From Bacteroidota bacterium (GTDB taxonomy: Bacteria; Bacteroidota; Bacteroidia; UKL13-3): 64,000 nucleotides of DNA. Shown piece after piece: positions 1 through 64,000 of this stretch; position 1 is the stretch's first letter; each line of letters opens with the position of its first letter. The stretch spans positions 310,001-374,000 of the forward strand of contig JAIXWD010000007.1 in assembly GCA_027482225.1 (NCBI GenBank), read 5' to 3'. The notes below the pieces were generated by a model that made no database searches, was not told the origin of the DNA, and saw only the letters and a program-made list of their open reading frames with translations. Made by a program: the position numbers and the translations under genes.

Positions 1-2059
1 TGGATCAGGAACTAAACACTTAATCTATATTACAACAGGATCACCTTCTGTTGCATCAAACTATAATGTACTCCATATGGGAGCAATTGGAGGGGTTAAC
101 CATATTGGCTTTTTAACTACAGATCAAACATCATTAGCAGCATGGAATACAGCGAGTTTATTAGACAGTAACTCAGTAACATTCGACCCTGTGTTTACCT
201 CACCTGCTTCGGGTAATCATACACCATTATCAGTTAATATAGATAACATTGGTAAGCCAACAGGTATTGTTAGTGATATATTAGGTAATACACGTTCGTT
301 AACAACTCCTGATGCAGGTGCATATGAATTCACAGGTTTATCAGGAGATATGAGTGTTACTAATGGGTCATATAAACGTTCTAGTTTATGTTATTCCAAT
401 GCTGATTCTGTATTTATTAGGGTTAGAAATCTTATAGGTACAACAGTTAATTTTGGCTTTAATCCACTAACCGTTAAATGGGTTTCTACAGGTCCAATAA
501 ATTCTAATGGATTAATCACTTTAACTTCAGGTTCTTTATCCCCAAATGCAGACACTACTGTTTGGGCAAATAGCGTTAACATGTCGTTACCTGGCACATA
601 TAACTTAACTGTTTTTATTGAACCCAATACAGTTAACACAAGTCGACTAAATGATACCTTATTTAATGTAGCATCTTTAATTGTTAGACCTATCTTATCA
701 GTAATCCAACGTAACTTTACAGTTACGGGACCAAATGATACGGTGTTAGCACAAGCTAATTCTCCTATATTCCCTGGTGGTTCAATTTTCTTCTCTGAGG
801 TTTGTCATTGGAGAGGAGCTACAGGAGCTGCACCTGTGAATGGTTGGCCTGCATATTTAATAGCTGACGATTACGTTGAAATTAGTGGTGTACAAAATAC
901 TGATTTATCGGGTTACATATTGGAAGAATGGACAGGAACAACTCTACAACATTCATTTACTTTTCCAACAGGAAGTTTGTTTAGTCCTAATGGAACTATG
1001 ATAGTAGCAACTGGGCAGTTAGGTGCAAGTGTGCCTAGCCCTAGTAACTTTTATTATCATAGTGGAAATACGGTAACGCATAGTTCAACTGGCGACTTAA
1101 GGGGCTATGTTATTAAAAGCCCAGGAGGTGGATCAGTTATTGATGCAGTAACATATGGTGCATACGTATTTCCTCCTGCATCTAATGTTACCGTAAGTGA
1201 CTGGTCGGGATCAACCCCTGCCCTATCAAGTGCTGGAAACAGATTAACAAGTGCTGATAACAACACGGGATCTAATTGGATTGTTGAAAGTGCAACAGGA
1301 AGGCAAGACCCAAATATCTTAAACCCTAATGTACCTGTACCATCACCTACTACATTAACAGGATTTGCTTGGAATTATTTGGGCAACCCAATTAGTACAA
1401 CTCCTCGAACCAAACTTGGCCCATGGACTACACCAGGTGTTTATGTTTATGTAGCAACCTATACCAACGCATGTGGCACTTTTTACGATACAGTTTTTGT
1501 TACAGCTGCGGCAACGGTTCCTGTAACCTTAAGCACATTTATGGGTAAAGCTAATTATAAAAATGCAGACTTAATTTGGCAAACAGCAAGTGAAAAAAAT
1601 GCGCATTTATTTGAAGTACATGCTTCTTTAGATGGTAAAATGTTTAAACAAATAAGTAGTATTAAAGCAAACGGTAATACCAATGTTACATCTACATATA
1701 ACTATACTGATGTAAATGCATTAGCGAACAACAACAAGGTATACTATAAGTTAAAATCTGTTGATGTGGATGGCACATATGAATGGAGTAACATCGTAAC
1801 TGTAAGCGCTAATCAAGCTAAAAACAAGATTGAAATATATCCTAATCCATTTAACACGAATGTTACTTTGAGTTTAGTTGATAATACCCCAGCAACTATT
1901 GAAGTAGTTAGCATGCAAGGTGTAAGCGTTTATAACACTACTGTTAATAGTAACAACTTATTTGTTAATATTAACTTAACACAATTAGCCAATGGTGTAT
2001 ACTTTATTAAAGTAACCCAAAATGGGAACACTACCTTACAAAAATTAGTGAAGCAATAA
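1..2059 (+). CDS. Secreted T9SS type A cargo protein with lamin-tail domain, 5' partial
   Basis: The reading frame is open to the left edge of the window (codons from base 2, no stop before the ATG at 77), so the gene starts outside and about 685 C-terminal residues are visible. Counting from the ATG at 77, residues 79-85 (DAGAYEF) are the usual ending of a right-handed beta-helix region. Residues about 230-355 (FFSEVCHWRG, DYVEISG, LSGYILEEW) resemble a lamin-tail domain. The last ~75 residues (IEIYPNPFNTNVTL, LANGVYFIKV, LQKLVKQ) are a T9SS type A sorting domain, so the protein is likely exported to the surface or medium. Binding target or substrate unknown. A strong terminator follows. Family call high confidence, function low. 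Confidence 0.88.
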   Translation, partial: GSGTKHLIYITTGSPSVASNYNVLHMGAIGGVNHIGFLTTDQTSLAAWNTASLLDSNSVTFDPVFTSPASGNHTPLSVNIDNIGKPTGIVSDILGNTRSLTTPDAGAYEFTGLSGDMSVTNGSYKRSSLCYSNADSVFIRVRNLIGTTVNFGFNPLTVKWVSTGPINSNGLITLTSGSLSPNADTTVWANSVNMSLPGTYNLTVFIEPNTVNTSRLNDTLFNVASLIVRPILSVIQRNFTVTGPNDTVLAQANSPIFPGGSIFFSEVCHWRGATGAAPVNGWPAYLIADDYVEISGVQNTDLSGYILEEWTGTTLQHSFTFPTGSLFSPNGTMIVATGQLGASVPSPSNFYYHSGNTVTHSSTGDLRGYVIKSPGGGSVIDAVTYGAYVFPPASNVTVSDWSGSTPALSSAGNRLTSADNNTGSNWIVESATGRQDPNILNPNVPVPSPTTLTGFAWNYLGNPISTTPRTKLGPWTTPGVYVYVATYTNACGTFYDTVFVTAAATVPVTLSTFMGKANYKNADLIWQTASEKNAHLFEVHASLDGKMFKQISSIKANGNTNVTSTYNYTDVNALANNNKVYYKLKSVDVDGTYEWSNIVTVSANQAKNKIEIYPNPFNTNVTLSLVDNTPATIEVVSMQGVSVYNTTVNSNNLFVNINLTQLANGVYFIKVTQNGNTTLQKLVKQ

Positions 2060-2089
2060 TTAGTTTCGCTTCATATTTATAACCCTTTA

Positions 2090-2126
2090 GCGCCCCGCTC
2101 AACAATGTTGAACGGGGCGCTTTTTT
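2090..2126 (+). terminator. Rho-independent terminator of the T9SS protein
   Basis: The arms GCGCCCCGCTCAAC and GTTGAACGGGGCGC form a GC-rich, almost perfect stem around a short loop, followed by six T. It lies 30 bases after the stop codon and is the strongest terminator in the window. Confidence 0.93.
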
Positions 2127-2235
2127 GTGTTGACTCCCTATTAATAATTACCCAATCAAGTAGATTTATCAACAACAATACCTCATTCAAAATACCCCCA
2201 AAATGGCTTCATTTTTTTTATGTAACCCATACCAA

Positions 2236-2243
2236 TACTTTTG
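2236..2243 (+). promoter_or_regulatory. -7 element (TACTTTTG) for the DUF4920-like lipoprotein
   Basis: Exact match to the Bacteroidota consensus TAnnTTTG, 26 nt before the ATG at 2269. An upstream in-frame ATG at 2203 lies before this element, so transcription from here would exclude it. No clear -33 TTG is visible. Confidence 0.5.
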
Positions 2244-2268
2244 TTTAGTAATCAATACAATATGTAAT

Positions 2269-2667
2269 ATGAAAAAGTTCATGTATACCGCCATAACAGC
2301 ACTCTTAATATCCTGCAATAACGACCCAAGAAATAACTTGTCAGCCACAGGTAATTTTGGAACACAAGTAAACGAAAATGAAGCCATAACGGTAAATGAT
2401 GCGTTAACAAAACTCAATACAGTGCAAGAATTTAAGGCCACTGTTACTGGCTTAGTAAAAGAATATTGTAAAGGCGAAGGATGTTGGTTAACATTAGAAA
2501 ACCAAGGAGGTGAACCCTTATTTGTTGAGGTTGAGAACAAAGCATTTATTTTACCACATCACATTAACGGAAAAGTAGCAGTGGTAGCTGGAAAAGTATT
2601 ACAAACTACTAATGATGCTGGAAAAACAGAACCTATGATAATCGCTTCTGGTATTTTAATTAAATAG
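2269..2667 (+). CDS. DUF4920-like lipoprotein
   Basis: 132 residues from the ATG at 2269, chosen because it begins a lipoprotein signal (MKKFMYTAITALLISC, lipobox LISC, Cys16). The alternative ATG at 2203 would add a leader without signal character. The mature part contains CKGEGCWLTL followed by VEVENKAFILPHHINGKVAVVAGKV. This matches the CxxKGCWM...P..GK..VV.G pattern I associate with DUF4920, a Bacteroidota family of unknown function related to OB-like nucleic-acid or metal-binding folds. Likely anchored in the outer or inner membrane facing the periplasm. The epimerase gene starts 5 nt after its stop, suggesting co-transcription. Confidence 0.7.
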   Translation: MKKFMYTAITALLISCNNDPRNNLSATGNFGTQVNENEAITVNDALTKLNTVQEFKATVTGLVKEYCKGEGCWLTLENQGGEPLFVEVENKAFILPHHINGKVAVVAGKVLQTTNDAGKTEPMIIASGILIK

Positions 2668-2672
2668 ATGAC

Positions 2673-3671
2673 ATGATTAACTGGCAAATCAACCCTATAA
2701 AACTAGCGCTTAAATACACGTGGAAAATCTCGCGTAATAGTAGCACGCATAAAACAAATTTCATTGTTCAATGTTCACAAAATAATTGGAAAGGAATTGG
2801 TGAAGTTGCTCCTAATATACGTTATAACGAAACATCCGAAATTATTGCAAAGGAGTTTGATCGCTTTTTACAAGCAGGAGGCAATAAGGTTCACGATTTA
2901 GGAGAATTAACCGAATTATTAGATTCACTTAAATTAAAAAATGCCTTGCGTTTTGGAATTGAAAGTGCATACATACACATGTTATGTTATGCTGATAAAA
3001 CGCCCATACACAATTTTTTAGCAATACCCGCAGCTAAAGATATTGCCACCAGCTATACCTTGCCTATAATGGAAATTGAGGAGGTAGAGCCCTTTTACCG
3101 CATTAACAATTTGGAACGTTTTAGTGTAATAAAACTAAAAACCAACGCAGAAAATGGACCAGAGTTAATCAAATACATCTCTACATTTTGTAAGCAACCA
3201 TTAATTATTGATGGCAACGAAGCCTACCAAAATGCCGAAGAATTAACTACCTTTTTACACGCAATAAAACCTTATAACATTGCATTAATTGAACAGCCTA
3301 TGCCAGCAGTTTGTGTTGATGATTATAAAGCAGTGAAAAAATTGAATTTATTTCCTTTAATGGCCGATGAAAGTGTTTGTGACGATGCTGACTTCGATTC
3401 TATTGCACAGCAATTTGATTTTGTAAATATGAAACTTATGAAAGCAGGCGGCTATATAAACGGACATCGAATAATAACCGAAGCACAAAAACATGGTTTA
3501 AAAACCATGGTAGGTTGTATGGTTGAAACATCATTAGGCATATCGAGTGCTTTTAACTTTTGCAGCTTAACCGATTTTGCAGATTTGGATGGTTACCTGA
3601 TTGTAAAAGATGAACCTTTTGGTTTGTTACACGAAGAAAATGGAAAAATAAATTTGAGTAGCGCATTATAA
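2673..3671 (+). CDS. Dipeptide epimerase of the enolase superfamily (L-Ala-D/L-Glu epimerase type)
   Basis: 332 residues. Catalytic landmarks of the muconate-lactonizing subgroup are all present: KxK at K154/K156 (VIKLKT), metal ligands D180 (IDGNEAY), E207 (IEQP) and D232 (ADES), and a second lysine in NMKLMKAGG (254-257). The family epimerises the alpha carbon of dipeptides such as L-Ala-D-Glu, usually in peptidoglycan recycling. Exact substrate cannot be read from sequence. No signal peptide, so cytoplasmic. It follows the lipoprotein gene by 5 nt and is probably co-transcribed with it. Confidence 0.82.
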   Translation: MINWQINPIKLALKYTWKISRNSSTHKTNFIVQCSQNNWKGIGEVAPNIRYNETSEIIAKEFDRFLQAGGNKVHDLGELTELLDSLKLKNALRFGIESAYIHMLCYADKTPIHNFLAIPAAKDIATSYTLPIMEIEEVEPFYRINNLERFSVIKLKTNAENGPELIKYISTFCKQPLIIDGNEAYQNAEELTTFLHAIKPYNIALIEQPMPAVCVDDYKAVKKLNLFPLMADESVCDDADFDSIAQQFDFVNMKLMKAGGYINGHRIITEAQKHGLKTMVGCMVETSLGISSAFNFCSLTDFADLDGYLIVKDEPFGLLHEENGKINLSSAL

Positions 3672-3742
3672 TGATACACCGCGTTAGCTATCTTATTTTA
3701 TTGGCGTATATAATCCAATAATAATAAAGCGTGATTAATCCT

Positions 3743-3795
3743 AACTCAATCAATGTGTTCGCTTTTAAATAACTCCAATTGATTAAATTGAGTTA
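3743..3795. repeat. Inverted repeat upstream of smpB
   Basis: AACTCAATCAAT (from 3743) is mirrored by ATTGATTAAATTGAGTT (to 3795) with a 5-nt insertion in one arm. It is AT-rich with no T-tract, so it is a weak terminator candidate. It could be an operator or chance. Confidence 0.3.
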
Positions 3796-3823
3796 AACCT
3801 TAGTCGATAAGCCGCTTATTTAC

Positions 3824-3831
3824 TACATTTG
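3824..3831 (+). promoter_or_regulatory. smpB: -7 element (TACATTTG) for smpB
   Basis: Exact TAnnTTTG match whose last base lies 11 nt before the smpB ATG, implying a very short or absent 5' leader. No convincing -33 TTG at normal spacing. Confidence 0.5.
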
Positions 3832-3841
3832 AAACCCTAAC

Positions 3842-4291
3842 ATGGATAAAAACCAAATACATATAGTTAACAAACGTGCTGGATTTGAGTACCACATGGT
3901 GCAAAAATACACTGTAGGTATGGTGCTTACCGGAACCGAAATAAAATCGATACGTGAAGGACATGTTAACATTACAGATGCATTTTGTTTTATTAAAGAT
4001 GGGGAGCTTTTTATACGCAATATGCACATTAGTGTATGGAAACAAGGCTCCTATTACAACCATGATCCGTTGCGTGTGCGCAAGCTTTTATTAAAACGCT
4101 CAGAGCTCAAAAAAATTAAAGCTAAAGCAATAGAAAAAGGATTTACCATAATTGCCACTAAACTTTTTTTATCAGAATCGGGTTATGCTAAAATAGAAAT
4201 AGCAGTTGCCAAGGGTAAGAAAAACTTTGATAAACGAGAAGACATAAAGAAACGCGATATATCTAGAGAGATTTCCCGCGGTTTAGTATAA
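3842..4291 (+). CDS. smpB: SsrA-binding protein SmpB
   Basis: 149 residues, full length for the family. SmpB carries tmRNA to stalled ribosomes for trans-translation. Recognised from NKRAGFEYHMVQKYTVGMVLTGTEIKSIR at residues 8-36, which gives the conserved TGTEIKSIR strand, from YNHDPLRVRKLLLKRSE, and from the basic C-terminal tail that fills the decoding channel (KGKKNFDKREDIKKRDISREISRG). No tmRNA gene is visible in this window. The gene is monocistronic and converges on pyrD with a 14-nt gap. Confidence 0.96.
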   Translation: MDKNQIHIVNKRAGFEYHMVQKYTVGMVLTGTEIKSIREGHVNITDAFCFIKDGELFIRNMHISVWKQGSYYNHDPLRVRKLLLKRSELKKIKAKAIEKGFTIIATKLFLSESGYAKIEIAVAKGKKNFDKREDIKKRDISREISRGLV

Positions 4292-4305
4292 GTTAGTATA
4301 TTGAA

Positions 4306-5349
4306 TTATAATTTTGCAATGTCTTTTACCAACCTTGGTCCTTTATAAATAAACCCAGTATACAATTGTAACAAAGTAGCACCTGCCATCATTTTTTGTT
4401 TCGCTTTATCAGCTGTATCAATTCCACCTACGCCAATTAATGGAATAGTACGATTACTTTTTTGATGTAACTGTGATAGTATTTCCGTGGCATGATTAAA
4501 CATTATTTTCCCGCTTAATCCGCCTGCACCAATTTGTTCTATTTGTGTTTTTGAGGCCAACAATCCTTCACGACTGATGGTGGTATTGGTAGCAACTACA
4601 CCTTCAATTTGGGTATCTCTAACTATATCAACCAAATCATTTATTTGTTCTTCCGTTAAATCGGGAGCAATTTTTAACAAAATGGGTTTGGCAATTTTAC
4701 CTTCCTTGATAAAACCCTTACGTATGCTCATTAATGAAGATAAAATTTTGGTTAGTGGTTCTTTATCTTGTAAAGCACGCAGGTTTGGGGTATTTGGCGA
4801 ACTTACATTAACTACAAAGTAATCAACTACATCATATAATTTCTCAAAACAAATTTCGTAATCACGTTGTGCATTTTCATTTGGTGTAACTTTGTTTTTA
4901 CCAATATTACCACCCACAATCAAATCCTTGGGTCTGTTTTTTAAACGCTCAACCACTACATCTACCCCATCATTATTAAAACCCATACGGTTAATAATGG
5001 CTTCGTCTTTTATTAAGCGAAATAACCTTGGTTTATCATTGCCAGGTTGTGCCAATGGAGTTACAGTGCCAATCTCTACAAATCCGAATCCCATAGATTG
5101 AAACTCTCTTAAGTACTTAGCATTTTTATCAAACCCTGCCGCTAAACCTACCCTATTAGGAAAAATAATGCCTACAAATTTCACTTCGTTTTTCACAAAG
5201 TTAATGCTATGCATTAAACCATATACACCTGGTATTTTTTGAATAACATGAAGTAAATTTAATGTAAAGTAATGAGCCGTTTCGGCAGGCATTAAAAATA
5301 GTAGTTTAACTAAGAGTTTGTACACTGATGTAATTATTAATGGAGGCAA
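4306..5349 (-). CDS. pyrD: Dihydroorotate dehydrogenase (quinone), class 2
   Basis: 347 residues. PyrD oxidises dihydroorotate to orotate in pyrimidine synthesis, passing electrons via FMN to membrane quinone. The N-terminal ~40 residues form the helical membrane-associating extension typical of class 2 ([20 protein letters not shown]). Core motifs include [57 protein letters not shown] with the catalytic Ser region, LLKIAPDL, and [11 protein letters not shown] with [10 protein letters not shown] for FMN phosphate binding. Stands alone, divergent from the M20 gene. Confidence 0.96.
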
Positions 5350-5466
5350 AATTATTAATTTGGGCTGATGACCAAAGTGTTTTTAATCCACATCCAATTA
5401 TTTACAAATAACAACCACTTGGTTATTGTATTTGCTTGAACCAATGGAATAGCTTTAATTTGAGGT

Positions 5467-6657
5467 ATGATATCGGTATCGCACATCAAACAATTAGCAC
5501 AAAAACACAGCAAAGAAATTGTTGAAATCAGACATCATCTGCACCAAAATCCCGAGTTGAGTTTTGAGGAATACAATACCCAAAAGTATATTCTACAACA
5601 GCTAAACAATATTGGCATTACTGATGTAACACCTACGGCAAAAACAGGTTTGGTAGCTCTAATTAAAGGCAATAACCCCGATAAGAAAACTGTTGCATTA
5701 CGCGGTGATATAGATGCATTGCCTATTGAAGAGCAAAACGATGTACCATACAAGTCGATTAATTCTGGTGTTATGCATGCCTGCGGACATGATGTTCATA
5801 CCAGCTGTTTACTTGGTGCTGCACAAATTTTAAACGAAATTAAAACATCGTTTGAAGGAACTATAAAGTTGGTGTTTCAACCAGGAGAAGAAAAACTACC
5901 AGGTGGTGCAAGCTTAATGATTAAAGAAGGCGTACTTAAAAATCCTTATGTATACAGCATGATTGGCCAACACGTAATGCCACTTTTACCTGCAGGTACA
6001 GTAGGTTTTCGTAGTGGTTTGTACATGGCTTCAACCGATGAAATTTATGTGACCGTAAAAGGCAAAGGAGGTCATGGAGCTATGCCTCATTTAAATATAG
6101 ATCCAGTATTAATATCTGCACATATCATTACCTCTTTGCAACAATTGATAAGCCGAATGGCCAATCCAGCAATTCCATGTGTTTTATCGTTTGGTAAAGT
6201 TATTGCTAATGGCGCAACCAACATCATACCTAATGAGGTAAAAATGGAAGGGACTTTCCGCACCATGAATGAAAAATGGCGTGCAGAAGCACATCAAAAA
6301 ATGAAAAAATTAGCGGAGGGAATTGCAGAAAGTATGGGAGGTAGTTGCGATTTTGATATTCACCTAGGCTATCCGTTTTTAAAAAACAACCCCGAAGTAA
6401 CTGCCCGTGCTAAGCAAGCTGCAATTGCTTATTTAGGAGAAGAGCATGTAGTTGATTTAGATATTTGGATGGCCGCAGAAGACTTCGCTTTTTACAGCCA
6501 AGAAGTGCCAGCTACATTCTATCGTCTAGGCGTGCGTAACGAAGCAAAAGGAATAACCTCTAGTGTGCATACACCTACATTTAATATTGATGAAGCAGCA
6601 TTGGAAATTGGTTCAGGATTAATGGCTTGGCTAGCCTTGGAAGAGCTAGGAAATTGA
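5467..6657 (+). CDS. M20 family amidohydrolase (N-acyl amino acid amidohydrolase type)
   Basis: 396 residues, normal for the M20D/IAA-amidohydrolase branch. The motifs HQNPELSFEEYNTQKYI near the N-terminus, MHACGHDVHTSCLLG (metal-binding Cys/His/His), FQPGEEKLPGGASLMI (catalytic Glu pair) and AEDFAFYSQEVPATFYRLG place it in this group. These enzymes cleave N-acyl or related amides from amino acids; the substrate is not predictable here. No signal peptide, so cytoplasmic. A one-mismatch -7 element (TTAATTTG) ends 5 nt before the ATG. Confidence 0.88.
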   Translation: MISVSHIKQLAQKHSKEIVEIRHHLHQNPELSFEEYNTQKYILQQLNNIGITDVTPTAKTGLVALIKGNNPDKKTVALRGDIDALPIEEQNDVPYKSINSGVMHACGHDVHTSCLLGAAQILNEIKTSFEGTIKLVFQPGEEKLPGGASLMIKEGVLKNPYVYSMIGQHVMPLLPAGTVGFRSGLYMASTDEIYVTVKGKGGHGAMPHLNIDPVLISAHIITSLQQLISRMANPAIPCVLSFGKVIANGATNIIPNEVKMEGTFRTMNEKWRAEAHQKMKKLAEGIAESMGGSCDFDIHLGYPFLKNNPEVTARAKQAAIAYLGEEHVVDLDIWMAAEDFAFYSQEVPATFYRLGVRNEAKGITSSVHTPTFNIDEAALEIGSGLMAWLALEELGN

Positions 6658-6701
6658 TATAGGAATCAAAAGCTATAAAAAACACCTTTTATTACTAACT
6701 T

Positions 6702-7292
6702 TTATCTACCACCTAACATCTTAGCAATATACTTGCCTACTATATCGTATTCAATATTTACAGATGTTCCTGGTTTTATACTGTGAAGGTTTGTGTGCTC
6801 ATAGGTGTAAGGGATAATGGCAACAGAGAATGTGTCGTCAGTACAATTTACAACGGTTAAACTAATTCCGTTAATACAGATAGAGCCTTTATTTACAATA
6901 TATTTAGCATCCTCAGGTTGAACCAACTTGAAACTAAACAACCAACTTCCATCTTCATCTTTAACAGATAAACAAGTGGCTGTTCCATCCACATGACCTT
7001 GTACAATATGTCCATCAAACCTACCATTAGCAGGCATACAACGTTCTAAGTTTACTGCATCACCTATCTCCAATTTATTCAAATTGGTTTTTTGTAAAGT
7101 TTCGTCAATTGCAGTAACCGTATATTGATTATGTTGGATATCTACAACAGTTAAGCAAACGCCATTGTGCGCAACACTTTGGTCTATTTTTAATTCGTTT
7201 GTAAATGGAGCAGTAATGGTAAAATGTTTATTGGTGCCCTGTGCTTGTATGTTGGTAACGTAACCAAGTTGTTCTATAATTCCTGTAAACAC
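6702..7292 (-). CDS. ribE: Riboflavin synthase, alpha chain
   Basis: 196 residues. Converts two 6,7-dimethyl-8-ribityllumazines to riboflavin plus the pyrimidine precursor. Two homologous barrel halves are visible: MFTGIIEQLG at the start with VAHNGVCLTVVD, and in the second half GHIVQGHVDGTA with NKGSICINGISLTVV. It begins 4 nt downstream of the stop of the large T9SS type B protein and is probably transcribed with it, an odd partner. I saw no FMN riboswitch, and there is no room for one between the two genes. Confidence 0.95.
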   Translation of the reverse strand: MFTGIIEQLGYVTNIQAQGTNKHFTITAPFTNELKIDQSVAHNGVCLTVVDIQHNQYTVTAIDETLQKTNLNKLEIGDAVNLERCMPANGRFDGHIVQGHVDGTATCLSVKDEDGSWLFSFKLVQPEDAKYIVNKGSICINGISLTVVNCTDDTFSVAIIPYTYEHTNLHSIKPGTSVNIEYDIVGKYIAKMLGGR

Positions 7293-7296
7293 GTTA

Positions 7297-9969
7297 TTAT
7301 CTTATTATTTGTATAGTACCTCTAATGTTGCGATTTCTAATGCCGTCTAGGTAGGTTTCATATACTTCACAAATGTAATAGTAAATCCCATCAGGACAAG
7401 CAATTCCTGTTTGTTGGTCTTTACCATTCCATAATATATCTATGTTTTTAGTGGTATAAACTTGAGTTCCCCATCTATTATATATAACCATATCAATACC
7501 CGTAACAAACCTGTAAGGGAAAGGATAAAGCGTATCATTTGTGTTATCTGCATTAGGTGTAAATACGTTTGGTATATCGTATGTAGGACAATTTTCAATG
7601 CAAACCAAATTAGTGGCATCACTTTCGTTACCGGCAGAATCTATGCCTGAAACATAGTAACATCCAGATATAGAAAGTTTGAGTTCAACCCTATCATCAA
7701 TATTATTAAATTGATTGTTGTTTAGTTCTGCCAATAACTTATAACCATCAGTAATTAGCTGTTTATGGTACACACGGTATTTAACCACATCAGGGGCACA
7801 AGGTTGATTAGGAATCCAAGTTAAATAATTACGGTACTCGCCCAATACGTTGCATGGTGGTGTAACCAAGAGCTGCGGTGCACAAGGTTTTACAGTATCA
7901 ATTGGGGTTCCGCATATTTCTTGCGAATAGTTTATGGTGGTAAATTTATTTTTGAAAATACTGTAATCGCCAATAGATTTTACCAAATAACAATACGTTA
8001 CATTGTTGGTTAACCCAGTATCTTTAAATTGATTTTGAGTAGCAGTTCCTATGCTATCAAATACGTTCAAAGCATTTTTACGATATACTATAAAACTATC
8101 GTTAACCCAAGGTACATCAACATTCCAAAATATTATATTAGTCCTGTCGGTACTATAAATGGTATTTCTAATAGATGTTGCAATTCTGCTTTCAGTTACC
8201 ATACGAAACGTATCATTTACTGTAGCCCAAAAATCAACGGCATATTGATATTGATTTTGGGTGGTATTTAAAAGTGAATCGGTAAATATGCCATCAAGCA
8301 TTGCATTATAAGCGTTGTAATTGAATGAAGCCAATGTAGTATAGGCATTTTCTGTAGTAGCTTTTCTCTTCAACACAATTCGGTATGGTTGAGCATAAAC
8401 CATTGTATCTACCACTTTTGGTGTAACATAGGCCATATCTATTTTACCTTGTGTGGTAGATGTGTTAGTTACACTAACTTTTGTAATTACAGGACTTGAT
8501 AAAATAATATTATCACAAACTTCAATAGAGGCAATGCTTTCAGAAATATCAGAGAAAATAATTTGACCTGTGGCACTGCGAGGCGGGTAAACCACTACTA
8601 TTCTGTAACAATACCGAACCAATGGCGATAAACCCTTACCACTGTTATCATCAAAGTAAATTGTTGAGTTTGGATTATTTAATGTTTTAATGGTTGTAAG
8701 CAATTTAAAACCTGTGTAGGCCGGTACACCTGTCTCGCAAGCAGCGGGTTTCCAGTTACTGCTATCAATTCTTCTGTATATTCGATACTCTCCTACTAAA
8801 CCGCACGTATCTCTGTTCCATGTTAATTGAAAACCATTATTAATTTGTTTGGTCTTTAAATTTATAACAGCAGGACCTATAACCTGCACAAAAAAAGAAT
8901 TTTGATTTACAGCAGGCGAAGTAACTTGATCATCTCTTGCCTCAAATATTACTTGCCAAGGGCGATAACTAATTTGATTACACGATGGTTTCCATTTAAA
9001 TTGGGTTGATACAGAACCTAGACCAATTGCCGGATTAGGAGTGAAAATTGCTTTATTATTAACCGAAAACGGACCACCAAAGCCGTGAAGCGAAACACGT
9101 TGTCCACCATCAGATTCATTTGCAGAAACAATTCGCGAAATAGAATCACCCACTACCACACAACCATTTGCTATATCTTGCACAACTGGAGGCATATTGG
9201 CACATCTATCAATAAAAATTTGCATGTCGCGCACCACATAACCTACTAAAATACCTTTACGAAATTCTTTAATTAAGATGGCAATATTATAGATACCTAT
9301 CCTAGGAGGTGAATTCCATTTTAATTGCCCATTATTTAATCCTATTTCAAATAAATTATTAATTGACTCTGGATCGCTGTAGTTTGGCACAACCTCATCC
9401 GTATTTTGTTTGGGTGATGTAAGCTGAAACGTTAAACTATCTCCATCAGGATCATATGCAGCAGGATTATGAAAATAAGGTTTCTCTACACAACCATTAT
9501 CAATTGGAGGTTTAGTTAAAATAGGTGATCTATTGGGCCCCAAACTTTGATTAACCTTTAGTTGTGTTTCAACATAAAACGGTAAGAACTCGGTGTTGCC
9601 AAGATTTATATTAATGATGCCATTAACCCTATTTTGGTCGTAATAACTAATGGTGTAATTACCATCAACCCTATACTCGTGTGTAACTACATAAACATTT
9701 TGCACCACGCGGTTTGATAATACTGTTCTTGAAGTTCTACCAATTTTTTCAGTGGAACCATCACCAAATTTTATTTCAATTTCAATGGTTGATGGGTCGG
9801 CTAAAGATGCAGGGTCAGTGTAGGAAATTGCCGTAATTCTATATCTTCTATCTGTGATGTGTTCATACAATATTTCTCCCGCACGATAATGTGTTGCAAA
9901 ACTCGTTATTGACGAAAGCGTCAATATTAAAATAAGAAAATATTTGCGTACGAGTAAGTTATATTCCAT
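7297..9969 (-). CDS. Large secreted protein with T9SS type B (gliding-motility-associated) C-terminal domain
   Basis: 890 residues from the ATG at 9969, chosen over one 48 nt upstream because it opens a signal peptide (LLVRKYFLILILTLSSITSFA then THYRAGEI). The N-terminal third (THYRAGEILYEH, FGDGSTEKIGR, YDPDGDSLTF) is the PKD/cadherin-like region common in this family. The middle contains repeated Ig/FnIII-like beta domains (LTWNRDTCGLVGEYRIYRR, YLTWIPNQPC). The final ~90 residues (IPNVFTPNADNTNDTLYPF, MVIYNRWGTQVY, LWNGKDQQTGIACPDGIYYY) are the CHU_C sorting domain. Likely cell-surface or secreted by T9SS. Ligand unknown. Confidence 0.9.
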   Translation of the reverse strand: MEYNLLVRKYFLILILTLSSITSFATHYRAGEILYEHITDRRYRITAISYTDPASLADPSTIEIEIKFGDGSTEKIGRTSRTVLSNRVVQNVYVVTHEYRVDGNYTISYYDQNRVNGIININLGNTEFLPFYVETQLKVNQSLGPNRSPILTKPPIDNGCVEKPYFHNPAAYDPDGDSLTFQLTSPKQNTDEVVPNYSDPESINNLFEIGLNNGQLKWNSPPRIGIYNIAILIKEFRKGILVGYVVRDMQIFIDRCANMPPVVQDIANGCVVVGDSISRIVSANESDGGQRVSLHGFGGPFSVNNKAIFTPNPAIGLGSVSTQFKWKPSCNQISYRPWQVIFEARDDQVTSPAVNQNSFFVQVIGPAVINLKTKQINNGFQLTWNRDTCGLVGEYRIYRRIDSSNWKPAACETGVPAYTGFKLLTTIKTLNNPNSTIYFDDNSGKGLSPLVRYCYRIVVVYPPRSATGQIIFSDISESIASIEVCDNIILSSPVITKVSVTNTSTTQGKIDMAYVTPKVVDTMVYAQPYRIVLKRKATTENAYTTLASFNYNAYNAMLDGIFTDSLLNTTQNQYQYAVDFWATVNDTFRMVTESRIATSIRNTIYSTDRTNIIFWNVDVPWVNDSFIVYRKNALNVFDSIGTATQNQFKDTGLTNNVTYCYLVKSIGDYSIFKNKFTTINYSQEICGTPIDTVKPCAPQLLVTPPCNVLGEYRNYLTWIPNQPCAPDVVKYRVYHKQLITDGYKLLAELNNNQFNNIDDRVELKLSISGCYYVSGIDSAGNESDATNLVCIENCPTYDIPNVFTPNADNTNDTLYPFPYRFVTGIDMVIYNRWGTQVYTTKNIDILWNGKDQQTGIACPDGIYYYICEVYETYLDGIRNRNIRGTIQIIR

Positions 9970-10015
9970 GCTATTGCGTGTGGTAAAGATAAAAAAAAAT
10001 GGAATAAGGTTGCAC

Positions 10016-10051
10016 AAAAAAATCCCGCTAACAAAAAGTTAACGGGATTTT
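10016..10051 (-). terminator. Terminator of the sdhCAB operon
   Basis: On the minus strand AATCCCGTTAAC, a TTTTT loop and GTTAGCGGGATT form a 12-bp stem, with one pair being G-U only in the minus-strand RNA, followed by a run of seven T. Orientation and position 27 nt after the sdhB stop identify it as the operon terminator. Confidence 0.88.
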
Positions 10052-10077
10052 GATAAAACTATTTTAGGCTTACTTAA

Positions 10078-10842
10078 TTATCCTTTTTGTATTGATAACT
10101 GGGTGCCAATAAAATCGCGATTCATACGAGCAATATTGCTGATTGAGATACCTTTAGGGCATTCAGCCTCACAAGCTCCGGTATTGGTACAAGAACCAAA
10201 ACCTTCAGCATCCATTTGTGCTACCATGTTTAATACACGTTGTTTGCGCTCAGGCTGACCTTGTGGTAATAATGCGAATTGCGATACCTTAGCAGACACA
10301 AATAACATGGCTGAAGCATTTTTACAAGCTGCAACACATGCACCGCAACCAATACAAGTTGCTGCTGCAAAAGCCATATCCGCATTATCTTTACCTATTG
10401 GTGTTGAGTTTGCATCTTGGGCATTACCTGTATTAACAGAAATAAATCCACCAGACGACATTATACGATCAAAAGCGCTTCTGTTTACTGCTAAATCTTT
10501 AACTACAGGAAATGCTTTTGCACGCCATGGTTCAACCACTATGGTATCATTGTTTTTAAACGAACGCATGTGCAATTGGCAGGTGGTAACACCTTGCAAA
10601 GGGCCATGCGGACGACCATTGATAAACATACTGCACATACCACAAATACCTTCGCGGCAATCGTGATCAAATGCTACTGGTTCTTTTCCTTCAGTAATCA
10701 AACGTTCGTTTAATACATCGAACATTTCCAAGAAACTCATATCAGGTGATACGCCTTGAACCGGATAGGTTTCAAAACGACCACGATCATTATTGTTTTT
10801 TTGTCTCCACACTTTAAGTGTTACGTTCATATCTCCACTCAT
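10078..10842 (-). CDS. sdhB: Succinate dehydrogenase/fumarate reductase iron-sulfur subunit
   Basis: 254 residues. Carries electrons from the flavoprotein to the membrane quinone site. The [2Fe-2S] ligands are in [19 protein letters not shown] and a downstream Cys (TTCQLH). The C-terminal ferredoxin half holds [15 protein letters not shown] and [15 protein letters not shown] for the [4Fe-4S] and [3Fe-4S]-type clusters. Last gene of sdhC-sdhA-sdhB, 80 nt after sdhA and followed by a terminator. The [14 protein letters not shown] spacing is typical of the Bacteroidota type B enzyme. Confidence 0.95.
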
Positions 10843-10922
10843 TGTTGTACTATTTTGTTATGGGTTGATAGATTAATTAGTTGTGGGTTGATGTTATATT
10901 AAAACATTCAAACCAAAGCCTA

Positions 10923-12932
10923 TTACTTATAACTGCGTTGCGCTATTTTAATGTTTTCGTAATTCAACACTTCTTTATGTAACTCCCAATCGCCATTGGT
11001 TAATTGCTCCCAAGCGGCAACATAGTTATAGTTTTGGTCATCACGTAAAGCTTCGCCTTCTTCTGTTTGATACTCTTCACGGAAGTGTCCACCACAACTT
11101 TCATTACGGTCTAGTGCATCTTTACACATTAACTCGCCTAGTTCCAAGAAATCAGCAACACGACCCGCTTTTTCCAATTCAGGATTAAATTCATTGATGT
11201 CGCCTGGTACACGCACATCATTCCAAAATTCTGCACGTAAAGCTTGAATATCGCTTATAGCTTTTGTTAATCCCGCTGTGCTACGAGCCATACCGCATTC
11301 GTTCCACATGATTTTACCTAAACGTTTGTGGAAATAATCAACCGATTTGGTCCCTTTAATATTCATTAACTTTTCTAAACGAGATTTAGTTTCGTTTTCG
11401 GCAGTTACAAATGCTTCATGGTTGGTATCAATTGGCTTAACGCTAATTTCTTTACTCAAGTAATTACCAACAGTGTAAGGAATAACAAAATATCCATCTG
11501 CTAAACCTTGCATCAAAGCAGATGCTCCTAAACGGTTTGCACCGTGATCAGAGAAATTTGCTTCACCCAATGCATATAAGCCTGGAACGGTTGTCATTAA
11601 GTTATAATCAACCCATAAACCACCCATGGTATAATGCACCGCAGGGTAAATCATCATTGGATTTTCATATGGATTAACACCAGTAATTTGTTGGTACATA
11701 TCAAACAAGTTACCGTATTGTTCTTTTACAACTGCTTGTCCTAATTCTTTTAATTGCGCTTCAGTAGGATTTTGAATACCTTTTTTAGTAGCTTCTTTTT
11801 TACCGTATTTGTATTTGGTATTAAAAGCAAAATCAAGGTATACTGCTTCGCCAGTTTGGTTCACACCAAAACCTGCATCACAACGCTCTTTTGCAGCACG
11901 AGATGCCACATCACGAGGCACTAAATTTCCAAAAGCAGGGTAACGTCTTTCTAAGAAATAATCTCTATCATCTTCTTTTAAATCGTTAGGATTTAATTTA
12001 CCAGAACGAATATCAGCTGCATCTTCTTTGCGCTTTGGCACCCAAATACGTCCATCGTTACGTAACGACTCACTCATCAAAGTTAATTTTGATTGGTGAT
12101 CGCCCGATACTGGAATACAAGTTGGATGAATTTGTGTGAAACAAGGGTTACCAAAAAATGCTCCTTTTTTATGTGCTTTCCATGCTGCAGTTACATTACT
12201 ACCCATGGCATTAGTACTTAAATAAAATACGTTACCGTAACCACCAGAACACAATAACACCGCATGACCAAAATGGCGCTCTAAATTACCGCTAACTAAA
12301 TCACGGGCAATTATACCACGGCATTTGCCATCAATGTTTACAATATCTAGCATCTCGTGCCGGGTAAACATTTCTACCTGCCCCAAACCAATTTGGCGCT
12401 GTAGTGCACTATATGCTCCTAATAATAATTGTTGGCCAGTTTGGCCAGCAGCGTAAAACGTACGCTTTACTTGTGTACCACCAAACGAACGGTTATCTAA
12501 CATTCCTCCGTATTCGCGAGCGAAAGGCACTCCTTGTGCCACACACTGATCAATAATGTTTGCACTAACCTCTGCTAAACGATAAACATTTCCTTCGCGT
12601 GCACGGTAATCGCCACCTTTAATAGTATCGTAAAATAAGCGGTATGTGCTATCGCCATCGTTTTGATAGTTTTTAGCCGCATTAATACCTCCCTGAGCCG
12701 CAATACTATGCGCTCTGCGTGGAGAATCTTGAAAACAGAATACTTTAACTTTGTAACCCAACTCGGCTAATGATGCAGCTGCAGAAGCACCTGCTAAACC
12801 TGAACCTACAATAATAACCTCTAAACTACGCTTGTTTGCTGGGTTAACCAATGGAACGGTAGAACGGTATTTGGTCCATTTTTGTTCCAATGTCCCATCA
12901 GGAATTTTTGCATCTAATTTTGATGATGTCAT
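10923..12932 (-). CDS. sdhA: Succinate dehydrogenase/fumarate reductase flavoprotein subunit
   Basis: 669 residues, the long form found in epsilonproteobacterial and Bacteroidota type B complexes. FAD-binding GxGxxG at the N-terminus ([21 protein letters not shown]). The covalent-FAD histidine motif [14 protein letters not shown] follows. The active-site region contains [11 protein letters not shown], and the FAD end motif is [29 protein letters not shown]. It oxidises succinate to fumarate in the TCA cycle, or can work in reverse. It sits 18 nt downstream of sdhC. Confidence 0.96.
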
Positions 12933-12950
12933 ATATAAGATGGATTAATT

Positions 12951-13742
12951 TTACTTAACTAAGAAAAAATACAAAGGCATTGCTGCGAATAATGCTGGCA
13001 GAATAATGGCAAATACCCATGTACCTATAAACTGAATGGCTTGGTTATAACGAGGGTGATTTAAACCCAAGGTTTGAAAACCACTTTTAAAACCATGGAA
13101 CAAGTGGAAAGCCACTGCAAACATGGCAAATACATATAAACCAACTAACAATGGGTTTTTAAATTCTTCTGAAACTTCTTCGTATAAGTCTTTAACAATG
13201 GTAATTTTGTTATCACCTATAACATACTCTTCCATTTTTTTATTGATTTGTTTTGCGTTACCCATTTCGTCAACATATGGCATCCCGCTTACTTCACCTG
13301 TAGTCATGTTTTCGGTGTATTGCACATAAGGTATGTAGCCAAATTTGTACTCATACCAAAAATTACTCATGTGCACTACAATAAATACCAACATAATAGT
13401 TCCTAAAACACCCATACTGCGGCTTGTCCAGTGGCTATTGGCTTTACCATTAACCATGCCGTACTGCACTGGGCGTGCTTGGCGGTTTTTATAAACTAAA
13501 TGTAAACCTTTAAATGCGTGGAAAATAATACTTGCGTACAACAAGTATGATACTGTTTTAATTAATGGATTGGTGGTCATAAAAACGGTATACAAGTTAA
13601 ATGACATACCATTGTCGGATTTAAACAAGGCTAAATTGCCAATAGCATGCACTACTAAGAACGTGCATAAGAATAAACCGGTTAAAGCCACTATTAGCTT
13701 TTGCCCGATTGATGATGAAAACATTTTGGTAAACCAATTCAT
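12951..13742 (-). CDS. sdhC: Succinate dehydrogenase cytochrome b subunit (b558 family)
   Basis: 263 residues with five predicted membrane segments. The first is SSIGQKLIVALTGLFLCTFLVVHAIGNLALF, and others surround LLYASIIFHAFKGLHLVYKN, IMLVFIVVHMSNFWYEYKFG, VGLYVFAMFAVAFHLFHGFKSG and FIGTWVFAIILPALFAAMPLYFF. Histidines in VHAIGN, FHAFKGLH, VVHMSN and FHLFHG are candidate ligands for two hemes, matching the single-subunit di-heme type B anchor, so no sdhD is expected or found. It links the catalytic subunits to menaquinone. First gene of the operon. Confidence 0.94.
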   Translation of the reverse strand: MNWFTKMFSSSIGQKLIVALTGLFLCTFLVVHAIGNLALFKSDNGMSFNLYTVFMTTNPLIKTVSYLLYASIIFHAFKGLHLVYKNRQARPVQYGMVNGKANSHWTSRSMGVLGTIMLVFIVVHMSNFWYEYKFGYIPYVQYTENMTTGEVSGMPYVDEMGNAKQINKKMEEYVIGDNKITIVKDLYEEVSEEFKNPLLVGLYVFAMFAVAFHLFHGFKSGFQTLGLNHPRYNQAIQFIGTWVFAIILPALFAAMPLYFFLVK

Positions 13743-13774
13743 AAGTGTTGTTGTATGTTAGTTTAATTTTAGCG

Positions 13775-13782
13775 CAAATTTA
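13775..13782 (-). promoter_or_regulatory. -7 element (TAAATTTG) for the sdhCAB operon
   Basis: CAAATTTA on the plus strand is the exact reverse complement of a TAnnTTTG element, 33 nt before the sdhC ATG. No clear -33 TTG partner. Implies a ~27-nt leader. Confidence 0.5.
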
Positions 13783-14107
13783 TCATTCCAATAGATTAAT
13801 CCTACCCTACTAATCCACATCATGTTAATTAAACTAATTCTAAACGAGACCTCTAAAAATGCACAATAATATAACGTACAAACAATTAGATGGTTTGTAA
13901 AGGGCACTTTCAAATTTTATGACATTTGTTAGTTTTACACATACATGAATAATTTATTACATATAAATAACTCAGTCTATCCGTTACTACAAAATGTTTT
14001 CTTATAAAAATCCTAATTAATCAATTGAAAAGCCACTCGCATAGTTTTTATTGATGTAATTGGATTAAACAAATCATTAATATAAAACAATACTAAAAAA
14101 ACGATAT
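13783..14107. other. Gene-free AT-rich stretch between sdhC and hipBA
   Basis: I find no ORF with coding character, no tRNA and no strong hairpin here. It separates two divergently transcribed units. The regulatory elements on either side are listed separately (sdh -7 at 13775, hip operators from 14108). Confidence 0.6.
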
Positions 14108-14146
14108 ATCATTCATTAAACATAAAAAATGTTAATTATGAATGAT
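14108..14146. promoter_or_regulatory. Large imperfect palindrome, probable HipB operator
   Basis: ATCATTCATTAAACAT (14108-14123) and ATGTTAATTATGAATGAT (14129-14146) are inverted copies around AAAAA. The core ATCATTCAT is identical in both arms and recurs, with one change, at 14198-14206 (ATCATTCGT). Multiple inverted boxes upstream of hipB are the known arrangement for cooperative HipB/HipAB binding. The assignment to HipB is inference from position. Confidence 0.6.
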
Positions 14147-14159
14147 TTTAAATTCATTA

Positions 14160-14189
14160 TTTGAAACATGAAAATAAATAGTAAATTTG
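14160..14189 (+). promoter_or_regulatory. hipBA promoter (-33 TTTG, -7 TAAATTTG)
   Basis: TTTG at 14160-14163 and TAAATTTG at 14182-14189, 18 nt apart, make a complete Bacteroidota-type promoter. It would give a start near 14195 and a leader of about 30 nt to the hipB ATG. Confidence 0.68.
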
Positions 14190-14196
14190 TATTGTT

Positions 14197-14210
14197 TATC
14201 ATTCGTTAAT
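14197..14210. promoter_or_regulatory. Third hip operator box overlapping the transcription start
   Basis: TATCATTCGTTAAT repeats the upstream box TATCATTCATTAA (14107-14119) with one mismatch. It lies just downstream of the -7 element, where a bound repressor would block initiation. This supports autoregulation by HipB. Confidence 0.55.
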
Positions 14211-14226
14211 AATAAAAACAAATAAT

Positions 14227-14544
14227 ATGACTGATTTATCATACAATACATGGAATGCAATGAGCGACAAAGCTATTGCCTTACAACTAGGTGGTTTTAT
14301 TAAACACCAACGTGTAGCACAAAATAAAACCCAAGATGTTTTGGCTAAAGCTGCGGGTATTAGCCGATCTACGCTTAGTTTGTTAGAGCGTGGTGAAACG
14401 GTAACCCTTGCTACATTTATTCAGGTATTGCGTGTTTTAGATCAACTGCATTTTTTGGAGTATTTTACCATACAAGAACTTGTTAGCCCTATGTTATTGG
14501 CCAAACAAGAAATATATAAACGTAAAAGAGCCAGTAACAAATAA
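14227..14544 (+). CDS. hipB: HipB-type antitoxin, Xre helix-turn-helix repressor
   Basis: 105 residues. Residues about 20-80 are an Xre HTH: LGGFIKHQRVAQNKTQDVLAKAAGISRSTLSLLERG, with recognition helix in SRSTLSLLE, followed by a dimerisation part (VLDQLHFLEYF) and a basic tail. As HipB it would neutralise the downstream HipA kinase and repress the operon through the boxes described upstream. hipA starts 8 nt after its stop, the usual antitoxin-first order. Confidence 0.85.
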   Translation: MTDLSYNTWNAMSDKAIALQLGGFIKHQRVAQNKTQDVLAKAAGISRSTLSLLERGETVTLATFIQVLRVLDQLHFLEYFTIQELVSPMLLAKQEIYKRKRASNK

Positions 14545-14552
14545 CTTAAAAT

Positions 14553-15860
14553 ATGAATACTGCATTTGTAAAAATATGGGATGAGTTGGTTGGCGCTGTG
14601 GCTTGGAACGAAAAAACAGGTATTGCCAGTTTTGAATATGATAGTAAGTTTAAAAAACTAAACTGGGATTTAGCGCCATTAAAAATGTCCATTAACTCCT
14701 CTAGCAAAATTTTTAGTTTTCCGGAATTGCGTAAAAACAAAAATGCGGGTTTTGATACCTATAAAGGTTTACCAGGCTTGCTGGCTGATGTTTTACCCGA
14801 TAAATACGGAAACCAATTGATAAATATGTGGCTAGCAAAACAAGGCCGACCACAAGATGACATGAACCCCGTGGAGATGTTATGTTTTATTGGCAGCCGC
14901 GGCATGGGTGCTTTAACATTTGAACCAAGTACCATAAAAGACAACCAAAAGGCCTTTGTAATTGAGGTAAATAGTTTGGTTGATATTGCCCAAAAAGTGC
15001 TATCAAGCAGAGCTTCGTTTAGCACCAACTTGCAGCAAGAAGATGAAAAAGCTATCATGGATATTTTAAAGATTGGAACTTCGGCAGGTGGTGCGCGACC
15101 AAAAGCGGTAATTGCATACAACGAAAAAACGGGCGAAGTAAAATCAGGACAAACCAACGCACCTAAAGGTTTTGAGCATTGGTTGATAAAACTAGATGGC
15201 TTAAGTGATGTACAACTTGGATCAAGTAAAGGTTATGGCCGTGTAGAAATGGCTTATTACAACATGGCAACTGCTTGCGGTATTAACATGATGCCATCTA
15301 GGTTATTGGAAGAAAATGGACGTGCACATTTTATGACCAAACGTTTTGACCGTGAAGGCAGCGATAACAAACACCACATTCAATCCTTTTGTGCATTAAA
15401 GCATGTTGATTTTAATTTGGTAAACAACTTTAGTTACGAGCAGTTGTTTCAAACCATGCGCGAGTTAAAATTAACTTACCAAGACATGGAACAAATGTAC
15501 AGGCGAATGGTATTTAATGTGATTGCACGCAATTGCGATGACCACACCAAAAACTTTGCTTTTAGGTTAAAAAAAGGTGGTGCTTGGGAACTTGCTCCTG
15601 CTTATGATGTTTGCCATGCCTACCGCCCCGGCAGCGATTGGGTAAGCCAACATGCTTTAAGTATAAACAATAAAAGAAAAGATATTACCCGTAACGATTT
15701 ATTAACAATTGGGGAGTTAATAGCCAGCAAAAAAGCTGCTGTAATTATTGATGAAATAAAAGATACCGTAGCACAATGGTATACCTTTGCCAAGGCCGTT
15801 GATGTGGATACCAAATTAAAAAACAGCATTGCAAAAACGCATTGGTTGATTGGGGATTAG
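14553..15860 (+). CDS. hipA: HipA-family serine/threonine kinase toxin
   Basis: 435 residues, close to the ~440 of E. coli HipA, with no truncation. An N-terminal HipA_N domain covers about residues 1-125 (ELVGAVAWNE, LPGLLADVLPDKYGN). The Gly-rich loop GTSAGGARPKA at 175-185 contains the serine autophosphorylated in HipA. The catalytic loop is ARNCDDHTKNFAF (D330, N334), and the metal-binding Asp is D352 (LAPAYDVCHA). HipA phosphorylates glutamyl-tRNA synthetase in E. coli, halting translation and favouring persistence; relatives differ in target, so this one is not known. All catalytic residues are present, so it is predicted active. Confidence 0.9.
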   Translation: MNTAFVKIWDELVGAVAWNEKTGIASFEYDSKFKKLNWDLAPLKMSINSSSKIFSFPELRKNKNAGFDTYKGLPGLLADVLPDKYGNQLINMWLAKQGRPQDDMNPVEMLCFIGSRGMGALTFEPSTIKDNQKAFVIEVNSLVDIAQKVLSSRASFSTNLQQEDEKAIMDILKIGTSAGGARPKAVIAYNEKTGEVKSGQTNAPKGFEHWLIKLDGLSDVQLGSSKGYGRVEMAYYNMATACGINMMPSRLLEENGRAHFMTKRFDREGSDNKHHIQSFCALKHVDFNLVNNFSYEQLFQTMRELKLTYQDMEQMYRRMVFNVIARNCDDHTKNFAFRLKKGGAWELAPAYDVCHAYRPGSDWVSQHALSINNKRKDITRNDLLTIGELIASKKAAVIIDEIKDTVAQWYTFAKAVDVDTKLKNSIAKTHWLIGD

Positions 15861-16173
15861 ATGATAAAGATTGGAATTAACAAGACAGTAGGTTAAATGT
15901 GTTTTGAGTCTTAGCTAAACGTTTGTTATTTTCTTTGCCTTAACTTACTTTCAATTAACCAAAGTATAAACTAATGTTGAAACACTAAAAACAAATAATA
16001 GCCAAACTAGCCTGTTTTAGTTTAGATAAAATCACGTTTAAATATTGTGCAATAAAAACATGCTTATTATAGCACATCATCACCCATATAGTATGATATT
16101 GCGTAACAAACAGATAAATCATTGGCATATTTAAAACAAGATATGCGTAACCCATGCAGATATAGACAACAAT
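15861..16173. other. Gene-free stretch between hipA and the Crp-like regulator
   Basis: AT-rich, with stops in all frames and no credible ORF, tRNA or strong hairpin-plus-T terminator. It may hold the promoter for the regulator, but I find no exact TAnnTTTG match near its start. Confidence 0.5.
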
Positions 16174-16761
16174 ATGAAAGCTCTAAAAAATGACATCATA
16201 AAAATGGTTGGAAAGAATCCTGAATATTTAGAGGATGTTTTAAGCCATTTTATAAAAGTAAAGTTGAAAAGAGATGAATATCTATTCTCGGAAGGAGAGG
16301 TTTGCCGTTATATATATTTTGTTCAATGTGGCTTAATCCAAGTTTTACAAATAAACAAAAAAGGTGATGAGAAGACCATTGACCTAATCATTAAAAACAA
16401 TTGGTTTACAGATATAGGAAGTTTTAAAAACAAAATACCCTCGCAACTTAGTGCAAAAGCTAAAAATGCAACAATAGTATATAAAATCAATCATGAATCA
16501 TTTCTAATATTGATGGAAAATGTGCCAAAATTTGCTCATGCCTATATAACTGTTATTGAAGGTAAACACAAAGAATCGATGGAAAGAATTGCAGCATTCA
16601 ACACTTTAAATTCTCACGGCAAAATTGAATGGCTTTATAAATTCAAACCTGATTTTTTACTTTGCGTCCCCGACAAACTAATCGCTTCATACCTTGGTAT
16701 TTCAAAAGAAACCTATTGCCGACAAAAACAAAATGCCGGAATTGTTGCTAATTGTCAATAA
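16174..16761 (+). CDS. Crp/Fnr-family transcriptional regulator
   Basis: 195 residues. An N-terminal cyclic-nucleotide-binding-type barrel covers residues about 20-120 (KRDEYLFSEGEVCRYIYFVQCGLIQVLQ). A long dimer helix and a C-terminal helix-turn-helix (KLIASYLGISKETYCRQKQ) follow. The canonical cAMP phosphate cassette (GE..RSA) is not evident, as is common in Bacteroidota members, so the effector is unknown. It lies 37 nt upstream of a TonB-dependent receptor on the same strand, suggesting local control of that receptor (inference). Confidence 0.82.
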   Translation: MKALKNDIIKMVGKNPEYLEDVLSHFIKVKLKRDEYLFSEGEVCRYIYFVQCGLIQVLQINKKGDEKTIDLIIKNNWFTDIGSFKNKIPSQLSAKAKNATIVYKINHESFLILMENVPKFAHAYITVIEGKHKESMERIAAFNTLNSHGKIEWLYKFKPDFLLCVPDKLIASYLGISKETYCRQKQNAGIVANCQ

Positions 16762-16780
16762 AAATAAAACTAGGCATTAC

Positions 16781-16788
16781 TACTTTTG
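16781..16788 (+). promoter_or_regulatory. -7 element (TACTTTTG) for the TonB-dependent receptor
   Basis: Exact TAnnTTTG match in the 37-nt gap between the regulator and receptor genes, its last base 11 nt before the receptor ATG. It suggests the receptor has its own promoter with a minimal leader. Confidence 0.5.
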
Positions 16789-16798
16789 CAAATAAAAA

Positions 16799-19177
16799 AT
16801 GCTTTTAAAATCCCGAATATATATACTACTTTTATTAACCTTAATTTCGCAGTGTTTGTATGGGCAACAAACAGATTTTGGCAGTATTAAAGGCAGAATT
16901 ATTGATAAAGAAAATAAGCAACCAATTTCTGGTGCTTTAATAATACTTAACAATACTCAAATTGCTATCAATAGCGACTCATTGGGAAATTTTAAAATTG
17001 AGAAAGTAAAATCAGGAAATCAAACAATTGAAATCAGACTAATTGGCTACGAAACACAAGTTATTAATGACTTAAACGTATTACCTAATAAATCCAACTA
17101 TTTAGAAATCAATCTTCAAGAAGCTAGCATCATATTGAAGGGAGCAGAAATAAGGGCATTTAAATATGAAAATAACAGAGTAACTCCAATTTCATCTTAC
17201 AGTTTTTCAAGAGAAGAAATTGCATTAAATCCTGGTTCGCAAGGTGATATTTTCAGAGCAATAGGAATGCTTCCAGGAGTTTCAAGCAGTGGCGGTATTT
17301 ATTCTGCCATTGCAGTTAGAGGCCAAGGCGTTAGAGATAATGTATACATGGTGGACGATATCCCATTAACGGAGGTTGGACACCTAGAAGGAAATAGCTT
17401 TTTTAACGATCCAAACGGTGGAAGATTTAGCATTTTCGCACCTAGAGTAATTGATAATGCACAATTTCAAGGCGGTGGTTTTGGTCCAGAATATGGCAGA
17501 CGAAGTGCTTCATATCTTGGCCTTGGTATAAAAGAAGGAAATAACGAAAATTCAATCATTGATGGGCAAGTTGACCTTCTTGGAATAACTTTAAACTATG
17601 ATGGCCCTTCTAAAATTCTGAAAAATACTAATATCTTTTTTTCTGCACGGTATCAAAATTTTTATGGTTTAGTTAATTTAATTGGTTTAAAAGACATTGG
17701 ACTTCCTATTTATGGAGATGTTATTCTGAAAACTACCACACAATTAAACCCGAAAAATAAATTATCCTTTTTAGCAATTGTAAGTCCTGAAAGCTATGTG
17801 AGAGATATAGATAACGTTTATGCTGACAAAAAGATTAACCTACTTTATCTACCAAATTTTAAACGCAACAAACTTGTTTTCGGTTTAAACTTAAGAACCT
17901 TAACAAGCAATAAAAGTTATTGGAAAAATATATTGTATTTCACCTCATATACTTCAAATGTAAAAGTTGGAAAAGCTTATCCTGAAGCTGACACACTTGG
18001 TAATTTGAAAAATCCAGTAATCTCATACAATGAAAGTATTCAGACACAAAATTATGCTGAAACAAAGTTTGGATATAGATCGCTTTTTAATTTAACAATT
18101 AATAAGAATCAAAAATTGGCTGCGGGCATTGAAATGGATTTATTGAATCTAAGCAACGAAAGAACCCTAAAAAGTAATGATACTAATTTCGTGTATCGAC
18201 CAGCAGATTTAATTAACCCAACTTTAATATATCAACCCATATACCCACAGTTTGTAAATGCTAATTTTACTAACTCTAGTATTAACATTTCTGGCTTTGC
18301 TAATAACTCTATCCTATTTAGCAAGAAAATTTCTTTAAATATTGGAATTCGATACGACTTTACAGGCTTTACAAACCAACATGTTGTTTCACCAAGATTA
18401 AGTGGTAGCTATTTCATCAATGAAAAAAATAGTATAAATTTTGGCTACGGAATTTACTTTCAAGACCCTGTATACTCTGACATTGCCGACCAACCGAAGA
18501 ACAATAAATTAAAGATGGAAGAAGTAACTCAATTCATTTTAGGATATAGGAGATATTTTAGCCCTGATTTAAAATTTACAATAGAAACTTGGTATAAGAA
18601 TTTTGACAATTTAGTAGTAACACCTGTAAATGGGACAGTTTTTAAAAACAATAACGGAACAGGCTGGGGAAAAGGACTAGATGTCAACTTGACTAAACGG
18701 TTAGTTAAAAAAATTCATGGACAAATTGGGTACTCTTACATTGAAATTAAACGTAACGATAATGACGGAATTGGAGAATATGATTTTGCGTTTAGTCAAC
18801 CGCATCAATTTAATTTTATGCTTAGTTACAAGGCGACAAAGCATTGGCTCTTTTCGATGAAGTATAGATATGCAACAGGCAAGCCGAAAGACAACTATAT
18901 CATTCATCGTAACGTTTTAAACAGTAACGACTATTTAAGATATTCAAAAGAACTAATAGGTAGAAATGAGCTTAGACTTCCTGACTTTACAAGTCTTGAT
19001 TTGCGTGCAAATTATAACTTTAAATTCAAGACATCTACCATGACAATATTTATTGACATCGTTAATGTTTTTAATAAACAAATCGCAAATAGTGAAAACT
19101 TTAACGCCATAACTGGTCAAAATTATTATGACGGACTTGCTATTTTCCCTACAGGTGGAATGAAGTTTGAGTTTTAA
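16799..19177 (+). CDS. TonB-dependent outer-membrane receptor with N-terminal carboxypeptidase-regulatory-like domain
   Basis: 792 residues. Signal peptide MLLKSRIYILLLLTLISQCLYGQ. Residues about 27-115 are a CarboxypepD_reg-like beta domain (GSIKGRIIDKENKQPISGALIILNN, GNFKIEKVKSGNQTIEIRLIGYE). The plug follows at about 130-245 (GDIFRAIGMLPGVSSSGG, YSAIAVRGQGVRDNVYMVDDIPL, GGGFGPEYGRR), then a 22-stranded-type barrel ending in an aromatic C-terminus (GMKFEF). It imports an unknown ligand using TonB energy. No SusD partner or TonB/ExbBD is nearby, so it is not a polysaccharide-utilisation locus. Confidence 0.9.
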   Translation: MLLKSRIYILLLLTLISQCLYGQQTDFGSIKGRIIDKENKQPISGALIILNNTQIAINSDSLGNFKIEKVKSGNQTIEIRLIGYETQVINDLNVLPNKSNYLEINLQEASIILKGAEIRAFKYENNRVTPISSYSFSREEIALNPGSQGDIFRAIGMLPGVSSSGGIYSAIAVRGQGVRDNVYMVDDIPLTEVGHLEGNSFFNDPNGGRFSIFAPRVIDNAQFQGGGFGPEYGRRSASYLGLGIKEGNNENSIIDGQVDLLGITLNYDGPSKILKNTNIFFSARYQNFYGLVNLIGLKDIGLPIYGDVILKTTTQLNPKNKLSFLAIVSPESYVRDIDNVYADKKINLLYLPNFKRNKLVFGLNLRTLTSNKSYWKNILYFTSYTSNVKVGKAYPEADTLGNLKNPVISYNESIQTQNYAETKFGYRSLFNLTINKNQKLAAGIEMDLLNLSNERTLKSNDTNFVYRPADLINPTLIYQPIYPQFVNANFTNSSINISGFANNSILFSKKISLNIGIRYDFTGFTNQHVVSPRLSGSYFINEKNSINFGYGIYFQDPVYSDIADQPKNNKLKMEEVTQFILGYRRYFSPDLKFTIETWYKNFDNLVVTPVNGTVFKNNNGTGWGKGLDVNLTKRLVKKIHGQIGYSYIEIKRNDNDGIGEYDFAFSQPHQFNFMLSYKATKHWLFSMKYRYATGKPKDNYIIHRNVLNSNDYLRYSKELIGRNELRLPDFTSLDLRANYNFKFKTSTMTIFIDIVNVFNKQIANSENFNAITGQNYYDGLAIFPTGGMKFEF

Positions 19178-19365
19178 TTTATTAGGGAATTTCTTGCAAC
19201 AGAAATTTGGGTGAACGCATAACATGGACTTCGCAAAAGTGGCATCCCAAGACTTCGGGACAATGCTATGCAGACAGTTTTTGGGTTAAAGAAATTTGCT
19301 CTCCACATGAAAATTATTCATGAAAATCGCGACCTTAGCCATGTCCGAAACCATTAAAGAAGCAG
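19178..19365. other. Structured non-coding stretch after the TonB receptor
   Basis: No gene. Contains an AATTTCT/AGAAATT hairpin (19190-19209) and a segment with locally higher GC in which GGACTTCG and AGACTTCGGGA recur. GCATCCC and GGGACAATGC form an imperfect inverted repeat (about 19242-19266). No poly-T, so not a typical terminator. Function unknown. Confidence 0.4.
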
Positions 19366-21759
19366 CTAAACCTTCAATGTAACCAAACTCACGCCATCGC
19401 CACCCAATTCAATGTGTTCATCAGTTACGTATGCTACTTGTTTGCAATTTTTTAAATACTCCCGTATCATTTTGCGCAATATCCCGTATCCTTTACCGTG
19501 CACAATACGCACATCTTTAAAACCTAATAAATAAGCATCATCAATATATTCTTGTAGTTTTTTTATGGCTTCTTCTCCCCTTGTACCTATAAGGTTTAAC
19601 TCGGTTTTAAAATTTTGCATGCGGCCATTTAAATCAAAACTGGTTAGCGATTGTTTCACCACTTTTTTATTTGATGCTGGCATCACCTCCAGTTTGTTTA
19701 CATCAACCCAACTTTGTAAATCGCCAAAACCAACCAAGGCTTTATTTTTCTTCAGTTCAAGTACTTGTCCATCTACAATTTGCCCATCAAGCCTAACCGT
19801 TGCACCAATTATTAATGGCAAATTGGCGTTGGTTATCTTTATTGGCTTTTTAGGTGCCGTTTCTTGGTGAACAGTGGTATCTTGTTTTAATTGATTTACT
19901 TCTTGCTTTATTTCACTTCGAACCTTTCTAATGGTATCTGTATCCGCTTTCTTTTCCCTTATTTCTCTGATGGTGTTTTCTATGCGGCTATTGGCTTCGC
20001 TAATAATTGCCAAGGCTTCTTGTTTGGCTTTGTTAATTAATTGCTTTTGGTTGGTTTCAATATCTGTTTTTAACTTCTCATACTCTTCCATCAACTGTTT
20101 AGTTTTGATGTCTTTTTCTTCAAACCGTTTCTTTAATTCGTTTACATGATTTTTTTCGCGCTCCAATTCAATCAACAAATCATCTAAACGTTTTTGTTTA
20201 TCGCCAACCTTGTTTCTGGCATAGCCTATTATGGCATCATTTAACCCAGTTTTTTGTGCAATTTCAAATGCATACGAACTACCGGGTTGTCCAATTTCTA
20301 GTTTGTATAATGGTTGTAATTGCTCTTGGTCAAAAAGCATGCGAGCATTAATTAAACCCTTGGCATTACCAGCAAAGTTTTTTAGGTTACTGTAATGGGT
20401 GTTTACCACACCAAAAGCCTGCTTAATGTTTAATCTGTTTAAAATAGCCTCAGCCAGTGGGCCACCAAATTGTGGGTCGGTTCCAGTTCCAAACTCGTCA
20501 ATTAAAAACAATGTTTTAGCATCGGCAAACTCGGTAAAGTACTTCATATGCTTTAGGTGCGAACTATAAGTACTTAAATCGTTTTCAATACTTTGTTCAT
20601 CACCAATATCAACCATTAAATCGTTAAACACACTCATTTGCGAATGACTTTTACAAGGCACCAACAAACCACATTGTAACATGTACTGCACCAAACCAAT
20701 GGTTTTTAGCGCTACTGATTTACCGCCCGCATTAGGTCCCGAAATAACCAATATTCTGGCATCTCGGTTTAAATTTAAACTAAGTGGTATAACAGGTAAA
20801 CCTTGCTTTTGGTGATTCAATTTAAGCAATGGATGATAAGTATCAACCAAGTTTATAACAATGTGTTTACTTAGCATGGGCATATCAGCATCAAGCTCAA
20901 TGGCAAGTAGTGCCTTAGCCCTAATAAAATCAATAATACCCATGCGCTGCAAATATTTTTCCAACTCGGGTAGTACGGGTCTTAGTTTATCAGTAACTTC
21001 TATTAAAATGCGTTCGCGCTCGCGCTTATAGTGTATCTGCAACTCACGAATAATGTTGTTTGTTTCAAAAATCTCGGCAGGCTCTATATAAACCGTTTGT
21101 CCCGTTGCCGATTCATCATGAACCAAACCTGTAATTTGTCTTTTGTGTTCGGCTAAAATTGGCAATACCAAACGGCCATCACGCACGGTAATTCCGCTAT
21201 TAGCCAGCCAACCTTGAGCTTGCGCCTTATCAAATATCTGACTCATGCGTTTGCGCACTTCCTTTTCACGGTCTTGTATTTTAGCAGATATTTTTGATAG
21301 CTCTGGTGAAGCATTTGGCTTTAACAAACCTTCAATATCCAATATACGCTCTATGTATTTAACCACTTGTTGGTTGTATACAATGCCTGCAAATAAGGCC
21401 GCTGCATGAGGATATTTATCATTACGTTCTTCAAAATATTTGCATATGGCGGCAAAAGTTTGCATTAACAACCTAATTTGGTGTAACTCGTCTTCTACCA
21501 AAAAAGTTCCTTCAATAGCCGCTTTGCGCAAAAAAGGTTGTATGTTATAATAATGCTCAGCTGGAAATGGATTGTCTTCTGTTAGTATTCGTTTAAACTC
21601 TTGGGTTTGAAAAAGCATTTTTTCTACTATGTCAAATCTGTTGGCAAAACGCATTTTACCAACATACTCAACACCAACTTCGCTAATACACTTATTAATA
21701 AGTAACTGCTTTATCTGGTCAAACTCTAACTTTTGCTCAATATGTTTTGGGTATGGCAT
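19366..21759 (-). CDS. mutS2: MutS2 family ATPase with Smr endonuclease domain
   Basis: 797 residues. N-terminal MutS core/clamp helices, then the ATPase with Walker A GPNAGGKSVALKTIG, Walker B region TLFLIDEFGTGTDP and NTHYSNLK. A long charged coiled coil follows (about 500-620, rich in E/K). The C-terminal Smr domain has LNLIGTRGEEA and HGKGYGILRKMI. MutS2 acts on branched DNA or stalled ribosomes depending on species, not in mismatch repair. The start overlaps the stop of the DUF4296 gene by 1 nt (TAATG), so the two are translationally coupled. Confidence 0.95.
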   Translation of the reverse strand: MPYPKHIEQKLEFDQIKQLLINKCISEVGVEYVGKMRFANRFDIVEKMLFQTQEFKRILTEDNPFPAEHYYNIQPFLRKAAIEGTFLVEDELHQIRLLMQTFAAICKYFEERNDKYPHAAALFAGIVYNQQVVKYIERILDIEGLLKPNASPELSKISAKIQDREKEVRKRMSQIFDKAQAQGWLANSGITVRDGRLVLPILAEHKRQITGLVHDESATGQTVYIEPAEIFETNNIIRELQIHYKRERERILIEVTDKLRPVLPELEKYLQRMGIIDFIRAKALLAIELDADMPMLSKHIVINLVDTYHPLLKLNHQKQGLPVIPLSLNLNRDARILVISGPNAGGKSVALKTIGLVQYMLQCGLLVPCKSHSQMSVFNDLMVDIGDEQSIENDLSTYSSHLKHMKYFTEFADAKTLFLIDEFGTGTDPQFGGPLAEAILNRLNIKQAFGVVNTHYSNLKNFAGNAKGLINARMLFDQEQLQPLYKLEIGQPGSSYAFEIAQKTGLNDAIIGYARNKVGDKQKRLDDLLIELEREKNHVNELKKRFEEKDIKTKQLMEEYEKLKTDIETNQKQLINKAKQEALAIISEANSRIENTIREIREKKADTDTIRKVRSEIKQEVNQLKQDTTVHQETAPKKPIKITNANLPLIIGATVRLDGQIVDGQVLELKKNKALVGFGDLQSWVDVNKLEVMPASNKKVVKQSLTSFDLNGRMQNFKTELNLIGTRGEEAIKKLQEYIDDAYLLGFKDVRIVHGKGYGILRKMIREYLKNCKQVAYVTDEHIELGGDGVSLVTLKV

Positions 21760-22106
21760 TATTTTCTTAAAATACTTTCTTGTACACTTAGTCGCTCAAT
21801 AATTTTATTGTACACACTATCTAACACCATAGGGTTATTGGTGTAATATTGGTAACTTAATTTAAACGCTTCTTGGTTGGTATTGTGTTTTTTATAAATC
21901 TGTTCATATAAACCTAAAGCCATTCTTGCTGTGGTATCGCCTCCTTTAGGCTCCGTAATTAAAAGGCCCTCGGCCAAATGCATATCATACAAAATAGCTT
22001 CCATTTGTTGTTGTGTTAACACGTTGGCGGGCAATTGGTTTTGGTTTGAGTTTGAACAAGCCGAAAACATTACTGCACAAATTGCTATGAAAAGATATTT
22101 TTGCAT
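21759..22106 (-). CDS. DUF4296 lipoprotein
   Basis: 115 residues. Lipoprotein signal MQKYLFIAICAVMFSAC (lipobox FSAC, Cys17). The body QQMEAILYDMHLAEGLL followed by YEQIYKKHNTNQEAFKLSYQYYTNNPMVLDSVYNKIIE at the C-terminus fits the DUF4296 family, small Bacteroidota lipoproteins of unknown function. Its stop overlaps the mutS2 start. It is divergent from the PLP protein with a 17-nt gap, so the two promoters must lie inside each other's coding regions. Confidence 0.8.
   Translation of the reverse strand: MQKYLFIAICAVMFSACSNSNQNQLPANVLTQQQMEAILYDMHLAEGLLITEPKGGDTTARMALGLYEQIYKKHNTNQEAFKLSYQYYTNNPMVLDSVYNKIIERLSVQESILRK
22096..22103 (+). promoter_or_regulatory. -7 element (TATTTTTG) for the PLP homeostasis gene
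   Basis: Exact TAnnTTTG match 21 nt before the ATG at 22124. It lies inside the first codons of the divergent DUF4296 gene, as the 17-nt intergenic gap requires. Confidence 0.45.
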
Positions 22107-22123
22107 GATAGATTGTTTAAATT

Positions 22124-22795
22124 ATGATAGCTGCAAATATTGAAAAAATAAGGCAACAAATACCGAGCCATGTAAAACTTATTGCGGTAAGTAAAACAAA
22201 GCCCATTGAAATGTTGCACGAAGCATATGCAGCGCAACAACGTGCTTTTGGCGAAAATAAGGTACAAGAAGTGGTAAATAAATACCCACTTATGCCATTA
22301 GATACCGAGTGGCATTTAATTGGCCACTTGCAAACCAATAAGGTAAAATACATTGCACCGTTTATTCACTTAATACATGCCGTTGATAGCATTAAATTGC
22401 TTGAAACCATTAATAAAGAAGCACTTAAAAACAACAGAGTAATAAATGTATTGTTGCAAGTGTACATTGCAAAAGAAGAAACAAAGTTTGGTTTAAGTAA
22501 TGAAGAAGTGTTAGAATTGTTAACTTACGCAAATGAACATCAACTTAACAATATCAATATTTGCGGATTGATGGGCATGGCCACATACACAGAAAACAAA
22601 CAACAAATTGAACAAGAATTTGAAAACTTGCATCAATTTTTTAATGCCATCAAATTACAAATAGAGCGTTACCCAGTGTTAAAAAAGGAAACCTTTATTG
22701 AATTAAGCATGGGCATGAGCAGCGATTATGAATTAGCCATAAAACACGGATCAACCATGATAAGAGTAGGAAGCAATATATTTGGCGAAAGATGA
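22124..22795 (+). CDS. YggS/PLPBP family pyridoxal-phosphate homeostasis protein
   Basis: 223 residues, family length. Binds PLP and buffers vitamin B6 and amino-acid pools; no enzymatic activity is known. The PLP lysine lies in KLIAVSKTKP near the N-terminus. Other family motifs are FGENKVQEVVNKY, EWHLIGHLQTNKVKYI, GLMGMAT, LSMGMSSDYELAIKHGSTMIRVGSNIFG. Divergent from the DUF4296-mutS2 pair. Very high confidence on the family. Confidence 0.95.
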   Translation: MIAANIEKIRQQIPSHVKLIAVSKTKPIEMLHEAYAAQQRAFGENKVQEVVNKYPLMPLDTEWHLIGHLQTNKVKYIAPFIHLIHAVDSIKLLETINKEALKNNRVINVLLQVYIAKEETKFGLSNEEVLELLTYANEHQLNNINICGLMGMATYTENKQQIEQEFENLHQFFNAIKLQIERYPVLKKETFIELSMGMSSDYELAIKHGSTMIRVGSNIFGER

Positions 22796-22834
22796 GTTGT
22801 AGGCAATGTTAAAATTAGATACGCTGAACTGCGT

Positions 22835-22877
22835 TTCGAAATACCGAATTATGAATATTGAATGCCGAACATCGAAG
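22835..22877. repeat. Degenerate 7-nt-period GAA repeat
   Basis: GAA recurs at 22838, 22846, 22853, 22860, 22867 and 22874, spaced 8, 7, 7, 7 and 7 nt, mostly preceded by C or T (units like TACCGAA, TATTGAA, TGCCGAA, CATCGAA). The same unit occurs at 57041-57055. It lies between two convergent-free plus-strand genes and has no coding potential. Confidence 0.6.
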
Positions 22878-23002
22878 TTTTAATTTGCGTTAATAATGAA
22901 CTAAACCTCAAAAAAAGTACGTAACAATTAGAATTTGAAAATCAATCAACATACAAACGAAAATCAAGCGTCTTCCTTTGAAGGAAAATAAGAGATGGAT
23001 GT

Positions 23003-23062
23003 TAAACCATGAACAATAAACCACAAACTTTAAACGAATAAACTAACAACTAAACCATGAAC
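23003..23062 (+). repeat. 12-bp direct repeat TAAACCATGAAC spanning the pepT start
   Basis: Identical copies at 23003-23014 and 23051-23062, 48 nt apart. The second includes the pepT start codon; the first carries an ATG that opens only a 10-codon frame. Confidence 0.5.
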
Positions 23063-24289
23063 TATACAGTAGCTGAGCGCTTAATGCGTTATGTGCAAAT
23101 TGATACGGAAGCAGATCCAGAATCAAATAGTACACCGTCATCATTAAAACAAAAAAACTTAAGTACACTTTTGGTTGAAGAACTAAAAGCCATGGGCATT
23201 AACGATGCCGAAATGGATGAGTTTGGTTATGTGTATGCCACAGTAAAATCAAACATAGATAACAAAGTACCAACCGTTTGTTTTTGTAGCCATATTGATA
23301 CAGCACCCGATTGCAGTGGCAAAGATGTGAAACCTATTTTGCATAAAAATTGGGATGGAAGTGATCTTGTTTTACCTGACGATAACACACAGGTTTTAAG
23401 TAAAACAAATCATCCTTATTTGAATGAGCGTATTGGCGATGATATCATAACAGCAAGCGGTAAAACATTACTAGGTGCAGATGATAAAGCAGGTATAGCC
23501 ATTATTATGAATCTGGCGCAAGTATTACAAGAAAACCCCGAAATTAAACATGGTGATATCAGAATTTTATTTACCCCAGATGAAGAAATTGGCAGAGGCG
23601 TAGATAAAGTAGATATGAAAAAACTAAATGCCGATTTCGGTTATACACTTGATGGTGGCGAACGCGGACATTTAGAAGGCGAAAACTTTAGTGCAGATTC
23701 ATGTACCATTATTTTTAATGGTATAAGTGCACACCCCGGTTACGCAAAAGGCAAAATGGTAAACTCACAAAAAGTGGCTGCGTATTTTATTAACAGTTTA
23801 CCAAGCAATAAACTTGCACCTGAGGTTACTGATGGTTACGAAGGTTTTGTTCATCCAGTTGCGGTAAGTGGCGGATTAGAGCAAACCAAAGTACAATTTA
23901 TCATCCGCGATTTCGTAACGGCTAAATTAGCTGAGCACGAAAACATGTTACATGAATTGGCCCAAAAAGCAGTTGATGTATTTCCTGGTGCACGTTTTGA
24001 GTTTGCAGTAAAAGAACAATACCGCAACATGAAAGAAATTTTGGACGGACAACCACATGTGATGCTAATTGCTGAGCAAGCATACAAAAATGCAGGCCTA
24101 AACCCTAATATTACCAATATTAGAGGAGGAACAGATGGTAGCAGACTTAGTTTTATGGGCTTACCATGCCCTAATATTTTTACAGGCGAAATGGCCATAC
24201 ACAGTAAATTAGAATATGTGAGTGTACAAGACATGCAAAAAGCAGTTGATGTGTGTATAGAAATATCGAAAATTATTTCAACGCATTAA
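23057..24289 (+). CDS. pepT: Peptidase T (tripeptide aminopeptidase, M20B)
   Basis: 410 residues, the usual length. Removes N-terminal residues from tripeptides in the cytoplasm using two zinc ions. Metal and catalytic motifs are in order: SHIDTAPD, LGADDKAGIA, TPDEEIGRG, YTLDGGERGHLEGENF and EMAIHSKLEYVS. The dimerisation domain in the middle carries the IRGGTDGSRLSF loop region. Stands alone between the PLP gene and the broken MarR gene, with a hairpin just after its stop. Confidence 0.95.
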   Translation: MNYTVAERLMRYVQIDTEADPESNSTPSSLKQKNLSTLLVEELKAMGINDAEMDEFGYVYATVKSNIDNKVPTVCFCSHIDTAPDCSGKDVKPILHKNWDGSDLVLPDDNTQVLSKTNHPYLNERIGDDIITASGKTLLGADDKAGIAIIMNLAQVLQENPEIKHGDIRILFTPDEEIGRGVDKVDMKKLNADFGYTLDGGERGHLEGENFSADSCTIIFNGISAHPGYAKGKMVNSQKVAAYFINSLPSNKLAPEVTDGYEGFVHPVAVSGGLEQTKVQFIIRDFVTAKLAEHENMLHELAQKAVDVFPGARFEFAVKEQYRNMKEILDGQPHVMLIAEQAYKNAGLNPNITNIRGGTDGSRLSFMGLPCPNIFTGEMAIHSKLEYVSVQDMQKAVDVCIEISKIISTH

Positions 24290-24319
24290 AACATCAATTA
24301 CCTTTCTTAATATGTAACG

Positions 24320-24346
24320 AAAAAGTTGTTACCATGACAACTTTTT
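24320..24346 (+). terminator. Hairpin after pepT, terminator or operator
   Basis: AAAAAGTTGT (24320-24329) and ACAACTTTTT (24337-24346) are perfect inverted arms around TTACCATG, followed by a T-rich tract. As RNA it is a modest terminator 30 nt after pepT. As DNA it is a palindrome that covers the apparent start codon of the MarR-like gene at 24334, so an operator role is also possible. Confidence 0.5.
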
Positions 24347-24810
24347 CTATTTTTTTTATTATAGGATTAGACAATGATATCAAACAAAAGAAATTTGACA
24401 CCGAACAAGAAAAGGCAGCCATTAATATCCTATATACTGCAAGTTAGATTGAAGCCAGCAATCTCAAAAGATTAAAACCTCATGGCATTACACCTCAACA
24501 ATTTAATGTATTACGAATTTTACGTGGTTCACATCCCAAAAAGTTAATGTTGTATGATATTGCTTCACGCATGATTGACAAAAACTCAAATGCCACAAGA
24601 TTGTTAGAAAAATTAAGGGCAAACAATTTAGTTACCCGCGAACAATGTTCTGAAAACAGAAGACAAGTTGATATAAACATAACCCAAAAGGGGTTGAACC
24701 TTTTGACTGAGATAGACAATGAAAATGAAAAATGGTTAAAAACATTCAAAAACCTATCTAATAAGGAGTTTAAAAGCTTAAACACACTACTTGATAAACT
24801 AAGGGGATAA
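24334..24810 (+). pseudogene. MarR-family regulator interrupted by an in-frame TAG
   Basis: One frame of 158 codons reads DNDIKQKKF...INILYTAS, then TAG at 24445-24447, then IEASNLKRLKPHGITPQQFNVLRILRG and an intact winged helix (DKNSNATRLLEKLRANNLVTREQCSENRRQVDINITQKGL). The MarR relatives I know carry Trp where the stop falls (LYT.xW), so a single TGG to TAG change is the simplest cause. The first downstream in-frame ATG (24547) would give an 87-residue protein lacking the dimerisation helices. The apparent N-terminus (MTTFSIFFIIGL) is also unlike the family and overlaps a hairpin. Likely an inactive repressor of the adjacent pirin gene; a sequencing error is possible. Confidence 0.8.
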
Positions 24811-24825
24811 AATTTTATCCTAATA

Positions 24826-24856
24826 TTTGTATATACATATATTGTTTATACATTTG
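24826..24856 (+). promoter_or_regulatory. Promoter of pirin with palindrome TGTATATACA
   Basis: TTTG (24826-24829) and TACATTTG (24849-24856) are 19 nt apart, a complete Bacteroidota promoter 46 nt before the pirin ATG. The spacer begins with the perfect palindrome TGTATATACA (24828-24837), a plausible site for a MarR-type repressor. Confidence 0.65.
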
Positions 24857-24901
24857 TATGGAATTTGATTATAATAACCTATCAAGTTTTATTTAAAATA
24901 A

Positions 24902-25630
24902 ATGAAAACACTTATTCATAAAGCAGAAAATAGAGGCCATGCAAATCATGGTTGGCTTAACGCTAAACACTCATTTAGTTTTGCAAGTTGGTACGATCCC
25001 TCTAAAATACACTTTGGTGCATTGCGCGTTTTAAACGATGACGAAGTAGCACAAGGTATGGGCTTTGGCAAACATCCACATGATAACATGGAAATCATCA
25101 CTTTGGTGCAGGAAGGTTCATTAGAACATAAAGACAGTATGGGCAATGGAAGCATCATGAAACCTAATGATGTGCAAGTGATGAGTGCTGGTTCAGGAGT
25201 CTTTCACTCAGAAATGAACCCCGACAAAAATAACCCCGTTAAGTTGTTTCAAATTTGGGTTTTCCCCGATAAAGGAAATGTTACACCACGCTACTATCAA
25301 AAAACTTTCTTGCCTCAAGACAGAAAAAACAAATGGCAGGAAATTATCAAACCAGATACACAAGAAGAAGGCGATGCCATATTTATTCATCAACAAGCAT
25401 GGTTTAATTTAACCGATATAGATGCCAACAATGAAATGATGTATACCAATAAAAAAACAGCTAATGGTGCTTACGTATTTGTAATTGATGGGGAAGTTGA
25501 AGTTAATGGAGAAAAGCTAGAAAGAAGAGATGCAATGGGCATTACAGATTATACGAATTTTAATATCAAAGCGCTCTCCAATGCACGCATTTTGGTAATG
25601 GATTTACCTATGATTGAATTGGAATACTAA
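24902..25630 (+). CDS. Pirin-family bicupin protein
   Basis: 242 residues, YhhW/pirin type. The N-terminal cupin has metal ligands in FGKHPHDNMEIIT and the GSGVFHSEMN motif (three His and one Glu). The conserved opening is GWLNAKHSFSFASWYDP. The C-terminal cupin is degenerate. Bacterial pirins bind Fe or Ni and some have quercetinase or redox-regulatory activity; the role here is unknown. It lies just downstream of the broken MarR gene, a common pairing, and may be constitutively expressed as a result (inference). Confidence 0.92.
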   Translation: MKTLIHKAENRGHANHGWLNAKHSFSFASWYDPSKIHFGALRVLNDDEVAQGMGFGKHPHDNMEIITLVQEGSLEHKDSMGNGSIMKPNDVQVMSAGSGVFHSEMNPDKNNPVKLFQIWVFPDKGNVTPRYYQKTFLPQDRKNKWQEIIKPDTQEEGDAIFIHQQAWFNLTDIDANNEMMYTNKKTANGAYVFVIDGEVEVNGEKLERRDAMGITDYTNFNIKALSNARILVMDLPMIELEY

Positions 25631-25797
25631 ACAATATTTGCCCTACAGCAGTAAATTAAATTGATAAATGTACTCTCTTATTAATTAGTAAAAAATTACA
25701 AGTTAACATTCGTTATTAATATTTATGTTAGTTAGAATGAAATTGGGAGAAAAATTCAATTCAGTTGAAAATCTAAATTGTACCGTTACTTTTAAAT

Positions 25798-26427
25798 ATG
25801 GAAAAAGATAAAATAATTTACGTTACAGACCCAATGTGTGGTTGGTGTTTTGGTTTTGGAAAAGTAATGGGTGAATTTTATTCAGCATTTAAAGACACAT
25901 TTGAATTTGATGTTGTATGTGGTGGTATGGTAGTTGGTGATAGAGAAGGACCAATTGGAGATTTTGCAGACTACATACTTGGTGCATACAAAAAAGTGGA
26001 AGAATATTCGGGTATGCTATACGGTCAACCTTATCTTGATCAATTAAAAACAAAAACACTCTGGTCATCCTCCATTAAACCATCCATTGCTATAGAAACA
26101 TTTAAACAATTTAGCCCTAAAGAAATAGTTGCATTTTCGCACGCGGTTCAAATAGCCTATTTTGTTGAAGGAAAAGATTTGAGAGATGAAGAAGTTTATA
26201 AGAAACTAATTAAACCATATGGTATTAACGAAGCTGAGTTTATTGAAAAATTAAACAGCGAAGAAATGCGCAAACAAACCAATGATTGTTTTCAAACCAC
26301 AGCAAACTGGGGGGTAACCGGGTACCCAATGGTTATTTTAGTACGTAATAATAAATACTATGCCATTGCAAAAGGCTTTACCGATTTAGAAACATTAAAA
26401 AAAACTGCTGCGTCTGTCGTTGAATAA
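25798..26427 (+). CDS. Cytoplasmic DsbA-like thioredoxin-fold oxidoreductase
   Basis: 209 residues. The active site CGWC is near the N-terminus (VTDPMCGWCFGFG), with an inserted helical domain and the cis-Pro loop VTGYPMVIL. No signal peptide, so it acts in the cytoplasm, like the FrnE/YwbO branch of DsbA relatives. The second Cys of a typical CxxC is present, so it should be redox active. A near-consensus promoter (TTG at 25764, TACTTTTA at 25787) ends 3-4 nt before the ATG. Confidence 0.85.
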   Translation: MEKDKIIYVTDPMCGWCFGFGKVMGEFYSAFKDTFEFDVVCGGMVVGDREGPIGDFADYILGAYKKVEEYSGMLYGQPYLDQLKTKTLWSSSIKPSIAIETFKQFSPKEIVAFSHAVQIAYFVEGKDLRDEEVYKKLIKPYGINEAEFIEKLNSEEMRKQTNDCFQTTANWGVTGYPMVILVRNNKYYAIAKGFTDLETLKKTAASVVE

Positions 26428-26515
26428 CACTAGATAGTACCTAAATATACTTGTGTTAATTTCACATCACTTGAAGTTGTGAACAAAACCCGAGCAAACA
26501 TTTTAAAAGGCAATG

Positions 26516-26523
26516 TATTTTTG
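26516..26523 (+). promoter_or_regulatory. -7 element (TATTTTTG) for ogt
   Basis: Exact TAnnTTTG match ending 5 nt before the ATG at 26528. It overlaps the region of a possible upstream ATG (26513), which would therefore not be transcribed. Confidence 0.5.
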
Positions 26524-26527
26524 CAAC

Positions 26528-27022
26528 ATGAAAATCGTTGCCTTTCCTTTTATAGATGTTTTTTTATCTCCCATAGGTAAAATAGTCATTAAGGCTACTA
26601 AAACGCATATTCATCAAATTTACTTCGATGACGAATTTTCTTCTGTAATTAATGAATCGGCACTAACAAAAAAAACCATACAACAATTGACTGAATTTTT
26701 TGAAGGCAAAAGAAAACATTTTGATTTACCCTTAATGCAAGAAGGTACTGCATTTCAGCAACAAGTATGGCAACAAATTTTATTGGTGCCTTATGGCGAA
26801 ACCATTAGCTACTTAGAATTGTCACAAAAGTTTAATGACGAAAATTTAGTAAGAGCAGTAGCAAGTGCAAATGCGAAAAACAGATTGGCCATTGTAGTTC
26901 CTTGCCACAGAATTGTTGCAGCCAATGGAGAACTCACTGGTTACGCATGGGGCCTAAAAAGAAAAAGTGTATTGTTAGATTTTGAAGCTAAAAATAGTGG
27001 CAAAAAACTCTCGTTGTTTTAA
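26528..27022 (+). CDS. ogt: Methylated-DNA-protein-cysteine methyltransferase
   Basis: 164 residues from the ATG at 26528, preferred because a -7 element lies between it and the alternative at 26513. Repairs O6-methylguanine by stoichiometric transfer of the methyl group to its active cysteine. That cysteine is in VVPCHRIVAANGELTGYAWG, and the DNA-binding HTH precedes it (FQQQVWQQILLVPYGETISYLELSQKF, VRAVASANAKN). The N-terminal RNase-H-like domain covers about the first 75 residues. Suicide repair protein, cytoplasmic. Confidence 0.94.
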   Translation: MKIVAFPFIDVFLSPIGKIVIKATKTHIHQIYFDDEFSSVINESALTKKTIQQLTEFFEGKRKHFDLPLMQEGTAFQQQVWQQILLVPYGETISYLELSQKFNDENLVRAVASANAKNRLAIVVPCHRIVAANGELTGYAWGLKRKSVLLDFEAKNSGKKLSLF

Positions 27023-27520
27023 TTATTTATACATGCTTTTTAAACGCTCCACAATCTGAAAAACAGCAGGACAAACCCCTGTATTGTTGAGTGTCTCTTT
27101 AAAAATAGTGTGTATTTTGCTTTGGTTGGTATGCGGGTATTCTCTGCAAGCTTGTGGCCGATAGTCGTATACAGCGCAATAATTATCAATGCCTAAAAAT
27201 ACACAAGGTACTTTTTGTAAAACATAATCATTGTCTTCATCAACACGCAAATATTTTACTATAAACTGTTGAGGAGTTATTTTTAAATGCTTACTTAATA
27301 CTTTAATATCACGCTGTGTAAAAAGTGGACCTGTTGTTTTGCAACAATTAGCACAAGATAAACAATCAATTTTTTTAAATGCCGCATCATGCAATTTGTG
27401 TACGGTTTGATCAAAATCGCTGGGGCGTTGTTTTTTTATGCGCTCAAAAAACTTTTGGTTATCGTTACGCTTTGCTTGTGCTTGCTTTTTTAGTTCTGCT
27501 AAATCTATATTCATAAGCAT
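27023..27520 (-). CDS. YkgJ-type cysteine-cluster protein (putative Zn/Fe-binding)
   Basis: 165 residues. Eight-cysteine pattern typical of the UPF0153/YkgJ family: CLSCANCCKTTGPLFT, VPCVFLG.DNYCAVYDYRPQACREYPHT and a late Cys (VCPAVF). The function of the family is not established; it is thought to bind zinc or an Fe-S cluster. It starts directly after the RES toxin stop (a second ATG lies 6 nt further in), so it is the third gene of that toxin-antitoxin operon, an unusual placement. Confidence 0.82.
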   Translation of the reverse strand: MLMNIDLAELKKQAQAKRNDNQKFFERIKKQRPSDFDQTVHKLHDAAFKKIDCLSCANCCKTTGPLFTQRDIKVLSKHLKITPQQFIVKYLRVDEDNDYVLQKVPCVFLGIDNYCAVYDYRPQACREYPHTNQSKIHTIFKETLNNTGVCPAVFQIVERLKSMYK

Positions 27521-27976
27521 TTATTTCGCCAACCTATTATCAATAAAAAAAGGGTACGACTTTATAATTTCAACTTTATAAAAATCTTTATGATTAGGGT
27601 TGATGAGTAAATTAAACTCTTGCTTAACAATAGCACTTGGAACACGCAAAGCTAAAGTTGTATTTCTCTTAACAAATGCATCACCAAACGATTGCGTTAA
27701 ACTATTATGAGGATTCTCCATCCACCTATATGGCAACTGATTTTCTGAAACGATGTGAATAACGCTATCTGGAATCTCTAATTCAACTATATAAAAATCT
27801 TGTGGTATATATGTAAGTTGGATGTGTGCTGCAATTTCTAACAAAGCCAACGATCTATGTTGGCAAGCGTATACTAAAGGCACGCCAATATTGTTCCACC
27901 TACCACCAAATTTTTCTGCTCCAATTCCCTTTAAGTCGTCTTTAAAAGCCTTACGCGCCAATCGATATACAACCAT
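27521..27976 (-). CDS. RES-domain toxin
   Basis: 151 residues, the full RES domain. Conserved residues are visible: Arg5 in VYRL, the motif EKFGGRWNNIG with Arg26, VYACQHRSLALLEIAAH with Ser42 and Glu47. RES toxins degrade NAD+ (phosphorolysis in the MbcT branch), depleting the cell. It follows the antitoxin gene by 5 nt. Active-site residues are intact, so it should be functional if released from its partner. Confidence 0.9.
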   Translation of the reverse strand: MVVYRLARKAFKDDLKGIGAEKFGGRWNNIGVPLVYACQHRSLALLEIAAHIQLTYIPQDFYIVELEIPDSVIHIVSENQLPYRWMENPHNSLTQSFGDAFVKRNTTLALRVPSAIVKQEFNLLINPNHKDFYKVEIIKSYPFFIDNRLAK

Positions 27977-27981
27977 AATTA

Positions 27982-28407
27982 CTATGCCAATACACCGTGC
28001 TCTATACGGCCAATTTCATTTTTTATGTAATCAATGCCAAAACTGTTATCTAAAAAAGATTTTGGCGCAGCCCCCCCAAGAGCAATGCTTGGCTCATTAA
28101 GCCATTTAAAAAACACATCCGAAGAACCAAAAACTTGTATGCCATAATTACACAGCATGGTTAGTTGCGTAATTTTTTCTGATTGAAGCGGTTCAAATGA
28201 TTTGTTTTCTGATTGATAACGCTGAATGGTACGTTCACTAATATGCAGAATGCGACTCCATTCGGAAAGTGTAAATGGTATTTTTTTAGAAACCTTATCA
28301 AACTGAAAATATGAAATTCCATCACGAATCATGTGCATGATAGATAACACCGTGTTATCATCGGTGCTGCCGTAACTAACTGTTGGTTCATTTACTTCCA
28401 TTACCAT
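27982..28407 (-). CDS. Xre/MbcA/ParS-type antitoxin (DUF2384) for the RES toxin
   Basis: 141 residues. A helix-turn-helix region near residues 45-70 (FTLSEWSRILHISERTIQRYQ) is followed by the C-terminal toxin-binding segment WLNEPSIALGGAAPKSFLDNSFGIDYIKNEIGRIEHGVLA, the signature of this antitoxin class. It blocks the RES NAD+ site and represses its own operon. The start may be at 28407 or 28401. First gene of the antitoxin-toxin-YkgJ operon. Confidence 0.9.
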   Translation of the reverse strand: MVMEVNEPTVSYGSTDDNTVLSIMHMIRDGISYFQFDKVSKKIPFTLSEWSRILHISERTIQRYQSENKSFEPLQSEKITQLTMLCNYGIQVFGSSDVFFKWLNEPSIALGGAAPKSFLDNSFGIDYIKNEIGRIEHGVLA

Positions 28408-28418
28408 TTATTTAACAA

Positions 28419-28448
28419 CAAAAATACGAAATCTGTCATTAATTACAA
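28419..28448 (-). promoter_or_regulatory. Promoter of the RES-Xre operon with GTCA repeats
   Basis: On the minus strand TATTTTTG (28419-28426) lies 19 nt from TTG (28446-28448), a complete promoter whose -7 ends 12 nt before the first ATG. Three GTCAT/GTCAC copies at about 28434, 28449 and 28456 flank the -33 region and are candidate antitoxin sites. Confidence 0.6.
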
Positions 28449-28459
28449 GTCATTTGTCA

Positions 28460-30331
28460 CTATTTTACAATTAGAACTGGAATTTTAACCTGATGCCTTA
28501 CTTTATCAACCGTGCTACCAAAAATAATATCTTTCAACCCTTTATGGCCGTGTGCACCCATTACCAAAATATCAGCATCTGTTTGATTTATAATATTACT
28601 TATTGTTCTGGCTGATTTACCAAATCCTAATTTTACATCAACCTCATAACCTTTTTGTTGCAAACTTTGTTGGTATACCTTTAGGTTATCTAAATCAAAT
28701 TGTGCCTCTTTATCTAAAATATCGTTACCCATGTGTATAGCACCCGCAGATTCAACAATATGAATAAGCAGATAACGCGCATTTTTACCACCTAAAGAAA
28801 GGGCATGATGCAATGTATTTTCATCTTGCTTACTAAAATCAACCGCTAATGCAACATGGTTATAATTTGGTTTTATTACCTCATTTAAAACAATGGCTTT
28901 ACCATGCGGTATAACAGATTTAGCAATTCTTTTACGAGATAAAAAAGGCTCGAAGGTAATGTAGCACAGTAACACAAATGCGTATAAAACAATAATTAAA
29001 ATAATAAACCGAACGTAGAATAGCTCACCAATTGGCGTATCAAAAAACTTGATTAACTCCTCACCTATTAATTTAATATTAAGCGTAACAATAATAATGG
29101 CGGCAACCCATGCCAAAACTTTAACATATTTGTTAATTACAAACTTACCCATTACTTTTTTACTGCTATTAAAATGTATCAATGGAATAACAGCAAATCC
29201 CAATTGTATGCTTAAAATAACTTGACTTAAAATAAGTAATTCACCCACTTTATCTTCACCAAAATACACGATGGTAAAAATAGCCGGAGCAATTGCTATT
29301 ACACGAGTAACTATCCTACGCAACCAAGGACTAATACGTAAATTTAAATAGCCCTCCATTACAATTTGGCCAGCAAGTGTTCCTGTAATGGTGCTACTTT
29401 GGCCAGCAGCTATTAAGGCAATAGCAAATAAAGAGGGGGCTAAATTTCCAAAAATTCCTGTTAATAATTGATGTGCATCTTGGATATCTGCAACTAAAAA
29501 ATAACCATTTTTATAAAATGCGGTAGCAGCCAAAATAAGGATAGCAGAGTTGACAAAAAAAGCCAGGTTAAGCGCTATGGTAGAGTCTATAAAATTAAAT
29601 TTAATGGCACGTTTAATCCCAACATCATCTTTACCAAACTTGCGTGTTTGCACCAATGCCGAGTGCAGGTATAAATTATGAGGCATTACCGTTGCACCAA
29701 TAATACCAATTGCAATATATAGCGCATTACCCGATAACGATTGTGGTATAAATCCTTTAACAATATCAGTTGCATCAGGTTGAACGATTAACATTTGGGT
29801 AATAAACGAAATTCCGATAATTGAAATGAGCACAAGTATAAATGCTTCTAGTTTGCGTACGCCTTTGTTTAACAAAAACATCAACAAAAAAGTATCTAGT
29901 ACCGTAATTAAAACGCCATACATCAATGGCAATTCAAACAATAAACTTAACCCTATTGCCATACCAATAATTTCAGCCAAATCGCAGGCTGCAATGGCAA
30001 TTTCGGCAAAAGTATAAAGTGATATGTTAGCCCATTTTGCATACTGTTGACGAGAGGCTTGGGCTAAGTCCCAGCCTTTTACAATGCCTAAACGGGCGGC
30101 TAACGTTTGTAGCAACAAAGCCATCAAATTGCTCATCAACAAAACCCAAATAAGTTGATACCCAAACTGACTTCCACCAGCAATATCGGTAGCCCAATTA
30201 CCCGGATCCATGTACCCAACACTTACCAAGTAAGCAGGACCAATAAATGCCAAAAGGGTGCGCCAAAACCCTTTCTTTTCAGGAATAGAAACACTTTCGT
30301 GTACTTCGCTTAACGACTTTTCTTTGGACAT
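28460..30331 (-). CDS. mntH: Nramp divalent-metal transporter fused to a universal stress protein domain
   Basis: 623 residues. The Nramp part (about 1-460) has the metal-site motifs DPGNWATDIAGG (42-53) and MPHNLYLHSALVQTRK (from 216), and about eleven membrane segments. The C-terminal ~150 residues (from VALAVDFSKQDENTL) are a USP domain with the ATP motif G592-x2-G595-x9-G605-S606 intact. It imports Mn2+ or Fe2+ with protons; the soluble domain may sense nucleotide. Directly follows the MntR-type regulator gene (3-nt gap), supporting manganese as the substrate. The fusion is longer than the ~410 residues of plain MntH. Confidence 0.92.
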   Translation of the reverse strand: MSKEKSLSEVHESVSIPEKKGFWRTLLAFIGPAYLVSVGYMDPGNWATDIAGGSQFGYQLIWVLLMSNLMALLLQTLAARLGIVKGWDLAQASRQQYAKWANISLYTFAEIAIAACDLAEIIGMAIGLSLLFELPLMYGVLITVLDTFLLMFLLNKGVRKLEAFILVLISIIGISFITQMLIVQPDATDIVKGFIPQSLSGNALYIAIGIIGATVMPHNLYLHSALVQTRKFGKDDVGIKRAIKFNFIDSTIALNLAFFVNSAILILAATAFYKNGYFLVADIQDAHQLLTGIFGNLAPSLFAIALIAAGQSSTITGTLAGQIVMEGYLNLRISPWLRRIVTRVIAIAPAIFTIVYFGEDKVGELLILSQVILSIQLGFAVIPLIHFNSSKKVMGKFVINKYVKVLAWVAAIIIVTLNIKLIGEELIKFFDTPIGELFYVRFIILIIVLYAFVLLCYITFEPFLSRKRIAKSVIPHGKAIVLNEVIKPNYNHVALAVDFSKQDENTLHHALSLGGKNARYLLIHIVESAGAIHMGNDILDKEAQFDLDNLKVYQQSLQQKGYEVDVKLGFGKSARTISNIINQTDADILVMGAHGHKGLKDIIFGSTVDKVRHQVKIPVLIVK

Positions 30332-30334
30332 AAA

Positions 30335-30994
30335 TTACTTTACTTTAACTAAAATATTTTTAGCTACATCTTTACTAAAATACATGGATTTTATACCTGA
30401 TAACTTAACTGCAATAGATCCATCATAATCGTTTTTTTCAGTAATTTGTATTTCGGTTCCTAGTACAACTGAAATTTTATTAAGGTGTTGTAAAAAAACA
30501 GCAGTATGGTCTGCTACACCACTCATTACAAGTATTTGGTTTGGTTTTGCATCACATAACAAAATAAAATTAGACTTTTTAATCACACCATTTTTTGTTG
30601 GTATAGGATCACCATGAGGATCATGTGTAGGAAAATCTAAAAACTCCTCCAGTTTATCAGTTAATAGTTCAGAATTGATGTGCTCCAATTGTTCGGCAAT
30701 TTCATGTACTTCATCCCATCCAAACTTAAGTTTATCGTATAAAAAACACTCCCATAAACGGTGTTTACGTACGGTATCAACAGCAACTTTTCTTCCTTTC
30801 TCTGTTAATGCCACCCCTTTATACTTCTCATAATTCAACAACTTTTTATCAGCCAGTTTTTTAATCATATCAGTTACCGATGCTGCTTTGGTTTGAAGCA
30901 CTTCAGCAATAGAATTAGTATTGATACTTTGATTTCCTTGCTCTGATAACTTATAAATTGTTTTAAGGTAGTTTTCTTCGGTATATGAATACAT
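30335..30994 (-). CDS. DtxR/MntR-family metal-dependent repressor
   Basis: 219 residues. N-terminal winged helix (YTEENYLKTIYKLSEQG, LQTKAASVTDMIKKLADKKLL), then a dimerisation domain with metal-ligand region (RLWECFLYDKLKFGWDEVHEIAEQLEHINSELLTDKLEEFLDFP, DPHGDPIP) and a C-terminal FeoA/SH3-like domain. It senses Mn2+ or Fe2+ and represses import genes. First gene of the operon with the Nramp transporter and preceded by a perfect palindrome, so it is almost certainly autoregulated. Confidence 0.92.
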   Translation of the reverse strand: MYSYTEENYLKTIYKLSEQGNQSINTNSIAEVLQTKAASVTDMIKKLADKKLLNYEKYKGVALTEKGRKVAVDTVRKHRLWECFLYDKLKFGWDEVHEIAEQLEHINSELLTDKLEEFLDFPTHDPHGDPIPTKNGVIKKSNFILLCDAKPNQILVMSGVADHTAVFLQHLNKISVVLGTEIQITEKNDYDGSIAVKLSGIKSMYFSKDVAKNILVKVK

Positions 30995-30998
30995 GATT

Positions 30999-31006
30999 CA
31001 AATATA
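30999..31006 (-). promoter_or_regulatory. -7 element (TATATTTG) of the mntR-mntH operon
   Basis: CAAATATA on the plus strand is an exact reverse TAnnTTTG, 5 nt before the repressor ATG, implying a leaderless transcript. Confidence 0.5.
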
Positions 31007-31008
31007 CA

Positions 31009-31032
31009 TTTTTTTAGGCAAGCCTAAAAAAA
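31009..31032. promoter_or_regulatory. DtxR/MntR operator palindrome
   Basis: TTTTTTTAGGC (31009-31019) and GCCTAAAAAAA (31022-31032) are perfect 11-bp inverted arms around AA. The TTAGGC/GCCTAA core matches the known DtxR-family box type. It lies just upstream of the -7 element, where binding blocks polymerase. Confidence 0.85.
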
Positions 31033-31082
31033 TTTTTACAACACATTAACATTGCCATTATTTAAATAAATCAAAAAGTATG

Positions 31083-31090
31083 TATGTTTG
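31083..31090 (+). promoter_or_regulatory. -7 element (TATGTTTG) for the DUF6728-like small protein
   Basis: Exact TAnnTTTG match, last base 11 nt before the ATG at 31101. Confidence 0.45.
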
Positions 31091-31100
31091 TTAAATTAAT

Positions 31101-31256
31101 ATGATAGATAAATTTTTAGCATACCTGCAGTTTTGGAAAAAACAAGACAACACGTCATCTTTTAACTTAAAAATGATGCACCGAGTAAACCGTATAAGCT
31201 TACTTATTTTTTTATTTGCTTTGATATACATGGCATTTAAGTATCTCATATTATAA
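31101..31256 (+). CDS. 51-residue single-pass membrane protein, DUF6728-like
   Basis: Short frame from ATG 31101 to TAA 31256. A basic cytoplasmic part (FWKKQDNTSSFNLKMMHRVNR) is followed by one membrane helix (ISLLIFLFALIYMAFKYLIL). The FNLKMMHxVNRIS motif before the helix matches what I know as DUF6728, a tiny conserved Bacteroidota membrane protein without known function. A -7 element sits 11 nt upstream and the zinc peptidase gene starts 44 nt downstream. Coding status is well supported by the family match. Confidence 0.72.
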   Translation: MIDKFLAYLQFWKKQDNTSSFNLKMMHRVNRISLLIFLFALIYMAFKYLIL

Positions 31257-31300
31257 TTGGAACAAGAATTGATGTTAAAACATAAAACAAATCAAAACAT

Positions 31301-31990
31301 ATGATAATCATTTTCATTTTTTTCCTTGGTTTAAGTCTATTAGTTAGCTGGAGATTTAAAAGTAAAGTAAACAAATACTCACAAATTAGCTTGGTTCAAG
31401 ACTTATCGGGGGCTGAAATTGCTGAAAAAATGCTTCGTGAAAACGGCATATACGATGTGAAAGTACAAACAACAGAAGGCCAATTAAGCGACCATTACAA
31501 TCCTTTGGATAAAACAGTAAATTTAAGTCGTGATGTATTTTATGGCAGAAATGTAACTGCTGCAGCTGTGGCAGCACACGAGTGTGGACACGCAGTACAA
31601 CATGCAATAGCTTATCCGTATTTAAAATTTAGAAGTGCAATGGTGCCCGTTCAAAATGCAAGTGCCAAAGTAATGAACATTATTATTTTGGTGATGATGT
31701 TTGGTGGTTTTTTGTTGGCTAAATCGTTCCCTTTTGAGTTGGTTATAACAACCTTAATTGCCTGCCAAAGTGTAATTACAGTATTTGCCCTTGTTACATT
31801 GCCAGTAGAATTTGATGCAAGCAAAAGAGCATTGGCTTGGTTAACAACCAAAGGTGTTGTGCAAAGTAACGAACACGGCATGGCAAAAGATGCTCTTAAC
31901 TGGGCGGCAATGACATATGTTGTGGCAGCACTATCAGCAGTGGCTACATTACTTTATTATGTAATGATGCTAACCGGAAGAAGAGATTAA
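31301..31990 (+). CDS. YugP-type neutral zinc metallopeptidase, membrane bound
   Basis: 229 residues. The zinc-binding HExxH is in VAAHECGHAVQHA. Membrane segments are at the N-terminus (IIIFIFFLGLSLLVSW), in the middle (IIILVMMFGGFLLA, VITVFALVTLP) and near the C-terminus (VVAALSAVATLLYYVMM). EFDASKRALAWL holds the third zinc ligand region. Substrates are unknown for the family. Likely co-transcribed with the DUF6728-like gene and ended by a strong terminator. Confidence 0.92.
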   Translation: MIIIFIFFLGLSLLVSWRFKSKVNKYSQISLVQDLSGAEIAEKMLRENGIYDVKVQTTEGQLSDHYNPLDKTVNLSRDVFYGRNVTAAAVAAHECGHAVQHAIAYPYLKFRSAMVPVQNASAKVMNIIILVMMFGGFLLAKSFPFELVITTLIACQSVITVFALVTLPVEFDASKRALAWLTTKGVVQSNEHGMAKDALNWAAMTYVVAALSAVATLLYYVMMLTGRRD

Positions 31991-32011
31991 TTCCAGTTTT
32001 TAACATACACA

Positions 32012-32050
32012 AAAGCCGCTTAAACAACATGTTTAAGCGGCTTTATTTTT
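32012..32050 (+). terminator. Rho-independent terminator after the zinc peptidase
   Basis: AAAGCCGCTTAAACA (32012-32026) and TGTTTAAGCGGCTTT (32030-32044) are perfect 15-bp arms around ACA, followed by a T-rich run. Confidence 0.93.
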
Positions 32051-32088
32051 ATAAATACTACCTACTCTATTTTTTCGTTTAAAATAGG

Positions 32089-32096
32089 TATGTTTG
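32089..32096 (+). promoter_or_regulatory. -7 element (TATGTTTG) for porQ
   Basis: Exact TAnnTTTG match ending 9 nt before the ATG at 32105 and overlapping an in-frame ATG at 32090, which is therefore not the start. Confidence 0.5.
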
Positions 32097-32104
32097 AAAT
32101 CAAG

Positions 32105-33157
32105 ATGCGAAAATTACTTGCAACCATAATTATACTTACATCCTTAAATTCCAGTGCACAAATTGGAGGAAGCACCATATACAATTTCTTAAATTTACAC
32201 AGCAACGCACGTATTAATGCTTTAGGAGGATATGCAATAGCAACTCCTGAAAACGATGTAAACCTTGGCCTTCAAAATCCTGCATTATTAAAGATGGAAA
32301 TGCATAACCAAGCCACTTTTAATTACATGCGGTATGTTGATGATATAGCATCTGGATATGCTGGTTATGCCTACAGTTTAGATTCTATAAATACCATATC
32401 AGGCGGTATTCAATACATTACTTACGGTACGTTTGAAGGTACCAATGAACAATCTCAAGAAACAGGAACATTTACTGCAGCAGAATATAACATTCACTTA
32501 AGCTATTCGCGTAAAATTTCAAGTAAAGTTAGTATTGGTGGAACATTAAAATTCATCAACTCAAACCTTGATATTTATCAATCAACTGGTTTAGCAATTG
32601 ATTTAGGTGTTAATTATTTTAATCCAAAAAAGCTGGTCTCATTATCAGCAGTTGCAAGTAATGCAGGAATACAACTTACCACATACAGCGATGGCAATAG
32701 AGAGCAACTCCCTTTTAACCTGATGATGGGTTTTAGTAAGAAGTTTTTGCACAACCCTTTACGAATTTCGGTTGTAGCACATAACCTCCAAAACCCTGGT
32801 AAACTTTTATATCTAAACGCTAATCGCCCTGGGCAAAACAGAGATTTAGAAAGTAGCCAAGTAATATTTGATAAAATTACTACAGTAGATAAAATTGCAG
32901 CACATTTAAATGTGAGTTCGGAAATTTTACTTGGTAAATTCATGTATTTTGGCTTTGGTTATAACCACCTTCGCAGGTACGAAATGAAATTAAATACAAG
33001 CAGTAAACTTGCAGGTTTTGGCTGGGGATTAGGCATCAAACTAAAAAAATTACAAGTAGCCTATGGTAGTTCATCTTACCATGCTGCATATGCTACTAAC
33101 ACAGTAAGTTTCGTTATTTTTATAAATGAGTTTACAAAAAACAAAAGCAAAGATTAA
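32105..33157 (+). CDS. porQ: Type IX secretion system protein PorQ
   Basis: 350 residues from the ATG at 32105, which begins the signal peptide MRKLLATIIILTSLNSSAQ. PorQ is an outer-membrane beta-barrel of the T9SS attachment complex with PorU, PorV and PorZ. Recognised by IGGSTIYNFLNLHSNARINALGGYAIATPENDVNLGLQNPALL near the N-terminus (PorV/PorQ family opening) and the repeated beta-strand pattern ending in an aromatic-rich tail. It lies 9 nt before cmk, the porQ-cmk order that is conserved in Bacteroidota. It supports T9SS function for the cargo proteins in this window. Confidence 0.88.
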   Translation: MRKLLATIIILTSLNSSAQIGGSTIYNFLNLHSNARINALGGYAIATPENDVNLGLQNPALLKMEMHNQATFNYMRYVDDIASGYAGYAYSLDSINTISGGIQYITYGTFEGTNEQSQETGTFTAAEYNIHLSYSRKISSKVSIGGTLKFINSNLDIYQSTGLAIDLGVNYFNPKKLVSLSAVASNAGIQLTTYSDGNREQLPFNLMMGFSKKFLHNPLRISVVAHNLQNPGKLLYLNANRPGQNRDLESSQVIFDKITTVDKIAAHLNVSSEILLGKFMYFGFGYNHLRRYEMKLNTSSKLAGFGWGLGIKLKKLQVAYGSSSYHAAYATNTVSFVIFINEFTKNKSKD

Positions 33158-33166
33158 CTTCGCTGT

Positions 33167-33856
33167 ATGAAAATTACTGTTGCCATTGATGGATATTCTT
33201 CATGCGGTAAAAGCACCTTAGCCAAACAACTTGCAGCTGCGTTAAATTATAGCTATGTTGATACAGGTGCCATGTACCGAGCATTAACCTTATATTTTAT
33301 TCGTAACCAAGTTGATATTTTCCATCTAGACCAAGTAATTAATGCCCTAAATAATATTAGCATAGAATTTAAAATAAATCCGAAAACACAACAACAAGAA
33401 ACTTACTTAAACGGAGAAAATATTGAAAGTGAAATACGAATTAATCCTCGTGTAGCAAGTGTTGTAAGTGAGGTAAGTGCCATTAGTGAAGTACGTAGAT
33501 TTTTAGTTAAGCAACAACAACAATTAGGTAAACTAAAAGGTATTGTTATGGATGGTCGTGATATTGGAACCGTTGTTCTTCCTGATGCAGAATTGAAGTT
33601 ATTCGTAACAGCCGACCCAATAGTTAGAGCCAAGAGAAGACTTGATGAGTTGTTAGAAAAAGGACAAGCTACAACGATTGAAGAAGTTTTGGCCAATTTA
33701 GAAAAACGGGATTTTATTGATTCTAACAGAAATGATAGTCCTTTGATGCAAGCCTCAGATGCTATAGTTTTAGACAACTCTAATCTTACAAAAGAAGAAC
33801 AATTTGATTGGGTAATGAAATTGGTGAACCAACATATTGGCTCACCAACTAATTAA
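33167..33856 (+). CDS. cmk: Cytidylate kinase
   Basis: 229 residues. Phosphorylates CMP and dCMP with ATP. P-loop DGYSSCGKSTLAKQLA at the N-terminus, then YVDTGAMYRALTLYF, MDGRDIGTVVLPDAELKLFVTAD and the LID region ANLEKRDFIDSNRNDSPL. Translationally close to porQ (9-nt gap). Confidence 0.96.
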   Translation: MKITVAIDGYSSCGKSTLAKQLAAALNYSYVDTGAMYRALTLYFIRNQVDIFHLDQVINALNNISIEFKINPKTQQQETYLNGENIESEIRINPRVASVVSEVSAISEVRRFLVKQQQQLGKLKGIVMDGRDIGTVVLPDAELKLFVTADPIVRAKRRLDELLEKGQATTIEEVLANLEKRDFIDSNRNDSPLMQASDAIVLDNSNLTKEEQFDWVMKLVNQHIGSPTN

Positions 33857-33868
33857 CTAGTATTGAAA

Positions 33869-34741
33869 TTAATTTAAAGCTTTTGCTAAGTTTAACAAGG
33901 TTTTTTCAACTTGTTTGTTAACTGGGGCCAAAGGTAGCCTAACCACATTTTTACACAATCCTAAGTTTTGTAGTAGTACTTTAATACCACCAGGATTTCC
34001 ATCAGCAAAAATAGCTTTCATTAAATCATATAGCTTAAAATGTAATTTACTTGCTTCTGTATAATTACCTGCTAATGCCAATCTTACCATATCACTATAT
34101 TCACGAGGATAGGCCTGAGCAATTACAGATATTACGCCAACCATTCCCACTGACATAAAAGGAAGAGTTAGGTTATCATCACCACTTATTACAGAAAAAT
34201 TAGCTGGTTTATCTTTAATAATATCCATGAAAATTTCTGGGTTACCCGAAGCTTCTTTAATGGCAATAAACTTATTGCTGGCATGGGCTAATCTAAGGGT
34301 GGTTGCAGCACTCATTCCCATACCTGTACGACCAGGTACATTATAAATGATAATAGGTAATGGTGCTACTTTTGCTAATTCCATGTAATGCAAATAAATA
34401 CCTTCTTGGTTGGGTTTATTGTAATACGGACTAACAGATAAAATAGCACTATAACCAGTTATATCAAAACTATTCATGGTATTTATAACCTCAAGGGTAT
34501 CATTACCTCCTATACCTGCAACAAGCGCAATTCGACCCGCTGCTTGTTTAGCAACAAAAGTAAATACCTGTTTTTTTTCCTCTTTACTTAATGTTGGTCC
34601 TTCACCAGTTGTACCCAATACAACTAAATACTCTAAACCACCATGTATACAGTGTTCAACAATATTTGCTAACGAATTAAAATCTATGCTGTAATCACTA
34701 TTAAAAGGAGTTACCAATGCTACGCCCGTACCTTTCATCAT
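33869..34741 (-). CDS. dapA: 4-hydroxy-tetrahydrodipicolinate synthase
   Basis: 290 residues. Condenses pyruvate with aspartate semialdehyde in lysine and meso-diaminopimelate synthesis. GTTGEGPTLSKEE, the YYNKPNQEGIYLHY strand, the catalytic-triad Tyr in IIYNVPGRTGMG, and the Schiff-base lysine in IAIKEASGN are all present. Located 32 nt downstream of the DUF6913-like gene and probably co-transcribed with it. Converges on cmk with a 12-nt gap. Confidence 0.95.
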   Translation of the reverse strand: MMKGTGVALVTPFNSDYSIDFNSLANIVEHCIHGGLEYLVVLGTTGEGPTLSKEEKKQVFTFVAKQAAGRIALVAGIGGNDTLEVINTMNSFDITGYSAILSVSPYYNKPNQEGIYLHYMELAKVAPLPIIIYNVPGRTGMGMSAATTLRLAHASNKFIAIKEASGNPEIFMDIIKDKPANFSVISGDDNLTLPFMSVGMVGVISVIAQAYPREYSDMVRLALAGNYTEASKLHFKLYDLMKAIFADGNPGGIKVLLQNLGLCKNVVRLPLAPVNKQVEKTLLNLAKALN

Positions 34742-34773
34742 GCTGTTGCGTTATATTTTTTTTCTAATAAAAA

Positions 34774-35316
34774 TTATTTGATGCTACGTATATAGAAGTC
34801 AATTTGTTCAATTAAATACTTCAATTCGTTGCGCTTACCTGTATCTATTGTTGCATCATTAAAATCAATATTATCGGCAACATTAGCCCCCACCCTGTAT
34901 TTTGCTTGGCTATATGCTGAAATGGCTTGCATAGGCAACAATGGATCTTGATATAAATTAAGTAACAAATCAAACTCTAATTGCAAAAACTGCCCTATGT
35001 TTCCTTTTATAGGTAGGTTGAACCCATTTAACTTTTCACGCCAAAAAAACTCTGAGTTTAATAAGAACTTTTTGTTTGATGGAAGTTGTTTGGCATCAAC
35101 ATATCCAAGTAAAAACACCTTTTTCCCTTCTGCTCTTAATTCGCTCGCATACTTGGCAACTATTTGCTCATGCTCTTTAGTTTCGGCATTGTATACAATA
35201 CCAATATGGTTAACCTGATTAAAAGTAACCAATTTGTTTTTAGCCTTTTTAAGCTTTATTACTTTGTGCAAATGCCACTTGCCCAAAAAATTTTTTATAT
35301 CTTCTATTAATTTCAT
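34774..35316 (-). CDS. DUF6913-like conserved protein
   Basis: 180 residues, no signal peptide or membrane helix. The pattern HIGIVYNAETKEHEQIVAKYASELRAEGKKVFLLGYVD, then FFWREKLNGFNLP and EFDLLLNLYQDPLLPMQAISAYSQAKYRVG, is a Bacteroidota-specific family I associate with DUF6913. The function is unknown. It precedes dapA on the same strand and has its own complete promoter. Confidence 0.65.
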   Translation of the reverse strand: MKLIEDIKNFLGKWHLHKVIKLKKAKNKLVTFNQVNHIGIVYNAETKEHEQIVAKYASELRAEGKKVFLLGYVDAKQLPSNKKFLLNSEFFWREKLNGFNLPIKGNIGQFLQLEFDLLLNLYQDPLLPMQAISAYSQAKYRVGANVADNIDFNDATIDTGKRNELKYLIEQIDFYIRSIK

Positions 35317-35326
35317 TGTAGGTTAA

Positions 35327-35356
35327 CAAAGCTAAAATCTTAAATCGGTTTTACAA
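35327..35356 (-). promoter_or_regulatory. Promoter of the DUF6913-dapA unit
   Basis: On the minus strand the -7 TAGCTTTG (35327-35334) and -33 TTG (35354-35356) are 19 nt apart. The -7 ends 11 nt before the ATG at 35316. Confidence 0.65.
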
Positions 35357-35412
35357 TTAATTTATATTGATAAGTATTTGCTATTGAATAAATCTAATTA
35401 ATTCTTGTTTTA

Positions 35413-37521
<2,109 letters not shown>

Positions 37522-37570
37522 TCAATTGTTATTCACCAATGCATTAAAATAAAAAATGCATATTTGCCTT

Positions 37571-39265
37571 ATGAGATATTTGTTAATTTGTATTCTCTCC
37601 TTTTTATTGGTCAATTACTCCTATGGCCAAGGTGCTTATGTACCTTTAGGCTCTTATGGGATGCACTTTATTGATAGATTAGAAATAAAATCTGGAGTAC
37701 TTGCCGACCCCAAACAATTTAATACTACAGCTAAAGCATACGCTAGAAGTAGAATTGCAGATTATGCAAACCATTATGATAGCAGTAATCTAAGTGTGCA
37801 AGATAGGTTTAACCTACAATACTTAAAAAACGACAATTTCGAATTTAGTTTAGACCCAAATAGTAAATCGAAAAAACACATTAAGAATACAGGTTTGTTC
37901 AAGTATAAAGCGGCAATGTACGCTGTTCTTATCCCCGATTTTGAATTGATAGTTAATCCTGTAATTTATTTAAGAGGCGAATACGATACCAAACGAAATG
38001 ACAGATTACCCTATTTTGTAAACAGAGGAATAAATATTAGGGGTAGAATTGGTAAAAACTTTAGTTTTTTTACTGAAACTGCCGAGGAAATACAAAGTTT
38101 AAACGGATGGAATCTAGAATACTATAAACAGTATAATGTACTTGCTGGTCAGAATTTTATTAATACAAATACTTACAAACCAAATGACAAGTACCTATTT
38201 AGTTACTGGAATGCATCAGGTTATGTGGCTTATCAGGCAGGTAAATATGTTGATATGCAATTCGGGCACGGGAAGAATTTTATTGGTAATGGTTACCGCT
38301 CATTAATGCGTTCAGACTTCTCAACCAATAATTTATTTTTACGCGTAAATACCCGTATTTGGAAAATTAACTATACCAATATTTATGGTTATTTGTACGA
38401 TTATACACCATTTGCAAATAGGTCTAGTATCATTAAACGCCATTATTATGCAACAACACATGCGAGTATTAACATCACCAAAAAGCTTAATATTGGGTTA
38501 TTTGAAACCACCGTTTTCCAACGTGATTCTGGCCATGAAAGCCGTGGTTATGATTTACAATATTTAAATCCGGTAATGTTCTATAATGCCGTAGACAATA
38601 CATTAAATAGTCCTGATAAAAACATACTTGGCCTTGATTTTAAATACAACTTTGCCAAACGCTTTCAATTATATGGGCAATTTGTTTTATCAGAGATGAA
38701 CTTTAATAAACGACTAACAACTGTTGGTTGGTGGGGAAATAAAGAGGCTTACCAAATTGGATTAAAATGCATTGATTTGTTTAACGTATCAAATTTGGAT
38801 GTACAACTTGAATATAACCAAGCAAGGCCATATTCGTATACCTCATTTAACCCCAAAAATGCTTATGTAAATTATAACCAAAGTATGGCTCATCCATTAG
38901 GGGCTAATTTTAGGGAAGGATTAATTATTGTTAAATATCAACCCACCGAAAAACTCTTTATAAATACTTTATTTACCTTAAGTTCTTTTGGTAATGATAC
39001 AAATGGTAGTAATTGGGGGAGGAATATCTCCTTAAGCTACGATTCAAGGATTAAAGAATTTGGAAATTATATTGGACAAGGCGTAAAAACAAACTTACTC
39101 ATTATAGCACCTACTATAAGTTATATGCTGAAGCATAACCTATTTGCCGAGTTACAAATTTCTTACCGAAACCAAACCAGTGAATTAAATATTTTTAAAT
39201 CAGAGATGTTTAATGTAGGACTTGGCTTAAGGTGGAACATGAACACCAGAGATTGTAATTTTTAA
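37571..39265 (+). CDS. Wzi/RemB-like outer-membrane beta-barrel protein, first of a tandem pair
   Basis: 564 residues from ATG 37571 (signal peptide MRYLLICILSFLLVNYSYGQ); a one-mismatch -7 element lies 5 nt upstream. YVPLGSYGMHFIDRLEIKSG near the N-terminus, QFGHGKNFIGNGYRSLMRSD in the middle and HPLGANFREGLIIVKYQP late are the motifs of the capsule-assembly Wzi-like family of Bacteroidota, which includes gliding protein RemB. Mostly amphipathic beta strands, ends in an aromatic-rich strand. Probably an outer-membrane protein binding surface polysaccharide; not experimentally defined. The next gene is a clear paralog 11 nt downstream. Confidence 0.7.
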   Translation: MRYLLICILSFLLVNYSYGQGAYVPLGSYGMHFIDRLEIKSGVLADPKQFNTTAKAYARSRIADYANHYDSSNLSVQDRFNLQYLKNDNFEFSLDPNSKSKKHIKNTGLFKYKAAMYAVLIPDFELIVNPVIYLRGEYDTKRNDRLPYFVNRGINIRGRIGKNFSFFTETAEEIQSLNGWNLEYYKQYNVLAGQNFINTNTYKPNDKYLFSYWNASGYVAYQAGKYVDMQFGHGKNFIGNGYRSLMRSDFSTNNLFLRVNTRIWKINYTNIYGYLYDYTPFANRSSIIKRHYYATTHASINITKKLNIGLFETTVFQRDSGHESRGYDLQYLNPVMFYNAVDNTLNSPDKNILGLDFKYNFAKRFQLYGQFVLSEMNFNKRLTTVGWWGNKEAYQIGLKCIDLFNVSNLDVQLEYNQARPYSYTSFNPKNAYVNYNQSMAHPLGANFREGLIIVKYQPTEKLFINTLFTLSSFGNDTNGSNWGRNISLSYDSRIKEFGNYIGQGVKTNLLIIAPTISYMLKHNLFAELQISYRNQTSELNIFKSEMFNVGLGLRWNMNTRDCNF

Positions 39266-39276
39266 TTTAGCATTTA

Positions 39277-40965
39277 ATGAAACATTTATATACATTTTTA
39301 ATATTCTGTTTTACGATTACACAAGCTATTGCTCAGGGTACATACATCCCTTTGAATGCTTATTCTCAACATATACTTGATAGGTTTGAAATTAAATCAG
39401 GTAGGTTAGCATTGCCTCAAGAATTTAATACCACTGCCAAAGCATACCAACGAAACCGCATAGCTAATTACATTGATAGTTTTTATATTTCGGGCACTAA
39501 ATTAAGTAAGGTTGATTACTTTAATCTGGACTACTTACAAAGTGACAACTTCGAGTTTACTCAGGCAGAAACAGGATTAAGTAAAACTAAACTGTTTGGA
39601 ATATACAAATATAAACCAGCATTTTATGGCTTAAAACACCCAGATTTTAACTTAATAATTAACCCTGTTACCATCCTACAAGGCGGATTTGACACCAAAT
39701 TAGATCATATCATTAGAATAAATAACAGAGGTGTAGAATTGCGCGGAAATATTGGCAAATCGCTTGGTTTTTATACCACATTTAGCAACGAAATTATAGC
39801 ACTTAATAGCTGGACAAAAGAATACTACACAAAAAATTATGTTTTACCGGGAGCATCATTTTTAAAGGCATACTCAGATACCAATATTTTAACCATTAAC
39901 CACAATACAGCAAGTGGTTATATGGTATATCAACCCAATAAATTTATTGATGTACAAATGGGACATGGCCGTAATTTCTTGGGCAATGGATTCCGTACTT
40001 TTTACTTAAGTGATTTTAGTAGAGATCATTTTTTTGTAAGAGCAAACACACGTTTTTGGCGTATTAACTACTCTAATATTTGGGGGCAGATATATGATTG
40101 GAATCCGGCTAACCAGCGTAACTTACCTAAGCGACACTATTATGCAACCACATATGCAAATGTCAACTTAAGTAAAAATTTTAATTTCGGCTTATTTCAA
40201 ACTGTTTCATTTCAGCGCGACAGCGGCTATAGCAATAAAGGTTATGATTTAGAATATTTAAATCCTATAATATTTTTCAAACCAATTGAAAACGGATTGA
40301 ACAGCCCTGATAAGGTTATTTTAGGTGCCGACATTAAATACAACTTTGCACGTCATTTTCAATTATACGGACAGGCTGTAATTAGTGAATTTAGAATTAA
40401 AGATATGATTGCACGTAACGGATGGTTTGGTAACAAGTGGGCCACCCAAGTTGGATTAAAATACATTGATGTATTTGGTGCAAAAAACTTAGATGCGCAA
40501 TATGAGTTAAATATTGCCCGACCATATATGTACACTTCGTTTAATGCACTTAATGCTTATGTAAACTATAACCAAAATATGGCGCATCCTTTAGGTGCAA
40601 ATTTTATTGAGCATGTGGCTATTTTAAGATATCAACCTGCAAACAGAATTAGCCTTAAAGGCACATTTATTTTTGCTACATATGGCAACGATACCAACGG
40701 AAGTAATTGGGGCAAAAACATTGCACTCGCATATAATTCAAAAACACTTCCAAAAGAATATGGAAACGAAATTGCTCAAGGTGTAAAAACAACGTTACTA
40801 ATATCCGATTTATTAATAAGCTACATGATAAAACATAACTTATTTATAGATTTACAAATTGCATATCGCAAAACCAATAGTGAATTAAATCAATTTAAAA
40901 CAGAAGCATTAATAGTAAACGGCACAATAAGGTGGAATTTTAACGAACGCAGATGGGATTTTTAA
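39277..40965 (+). CDS. Wzi/RemB-like outer-membrane beta-barrel protein, second of a tandem pair
   Basis: 562 residues, signal peptide MKHLYTFLIFCFTITQAIAQ. Shares block after block with the preceding protein: YIPLNAYSQHILDRFEIKSG, QMGHGRNFLGNGFRTFYLSD, FGLFQTVSFQRDSGY, YDLEYLNPIIFF, LNAYVNYNQNMAHPLGANF, GNDTNGSNWGKN. The two are about half identical by eye and equal in length, so they arose by local duplication and then diverged. Same operon, 11-nt gap. Function as for the first copy. Confidence 0.7.
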   Translation: MKHLYTFLIFCFTITQAIAQGTYIPLNAYSQHILDRFEIKSGRLALPQEFNTTAKAYQRNRIANYIDSFYISGTKLSKVDYFNLDYLQSDNFEFTQAETGLSKTKLFGIYKYKPAFYGLKHPDFNLIINPVTILQGGFDTKLDHIIRINNRGVELRGNIGKSLGFYTTFSNEIIALNSWTKEYYTKNYVLPGASFLKAYSDTNILTINHNTASGYMVYQPNKFIDVQMGHGRNFLGNGFRTFYLSDFSRDHFFVRANTRFWRINYSNIWGQIYDWNPANQRNLPKRHYYATTYANVNLSKNFNFGLFQTVSFQRDSGYSNKGYDLEYLNPIIFFKPIENGLNSPDKVILGADIKYNFARHFQLYGQAVISEFRIKDMIARNGWFGNKWATQVGLKYIDVFGAKNLDAQYELNIARPYMYTSFNALNAYVNYNQNMAHPLGANFIEHVAILRYQPANRISLKGTFIFATYGNDTNGSNWGKNIALAYNSKTLPKEYGNEIAQGVKTTLLISDLLISYMIKHNLFIDLQIAYRKTNSELNQFKTEALIVNGTIRWNFNERRWDF

Positions 40966-41029
40966 GCACTTGCGCTTTAAGTTTAATTTTCCGAAAATTG
41001 CAACTCAATTTATTAAATTAATAAACAGC

Positions 41030-41740
41030 ATGGGACGCGTATTTGAGAAACGTAAACACAAAATGTTCGCTCGTTATAATAAAATGAGTAAGGCATTTAC
41101 TAAAATAGGAAAAGAGATTGCAATTGCTGTTAAAGCAGGCGGAGGTGACCCCGATGGCAACTCTAGATTACGTGCCATTATTGCTAACGCTAAAGCCTTA
41201 AATATGCCTAAGGTAAATATTGATGCGGCTATTTCTAGAGCAACTAGTAAACAAGATAAAGATTTTGAAGAAGTTGTATACGAAGGAAAAGGTCCGCATG
41301 GTGTGGTAATGGTAATTGAAACAGCTACTGATAATCCAACCCGCACGGTAGCTAACTTAAGAAGCTATTTTAATAAAAAAGGTGGTCAGTTAATGGTTAG
41401 CGGATCACTAGATTTTATGTTTGATCGTAAAGGCATTTTCCGTATTCCAAACAATAATATAAATTTAGAGGAATTAGAACTTGAACTAATTGATTACGGA
41501 ATGGAAGAAATGGAAGATGACGGTGAAGGACACATCGCCATTTCAGTTCCATTTACCGAATTTGGGTCGATGCAAAAAGCACTAGAGGATCGTAAATTTG
41601 AGATTACTAATGCTGAGTTACAACGCATACCAACAACAACTATTGAGTTATCAGAAGAACAAGAGCATGAGGTTCATTTGCTATTAGATTTGATTGAGGA
41701 CGATGACGATATTACCAATGTTTGGACAAACATTAAATAA
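41030..41740 (+). CDS. YebC/PmpR-family protein
   Basis: 236 residues from the ATG at 41030 (MGRVFEKRKHKMFARYNKMSKAFTKIGKEI); the upstream ATG at 40970 would add 20 atypical residues. The family is a highly conserved DNA- or ribosome-associated protein; recent work on YebC links it to translation of proline-rich stretches. Motifs GGGDPDGNSRLRAIIANAKALNMPKVNIDAAI, YEGKGPHGVVMVIETATDNPTRTVANLRSYFNK, GGQLMVSGSLDFMFDRKG. Cytoplasmic. Position after the Wzi-like pair is probably incidental. Confidence 0.92.
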   Translation: MGRVFEKRKHKMFARYNKMSKAFTKIGKEIAIAVKAGGGDPDGNSRLRAIIANAKALNMPKVNIDAAISRATSKQDKDFEEVVYEGKGPHGVVMVIETATDNPTRTVANLRSYFNKKGGQLMVSGSLDFMFDRKGIFRIPNNNINLEELELELIDYGMEEMEDDGEGHIAISVPFTEFGSMQKALEDRKFEITNAELQRIPTTTIELSEEQEHEVHLLLDLIEDDDDITNVWTNIK

Positions 41741-41905
41741 TAAAAAACATCAACACGCTTGTTCATAGAATAGCGTAACCCTTAAACACTAATAAAATAG
41801 GCCTATCAAAATAATTAAATAGGTTCAATTTGCCTGTATTTATGCTGTAATCATCTATTATTGCAAGTAATTTAGGATTATCAGAACCAAATTAGGCAAC
41901 ACAAT

Positions 41906-42766
41906 ATGCAAATTTTAAATGGAAACGAAGTATCTAAAAAACTACGCGAAGAGATAAAAAATAAAGTAACCATGCTAAAGAATGAAGGTAAAAAAATACC
42001 TCATTTGGCTGCTATTTTAGTTGGCTCTGATGGCGCAAGTATGACTTATGTTGCTGCTAAAGAAAAAGACTGTAAAGAAGTTGGTTTTGATAGCACCGTT
42101 TTGCGTTTTGATGCAACCATGACAGAGGCAGAGTTGATTGCCGAAGTTGAAAAAATAAACAACAACCCTGCAATTGATGGTTTGATTGTACAACTCCCCT
42201 TACCAAAGCATATAAACGAAAAAAAGGTAACCGAAACCATAGACTACCTTAAGGATGTTGATGGTTTTCACCCCATGAATGTGGGTTTAATGTTTAAAGG
42301 GCTACCTTGTTTTTTACCTGCAACACCATATGGTATAATAAAACTGCTAGAACATTACAACATAGAAACAAACGGTAAACATTGCGTGGTAATTGGCCGT
42401 AGCGATATTGTGGGCAAACCTATGAGCGCTTTAATGCTACAAAAAAACTGTACTGTAACAGTTTGCCACAGCCGCACCGTTAATATTGAAGAACATATAA
42501 AACGTGCTGATATTATCATTGCAGCTGTTGGTATTCCTGAGTATGTAAAAGCACATATGATAAAAGATGGCGCTGTAGTAATTGATGTAGGAATAACGCG
42601 TGTTGAAGATGCATCAACTAAAAGTGGTTACCGCTTAAAGGGCGATGTTGCTTATGAAGATTGCGCTACAAAAGCCAGTTATATTACTCCGGTACCAGGT
42701 GGTGTAGGACCAATGACAAGAGTTGGTTTACTGTTAAACACGTTGAATGCAGTAAAAAACAAGTAA
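41906..42766 (+). CDS. folD: Bifunctional methylene-THF dehydrogenase / methenyl-THF cyclohydrolase
   Basis: 286 residues. One-carbon folate interconversion. Active-site lysine region [15 protein letters not shown] (YxxxK), [26 protein letters not shown], the NADP site [17 protein letters not shown] and the [16 protein letters not shown] closing motif are all present. Followed by queE after 29 nt. Confidence 0.96.
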
Positions 42767-42795
42767 TATTTCATTTATCAACCTAAATATACTGC

Positions 42796-43425
42796 ATGCA
42801 AAACAATTTAAACTCAACTACTACCGAGCAAAAACTACCTGTAATGGAGCACTTTTATACCATTCAAGGTGAAGGTTTTTACCAAGGTCATGCTGCCTAT
42901 TTTATTAGGTTAGGTGGTTGCGATGTAGGTTGTGTTTGGTGTGATGTAAAAGAAAGCTGGGATGTAGATGCACACACCAAATATAGCATTGATGAAATGG
43001 TAAATTGGGTGGTTGATGCCCAAGCGCCTTTAGCTGTTATTACTGGGGGTGAACCTTTGTTACATAATTTAGATGCATTAACCAATGCACTAAAAAACAA
43101 AGGCATTAAAACCAACATAGAAACATCGGGCTCTGCTCCCCTATCTGGCATATGGGATTGGATTTGTGTTTCTCCCAAAAAATTTAAAGCACCATTAAAC
43201 GAAGTAGTAGCAAAAGCTAACGAACTTAAAGTGGTGGTATTTAATAAAAGTGATTTTGAATGGGCAGAAAAACATGCAGCTTTGGTTAACAACGCTTGTA
43301 AATTATACCTACAACCAGAGTGGGATAAATCGGCAGAGGTATTACCAAGTATTATAACATACGTAAAGCTAAACCCTATTTGGAGAATTAGCTTACAGGT
43401 TCATAAATACATGAATATTCCTTAA
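42796..43425 (+). CDS. queE: 7-carboxy-7-deazaguanine synthase
   Basis: 209 residues. Radical-SAM enzyme of the queuosine/7-deazaguanine pathway that contracts 6-carboxytetrahydropterin. The Fe-S cluster motif CxxxCxxC is in GGCDVGCVWCDVKESW, with FYTIQGEGFYQG before it and TGGEPLLHN after. No QueC/D/F neighbours here, and no preQ1 riboswitch was seen in the 29-nt gap. Confidence 0.92.
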   Translation: MQNNLNSTTTEQKLPVMEHFYTIQGEGFYQGHAAYFIRLGGCDVGCVWCDVKESWDVDAHTKYSIDEMVNWVVDAQAPLAVITGGEPLLHNLDALTNALKNKGIKTNIETSGSAPLSGIWDWICVSPKKFKAPLNEVVAKANELKVVVFNKSDFEWAEKHAALVNNACKLYLQPEWDKSAEVLPSIITYVKLNPIWRISLQVHKYMNIP

Positions 43426-43477
43426 ACATACGTTATTAGAATTATACAAATAACAAAACCATTAACGTTTACAAGAC

Positions 43478-45379
43478 ATGAGATACTTTTTTTTACTTAT
43501 TACTACTTTTTTGTTTGTTACGTTTACATACGCACAAAACCAACCATTTACAGGCACAAACAATAAAAAAGCAAGCAAACTTTTTGGCGAAGCATTGCAA
43601 GCATTTACCATGTATGATGGTAAAAAAGCAAACGAGTTATTAATTAAAACCATTGAACTTGACCCTAAGTTTGTTGATGGGTACATGTTGTTGGCCGATT
43701 TAAAAGAAGGCAACGAACAGTATAACGAAGCCGAGTTGTTGTACGAAAAAGTAATTGATATTAATCCAGAATTTCAGATACCTTACTTTAAATTAGCCAC
43801 AGCACAGCTAAACAATGGCCAGTACGAAAAAGCACTTGGCAACTTAAACTTGTATAAAGAAAAAAATGGCACTCAAATAGACGCCAATAAAGTAGAACGC
43901 GCATTTATTACAGCACAATTTGGAGCAACGGCCGTTAAAAATCCAGTTCCATACAACCCACAAAACATGGGTGCGGGCATCAACTCACCATTAGATGAAT
44001 ATTTTCCGGGGGTAAGTGCCGATAAACAAGTGTTTATCTACACACGTTTAAAAAGTAACCGAACCGAAGATTTTTACATCAGTACCAAAGACCAAAACAA
44101 TGCTTGGATCCAAAGCATAAACATGGGCGAACCTATTAACAGTGAGCGTAACGAGGGCACTATTTCAATAAGTAGTGATGGACAATATGTGTTTTTTACT
44201 GGTTGTAATTGGCCCGAGGGTGAAGGCAGTTGCGATTTATATTTTAGTGCATTAGATGGCATGGAATGGAAAGAACCTCGTAATTTGGGATTTCCTATCA
44301 ATACACGTGCATGGGAAAGCCAACCCTCAGTTTCGTTTGATGGAAGAACTTTATACTTTGCAAGTGCCAGACCAGGTGGATTTGGTGGTATGGATGTTTG
44401 GCAAAGTACATACATTAAAGGCCGTTGGTCACCCCCTATTAACCTTGGCCCAGATATAAATACTGCAGGAAACGAGGAAACACCGTTTATCGCTAAAGAT
44501 GATGCTACATTGTATTTCACAAGCGATTTTCATCCTGGATTGGGTGGGGTTGATATTTTTTATACACGCAAAAACGCTACTGGAAAATGGGATAAACCTA
44601 CCAATTTAGGATTCCCAATTAACACCAACAAAGACGAACGTTGCTTAACAATTGGGGCAAATGGTATTGACGCTTACATTGCATCTGAGCGCGAAGGTGG
44701 TTTTGGTGGATTAGATTTGTATGAGTTTGAATTATACAACCAAGCTCGCCCCATTGCAACAGGTTATGTAAAGGGTAATGTATATGATGCAAAGTCATTA
44801 AAAAAACTAAAGGCCAGGATAGAGTTAATTGATTTAGCAACCGGAAAAACAGTTATTGAATCGCAAAGCAATAAAGCAACAGGAGCCTTTTTGGTGAGTT
44901 TGCAAGGGAATAAAAATTATGCCTTAAATGTAAGTGCAGATGGTTACTTATTTCACTCCGAAAATTTTGCTTTAAAAAACCAAACAGCTACATCGCCTTT
45001 ATTAATTGATATACCACTTAAACCATTGGTAGCTGGAGAAAAAGTAGTGTTAAACAATGTGTTTTTTGAGGTAGATAAATTTGAATTAAAAGAAGAATCG
45101 AAAGTAGAGTTGAACAAGTTAGTTACGTTTTTAAAAAATAATCCAACCCTAGTTATTGAACTTAGCGGACATACCGATAACACGGGGATTAAACAGAAGA
45201 ATTTTGAGTTAAGTAATAACCGTGCAAAAAGTGTTTGGCAATTTTTAATTAGCAATGGTATTGAAGCTACTCGATTAACCTACAAAGGATATGGTGATAC
45301 ACAACCTGTAGCTGATAACAAAACCGAAGCAGGTAGGAAATTAAACCGTAGAACAGAATTTAAAGTGGTGAAATTGTAA
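43478..45379 (+). CDS. PorE-like OmpA-family protein with TPR, beta-propeller and regulatory domains
   Basis: 633 residues. Signal peptide MRYFFLLITTFLFVTFTYAQ. TPRs follow (residues about 25-150: KKASKLFGEALQAF, YMLLADLKEGNEQYNEAELLYEKVIDINPEFQIPYFKLA). Then come PD40/propeller blades with SSDGQYVFFTGC, SFDGRTLYFASARPGGFGGMDVW, ATLYFTSDFHPGLGGVDIFY. A CarboxypepD_reg-like domain (YVKGNVYDAKSLKKLKARIEL) leads to the C-terminal OmpA domain (IELSGHTDNTGIKQKNFELSNNRAKSV). This is the domain order of PorE, which links the T9SS to peptidoglycan, but PorE of Porphyromonas is a lipoprotein and this one shows no lipobox Cys. Confidence 0.8.
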   Translation: MRYFFLLITTFLFVTFTYAQNQPFTGTNNKKASKLFGEALQAFTMYDGKKANELLIKTIELDPKFVDGYMLLADLKEGNEQYNEAELLYEKVIDINPEFQIPYFKLATAQLNNGQYEKALGNLNLYKEKNGTQIDANKVERAFITAQFGATAVKNPVPYNPQNMGAGINSPLDEYFPGVSADKQVFIYTRLKSNRTEDFYISTKDQNNAWIQSINMGEPINSERNEGTISISSDGQYVFFTGCNWPEGEGSCDLYFSALDGMEWKEPRNLGFPINTRAWESQPSVSFDGRTLYFASARPGGFGGMDVWQSTYIKGRWSPPINLGPDINTAGNEETPFIAKDDATLYFTSDFHPGLGGVDIFYTRKNATGKWDKPTNLGFPINTNKDERCLTIGANGIDAYIASEREGGFGGLDLYEFELYNQARPIATGYVKGNVYDAKSLKKLKARIELIDLATGKTVIESQSNKATGAFLVSLQGNKNYALNVSADGYLFHSENFALKNQTATSPLLIDIPLKPLVAGEKVVLNNVFFEVDKFELKEESKVELNKLVTFLKNNPTLVIELSGHTDNTGIKQKNFELSNNRAKSVWQFLISNGIEATRLTYKGYGDTQPVADNKTEAGRKLNRRTEFKVVKL

Positions 45380-45562
45380 TTTGGATTTAGGTAAAATGCA
45401 TGAGGGATAACAACGAAAAGCCCCGAAGCAAATTCAGGATTGTTAACCCACAGTTAGGCACGTACCAGGACTTGAAGTGAATAGACCCAAAACAAAGTGC
45501 GGAATGTGCCACCCATTAAAACGCCCAAATTATTTAGTATTATTGAACAAGAATTTTATTCC
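45380..45562. other. Gene-free stretch before kdsD
   Basis: No gene. Locally higher GC than other gaps, with GGCAC at 45456 and GTGCC at 45506 as inverted 5-mers. An upstream in-frame ATG (45497) exists but would add 22 residues lacking family resemblance, so I treat this as untranslated. Confidence 0.4.
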
Positions 45563-46513
45563 ATGAAAGATTACATCAAATACGCCAAGGAAGTATTTAC
45601 AATTGAAGCCAAAGCAATAGCAGATTTAAGCAAACAATTGGATAATGATTTTAATAAAGCAGTTGACGCTGTGTTAAAAAGTAAAGGTCGTTTGGTTATT
45701 ACAGGTGTTGGCAAATCAGGGTTAGTAGGTACAAAAATATCGGCAACTTTAGCTAGTACTGGCACACCAAGTATGTTTATGCATCCTGTTGAAGCATTTC
45801 ATGGCGACTTAGGCATGCTGAAAAAAGATGATGTGGTGGTAGCCATTTCATACAGTGGCGAAACAGAGGAATTATTAAAGTTGATTCCTTACATTAAAGC
45901 TGCACAAATAAAAGTAATTGGCTTGAGTGGCAATCCGCAATCAACGCTTGCTAAAAACTCCAATTTTCATTTAAACGTAAAAGTATTCAAAGAGGCATGT
46001 CCACTAGAATTGGCGCCTACATCATCAACAACAGCAACATTAGCTATGGGCGATGCATTGGCAGTTGCTTTAATGAAAGCACGTAATTTTAAGCCTGAAG
46101 ATTTTGCTAAGTTTCATCCTGGTGGAAGCCTTGGCAAAAAATTGTTAACCACAGTTGAAAGTTGCATGTTTAAAGATAACTTACCCGTTATAAAACCCAA
46201 AGATAATATACAACAAGTAATACATACCATGAGCAGCGGCCGTTTGGGTTTAGCCATTGTGATTGATAAAAACAAAGTAAGTGGTGTTATAACTGATGGT
46301 GATTTACGTAGAGCCATGGATAAGCACACGGCAAAATTATTTACGTTAAGTGCTAAAGATATTATGACTAGCAAACCGCGTACCATCAATAAAAAAATGA
46401 TGATGGCTGAGGCCGAAGAATTAATGAATACGAATAAAATTACCTCTCTTTTAGTAGCTGATGGCAAAGGTAAATTGGAAGGTGTGGTGCAGATTTATAG
46501 CTTAAACAAGTAG
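45563..46513 (+). CDS. kdsD: KpsF/GutQ arabinose-5-phosphate isomerase
   Basis: 316 residues from ATG 45563 (MKDYIKYAKEVFTIEAKAI). Converts ribulose-5-phosphate to arabinose-5-phosphate, the first step of Kdo synthesis for lipopolysaccharide. SIS domain about residues 30-170 with VITGVGKSGLVGTKISATLASTGTPSMFMHPVEAFHGDLGM and SYSGETEELL; two CBS domains follow (MFKDNLPVIKPKDNIQQVIHTM, DIMTSKPRTINKKMMMAEAEELMNTNKITSLLV). kdsA lies 1.7 kb downstream on the same strand. Confidence 0.94.
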   Translation: MKDYIKYAKEVFTIEAKAIADLSKQLDNDFNKAVDAVLKSKGRLVITGVGKSGLVGTKISATLASTGTPSMFMHPVEAFHGDLGMLKKDDVVVAISYSGETEELLKLIPYIKAAQIKVIGLSGNPQSTLAKNSNFHLNVKVFKEACPLELAPTSSTTATLAMGDALAVALMKARNFKPEDFAKFHPGGSLGKKLLTTVESCMFKDNLPVIKPKDNIQQVIHTMSSGRLGLAIVIDKNKVSGVITDGDLRRAMDKHTAKLFTLSAKDIMTSKPRTINKKMMMAEAEELMNTNKITSLLVADGKGKLEGVVQIYSLNK

Positions 46514-46805
46514 AATTGACTGACGGCAAAGAAAATACTGACCTACAAAAGAAAGAATTTGAATACCTTTAAACCATTACAAATAATTAACAAATGAATT
46601 TATGCTAATTGATTTAACCACCTGATAAGACTAATAAATACGAGGGCCAGCATCAATTAAAATAAGCTAAACATAAGTTAGTTAAAAGCATAATTAAGAA
46701 AATACGATTAAATGTATGAATTGCTCGCAAAATCAGTTCATCTAAATTTTACAGCTTACAAATAACAATAAGCAGTATAACATACATTCCACTTAGGATA
46801 AAAAA

Positions 46806-47585
46806 ATGACGAAAGAAATAGAAAATATCAACCAGGTAATTGAGACTTACTTTAAAGCACATATAGATACCTCCATCGTTCCTGTAAAAGAATTAATGCA
46901 AGAGTTTATTGCAGCAGGTGTATTTAAAAAAGATGTGAAAAACGGCAAACCTATTCGTGATGTATTAAAACAACTTAACAAATCAAACGAGTTAGCTCAA
47001 ATACCCTATGCACATGCCATACAAAATGGCGATGATACTTACTGGTATTTTGTTCCTAAAGATGCTGAAAGACCAACTCAATTGTACAAACAAGAACCCG
47101 TTTCGAAAGAGCGATTGGAGTTGGAAAACAAACGTTTACTGAGCGATAAGTATTACGTTATGAATTTGTGTGATGAAGCCCTTAAACTAAAAGCCAAACG
47201 CCAAAAGAGATTTGATTTTTTAGTAGGCGATTTGCACAAGGACGGCAAAACAAGAACACAGTTACCGGTTGATGCATTTTACCATGATTTAAATTTAGTG
47301 ATTGAGTTTAAAGAAGCACCATTAGCTGAGCCTACCGAGTTTTTTAATAAATTAAATGTAAAAACGGTAAGTGGAATAAGCAGATCCAAACAGCGAGAAA
47401 AATACGACAGAGTTAAAGCAACTGAGTTACCTCAAAATGGTATTAAACTGATTGAAATCCCCTACTCTGTTTTTATATGTGATGAATTGAACAGAATAGT
47501 GAGGGATCATGAACAAGATTTAAAACGTGTTACTGATTTTTTAAAGCCTGAACAATACACCACTAAAATTGATAGTGTAGAATAA
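46806..47585 (+). CDS. Unrecognised protein with a PD-(D/E)XK nuclease-like core
   Basis: 259 residues, not a family I can name. Residues 1-100 look like a helical domain with VPVKELMQEFIAAGVFKKDVKNGKPIRDVLKQL. Then comes a core with KRFDFLVGDL, PVDAFYHDLNLVIEFKE (D156, E167, K169, the PD-(D/E)XK spacing), and SKQREKYDRVKATELPQNGIKLIEIPY, with Q196/R197 placed as in several nuclease families. No signal peptide. It stands between kdsD and a GNAT gene, neither related in function. May be a stand-alone restriction, repair or defence nuclease; the activity is inference. Confidence 0.55.
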   Translation: MTKEIENINQVIETYFKAHIDTSIVPVKELMQEFIAAGVFKKDVKNGKPIRDVLKQLNKSNELAQIPYAHAIQNGDDTYWYFVPKDAERPTQLYKQEPVSKERLELENKRLLSDKYYVMNLCDEALKLKAKRQKRFDFLVGDLHKDGKTRTQLPVDAFYHDLNLVIEFKEAPLAEPTEFFNKLNVKTVSGISRSKQREKYDRVKATELPQNGIKLIEIPYSVFICDELNRIVRDHEQDLKRVTDFLKPEQYTTKIDSVE

Positions 47586-47613
47586 TTAACTTATTGGCAT
47601 AAACTAAAAGTAC

Positions 47614-48162
47614 ATGACACACCAATTTTTAGTAACCACAGCAAGGCTTACATTAAGAGAGGTAGAAATAGGTGATCAACAAAAGATATTTGAGGGATTT
47701 TCAAATCCTATTGTAACCAAATACATGGACATCACCTATCCTACTTTTGAAGCTACAGCAGAACAAATGTTGTGGTACGAAACTAAACGTAAAAACGGGA
47801 CAGGTAACTCTTGGGCGGTTATTAATGAGCAACAAGAGTTTATTGGCGTAATAAGTACCTATAACTTGCACACCTTGCACAGAAGATGCGAAATTGGTTA
47901 TTGGTTTTTTCCTGAATATTGGGGTAAAGGTTATGGCAAAGAAAGTATGGACATACTTCTAAAAACCTTAGCCAAACAACAAAATATTCACCGCTTTATA
48001 GCTGAGGTTGAACCTGAAAACAAAGCTAGTGTTGCCCTACTTAATAGTTTGGGTTTTAAACGCGAAGCTGTTTTTAAAGAACATGAATTTAGAAATAACC
48101 AATTTGCCGATTTAGAAATTTGGGCCAAAATTATACAACTAAGAGCTAACAATTATTTATAA
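47614..48162 (+). CDS. GNAT N-acetyltransferase, RimJ/RimL type
   Basis: 182 residues. Acetyl-CoA-binding motif RRCEIGYWFFPEYWGKGYGKESMDILL (pyrophosphate loop RxxGxG/A) and the C-terminal EPENKASVALLNSLGFKREAVFKEHE typical of ribosomal-protein and related acetyltransferases. Acceptor unknown. Lies 24 nt before kdsA and 28 nt after the nuclease-like gene, so the three may form one unit. Confidence 0.88.
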   Translation: MTHQFLVTTARLTLREVEIGDQQKIFEGFSNPIVTKYMDITYPTFEATAEQMLWYETKRKNGTGNSWAVINEQQEFIGVISTYNLHTLHRRCEIGYWFFPEYWGKGYGKESMDILLKTLAKQQNIHRFIAEVEPENKASVALLNSLGFKREAVFKEHEFRNNQFADLEIWAKIIQLRANNYL

Positions 48163-48186
48163 ATTCGCCACACCAAAAAGCATAAC

Positions 48187-48987
48187 ATGAGTTTATACGA
48201 AAACATAAAAAACAATACCTTTTTAATTTCGGGACCTTGCATTATAGAGAACGAAACAATGGTAATGAACCTGGCTGAAAAAATCTCGAAGATTGCCGAA
48301 GAATTAAACCTTACTTATATATTTAAAGCCTCATTTGATAAAGCCAACCGCACTTCTGTTGATAGTTACCGCGGACATGGCATGAAAGAAGGTTTGCGTG
48401 TATTACAAAAAGTAAAAGATACTTTTGGATTACCCGTAACAACAGATATTCACGAAAGCTGGCAAGCTCCAGAGTTGGCTGAGGTAATTGATATTCTTCA
48501 GATACCTGCATTTCTATGCCGTCAAACAGATTTATTGGTGGAATGCGGTAAAACCAATCGCATTGTAAATATCAAGAAGGCACAATTTTTATCAGGTCAT
48601 GATATGATACATGCTGTTAAAAAAGTAGAAAATACAGGCAACAAACAAATTATGTTAACCGAGCGCGGAACCATGTTTGGCTATAACAATTTGGTGGTTG
48701 ATTTTAGAAACTTAGTAGATATGAAATCGTTTGGTTATCCGGTTTGTATGGATATAACACATAGTACCCAAAAACCTGGAGGTATGGGAGGTAAAAGTGG
48801 CGGTAACCGCGAATATGCCGTTTATTTAGCCAGTGCTGCAGCTGCAGTTGGGGTTGATGGTTTCTTTTTTGAAGTGCACGAAAACCCTGATGAAGCCTTG
48901 AGCGATGGTCCAAACATGATTGCTTTAAAAGACTTTAAACAGTTGTTGTTGGATAGTGTAGTGAAGTACAAAACAGGACTAAAATAA
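48187..48987 (+). CDS. kdsA: 3-deoxy-D-manno-octulosonate 8-phosphate synthase
   Basis: 266 residues. Condenses arabinose-5-phosphate with phosphoenolpyruvate, the second Kdo step. Motifs [57 protein letters not shown] and [11 protein letters not shown]. The N-terminal SGPCIIEN has Cys where E. coli KdsA has Asn, marking the metal-dependent class. Works with the KdsD encoded upstream. Strong terminator follows. Confidence 0.95.
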
Positions 48988-49010
48988 TTGATTTGTAAAC
49001 CAATTTATTT

Positions 49011-49043
49011 AAAAAACGACCACCCAAAAATGGTCGTTTTTTT
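49011..49043 (+). terminator. Terminator after kdsA
   Basis: AAAAAACGACCA and TGGTCGTTTTTTT form a 10-12-bp stem around CCCAAAAA ending in seven T. It may also serve the convergent dps transcript through the A-rich left side. Confidence 0.85.
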
Positions 49044-49100
49044 ATTGCGGTTTATTATATCATTTATAAAGAAACATTCATGTAACATGGATAGCTTGGT

Positions 49101-49580
49101 CTATCTGTTTAAATACGAAGTATACATCCAAACCAATTTCTCTTGTTCTCTGATGTAATCACTCATTAACGCGCCTGTTCCATCATCTCCTGCATCATCA
49201 CTTAACAACAATAATTTACGTTCAATATTCAACATGGTACCAAAGGCATCAAGTACATGAGCAACTGCTTTTTTACCATCACTCACATTTTTTAACTCCT
49301 TCAATTGTGCTATTTTAATGTAATCGCTGTAAGCATGCACAGGTGTGTAACCAAGGGTTAAAATTCGTTCGGCTACCACATCAACTTTAATTACCAAGTC
49401 GTTGTAAAGCTCTTCAAACTTTAAATGTAATTCAAAAAACTTCTCTCCTTTTATGTTCCAATGAAAGCCTCTTGCATTCATGTAAAACATCTGATAATTA
49501 GCCAATAGCACATTTAACTCGTCAGCTAATTTTTTACATTTTTTGGTATCTAAACCAATGTGATTCATTTCTTTTTTCAT
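49101..49580 (-). CDS. dps: Dps-family ferritin-like DNA-protection protein
   Basis: 159 residues. Stores iron using peroxide and protects DNA in starvation or oxidative stress. Ferroxidase ligands H40 (RGFHWN), H52 (LHLKFEELY), D67 and E71 (VDVVAERI) have exactly the Dps spacing. The basic start MKKEMNHIGLDTKKCKK may contact DNA. Monocistronic, convergent on kdsA, divergent from a 60-residue membrane protein gene. Confidence 0.94.
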   Translation of the reverse strand: MKKEMNHIGLDTKKCKKLADELNVLLANYQMFYMNARGFHWNIKGEKFFELHLKFEELYNDLVIKVDVVAERILTLGYTPVHAYSDYIKIAQLKELKNVSDGKKAVAHVLDAFGTMLNIERKLLLLSDDAGDDGTGALMSDYIREQEKLVWMYTSYLNR

Positions 49581-49666
49581 ATGTGTTTTGTATTTATTGT
49601 GTCAGATATTTTACAGGGTTGGTATTAATAAATTATAGCACTAATATTGTGGCACAATTGGCAGTT

Positions 49667-49849
49667 ATGCAACCAACTACTGAACAAACCAAAGAGAAAC
49701 CACTTACTTGCCCAGTGCCGCACCCACAGCGTAAAAGCTTAATGGCCGTGTTAAAACGTATGGGCTGGATGGGATTCTTTTTCTTTCTCATAAAAGGTTT
49801 GCTTTGGCTAATTGTTCCTTATTTGGTAGCTAAAGGTTTTCTAAAATAA
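49667..49849 (+). CDS. Small single-pass membrane protein
   Basis: 60 residues from ATG 49667; the longer frame from 49583 has no family character in its first 28 residues. N-terminal hydrophilic part with CPVPHPQRKS, then one helix (MGFFFFLIKGLLWLIVPYLVA). I do not recognise a family. The length, start and membrane helix are credible; the expression is unproven. Divergent from dps. Confidence 0.5.
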   Translation: MQPTTEQTKEKPLTCPVPHPQRKSLMAVLKRMGWMGFFFFLIKGLLWLIVPYLVAKGFLK

Positions 49850-50051
49850 CCTATACAAAGTAGTTTCTAATTAACTTAATATCATATAATATATATCATT
49901 TATTAGGTTGATTTAGAATGACTTTCGTCACGACTCGCATCATTACATTTAATAGTATTCTCTTTTAAAAGATAAACTAAACCATTTTTCCTGATGCCTT
50001 TATTTATCCTATTTGTGCACTTTATATGCATTAATATCATATGTCATGTAT

Positions 50052-50059
50052 TACTTTTG
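50052..50059 (+). promoter_or_regulatory. -7 element (TACTTTTG) for nth
   Basis: Exact TAnnTTTG match, last base 6 nt before the ATG at 50065. An in-frame ATG at 50041 precedes it and would not be transcribed from here. Confidence 0.5.
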
Positions 50060-50064
50060 AATGC

Positions 50065-50703
50065 ATGACACGCAAAGAACGGTTTGAACATTTTATCAAT
50101 TATTTTAGCGAGCACCAACCCGAAGCAGAAACGGAGTTGTATTACGAAAATCCTTACCAATTATTGGTTGCAGTAATCTTATCGGCACAATGCACCGATA
50201 AACGCGTAAACATGGTAACACCCAATATTTTTAAACAATACCCTACCGTTGATTTATTGGCCGAAGCTACTTTTGATGATTTGTTTCCGATTATGCGTAG
50301 CATTAGTTACCCCAACAATAAAGCGAAACACCTTATTGGCATGGCACAAATGCTGGTTAAAGACTTTAATAGCGAGGTTCCAGAAAGTATTGATGATTTG
50401 GTAAAATTACCTGGTGTAGGACGTAAAACGGCAAACGTAATTGCCTCTGTGGTATACGATAAACCTGCTATGGCAGTTGATACCCATGTGTTTAGGGTAA
50501 GCGCCCGTTTGGGGTTAACCTTAAACGCCAAAACACCAAAACAAACGGAAGACCAATTGGTAAAACACATACCAGAAGAACATATTGCCAAAGCCCACCA
50601 TTGGCTTATTTTACATGGCAGGTATGTTTGCTTGGCACGTAACCCAAAATGCCCCGAGTGCCAAATAAGTAGCTTTTGTAAGAGTTACAAGAAACCGAAG
50701 TAA
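50065..50703 (+). CDS. nth: Endonuclease III
   Basis: 213 residues from ATG 50065 (MTRKERFEHFINYF), supported by the -7 element position. Removes oxidised pyrimidines. The catalytic lysine is in LSAQCTDKRVN, the HhH in LPGVGRKTANVIASV, the catalytic Asp in AVDTHVFRVSARLGL. The C-terminal [4Fe-4S] loop follows Cx6Cx2Cx5C (CLARNPKCPECQISSFC). Converges with the MFS gene 13 nt away. Confidence 0.95.
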   Translation: MTRKERFEHFINYFSEHQPEAETELYYENPYQLLVAVILSAQCTDKRVNMVTPNIFKQYPTVDLLAEATFDDLFPIMRSISYPNNKAKHLIGMAQMLVKDFNSEVPESIDDLVKLPGVGRKTANVIASVVYDKPAMAVDTHVFRVSARLGLTLNAKTPKQTEDQLVKHIPEEHIAKAHHWLILHGRYVCLARNPKCPECQISSFCKSYKKPK

Positions 50704-50716
50704 TGTCATCCTATTC

Positions 50717-51964
50717 TTAATCTTTAGGATAGGCAAATTTTTTAAGTTGTGGTGCTTTAATGGATGTAAAACCAACCACCAAAAGTGTCATACAGCCACC
50801 AAATATAACAGACGGAACTGTACCTAATAAACGTGCTGCAAGTCCGCTTTCAAATGCACCAATTTCGTTTGATGAACCAATAAACATGGTATTTACAGCA
50901 GATACTCGTCCACGCATCTCATCAGGGGTTTGTAGTTGCAAAATATTGCTGCGTATAACCACACTTACACTATCAAAAGCGCCACTTAAAAACAACATTA
51001 ACAACGACAAATAAAATGATGTACTGAGTGCAAAACCTATCATACAGAAACCAAATGCACCAACACAAATGAGCAACACAATGCCTGGCTTTTGAATTGG
51101 TGCACGCATAGATAACCACAACATGGTAATGCTTGCCCCAAGCGAAGGTGCTGCTCTTAAAAACCCTAAACCTTGCGGACCTACTTGCAATATTTCGTTG
51201 GCAAAAACAGGAAGTAAGGCCACTGCCCCACCAAACAATACAGCAAACAAATCGAGGCTAATGGCACTTAAAACCACCTTGTTATTAAACACAAACTTCA
51301 ACCCTACTTTTAATCGGTCGGCTATACTTTCGTTGCCCATTTTGCTGGCAATAGATTTTGGTTTGATGTTGAGCATAGCTACCAAAGCCAATATGATAAA
51401 AAATAAAACAACCAAAAATGTTGGTGTAATACCCATCCATGCGTATAATAAGCCACCAAGTGCTGGCCCAACAATGGCGGCCATTTGCCACGCACTGCTA
51501 TTTAATGTTGATGCAGTTACCAATTGTTCTTTTTGAACCAACTGAACAATAAAACTAAATCCTGCAGGTGCATAAAAACCGCGTGCAAAACCACTTAAAA
51601 ATATAAAAAGATACATGGTATTTACACTCCAACTTTCATTAAAACCAAATACAAATAAATCGCTGCTGGCAAGTGTTAATCCCATGGAGCAAAACAACAA
51701 TACCCAAATGCTGTTGGCCAGTATTTTTCTTTTGCTGCTTATATCGGCAACATGACCTGCATACAATGCAATACTTAGTGCAGGTATGGCTTCGGCTAAA
51801 CCAATTAAACCAAGTGATAAAGGATCTTGTGTAAGTTTATAAATATGCCAACCTGCTATAACAGCCTGTATTTGTAGGGCTATGGTTAAACATACACGTG
51901 TGGTTAAAAATAATTTAAACTCTTTGTTTTTAAGAGGTAATAAACGCGTGTTGTTTAAACTCAT
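50717..51964 (-). CDS. MFS transporter (drug or siderophore exporter type)
   Basis: 415 residues, twelve membrane segments, MFS_3-like. Motifs include LIGLAEAIPALSIALYAGHVADISSKRK, FLSGFARGFYAPAGFSFIVQL, QMAAIVGPALGGLLYAWMG and LFLSGAFDSVSVVIRSNILQLQTPDEMRGRVSAVNTMFIGSSNEIG (EntS-like). The exported substrate is not predictable. Its start overlaps the stop of the LTA-synthase-like gene by 4 nt (ATGA), so translation is coupled. Confidence 0.86.
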   Translation of the reverse strand: MSLNNTRLLPLKNKEFKLFLTTRVCLTIALQIQAVIAGWHIYKLTQDPLSLGLIGLAEAIPALSIALYAGHVADISSKRKILANSIWVLLFCSMGLTLASSDLFVFGFNESWSVNTMYLFIFLSGFARGFYAPAGFSFIVQLVQKEQLVTASTLNSSAWQMAAIVGPALGGLLYAWMGITPTFLVVLFFIILALVAMLNIKPKSIASKMGNESIADRLKVGLKFVFNNKVVLSAISLDLFAVLFGGAVALLPVFANEILQVGPQGLGFLRAAPSLGASITMLWLSMRAPIQKPGIVLLICVGAFGFCMIGFALSTSFYLSLLMLFLSGAFDSVSVVIRSNILQLQTPDEMRGRVSAVNTMFIGSSNEIGAFESGLAARLLGTVPSVIFGGCMTLLVVGFTSIKAPQLKKFAYPKD

Positions 51965-53817
51965 CGGCTTAAATATTCGTTGTAATAAACTTGTTGATAG
52001 GCCCGTGCTTGTTTAATCATCTTTAAACTATCAGAACCTACACTCATAATCAATCTTTTTGATTGTTGATCAAACGATACATAACCGTTTGATTTTACCA
52101 ATCCAATGCCATCATCAAAAGTATAAGATGCCATGCCTAATTGTGCGGTATCAAATAAATTAACACCCCAAGTAAACGAATGTTTTTTTACGCCCAACAT
52201 GGCTAATATGCTTGGCGCTAAATCTGTTTGTTGTCCAACCTTGTGAACTTGTAAACCTTTAATAGCAGGGTTTAAAGCGCCACCTGTAATTAGTAATGGT
52301 ATATGAAACCTTGCAGGCTCGTATGGTTGACGGTTTAATGGTTCTTGGTGAGCGTGATCGGGTAAAATGATAATTAACGTGTTGTTGTACCAAGGTTGTT
52401 GTTTGGCTTGTGCCATAAAATCACCCAAACATTTATCCGAAAAATGAACGGAATTTTTATACAAATCAGCCTGACTTGTTCCTGTATAATTGCTCTTATG
52501 TGGCACGTTGTATGGCTCGTGGCTACTTAAAGTAAGGGCAGTTACAAATTTAGGTGATGGTGATTTAGGAAACTCTTCCAATACCTTCTTGTACAATTCA
52601 TCATCGTGTACACCCCAATTTTCAGGAAGTATGAGTTTGTTAAATTGATGAATATCTACAATGTTATTGTAACCGCTGTTTATCCAATAAGCTTTCATGT
52701 TAGCAAACTCTGATTCGCCACCATAGATAAATTTACTGTTGTAACCCAACGCTTTCAGGGATTTTGGCAACGCAGGTAAGTTGCTAAATTTTTGTAGTTT
52801 ATTAATAATTGAACTTTTTGCCAATGCAGGTTGCGCACTTATAATGGATGCCAAACCTTTATCTGTTCGGTTGCCATTGGCATAAAAATTTACAAAGGTT
52901 AAACCCTCATTTGCCAATGCATTTAGGTTAGGTGAAACAGCAGCCTCGCCCCCAGTAAAACCAACCACATCAGCCGACCATCCTTCAAGTATCACCAATA
53001 AAATATCGGGGTTGGTTTGGGTTGATACCTGAAAAGAATTTTGGGTTGATGTAGAAGAACCCATTAACTCATTAACTATTTGTTCTGCTTCTATGTTAGG
53101 TAAAAAAGCATAGGGATTTTTCTTTTCATCCTCCGTGTTATCGGCTAACGAAGCAATAAAATTCCAAGTGGTATTTACGGCACAATGATTTAAAAAAGGT
53201 TTATCACTATAGTAAGCAAAACTTTGGTTAATTGGCGACATTCCAACATTACCTCGAATCATTAAAAATGTAATTGCCCCAACAACTATAAAAACAATTG
53301 GCGCTAACCATGCTTTTACTGACAGCCCTAACTCTTTAAATTTAAGAGGTAAATTAGTATAGGTTATTTTAACAATAAAGGTGGTTAACAAACCAAAGAA
53401 TATTATTTTACCCCAAGAAATACCACTGCTAAAACTAAACATCTCTTTCGGAAATTTCGCAAAAGAGGATGCATAAGCATTAAGTTTTTGTCCCCAAAAC
53501 GCATAAAGCTCAGCATCAATAATTGTAAGTAATGATACAACTAATAGCATCGTAAAGTTGTAAAATGTAAATACATAATCAACCCATTTTACTTTTACAT
53601 ATTGGGCTATTAACCATAACAAAAAAGGAAAAACACTTAGGTAAGCAGCCGTTGATAAATCTAAACGTAAACCATGTACAAAAGATAAAGCTAACTCAGT
53701 AAATGGAATGGATGAAGCCATTTTAAGATTAAACAGGATAAATAAAAATCGCATCAACGTGAACATCACCATCCAAAATCCGATGTAACTCGCAAAAAAT
53801 TCGATTTGTTTTTTCAC
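51961..53817 (-). CDS. LTA-synthase/OpgB-like membrane sulfatase-fold transferase
   Basis: 618 residues. Five N-terminal membrane helices (to about residue 195) and a periplasmic alkaline-phosphatase-fold domain. Metal-site motifs: LLVILEGWSADVVGFTGGEAA (Glu ligand), NGNRTDKGLASIIS (catalytic Thr in RTDKG), and LIIILPDHAHQEP (Asp/His ligands). Family members transfer glycerol phosphate or phosphoethanolamine to lipoteichoic acid, glucans or lipid A. In a Gram-negative such as this, the acceptor is more likely an envelope glycan or lipid A (inference). Confidence 0.83.
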   Translation of the reverse strand: MKKQIEFFASYIGFWMVMFTLMRFLFILFNLKMASSIPFTELALSFVHGLRLDLSTAAYLSVFPFLLWLIAQYVKVKWVDYVFTFYNFTMLLVVSLLTIIDAELYAFWGQKLNAYASSFAKFPKEMFSFSSGISWGKIIFFGLLTTFIVKITYTNLPLKFKELGLSVKAWLAPIVFIVVGAITFLMIRGNVGMSPINQSFAYYSDKPFLNHCAVNTTWNFIASLADNTEDEKKNPYAFLPNIEAEQIVNELMGSSTSTQNSFQVSTQTNPDILLVILEGWSADVVGFTGGEAAVSPNLNALANEGLTFVNFYANGNRTDKGLASIISAQPALAKSSIINKLQKFSNLPALPKSLKALGYNSKFIYGGESEFANMKAYWINSGYNNIVDIHQFNKLILPENWGVHDDELYKKVLEEFPKSPSPKFVTALTLSSHEPYNVPHKSNYTGTSQADLYKNSVHFSDKCLGDFMAQAKQQPWYNNTLIIILPDHAHQEPLNRQPYEPARFHIPLLITGGALNPAIKGLQVHKVGQQTDLAPSILAMLGVKKHSFTWGVNLFDTAQLGMASYTFDDGIGLVKSNGYVSFDQQSKRLIMSVGSDSLKMIKQARAYQQVYYNEYLSR

Positions 53818-53893
53818 TGTTATTATTTGATATAAGATTAGGTCTTATTGTTTATTCAAACCACATTTAACTTGGCTCATGTTAAACGTGTTA

Positions 53894-54985
53894 TTATTTA
53901 ACACCACGCTTGTTTAGTTCTTTCTGATACTTACGTGCATTTATTTGGTGTTGGGTAAAATTAGCAGCAAAGTTATGATAACCACTGAAATCCTCCTTAG
54001 CGCAAAAGTATATAAACTTATGTTCTTTAAAATTTAAAACCGCATTAAGCGCTGCTTTACCTGGCACACAAATTGGCCCGGGAGGTAACCCTTTATTTTT
54101 ATACGTGTTGTATGGCGATTCGATATTTAACATTTCTCCTGCCACACGTTTAATGGTATTATCGTTCATGGCAAAAATAATGGTTGGGTCGGCTTGTAAA
54201 GGCATACCCAAACGTAACCTGTTTATGTAAGCACCCGCAACAACAGGCATTTCATCAGTCAAATAAGTTTCTTTTTGCACAATAGATGCCAACACACTTA
54301 CCTCTGCTTTACTTAATTTGGTATTTGCTAATCTTGCTGTTCTATCGGCATTCCAAAAATTGCTATACTCTGTTTCCATGCGCTTTAATAGTTTAGGCGC
54401 TGAGGTTGTCCAATAAAAATTATAGGTATTTGGTATAAAAAGTGAAACAATGTTCTCGGTATTAAACCCAACTGATGCGCAGTAAGCAGAATCGTTGAGC
54501 AAACCTAACAATTCAATACTATCTGCCTCCAATTGAGTGGCCCAAAAAGAAACCAAATCTTCTTTACGTTGCGCGTATTTAAATGTTACATCAAGTGGTG
54601 TTTGTTTTCCACTAACAAGCAAACGCAATAAAGCTAAGTTATTCATTCCATCTACCACTTCGTATCTGCCGGGTTTTATTAGCGAAGAATAGCCAGTTAA
54701 ATGAGCAAATCTAAAAAAAGCATCGGTGTTGTTAAGCAGTTCGGTTTGTTTAATTAGTAAGGCATTTTCATCAATAGATTTATTGCTATAAACTAATACA
54801 TAACCCTTTTTTCCTGCCTCTAAATTGATGTTATCAGCCAAAACATCTTCATAAATTTTAATACCAGCAGCTATCAATAACAAAAAAACAAAACTGAGCG
54901 TTACCCATAATACTGTTTTAACTGTTTTAGATTTGGGTTTTGTTTTTGATTTGGTTTTACCTTTTGCTTTACCGGCCGCATTCAT
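53894..54985 (-). CDS. mltG: Endolytic peptidoglycan transglycosylase MltG
   Basis: 363 residues. Cleaves nascent glycan strands to set chain length. A Lys-rich start (KAKGKTKSKTKPKSK) precedes one membrane helix (VLWVTLSFVFLLLIAAGIKIY), then a LysM-like subdomain and the YceG core with ASIVQKETYLTDEMPVVAGAYINRLRLGMPLQADPTI (catalytic Glu in QKET) and NTYKNKGLPPGPICVPGKAAL. Inner-membrane anchored, periplasmic. 34 nt after the cytochrome gene. Confidence 0.95.
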   Translation of the reverse strand: MNAAGKAKGKTKSKTKPKSKTVKTVLWVTLSFVFLLLIAAGIKIYEDVLADNINLEAGKKGYVLVYSNKSIDENALLIKQTELLNNTDAFFRFAHLTGYSSLIKPGRYEVVDGMNNLALLRLLVSGKQTPLDVTFKYAQRKEDLVSFWATQLEADSIELLGLLNDSAYCASVGFNTENIVSLFIPNTYNFYWTTSAPKLLKRMETEYSNFWNADRTARLANTKLSKAEVSVLASIVQKETYLTDEMPVVAGAYINRLRLGMPLQADPTIIFAMNDNTIKRVAGEMLNIESPYNTYKNKGLPPGPICVPGKAALNAVLNFKEHKFIYFCAKEDFSGYHNFAANFTQHQINARKYQKELNKRGVK

Positions 54986-55019
54986 ATGCTTGCGAACATA
55001 ACAATTTTGGGTGATGTTT

Positions 55020-56954
55020 CTACATCTGTTGTAGCAGTTGTTTTACCATTACATTGTTAGGATTTAACTTTAACAAACGATGCAACAATTGTTTACTCGC
55101 TGCTTTTTGTCCAGTAATGTTTAACACACCCGCTTTATTTAATAAAGCTTGTTCAAAATCAGGATCAAGCGAAATGGCTTTGTTGTAATAAAAAATTGCT
55201 TTATCAAACTGTTGTTGTTTGGCGTACACAAAACCTAAGTTAGTAAGGGGCTCGGGTTGTTTAGGGTTTAGGTTTAAACTATTTTCTAACGTATTAACGG
55301 CTTTTTCATTTTCATCAACCTGCACATACAAAGCACCTAAAGCATTTATAAAATCTAAATTTGCAGAGGCAAGTTCAACTGCCTTTTTGTACCAACCTTC
55401 GGCCAAGTTAAAATTACTGTTGTTGTAGTATGCCCTGCCAATACGGTAACATAACCATGGTTTGGTTTGATCGTTTGGCTTTAGCGTTGCAGCCTTTTTT
55501 ATAATGCTGGCATAATCTTGTTTTAAATACCACAAATGTATCCAAGCATCGGTTGTGTTAGGTTGATTTTGTGTGATGCTAAAATATTTATTTGCACTAT
55601 CCATCGATGATTTTTCTCCACTAAACTTTTCAAAATAGCCCAAGTAGGCCTTACCACGAGTCTCTATATCACTCTCTGGATTGTTTATGCAATAAATACC
55701 CGCAAACTCTTTGGCTGCGTCTTTTGCTTTTTTTGTGGCTGGAATACGAATCCAATGGTCGGTTACGGTTACATGCGGAATATCGATAGTACCAGATTTT
55801 GGCATGTGGCAACCCACACAATTGTTATTTGCTAATTTTATTTTAGCAGGTGCTTCGGTACAATAGTTTTTTTGTTGTGAACTATGACATGAATTGCAAC
55901 TGGTATTAAAAATTTGCGTACCTGTAACTTTTACACTTACATGCGGATTATGGCAACTGATACACGTTAACTTATTGGTATGCTGATTTCCGCCCACAAA
56001 ACACTTACTCATTTGTAAACGTTGCGCATGCGAGGCCATAATAAATTCCTCATCACGACCTTTATATTTAGGCATGTAAATATCAATGTAATCACCCAAA
56101 CGTTTACCTGGCCTAAAATCAGTAAAGTCTTTATCGTTTTTAAGCACGGCATTACCTTGCAAGTGGCAGCGCTGACAAACATCTATTTGTAAATCCCATG
56201 AGAGTTTTTTGGGGTTTACAATGGTGTAATCTATTTGCGTGGCGGTATCAACAATATTACCTGCCAATTTTTCTTTTACATGCAACTCCCCTGGTCCGTG
56301 GCATCTTTCGCAATCAATACCTTTAGGAATATTTAAAAATTTATTGTTGCTGTTTTGTGCAAAGGTTGGCATGGCATTGTGGCAACTCATACACTCTAAA
56401 CCAATGGCACGGTTAAATCTCACGTTTTGTCCATTTTCAAAACCAGGAGGTAAATCCCATTTGCCTTTTTGCGCATACCATGTTAATGGCATTTGGTAAA
56501 CAAAACCATTTATTTCCATCATGTGGGAGTTGGTATGCTGACCACTTCCTACAATATAATCAACCCGCTCTATACGCTTGTGTATCGTATCTTTTCCGGC
56601 TAATCTAAACTCCATAATGTACATGGTATCGTTTAAAAAGAAAGGATAATAACTTAGGTTATTAAACTTATCGTGAACCAACTGGTGTTTGCCAAATTTA
56701 GCTGCCGATTTTTGCTTAGTAGCCACATTAAACGACTGTCCCATGCCTGTTTCGATAAAGGTTTTGTAGATGTCGTTATGGCAACTACGGCAAGTTTCCA
56801 TGCCTACATATTTAACAGTATCGTTATGGTTTAAGTAGCTATTTTCAGGGGTTGATTTTTTATTGGCATCACCACAAAACAAATTAAAAAAGATAATGAT
56901 GCTCAGGGAAACGAGCATGACAAAAGTGGTGATATGTTTAGGCTTTATGCGCAC
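55020..56954 (-). CDS. Seven-heme c-type cytochrome with C-terminal TPRs
   Basis: 644 residues. N-terminal export helix (TFVMLVSLSIIIFFNLFC) followed by seven CxxCH heme sites: CRSCH (Cys55), CMSCH, CERCH, CQRCH, CISCH, CNSCH and CVGCH, all in the first ~390 residues. The C-terminal half has TPR repeats (AEGWYKKAVELASANLDFINALGALY, AVNTLENSLNLNPKQPEPLTNLGFVYAKQQQFDKAIFYYNKAISL). Resembles cytochrome c554/NrfA-related multiheme proteins with a protein-interaction tail. Located outside the inner membrane. Electron donor and acceptor unknown; no partner oxidoreductase nearby. Confidence 0.85.
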   Translation of the reverse strand: MRIKPKHITTFVMLVSLSIIIFFNLFCGDANKKSTPENSYLNHNDTVKYVGMETCRSCHNDIYKTFIETGMGQSFNVATKQKSAAKFGKHQLVHDKFNNLSYYPFFLNDTMYIMEFRLAGKDTIHKRIERVDYIVGSGQHTNSHMMEINGFVYQMPLTWYAQKGKWDLPPGFENGQNVRFNRAIGLECMSCHNAMPTFAQNSNNKFLNIPKGIDCERCHGPGELHVKEKLAGNIVDTATQIDYTIVNPKKLSWDLQIDVCQRCHLQGNAVLKNDKDFTDFRPGKRLGDYIDIYMPKYKGRDEEFIMASHAQRLQMSKCFVGGNQHTNKLTCISCHNPHVSVKVTGTQIFNTSCNSCHSSQQKNYCTEAPAKIKLANNNCVGCHMPKSGTIDIPHVTVTDHWIRIPATKKAKDAAKEFAGIYCINNPESDIETRGKAYLGYFEKFSGEKSSMDSANKYFSITQNQPNTTDAWIHLWYLKQDYASIIKKAATLKPNDQTKPWLCYRIGRAYYNNSNFNLAEGWYKKAVELASANLDFINALGALYVQVDENEKAVNTLENSLNLNPKQPEPLTNLGFVYAKQQQFDKAIFYYNKAISLDPDFEQALLNKAGVLNITGQKAASKQLLHRLLKLNPNNVMVKQLLQQM

Positions 56955-57040
56955 TTAATAGGTAACAAATATGCACAAAAAAAGATTGATTTTAACGACA
57001 CTGGTTTTGTTAAATTTTGAATCAACTCACCAATCAAAAT

Positions 57041-57057
57041 TTCGAATTTCGAATTTA
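57041..57057. repeat. Two-unit TTTCGAA heptamer
   Basis: GAA at 57044 and 57051 within TTCGAATTTCGAATTT, period 7, matching the repeat at 22835-22877. It sits in the gap between the deacetylase stop and the cytochrome gene start. Confidence 0.45.
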
Positions 57058-57066
57058 ATCTAAGGC

Positions 57067-58008
57067 TTATAACCCCAACGCATCCATTTTATCTTTTTCG
57101 TATTGATCGCCTTCTGCTGGGTAGCGCAAAATTTTATCGAACCTACCCGATTGTTTGGCCATAGACCAAGTTAGGCTTTCCCCAGCAGGTACCGTATTGG
57201 TTATGGTATTGTATATCGGATCTTCAAATGCTTTATGGGCATCAACCACACGCCAACCTTTTGCTTTAAAGTGTGTAATTAAATCATCAAGAAACAAACC
57301 TGCAACTAAATTATGGTGCAACAATAATGAGTGCGCAATGTGTCTTCCGTTTAAAACCAATGAAATTGAATCGTAAAAAATAGCTTTCTCATACAAGTGG
57401 TTGATGTAGTATTTCTTAAATCCTTCTATAGCAGCTTCAGGATTTTCTGTTAAACGTTTGCGTAAACGAGAATCGATGTACCAATCAGATGCATCAACAG
57501 TAACAGCCCCATGCTTATAGCCGTGTTGCTTTAAAAACGAACGAAAACCATTCACTTTCTCGGGTGTGTTGCCTTCCTTTAAATAAGGGAACCTAAATAG
57601 TTTTATAAAGTTGGAATAGTTTTTCAGTACTTCTTCATCTGCAAGTAATTCATTTTGAAATTGCGCTAATGTAACTGCATCATCATTAAAGTTTGGGTGG
57701 TTAAGCGTATGGTTAGCTAAATAATGACCTGCATTATTCCAAGTACTAAGCACATATTTTCCGTTTACTGTTTTTTTATTGTGCCCTGCCACAAACATAA
57801 TGGCTTTAAGTTGGTGCTTATCTAGTGCACGCAGAATTCGCCCATGCCAATCTGCAAGCTTATATCCAGCAAGGTCGCTGGTTTTACCATCATCAAAAGT
57901 AAAACTGATCATTGGCTTGTCTTCATTAACTTTTTGCTCCTCCATCAATATGGTATTTTGAGCACTAATAGAAATCAAACAAGCCGCTAAAATTAAAATA
58001 GATTTCAT
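57067..58008 (-). CDS. Polysaccharide deacetylase (NodB domain)
   Basis: 313 residues from ATG 58008, which opens the signal peptide MKSILILAACLISISAQ; an upstream ATG at 58059 would give an implausible leader. NodB motifs: SFTFDDGKTSD (metal Asp pair), the His pair in NHTLNHPNFND, FRFPYLKEG, VTVDASDWY, and LLLHHNLV (catalytic His). It removes N-acetyl groups from a surface glycan or from peptidoglycan fragments. Secreted or periplasmic. Confidence 0.9.
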   Translation of the reverse strand: MKSILILAACLISISAQNTILMEEQKVNEDKPMISFTFDDGKTSDLAGYKLADWHGRILRALDKHQLKAIMFVAGHNKKTVNGKYVLSTWNNAGHYLANHTLNHPNFNDDAVTLAQFQNELLADEEVLKNYSNFIKLFRFPYLKEGNTPEKVNGFRSFLKQHGYKHGAVTVDASDWYIDSRLRKRLTENPEAAIEGFKKYYINHLYEKAIFYDSISLVLNGRHIAHSLLLHHNLVAGLFLDDLITHFKAKGWRVVDAHKAFEDPIYNTITNTVPAGESLTWSMAKQSGRFDKILRYPAEGDQYEKDKMDALGL

Positions 58009-58125
58009 TATCCAACAAAGAAACATGTTCCAAATCAATTTAAACTTATTTAAATCCACATTTATTGGATAAATTATTTACGAATAAAAGCTGTAATTTA
58101 TCTTGATGGCATCAACTACTCTATA

Positions 58126-59661
58126 TCAATAATCAAGAACAGTATTGATTACTTTAGGTAACACATCACTAATATCTGAGGCAATCAATGTGGCCTGTTT
58201 TTGGTTTTTAATATAATCAGCGCATGCACCATGAAAAAATACAGAAGCAATTGCAGCCTCACTCAAATTATAACCCTGGGCCAACAACGACAGTATAATA
58301 CCAGTTAACACATCGCCACTACCTGCTGTAGCTAACATTGCATTTCCACTACAGTTTACATGCACTTCTCCGTTTGGTAAAGCAATGGTGGTATGCGCCC
58401 CTTTTAAAACCACCACCGATTTATGTTTTTGTGCAAACTGCATTTGTTTAGTAAGTCTGTCTGATGCATTCATACTAACTCCAGCAAGCCTATCAAACTC
58501 TTTGGGATGTGGAGTTAAAATACAGTTTGGTGGGAAATTAAAGCTAGCCCCACTTTGTAAATGGTTAGCAATTATATTTATACCATCAGCATCTATTAAA
58601 ATGGGTTGATTTACTTGCTGCACCCATTTAATAAAAGCACTTTGGGTTAAGGGATGCGTTCCTAAACCAGGACCAACGCCTATTGCTTGGTATAAATTAG
58701 TATCAGGAAAATTTCTTATTTCGTACAACTCATCATCAGTAATAACCATAACCTCTGGCATAGCGGTTTGCATAATGGTATAACCTACCTTAGGCAAAAA
58801 AGCAGTTAACAATCCGCAACCCGCGCGCAATGCAGCTTTTGATGAAAGTACCGCTGCTCCTATTTTACCAAAACTTCCACCAATTAATAACGCATGTCCG
58901 TATGTTCCTTTATGACTAAATTTTAATCGTGGTTTATAAATCAATTTAATATCTGACAATCTGGTGTAATAAAAATTGGTTTGAATAGACGCTAAATAGG
59001 CAGGCATTAACCCAATATAAAGCACTTCAAAATCACCAACATATTGATAGGCATCTGCCAATAAGAAAGTGATTTTAGGAAGCTGAAATGTTAATGTTAA
59101 CCATGCATGAATAATAGCACCTTCATTCATCCAGTTTAAATTATGTATATCAGCAGGGAAACCACTAGGCACATCTATGGCAACAACTTGTGCCTTGCTA
59201 TGGTTAATGTGGCTAATTACAGTAGCCATAAAACCTTCAACGGGTTTGTTTAATCCAATACCCAATAGTGCATCAATAATTAATGCATCATTACTTAACT
59301 CGGGTAAAACATTTTCGCTACTTAATGTAATAGTTGTTATTGATGTTTCTGACTTTAATCGCTCCAAATTTATACTGCACTCGTTTGTAACTTGATTTGA
59401 AGTGGCAACAACAAATACCCTAACTGGAATATTTTGTTGGTGTAATAAGCGAGCAATTACCAGGCCATCACCACCATTATTTCCAGTACCACAAAACACA
59501 TCAACCCTATTCCAAACACCCGAGTTTTTGAGCCACAAATTATGAATATGAGATGCACACAAACTTGCCGCATGTTCCATTAAAAGCAATGAAGAGATGG
59601 GCTTATGGGTAATGGTGTATTGGTCCCATTGTTTGATTTGTGCAGCCGTTAATAGTTTCAT
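58126..59661 (-). CDS. nnr: Bifunctional NAD(P)H-hydrate epimerase / ADP-dependent dehydratase
   Basis: 511 residues. Repairs hydrated NAD(P)H. N-terminal YjeF_N epimerase (FCGTGNNGGDGLVIARLL, IDVPSGFPADI) and C-terminal ribokinase-like dehydratase (ALLIGGSFGKIGAAVLSSKAALRAGCGLLTA, GVGPGLGTH, ILTPHPKEFDRL, NCSGNAMLATAGSGDVLTGIILSLLAQG). Fusion is the normal bacterial form. Monocistronic. Confidence 0.95.
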   Translation of the reverse strand: MKLLTAAQIKQWDQYTITHKPISSLLLMEHAASLCASHIHNLWLKNSGVWNRVDVFCGTGNNGGDGLVIARLLHQQNIPVRVFVVATSNQVTNECSINLERLKSETSITTITLSSENVLPELSNDALIIDALLGIGLNKPVEGFMATVISHINHSKAQVVAIDVPSGFPADIHNLNWMNEGAIIHAWLTLTFQLPKITFLLADAYQYVGDFEVLYIGLMPAYLASIQTNFYYTRLSDIKLIYKPRLKFSHKGTYGHALLIGGSFGKIGAAVLSSKAALRAGCGLLTAFLPKVGYTIMQTAMPEVMVITDDELYEIRNFPDTNLYQAIGVGPGLGTHPLTQSAFIKWVQQVNQPILIDADGINIIANHLQSGASFNFPPNCILTPHPKEFDRLAGVSMNASDRLTKQMQFAQKHKSVVVLKGAHTTIALPNGEVHVNCSGNAMLATAGSGDVLTGIILSLLAQGYNLSEAAIASVFFHGACADYIKNQKQATLIASDISDVLPKVINTVLDY

Positions 59662-59742
59662 ATGGTTATAATTTACATAAGCAATTTAGGAAATATAATT
59701 TAGTGTTGGCATATTGATGTTTTAACTTATACTAAGTTGAAG

Positions 59743-59780
59743 CAAAAAAAACACCCCAAAACACAAGGTGTTCGGGGTGC
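59743..59780 (-). terminator. Terminator of the sigma-factor unit
   Basis: CACCCC(A)AAACAC and GTGTTCGGGGTG pair with one bulge; the minus-strand RNA ends in a run of T (A-run at 59743-59751 on the plus strand). 34 nt after the stop of the small partner gene. Confidence 0.8.
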
Positions 59781-59813
59781 AATTTTTTGTAAACAATAAA
59801 CAATTATTAGCTT

Positions 59814-60050
59814 TTATACATGTTCTAATTCTTTTAATTTAGCAGAGTACTCCATGATAAGTTGAATTGAGGTTGGATTAGCATCCAATTCCGACTCATC
59901 CAAAAAGCTGATGGTTTCAGCGTAATCATTTAACTGTTGTTGTAAATCGTCATTTAAACTTAACTCCTCCAGTAAATTACTTTTGGCAGTTGGTTCAAGT
60001 TCGTTGTACAATAAAGCTATTAAGTGGTTAGTTGTAAATTTTGATGGCAT
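59814..60050 (-). CDS. Small soluble protein downstream of the ECF sigma factor
   Basis: 78 residues, acidic, mostly helical (NHLIALLYNELEPTAKSNLLEELSLNDDLQQQLNDYAETISFLDESELDANPTSIQLIMEY). No membrane helix and no zinc-binding Cys/His set, so it is not a classical anti-sigma factor. It follows the sigma gene by 99 nt and shares its terminator. A regulatory partner of the sigma factor is plausible from position and from the ZAS-like helical N-terminus, but unproven. Confidence 0.6.
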   Translation of the reverse strand: MPSKFTTNHLIALLYNELEPTAKSNLLEELSLNDDLQQQLNDYAETISFLDESELDANPTSIQLIMEYSAKLKELEHV

Positions 60051-60149
60051 AGGCCCGTTTTATTTTAAAGTTCATTTATAAAACGCAGCCTAATACAATT
60101 TTATTGCAAGCCAAACAAAATCAAACATAAAAACCTATTAAACAATACC

Positions 60150-60731
60150 TTATATTTTAACAGCTTGCTGATCCATCATTTTACGCAAGTTGCTTAAAGC
60201 ATAACGCATTCTGCCTAAAGCAGTATTAATACTAACCCCAGTTTTTTCTGCTATATCTTTAAAACTCATATCACCCCAATGACGCATAATCAATACCTCC
60301 CGCTGCTCATCTGGCAAACGTTTTACCAATTCTTTAATGTTTTGTTCGGTTTGGTATTGAATTAACTTATCCTCACGACTTTCTTCGGCAATTTGGATGT
60401 AACTCAAAATATCATTGCCATCGCTATCTGTAATGGTGAGGTTACGTTTTTGTTTACGTATATAATCAATGGTTAGGTTACGGCCAATGCGCACTGCCCA
60501 AGGACCAAACTTACCCTCTTCGTTATAGTTACCTAAACGTAATGTGTGAATAATTTTGATGAATGTTTCCTGGAAAATATCTTCGGCCAATGCCCTATTT
60601 TTTACCAATAAGTAAATGGCGCTAAAAATACTGCGCTGATGACGTTTTAAAAGTTGCTCGAGGCAAGCTTCGTTTCCTTGAATGTAGAGGTGAACCAACT
60701 CTTGGTCACTAATCTGCTGTACGTTTTTCAT
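60150..60731 (-). CDS. ECF (sigma-70 family) RNA polymerase sigma factor
   Basis: 193 residues. Region 2 with the conserved AEDIFQETFIKIIHTLRLGNYNEEGKFGPWAVRIGRNLTIDYIRKQKR, region 4 helix-turn-helix with LPDEQREVLIMRHWGDMSFKDIAEKTGVSINTALGRMRYALSNLRKMM. Directs RNA polymerase to a stress or envelope regulon. Of the RpoE/SigX type common in Bacteroidota. Transcribed with the 78-residue gene downstream. Confidence 0.92.
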   Translation of the reverse strand: MKNVQQISDQELVHLYIQGNEACLEQLLKRHQRSIFSAIYLLVKNRALAEDIFQETFIKIIHTLRLGNYNEEGKFGPWAVRIGRNLTIDYIRKQKRNLTITDSDGNDILSYIQIAEESREDKLIQYQTEQNIKELVKRLPDEQREVLIMRHWGDMSFKDIAEKTGVSINTALGRMRYALSNLRKMMDQQAVKI

Positions 60732-60977
60732 GGCCTAATTGTTTAGGGTTAGAGAATTATTGAAGTACTTAAAAATTAGTGTAGAGTGTTTTCTATAGCT
60801 TATATATTAATTGCTGTGAGTTGGTTTATTTGATAATGTAAATATACAGACGTAAATGAGTAATGCAATATAATTTTTCTTAAAATTTATAAAATGAATG
60901 AATCCCGACAAAAAAATGACAAACTAAAAGTAATAAAAAAACAGACTTAAATCCAACATGAACAAGGCTTTTAGCCA

Positions 60978-61442
60978 TTAGTTAAACAATCCGCTTTCAA
61001 ACCCTTCATCAACCAGTAAACTGGTTTTATCATCGGCAGCTTGTGTTGCTAAAACATCACAACGTTCGTTTTCTTTATGCCCAGCATGACCTTTAACCCA
61101 CATAAAAGTAATTTTATTTTTAGGATACAAACGTAAAAATTGAGTCCACAAATCTGCATTTTTTTTATCCTTGAAATTGGTGCGCTGCCAATTAAACAAC
61201 CAACCTTTGGTTACGGCATCGCACACGTATTTACTATCTGTATGTATGGTAATGTGAATCCCTTCCACTTTCATGGCTTCTAAAGCGCTGATTACCGCCA
61301 ATAACTCCATGCGGTTGTTTGTGGTTTTGCGATACCCAGCCGATAATTCTTTGTAATGTTTGCCTGCAATTAACACCACCCCATAACCACCTGGCCCAGG
61401 GTTACCTCGAGCAGCTCCATCTGTATAAATATTAACCTTCAT
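60978..61442 (-). CDS. rnhA: Ribonuclease HI
   Basis: 154 residues. Degrades RNA in RNA-DNA hybrids. Catalytic carboxylates: Asp in YTDGAARGNPGPGG, Glu in NRMELLAVISAL, Asp in TDSKYVCDAV, and the terminal Asp with the His loop in WVKGHAGHKENERCDVLA. Overlaps the end of the upstream secreted-protein gene by 11 nt, so it is probably translated from the same mRNA. Confidence 0.95.
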   Translation of the reverse strand: MKVNIYTDGAARGNPGPGGYGVVLIAGKHYKELSAGYRKTTNNRMELLAVISALEAMKVEGIHITIHTDSKYVCDAVTKGWLFNWQRTNFKDKKNADLWTQFLRLYPKNKITFMWVKGHAGHKENERCDVLATQAADDKTSLLVDEGFESGLFN

Positions 61443-61923
61443 TTACCGCTTTAAACTCGCCTTTAAACTTAATTTTTTTCTTTACGCCACTTTCATATTT
61501 AATAAATACATCGGCTTCTATCAAGTAATTTCCGTTGGTTAATTTTCTGCCTTTAATATATCCGCCATCAATAATATGATACCCCCTACCTATGCAAAAA
61601 CAACCCAACTGATAAGTGGCTTTGCTCATTGCAATTTTTTTCTTAAATACAAATTTATTCCATGATGAATCTACTTCAAACAAAATACTTTCATACATTT
61701 CATCATCAGAAATAGCAGGGCGCTCAGCGTGTTGCTTGCTGTATTGGAAAACAATTTTATTGCCCGAAACCATTTCAGGATAAATGCTGCCTTCGTTGTT
61801 TTTTATATTGATGCTTTTACTAGAAAAATATTCGTAAGTTATACGTTCGGGGTTGATGCTATCATTTTGTGCAAAAACAAAAGTTACTGATAATAGGCTT
61901 ACGATTAATAATAGATTTTTCAT
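61432..61923 (-). CDS. Secreted protein of unknown function
   Basis: 163 residues with signal peptide MKNLLLIVSLLSVTFVFAQ. Predicted beta-rich (FQYSKQHAERPAISDDEMYESILFEV, FIKYESGVKKKIKFKGEF), one Cys pair (GCFCIGRGY). I do not recognise a family. Its 3' end overlaps rnhA by 11 nt. Periplasmic or surface. Confidence 0.7.
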   Translation of the reverse strand: MKNLLLIVSLLSVTFVFAQNDSINPERITYEYFSSKSINIKNNEGSIYPEMVSGNKIVFQYSKQHAERPAISDDEMYESILFEVDSSWNKFVFKKKIAMSKATYQLGCFCIGRGYHIIDGGYIKGRKLTNGNYLIEADVFIKYESGVKKKIKFKGEFKAVNEG

Positions 61924-62060
61924 GTTGTTTTATTGAGGTTGCAATTTATACCAATTGTATTTGTTTTAGCGATAACTAAAAATAAATTACAAAGGTTGAT
62001 GCAAAATTTAATTGATAATAAGTAACAAACAAAAAGGCTTACTTCAATTTTATTTAGGCA

Positions 62061-63347
62061 TTACAAGGCTTCGGCAACAATAAAAGTGCTGCCACCTATA
62101 AATATCATATCTGCTGGTGTGGCATTGTTTAAAGCTGCTTGCTTTGCCTCCGCTACGTTTACATAAACGTGGCCATTTAAACCAAATCCTTTCGCAATTT
62201 CGGCCAAATCATTTGCTGGCATAGCCCTTGGTATGTTGGCATTGGTAAAATAATACGTAGCCTCTTGGGGCAACATGCTTAGCACTTTGGTAATGTCTTT
62301 ATCGCTTACCATACCAATTACCATGTGCAAGTTGGTGTATGTTTGTTGTTTAATTTGTTCCAACACATAAGCCAAACCATCTACATTATGGCCAGTATCG
62401 GCAACCATTAAAGGCTGTTGTTGTAATATTTGCCAGCGGCCCATTAGGCCAGTATTTTCTTTCACCTTGGCCATTCCGGTTAAAATGGCTTGAATGGGAA
62501 TTTCGAAGCCAATTACTTTTAACTCTAATAGCGCGGTGATGGCTGTTTTGATATTATTGAGTTGGTAATTGCCCGTTAAGTCACATTTTAATTGCCTTAA
62601 AAAAGGCTTGTCGTTGTAGTAAACATCAGCAGCAATGTACTCACTATTTTGGTTGATGTTTTGAAACGAAACGGTTTCTGAAGCTAAAATAATAGGACTT
62701 TCTTTTACCTCAGCAGCATATTCAAATACGGGCCATGTTTCTTGATTAAACTCGCCAATAACCACAGGTGAACCACTTTTAATAATACCCGCTTTTTCGC
62801 CTGCAATTTTGGGCAAGGTATCGCCCAACATATCCATGTGATCCCAACCAATGTTGGTAATTACACTTAACTCGGGTGTTATAATATTGGTTGAGTCTAA
62901 TCGGCCACCTAAGCCTGTTTCTATAACTGCTACATCTACTTTTTCTAATGCGAAATAATGAAAGCATAAAGCAACCGTCCACTCAAAAAATGAAGGTTTA
63001 ATTTCATCAAAATTTGTTTGGTATTGCGCTACAAAATCAACCACAAATTGTTCTGGAATGGGTTCACCATTAATGCGAATACGTTCCCTAAAATCTTTTA
63101 AATGTGGCGAGGTATACAAACCCACTTTAAACCCAGCTTCTTGCAAAACACTGGCCATCATGTGCGAGGTGGAGCCTTTGCCATTTGTACCGGCAATGTG
63201 TATGGATTCAAACTCTTTATGCGGGTTGTTTAGCACCTTACATAAAGCAATGGTGTTGGTTAAATCTTTTTTAAAAGCCGCTGCACCAATTCGGGTAAAC
63301 ATGGGCAACTGGCTATATAAATAACTTAATGTTTGTTCGTAGTTCAC
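62061..63347 (-). CDS. folC: Folylpolyglutamate synthase / dihydrofolate synthase
   Basis: 428 residues. Adds glutamate to folates, and in the bifunctional form to dihydropteroate. Mur-ligase-like P-loop HIAGTNGKGSTSHMMASVLQEAGFKVGLYTSPHLKDFRERIRING, ETGLGGRLDSTNII, VITNIGWDHMDMLGDTLPKIAGEKAGIIK, and the C-terminal ligase domain (RWQILQQQPLMVADTGHNVDG). Standard length and order. Confidence 0.95.
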   Translation of the reverse strand: MNYEQTLSYLYSQLPMFTRIGAAAFKKDLTNTIALCKVLNNPHKEFESIHIAGTNGKGSTSHMMASVLQEAGFKVGLYTSPHLKDFRERIRINGEPIPEQFVVDFVAQYQTNFDEIKPSFFEWTVALCFHYFALEKVDVAVIETGLGGRLDSTNIITPELSVITNIGWDHMDMLGDTLPKIAGEKAGIIKSGSPVVIGEFNQETWPVFEYAAEVKESPIILASETVSFQNINQNSEYIAADVYYNDKPFLRQLKCDLTGNYQLNNIKTAITALLELKVIGFEIPIQAILTGMAKVKENTGLMGRWQILQQQPLMVADTGHNVDGLAYVLEQIKQQTYTNLHMVIGMVSDKDITKVLSMLPQEATYYFTNANIPRAMPANDLAEIAKGFGLNGHVYVNVAEAKQAALNNATPADMIFIGGSTFIVAEAL

Positions 63348-63507
63348 TACCGCAAGTTTAAGCCGAAATTTTGAGAATTAAACTAAAGTTAAACTTTACT
63401 AAATGTTTTAGCATGGCTATTCCCAAAAGTTCTTGAGGTATAACATAAATATACTTGTAATTAACAATACAAAAGGTTTATTTAGTAGCGTAAAACTTAA
63501 AATAACC

Positions 63508-63756
63508 ATGAAACAAAACCCCGAAAACATCCATTCAGACAATATGTTTTACGTTTTTGTTGCGTTTAAAAAAATAGACGAGCGACCAGAATATTTTATC
63601 GTTCCAAGTAAAGAGGTTGCTAAACAAGTAAAAGACGGACATAAAAAATGGCTTGACACACCCGGCAAAAAGGGACAAGCACATAAGGACACACCAATGC
63701 GACAGTTTAGTGACAAAGATGGGAAATATTTAGAACGTTGGGACCTATTAAAATAA
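63508..63756 (+). CDS. C-terminal-like fragment of a nuclease-related protein
   Basis: 82 residues from ATG 63508. MFYVFVAFKKIDERPEYFIVPSKEVAKQVKDGHKKWLDTPGKKG, HKDTPMRQF and KYLERWDLL look like the C-terminal half of a longer family of stand-alone PD-(D/E)XK-type proteins that I recall at about 130-170 residues. Upstream in the same frame there are only ~25 codons with no catalytic motif, so the N-terminal half is absent here. Could be a decayed gene or a real short protein. No promoter element seen. Confidence 0.5.
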   Translation: MKQNPENIHSDNMFYVFVAFKKIDERPEYFIVPSKEVAKQVKDGHKKWLDTPGKKGQAHKDTPMRQFSDKDGKYLERWDLLK

Positions 63757-64000
63757 TACTTGACAAAAGCACGACCGCATAACAGCAACTACTGGAAATT
63801 GGCGGAATCGGTCATCGCTCGGGTGGAATAGAGATCGCTTCGCGTATTTTATTTGCCCTCGCTAATAAACAATTGAATCTTCATATAAACATTTTAGGTT
63901 ATAGACAGTTGACGCTTCGTAAGCCCAATGGCCATAAGCCATAAAACATTGCATGCCCAGTTTACCGTAATCTATTTTAGTTTGTTTTATTACATTAAAA
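63757..64000. other. Gene-free right end of the window
   Basis: No ORF with coding character. Contains CGCATAACA (63776-63784), also present at 19216-19224, and a higher-GC segment (about 63800-63845). A gene could begin beyond 64000. Confidence 0.4.

Follow-up and report, generated by a model that had tools for sequence, protein, structure and literature searches.

What does a nuclease-like protein of 259 aa do between two Kdo genes of a Bacteroidota bacterium, and does it still cut DNA? The protein, P0001, is encoded in the window analysed here (the whole stretch of 64,000 nucleotides, to which plain coordinates refer), and its locus comprises the following features:

45566–46513, + strand: kdsD, upstream neighbour (PDB match); the start codon is a choice, the ORF list giving 45497
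46806–47585, + strand: P0001, winged-helix and Vsr-like protein of 259 aa (ORF, predicted model, selection)
46806–47069, + strand: predicted N-terminal winged-helix domain, residues 1–88 (AlphaFold2; winged-helix chains at Z about 5)
47121–47555, + strand: predicted Vsr-like PD-(D/E)XK domain, residues 106–250 (predicted model, conservation)
47271–47325, + strand: motif region from D156 to the H173 equivalent, with D156, E167, K169 and E170 present and P172-L173 in place of the family Q172-H173 (relatives' alignment)
47382–47408, + strand: invariant R193, Q196 and R197, and Y200-D201 (relatives' alignment)
47614–48162, + strand: GNAT acetyltransferase gene, 28 bp downstream of the P0001 stop
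48187–48987, + strand: kdsA, downstream neighbour (PDB match)

The P0001 ORF begins with ATG and runs for 259 codons, and the reverse frame matching it is stop-rich throughout. The flanking genes were identified by their PDB matches, kdsD with arabinose-5-phosphate isomerase (E 1e-53) and kdsA with the KDO-8-phosphate synthase family (best E 1.8e-83). The original prediction had correctly located the ORF and its residues D156, E167, K169 and Q196-R197 and had placed the gene among Kdo genes; it can be added that the GNAT gene sits between the ORF and kdsA, 24 bp from the latter, giving the order kdsD, P0001, GNAT, kdsA. In all five genomes of the genus carrying a P0001-type gene, kdsD lies upstream and GNAT and kdsA downstream, GNAT adjoining the P0001-type gene each time. 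In one genus genome (L010), three extra genes (L010:3949-5993) are located between kdsD and the nuclease-like gene, and the interval varies. The source genome has a single copy of P0001; two further DUF559 (Vsr-like) genes were found in it (G000:C14:84916-85221 and G000:C17:224715-225023). Hsd genes are absent within 5 kb of P0001, which is therefore not in an hsd operon. A search for a promoter pattern upstream of P0001 returned a one-mismatch site (46721–46750); since the window contains 69 sites against 64.2 expected, we make no promoter claim for it.

P0001 is a real gene: it is present in five of the nine genomes of the genus, and pairwise dN/dS among the five copies is 0.11–0.21. The corresponding values are 0.09–0.18 for GNAT in the five genomes and, in four genus genomes, 0.007–0.041 for kdsA and 0.05–0.10 for kdsD. 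The absence of the gene from four genus genomes, together with a family copy of another genome (L052, from G034) that lies inside an hsd operon and is shortened by stops, might suggest a decaying remnant heading for loss; with such dN/dS values at dS of up to about 2, and frames intact in all five genus copies, this appears highly improbable.

Four profile libraries gave no match to P0001 above cut-off. The best Pfam candidate, nSTAND_NTPase4, was rejected at 17.2 bits against a cut-off of 27, and Pfam matched neither PF04480 (DUF559) at E ≤ 10 nor PF21598. NCBIfam yielded 0 families at E ≤ 10, and PADLOC yielded only CARF_PIN (E 0.0022, residues 55–136), which was also rejected. Similarity to phrog_559 ‘HNH endonuclease’ (E 0.001 over residues 145–227) and phrog_9084 ‘homing endonuclease’ (E 0.029) was found. 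An HNH identity was ruled out because of the Vsr-like shape of the P0001 model, and a homing role was set aside because no homing-type gene is located beside the window gene. A PDB sequence search with P0001 returned nothing meaningful, and among the best-ranked matches of an open-access literature search no paper was recognised as treating the P0001 family.

The AlphaFold2 model of P0001, constructed from eight aligned rows, has a mean pLDDT of 82 and a pTM of 0.53, at which the relative placing of the two domains is unsure. Residues 1–88 are predicted to form helices 2–18, 27–36 and 48–59 and strands 69–74 and 77–82. The original prediction had described a helical N-terminal domain of about 100 residues; the domain exists, and the model makes it a winged helix, with three helices and a two-stranded beta wing. 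It resembles the winged helices of ORC2, MukE and MCM8 at Z about 5, near background. Residues ~106–250 show the PD-(D/E)XK order of elements and, in the model, the alpha/beta fold of the Vsr-like branch of this superfamily; the pLDDT of loop 174–186 is below 50.

Foldseek, proposed earlier as a check, found nothing in the PDB at E ≤ 0.001 for the model, and its top matches were AbaSI (E 0.027) and PvuRts1I (E 0.041). In VIA-align, the top score belongs to a T. gondii mitoribosomal protein (Z 8.6), and the closest solved nucleases are Vsr (1cw0, Z 8.3, rmsd 5.0, 128 residues aligned; 1vsr, Z 7.5) and the catalytic domain of I-Bth0305I (3r3p, Z 7.6, rmsd 3.3, 97/97 aligned). The model of a His-bearing relative (L030) gives two mitoribosomal proteins at Z 9.7 and 9.2, 1vsr at 8.9 and I-Bth0305I at 8.8. 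Despite the fact that Z 7–8 can be background according to the tool's own note, the modelled fold, its coverage and the residues of P0001 agree on a Vsr-like fold. The nuclease-type fold proposed originally is thus borne out by the model, and the label ‘nuclease-like’ holds for the predicted protein, which does not imply an active nuclease.

The catalytic domains of Vsr and of the EDxHD homing endonuclease I-Bth0305I have the same predicted fold as P0001. In both, a strand Asp is followed by a His 17–18 residues on and by a later Asp, an arrangement matched in most P0001 relatives with D201 as candidate for the later Asp. However, the structure-alignment identity with P0001 is 10–16%, and P0001 is without the His, carries an attached winged helix and has no adjacent m5C methylase. 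The modification-dependent nucleases PvuRts1I and AbaSI (PF21598) also contain a Vsr-like N-terminal domain, AbaSI being the best Foldseek match, but P0001 has neither an SRA domain nor a PF21598 match; among 16 relatives, PF21598 was weakly detected in three, all below cut-off (best E 0.0058).

For residue counts, 30 relatives were aligned and are given in P0001 numbering. D156, E167, R193, Q196 and R197 are kept in 30/30, His-less members included. The other counts of 30 are 28 for E170, 24 for Q172, 21 for H173, 22 for D181, 29 for Y200, 27 for D201 and 12 for K169, so that the family motif reads D156-x10-E167-xx-E170-x-Q172-H173, then R-xx-Q-R-xx-Y-D. The metal-site Asp and Glu on neighbouring strands would be D156 and E167, judging from the model and the alignment. 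Of the nuclease core D156, E167 and K169 suggested by the original prediction, the first two are invariant; K169, the Lys of a classical PD-(D/E)XK site, is present in P0001 but in only 12 of the relatives, and is not a family-wide catalytic residue. The QR pair noted after the core proved invariant. The equivalent of the catalytic-type His69 of Vsr is Leu173 in P0001, and this His is absent from nine of the 30 relatives. In the five genus copies, P0001 among them, position 172 is Pro, position 173 is Leu, Ala or Glu, and position 181 is Asn; none of them has lost D156, E167, K169, E170 or D201.

A further parallel is provided by DUF559 (PF04480). For the DUF559 protein VsrA, residues E73, D102, D115, H119 and D124 are equated with E25, D51, H64, H69 and D97 of Vsr (PMC12907096). 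The step of 17 residues from D102 to H119 reported for this Caulobacter protein equals the D156–H173 step of the P0001 family. In hhalign, the D, E, H and YD of both families are in register, D201 of P0001 (the putative Vsr D97 equivalent) aligning with the DUF559 YD; the probability is only 51.6 (E 1.5e-4 for one comparison), and the match is a lead only. The DUF559 alignment comprised 29 rows from 30 loci; L097 was excluded because of a stop, and L075 is a stray row, having been cut from the wrong place on a short contig.

The P0001 family is sparse. Counting the source genome, searches found relatives in 7/58 related genomes, 5/395 genomes of the phylum, 15/395 of the class (five of the 15 matching by the N-terminal domain only) and 7/64 of the order (one N-terminal only). 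They were also found in 4/7 genomes in the family of G037, 1/10 in the family of G476, 2/244 in the class of G265 and 2/36 in the order of G610. Members lacking the window-type N-terminus occur in 11 or 12 actinobacterial plasmid records, depending on the search, and in three of four viral contigs; the relative in the remaining contig is full-length, and a repeat viral scan gave the same four. A phage search with L031 gave no match, and one with P0001 gave weak matches to three records (best E 0.02). The copy of a Paenarthrobacter plasmid (L018) is split across two frames, and that of a Streptomyces plasmid (L017:3952-5759) points away from a gene annotated as uracil-DNA glycosylase, ~0.4 kb off. 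In two viral contigs, dCMP/cytidine-deaminase-like proteins of 512 and 547 aa (L032:6273-7811 and L033:7361-9004) are encoded downstream of the Vsr-like gene; these presumably resemble anti-phage nucleotide deaminases.

In a midpoint-rooted tree of 29 rows, 12 members form a weakly supported clade (77/81), which we call resident: five of the genus, four of genus g17, and L037, L042 and L043. The midpoint root does not give the direction of descent, whether from operon form to resident or otherwise. Eight non-resident chromosomal members were found in Bacteroidota, and all were examined (G265, G196, G354, G107, G034, G490, G808 and G936). By Pfam, the gene is surrounded by hsdM, hsdS and hsdR in five loci (L024, L025, L026, L029 and L100) and by hsdS and hsdR in L101; in all six, it has hsdS on one side and hsdR on the other, with all three in the same orientation. 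At a contig edge, L109 has the gene upstream of a Fic gene and hsdR. L027 (G107) has no hsd genes, and a PDDEXK_4 gene comes next; a NUMOD1 protein is encoded upstream in this locus. In L025, L100 and L101, the nuclease gene directly adjoins GmrSD-family genes.

Hsd homology was found within 5 kb in 7/8 non-resident loci against 0/12 resident loci, some loci of either kind stopping short of 5 kb. Within 1.5 kb, it was found in 4/8 family, 1/30 DUF559, 0/13 PF21598 and 0/12 resident loci; only this row compares the groups, because the DUF559 and PF21598 loci have 1.5 kb flanks. The Hsd queries were drawn from the tested loci, and self matches were removed. PADLOC assigned up to seven REase_I, eight MTase_I and six Specificity_I among 74 proteins of the eight non-resident loci, counting the best 25 of 321 families. 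The type I families number 0 among 94 proteins of 11 resident loci, where twelve other families are represented by one to three proteins each, the strongest candidate being PDC-S41 (one protein, E 4.6e-289). The input covered 94/109 resident and 74/80 non-resident listed proteins, family members included; most of the proteins omitted were partial or long. Type I genes are thus missing from the resident loci, though absence of every candidate defence gene is not claimed. These results agree with the original prediction that P0001 has no methylase or known defence partner beside it, and the check for defence linkage in relatives that it recommended was positive, with hsdR at 7/8 non-resident Bacteroidota loci.

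The HsdR proteins of six loci are 22–58% identical and represent about four backbones; the nucleases are 44–62% identical over aligned parts. This divergence is compatible with a nuclease gene that entered the slot several times, or one whose surrounding hsd genes were exchanged. According to PMC12255303, which reports DarTG2 at this site, the place between hsdS and hsdR may be a hotspot for defence systems, and PrrC is a known embedded effector of a type IC locus (PMC12707154). Relatives of P0001 occupy the same operon place as these embedded effectors of type I R-M operons, although PrrC and DarTG2 belong to other protein families, and the window gene has left such an operon or never was in one. 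The operon surroundings and the relatives on plasmids and viral contigs, together with the patchy presence in five of nine genus genomes and the extra genes in the kdsD interval of L010, could mean that P0001 continues to serve in defence, as a chromosomally encoded nuclease that attacks phage or plasmid DNA without partners. We consider this unlikely: the five genomes share locus and neighbours, type I genes are missing near the 12 resident loci, and so is the catalytic-type His of P0001.

The N-terminal domain behaves as a module. It occurs alone in L048, and in L045:1495-2103 and L046:1387-2103 the window-type winged helix is followed by a Lys/Ala/Pro-rich tail, as in a small chromatin protein. 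L053:1-3258 contains the end of hsdS, an OGG-like glycosylase gene, a gene for a window-type winged helix fused to a UDG-family domain, and the start of hsdR. DNA glycosylases occupy here the same operon slot as the nuclease relatives. L044:256-3227 comprises the HsdR C-terminal end, a YgjP-like gene and a window-type winged helix fused to NOV_C, and a different N-terminal type is fused to GIY-YIG in L047. DNA glycosylases are known anti-phage proteins (PMC11078745). Such operons might be layered, type I R-M acting against plain DNA and accessory enzymes against modified DNA.

The active site distinguishes the resident members. His is absent from 9/12 of them against 0/18 others, and K169 is present in 10/12 against 2/18; the three residents with His all carry K169 too. 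Fisher values of 0.0001, 0.004, 0.00002 and 0.0001 were obtained in the comparisons of this work with related loci counted as independent, and are indicative only. On the tree, three changes of His loss, all within the resident clade, are forced by well-supported branches. L042 and L043 lost both His and K169, have E170 and D201 changed and lack most other active-site residues; the window lineage retains K169, E170 and D201. In genus g17, the two His-bearing copies have a dN/dS of 0.187 and the two His-less copies one of 0.116. The His-less genes are under purifying selection, with no relaxation after His loss at the present resolution.

These observations can be explained in more than one way. 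P0001 might be an active nuclease with rewired chemistry, in which the gained Lys169 completes a classical D-x10-E-x-K site and makes the Vsr-type His dispensable. The excess of K169 among residents, including those that keep His, the active-site residues intact in all five genus copies and the unrelaxed selection would be expected of such an enzyme; however, L042 and L043 lost His without K169, Lys is common in these A+T-rich genomes, and the loop after the motif (174–186) is the part modelled at pLDDT below 50. We regard rewiring as a real but minority possibility. More doubtful still is a fuller version, in which the resident lineage is caught midway in an active-site handover: a Vsr-type His nuclease of restriction operons would have gained the (D/E)xK Lys, lost its His at least twice in Lys-bearing branches, and become a host nuclease that is inherited stably and works by a new chemistry.

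The best explanation of the sequence, predicted fold, conservation, His losses, selection and context, to which we would give an even chance, is that P0001 branched off a family of accessory nucleases belonging to type I R-M operons and became resident and domesticated, with its cutting lost or much reduced. Most likely, the window gene descends from the operon family or shares an ancestor with it, and is now resident with a changed active site. In the operon relatives, with type I R-M and sometimes GmrSD at their side, the winged helix would direct the Vsr-type nuclease to DNA that is foreign or modified. In the window lineage, where the equivalent of Vsr His69 is gone and D156, E167 and the R..QR motif are kept, the protein most likely still binds DNA, while its cutting would be lost or much reduced, and it may serve the host, e.g., in mismatch or damage binding, or in regulation. 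The five invariant residues are more than would be expected of a dead enzyme, and the missing His argues against a normal Vsr-type one.

A precedent for such a protein is FASTKD4, whose Vsr fold is described as preserved, the position of His69 being taken by Asn, and which was judged to be without nuclease activity (PMC11879112). In it and in other Vsr-fold proteins without nuclease activity, the fold is kept, the His69 place is changed and a function is retained; these are mitochondrial RNA-binding proteins, however, and the likeness to P0001 is at the level of the fold. Several points may weigh against the domesticated-offshoot explanation: the Z values of the model may be background and are accompanied by no significant Foldseek match, the alignment-based resident clade is weakly supported under a midpoint root, and PDC-S41 and eleven other PADLOC families were matched in resident loci.

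The analysis outlines a family lying below the cut-off in four profile libraries, in which a winged helix is joined to a Vsr-like nuclease and which recurs in the hsdS–hsdR slot of diverse type I operons. The winged helix shared with a glycosylase and a NOV_C protein near hsdR genes hints at a common targeting module for accessory anti-phage effectors. The members of the family form a natural series, from His-bearing mobile forms through residents with His and Lys to residents without His, which allows nuclease loss or rewiring in domestication to be tested.
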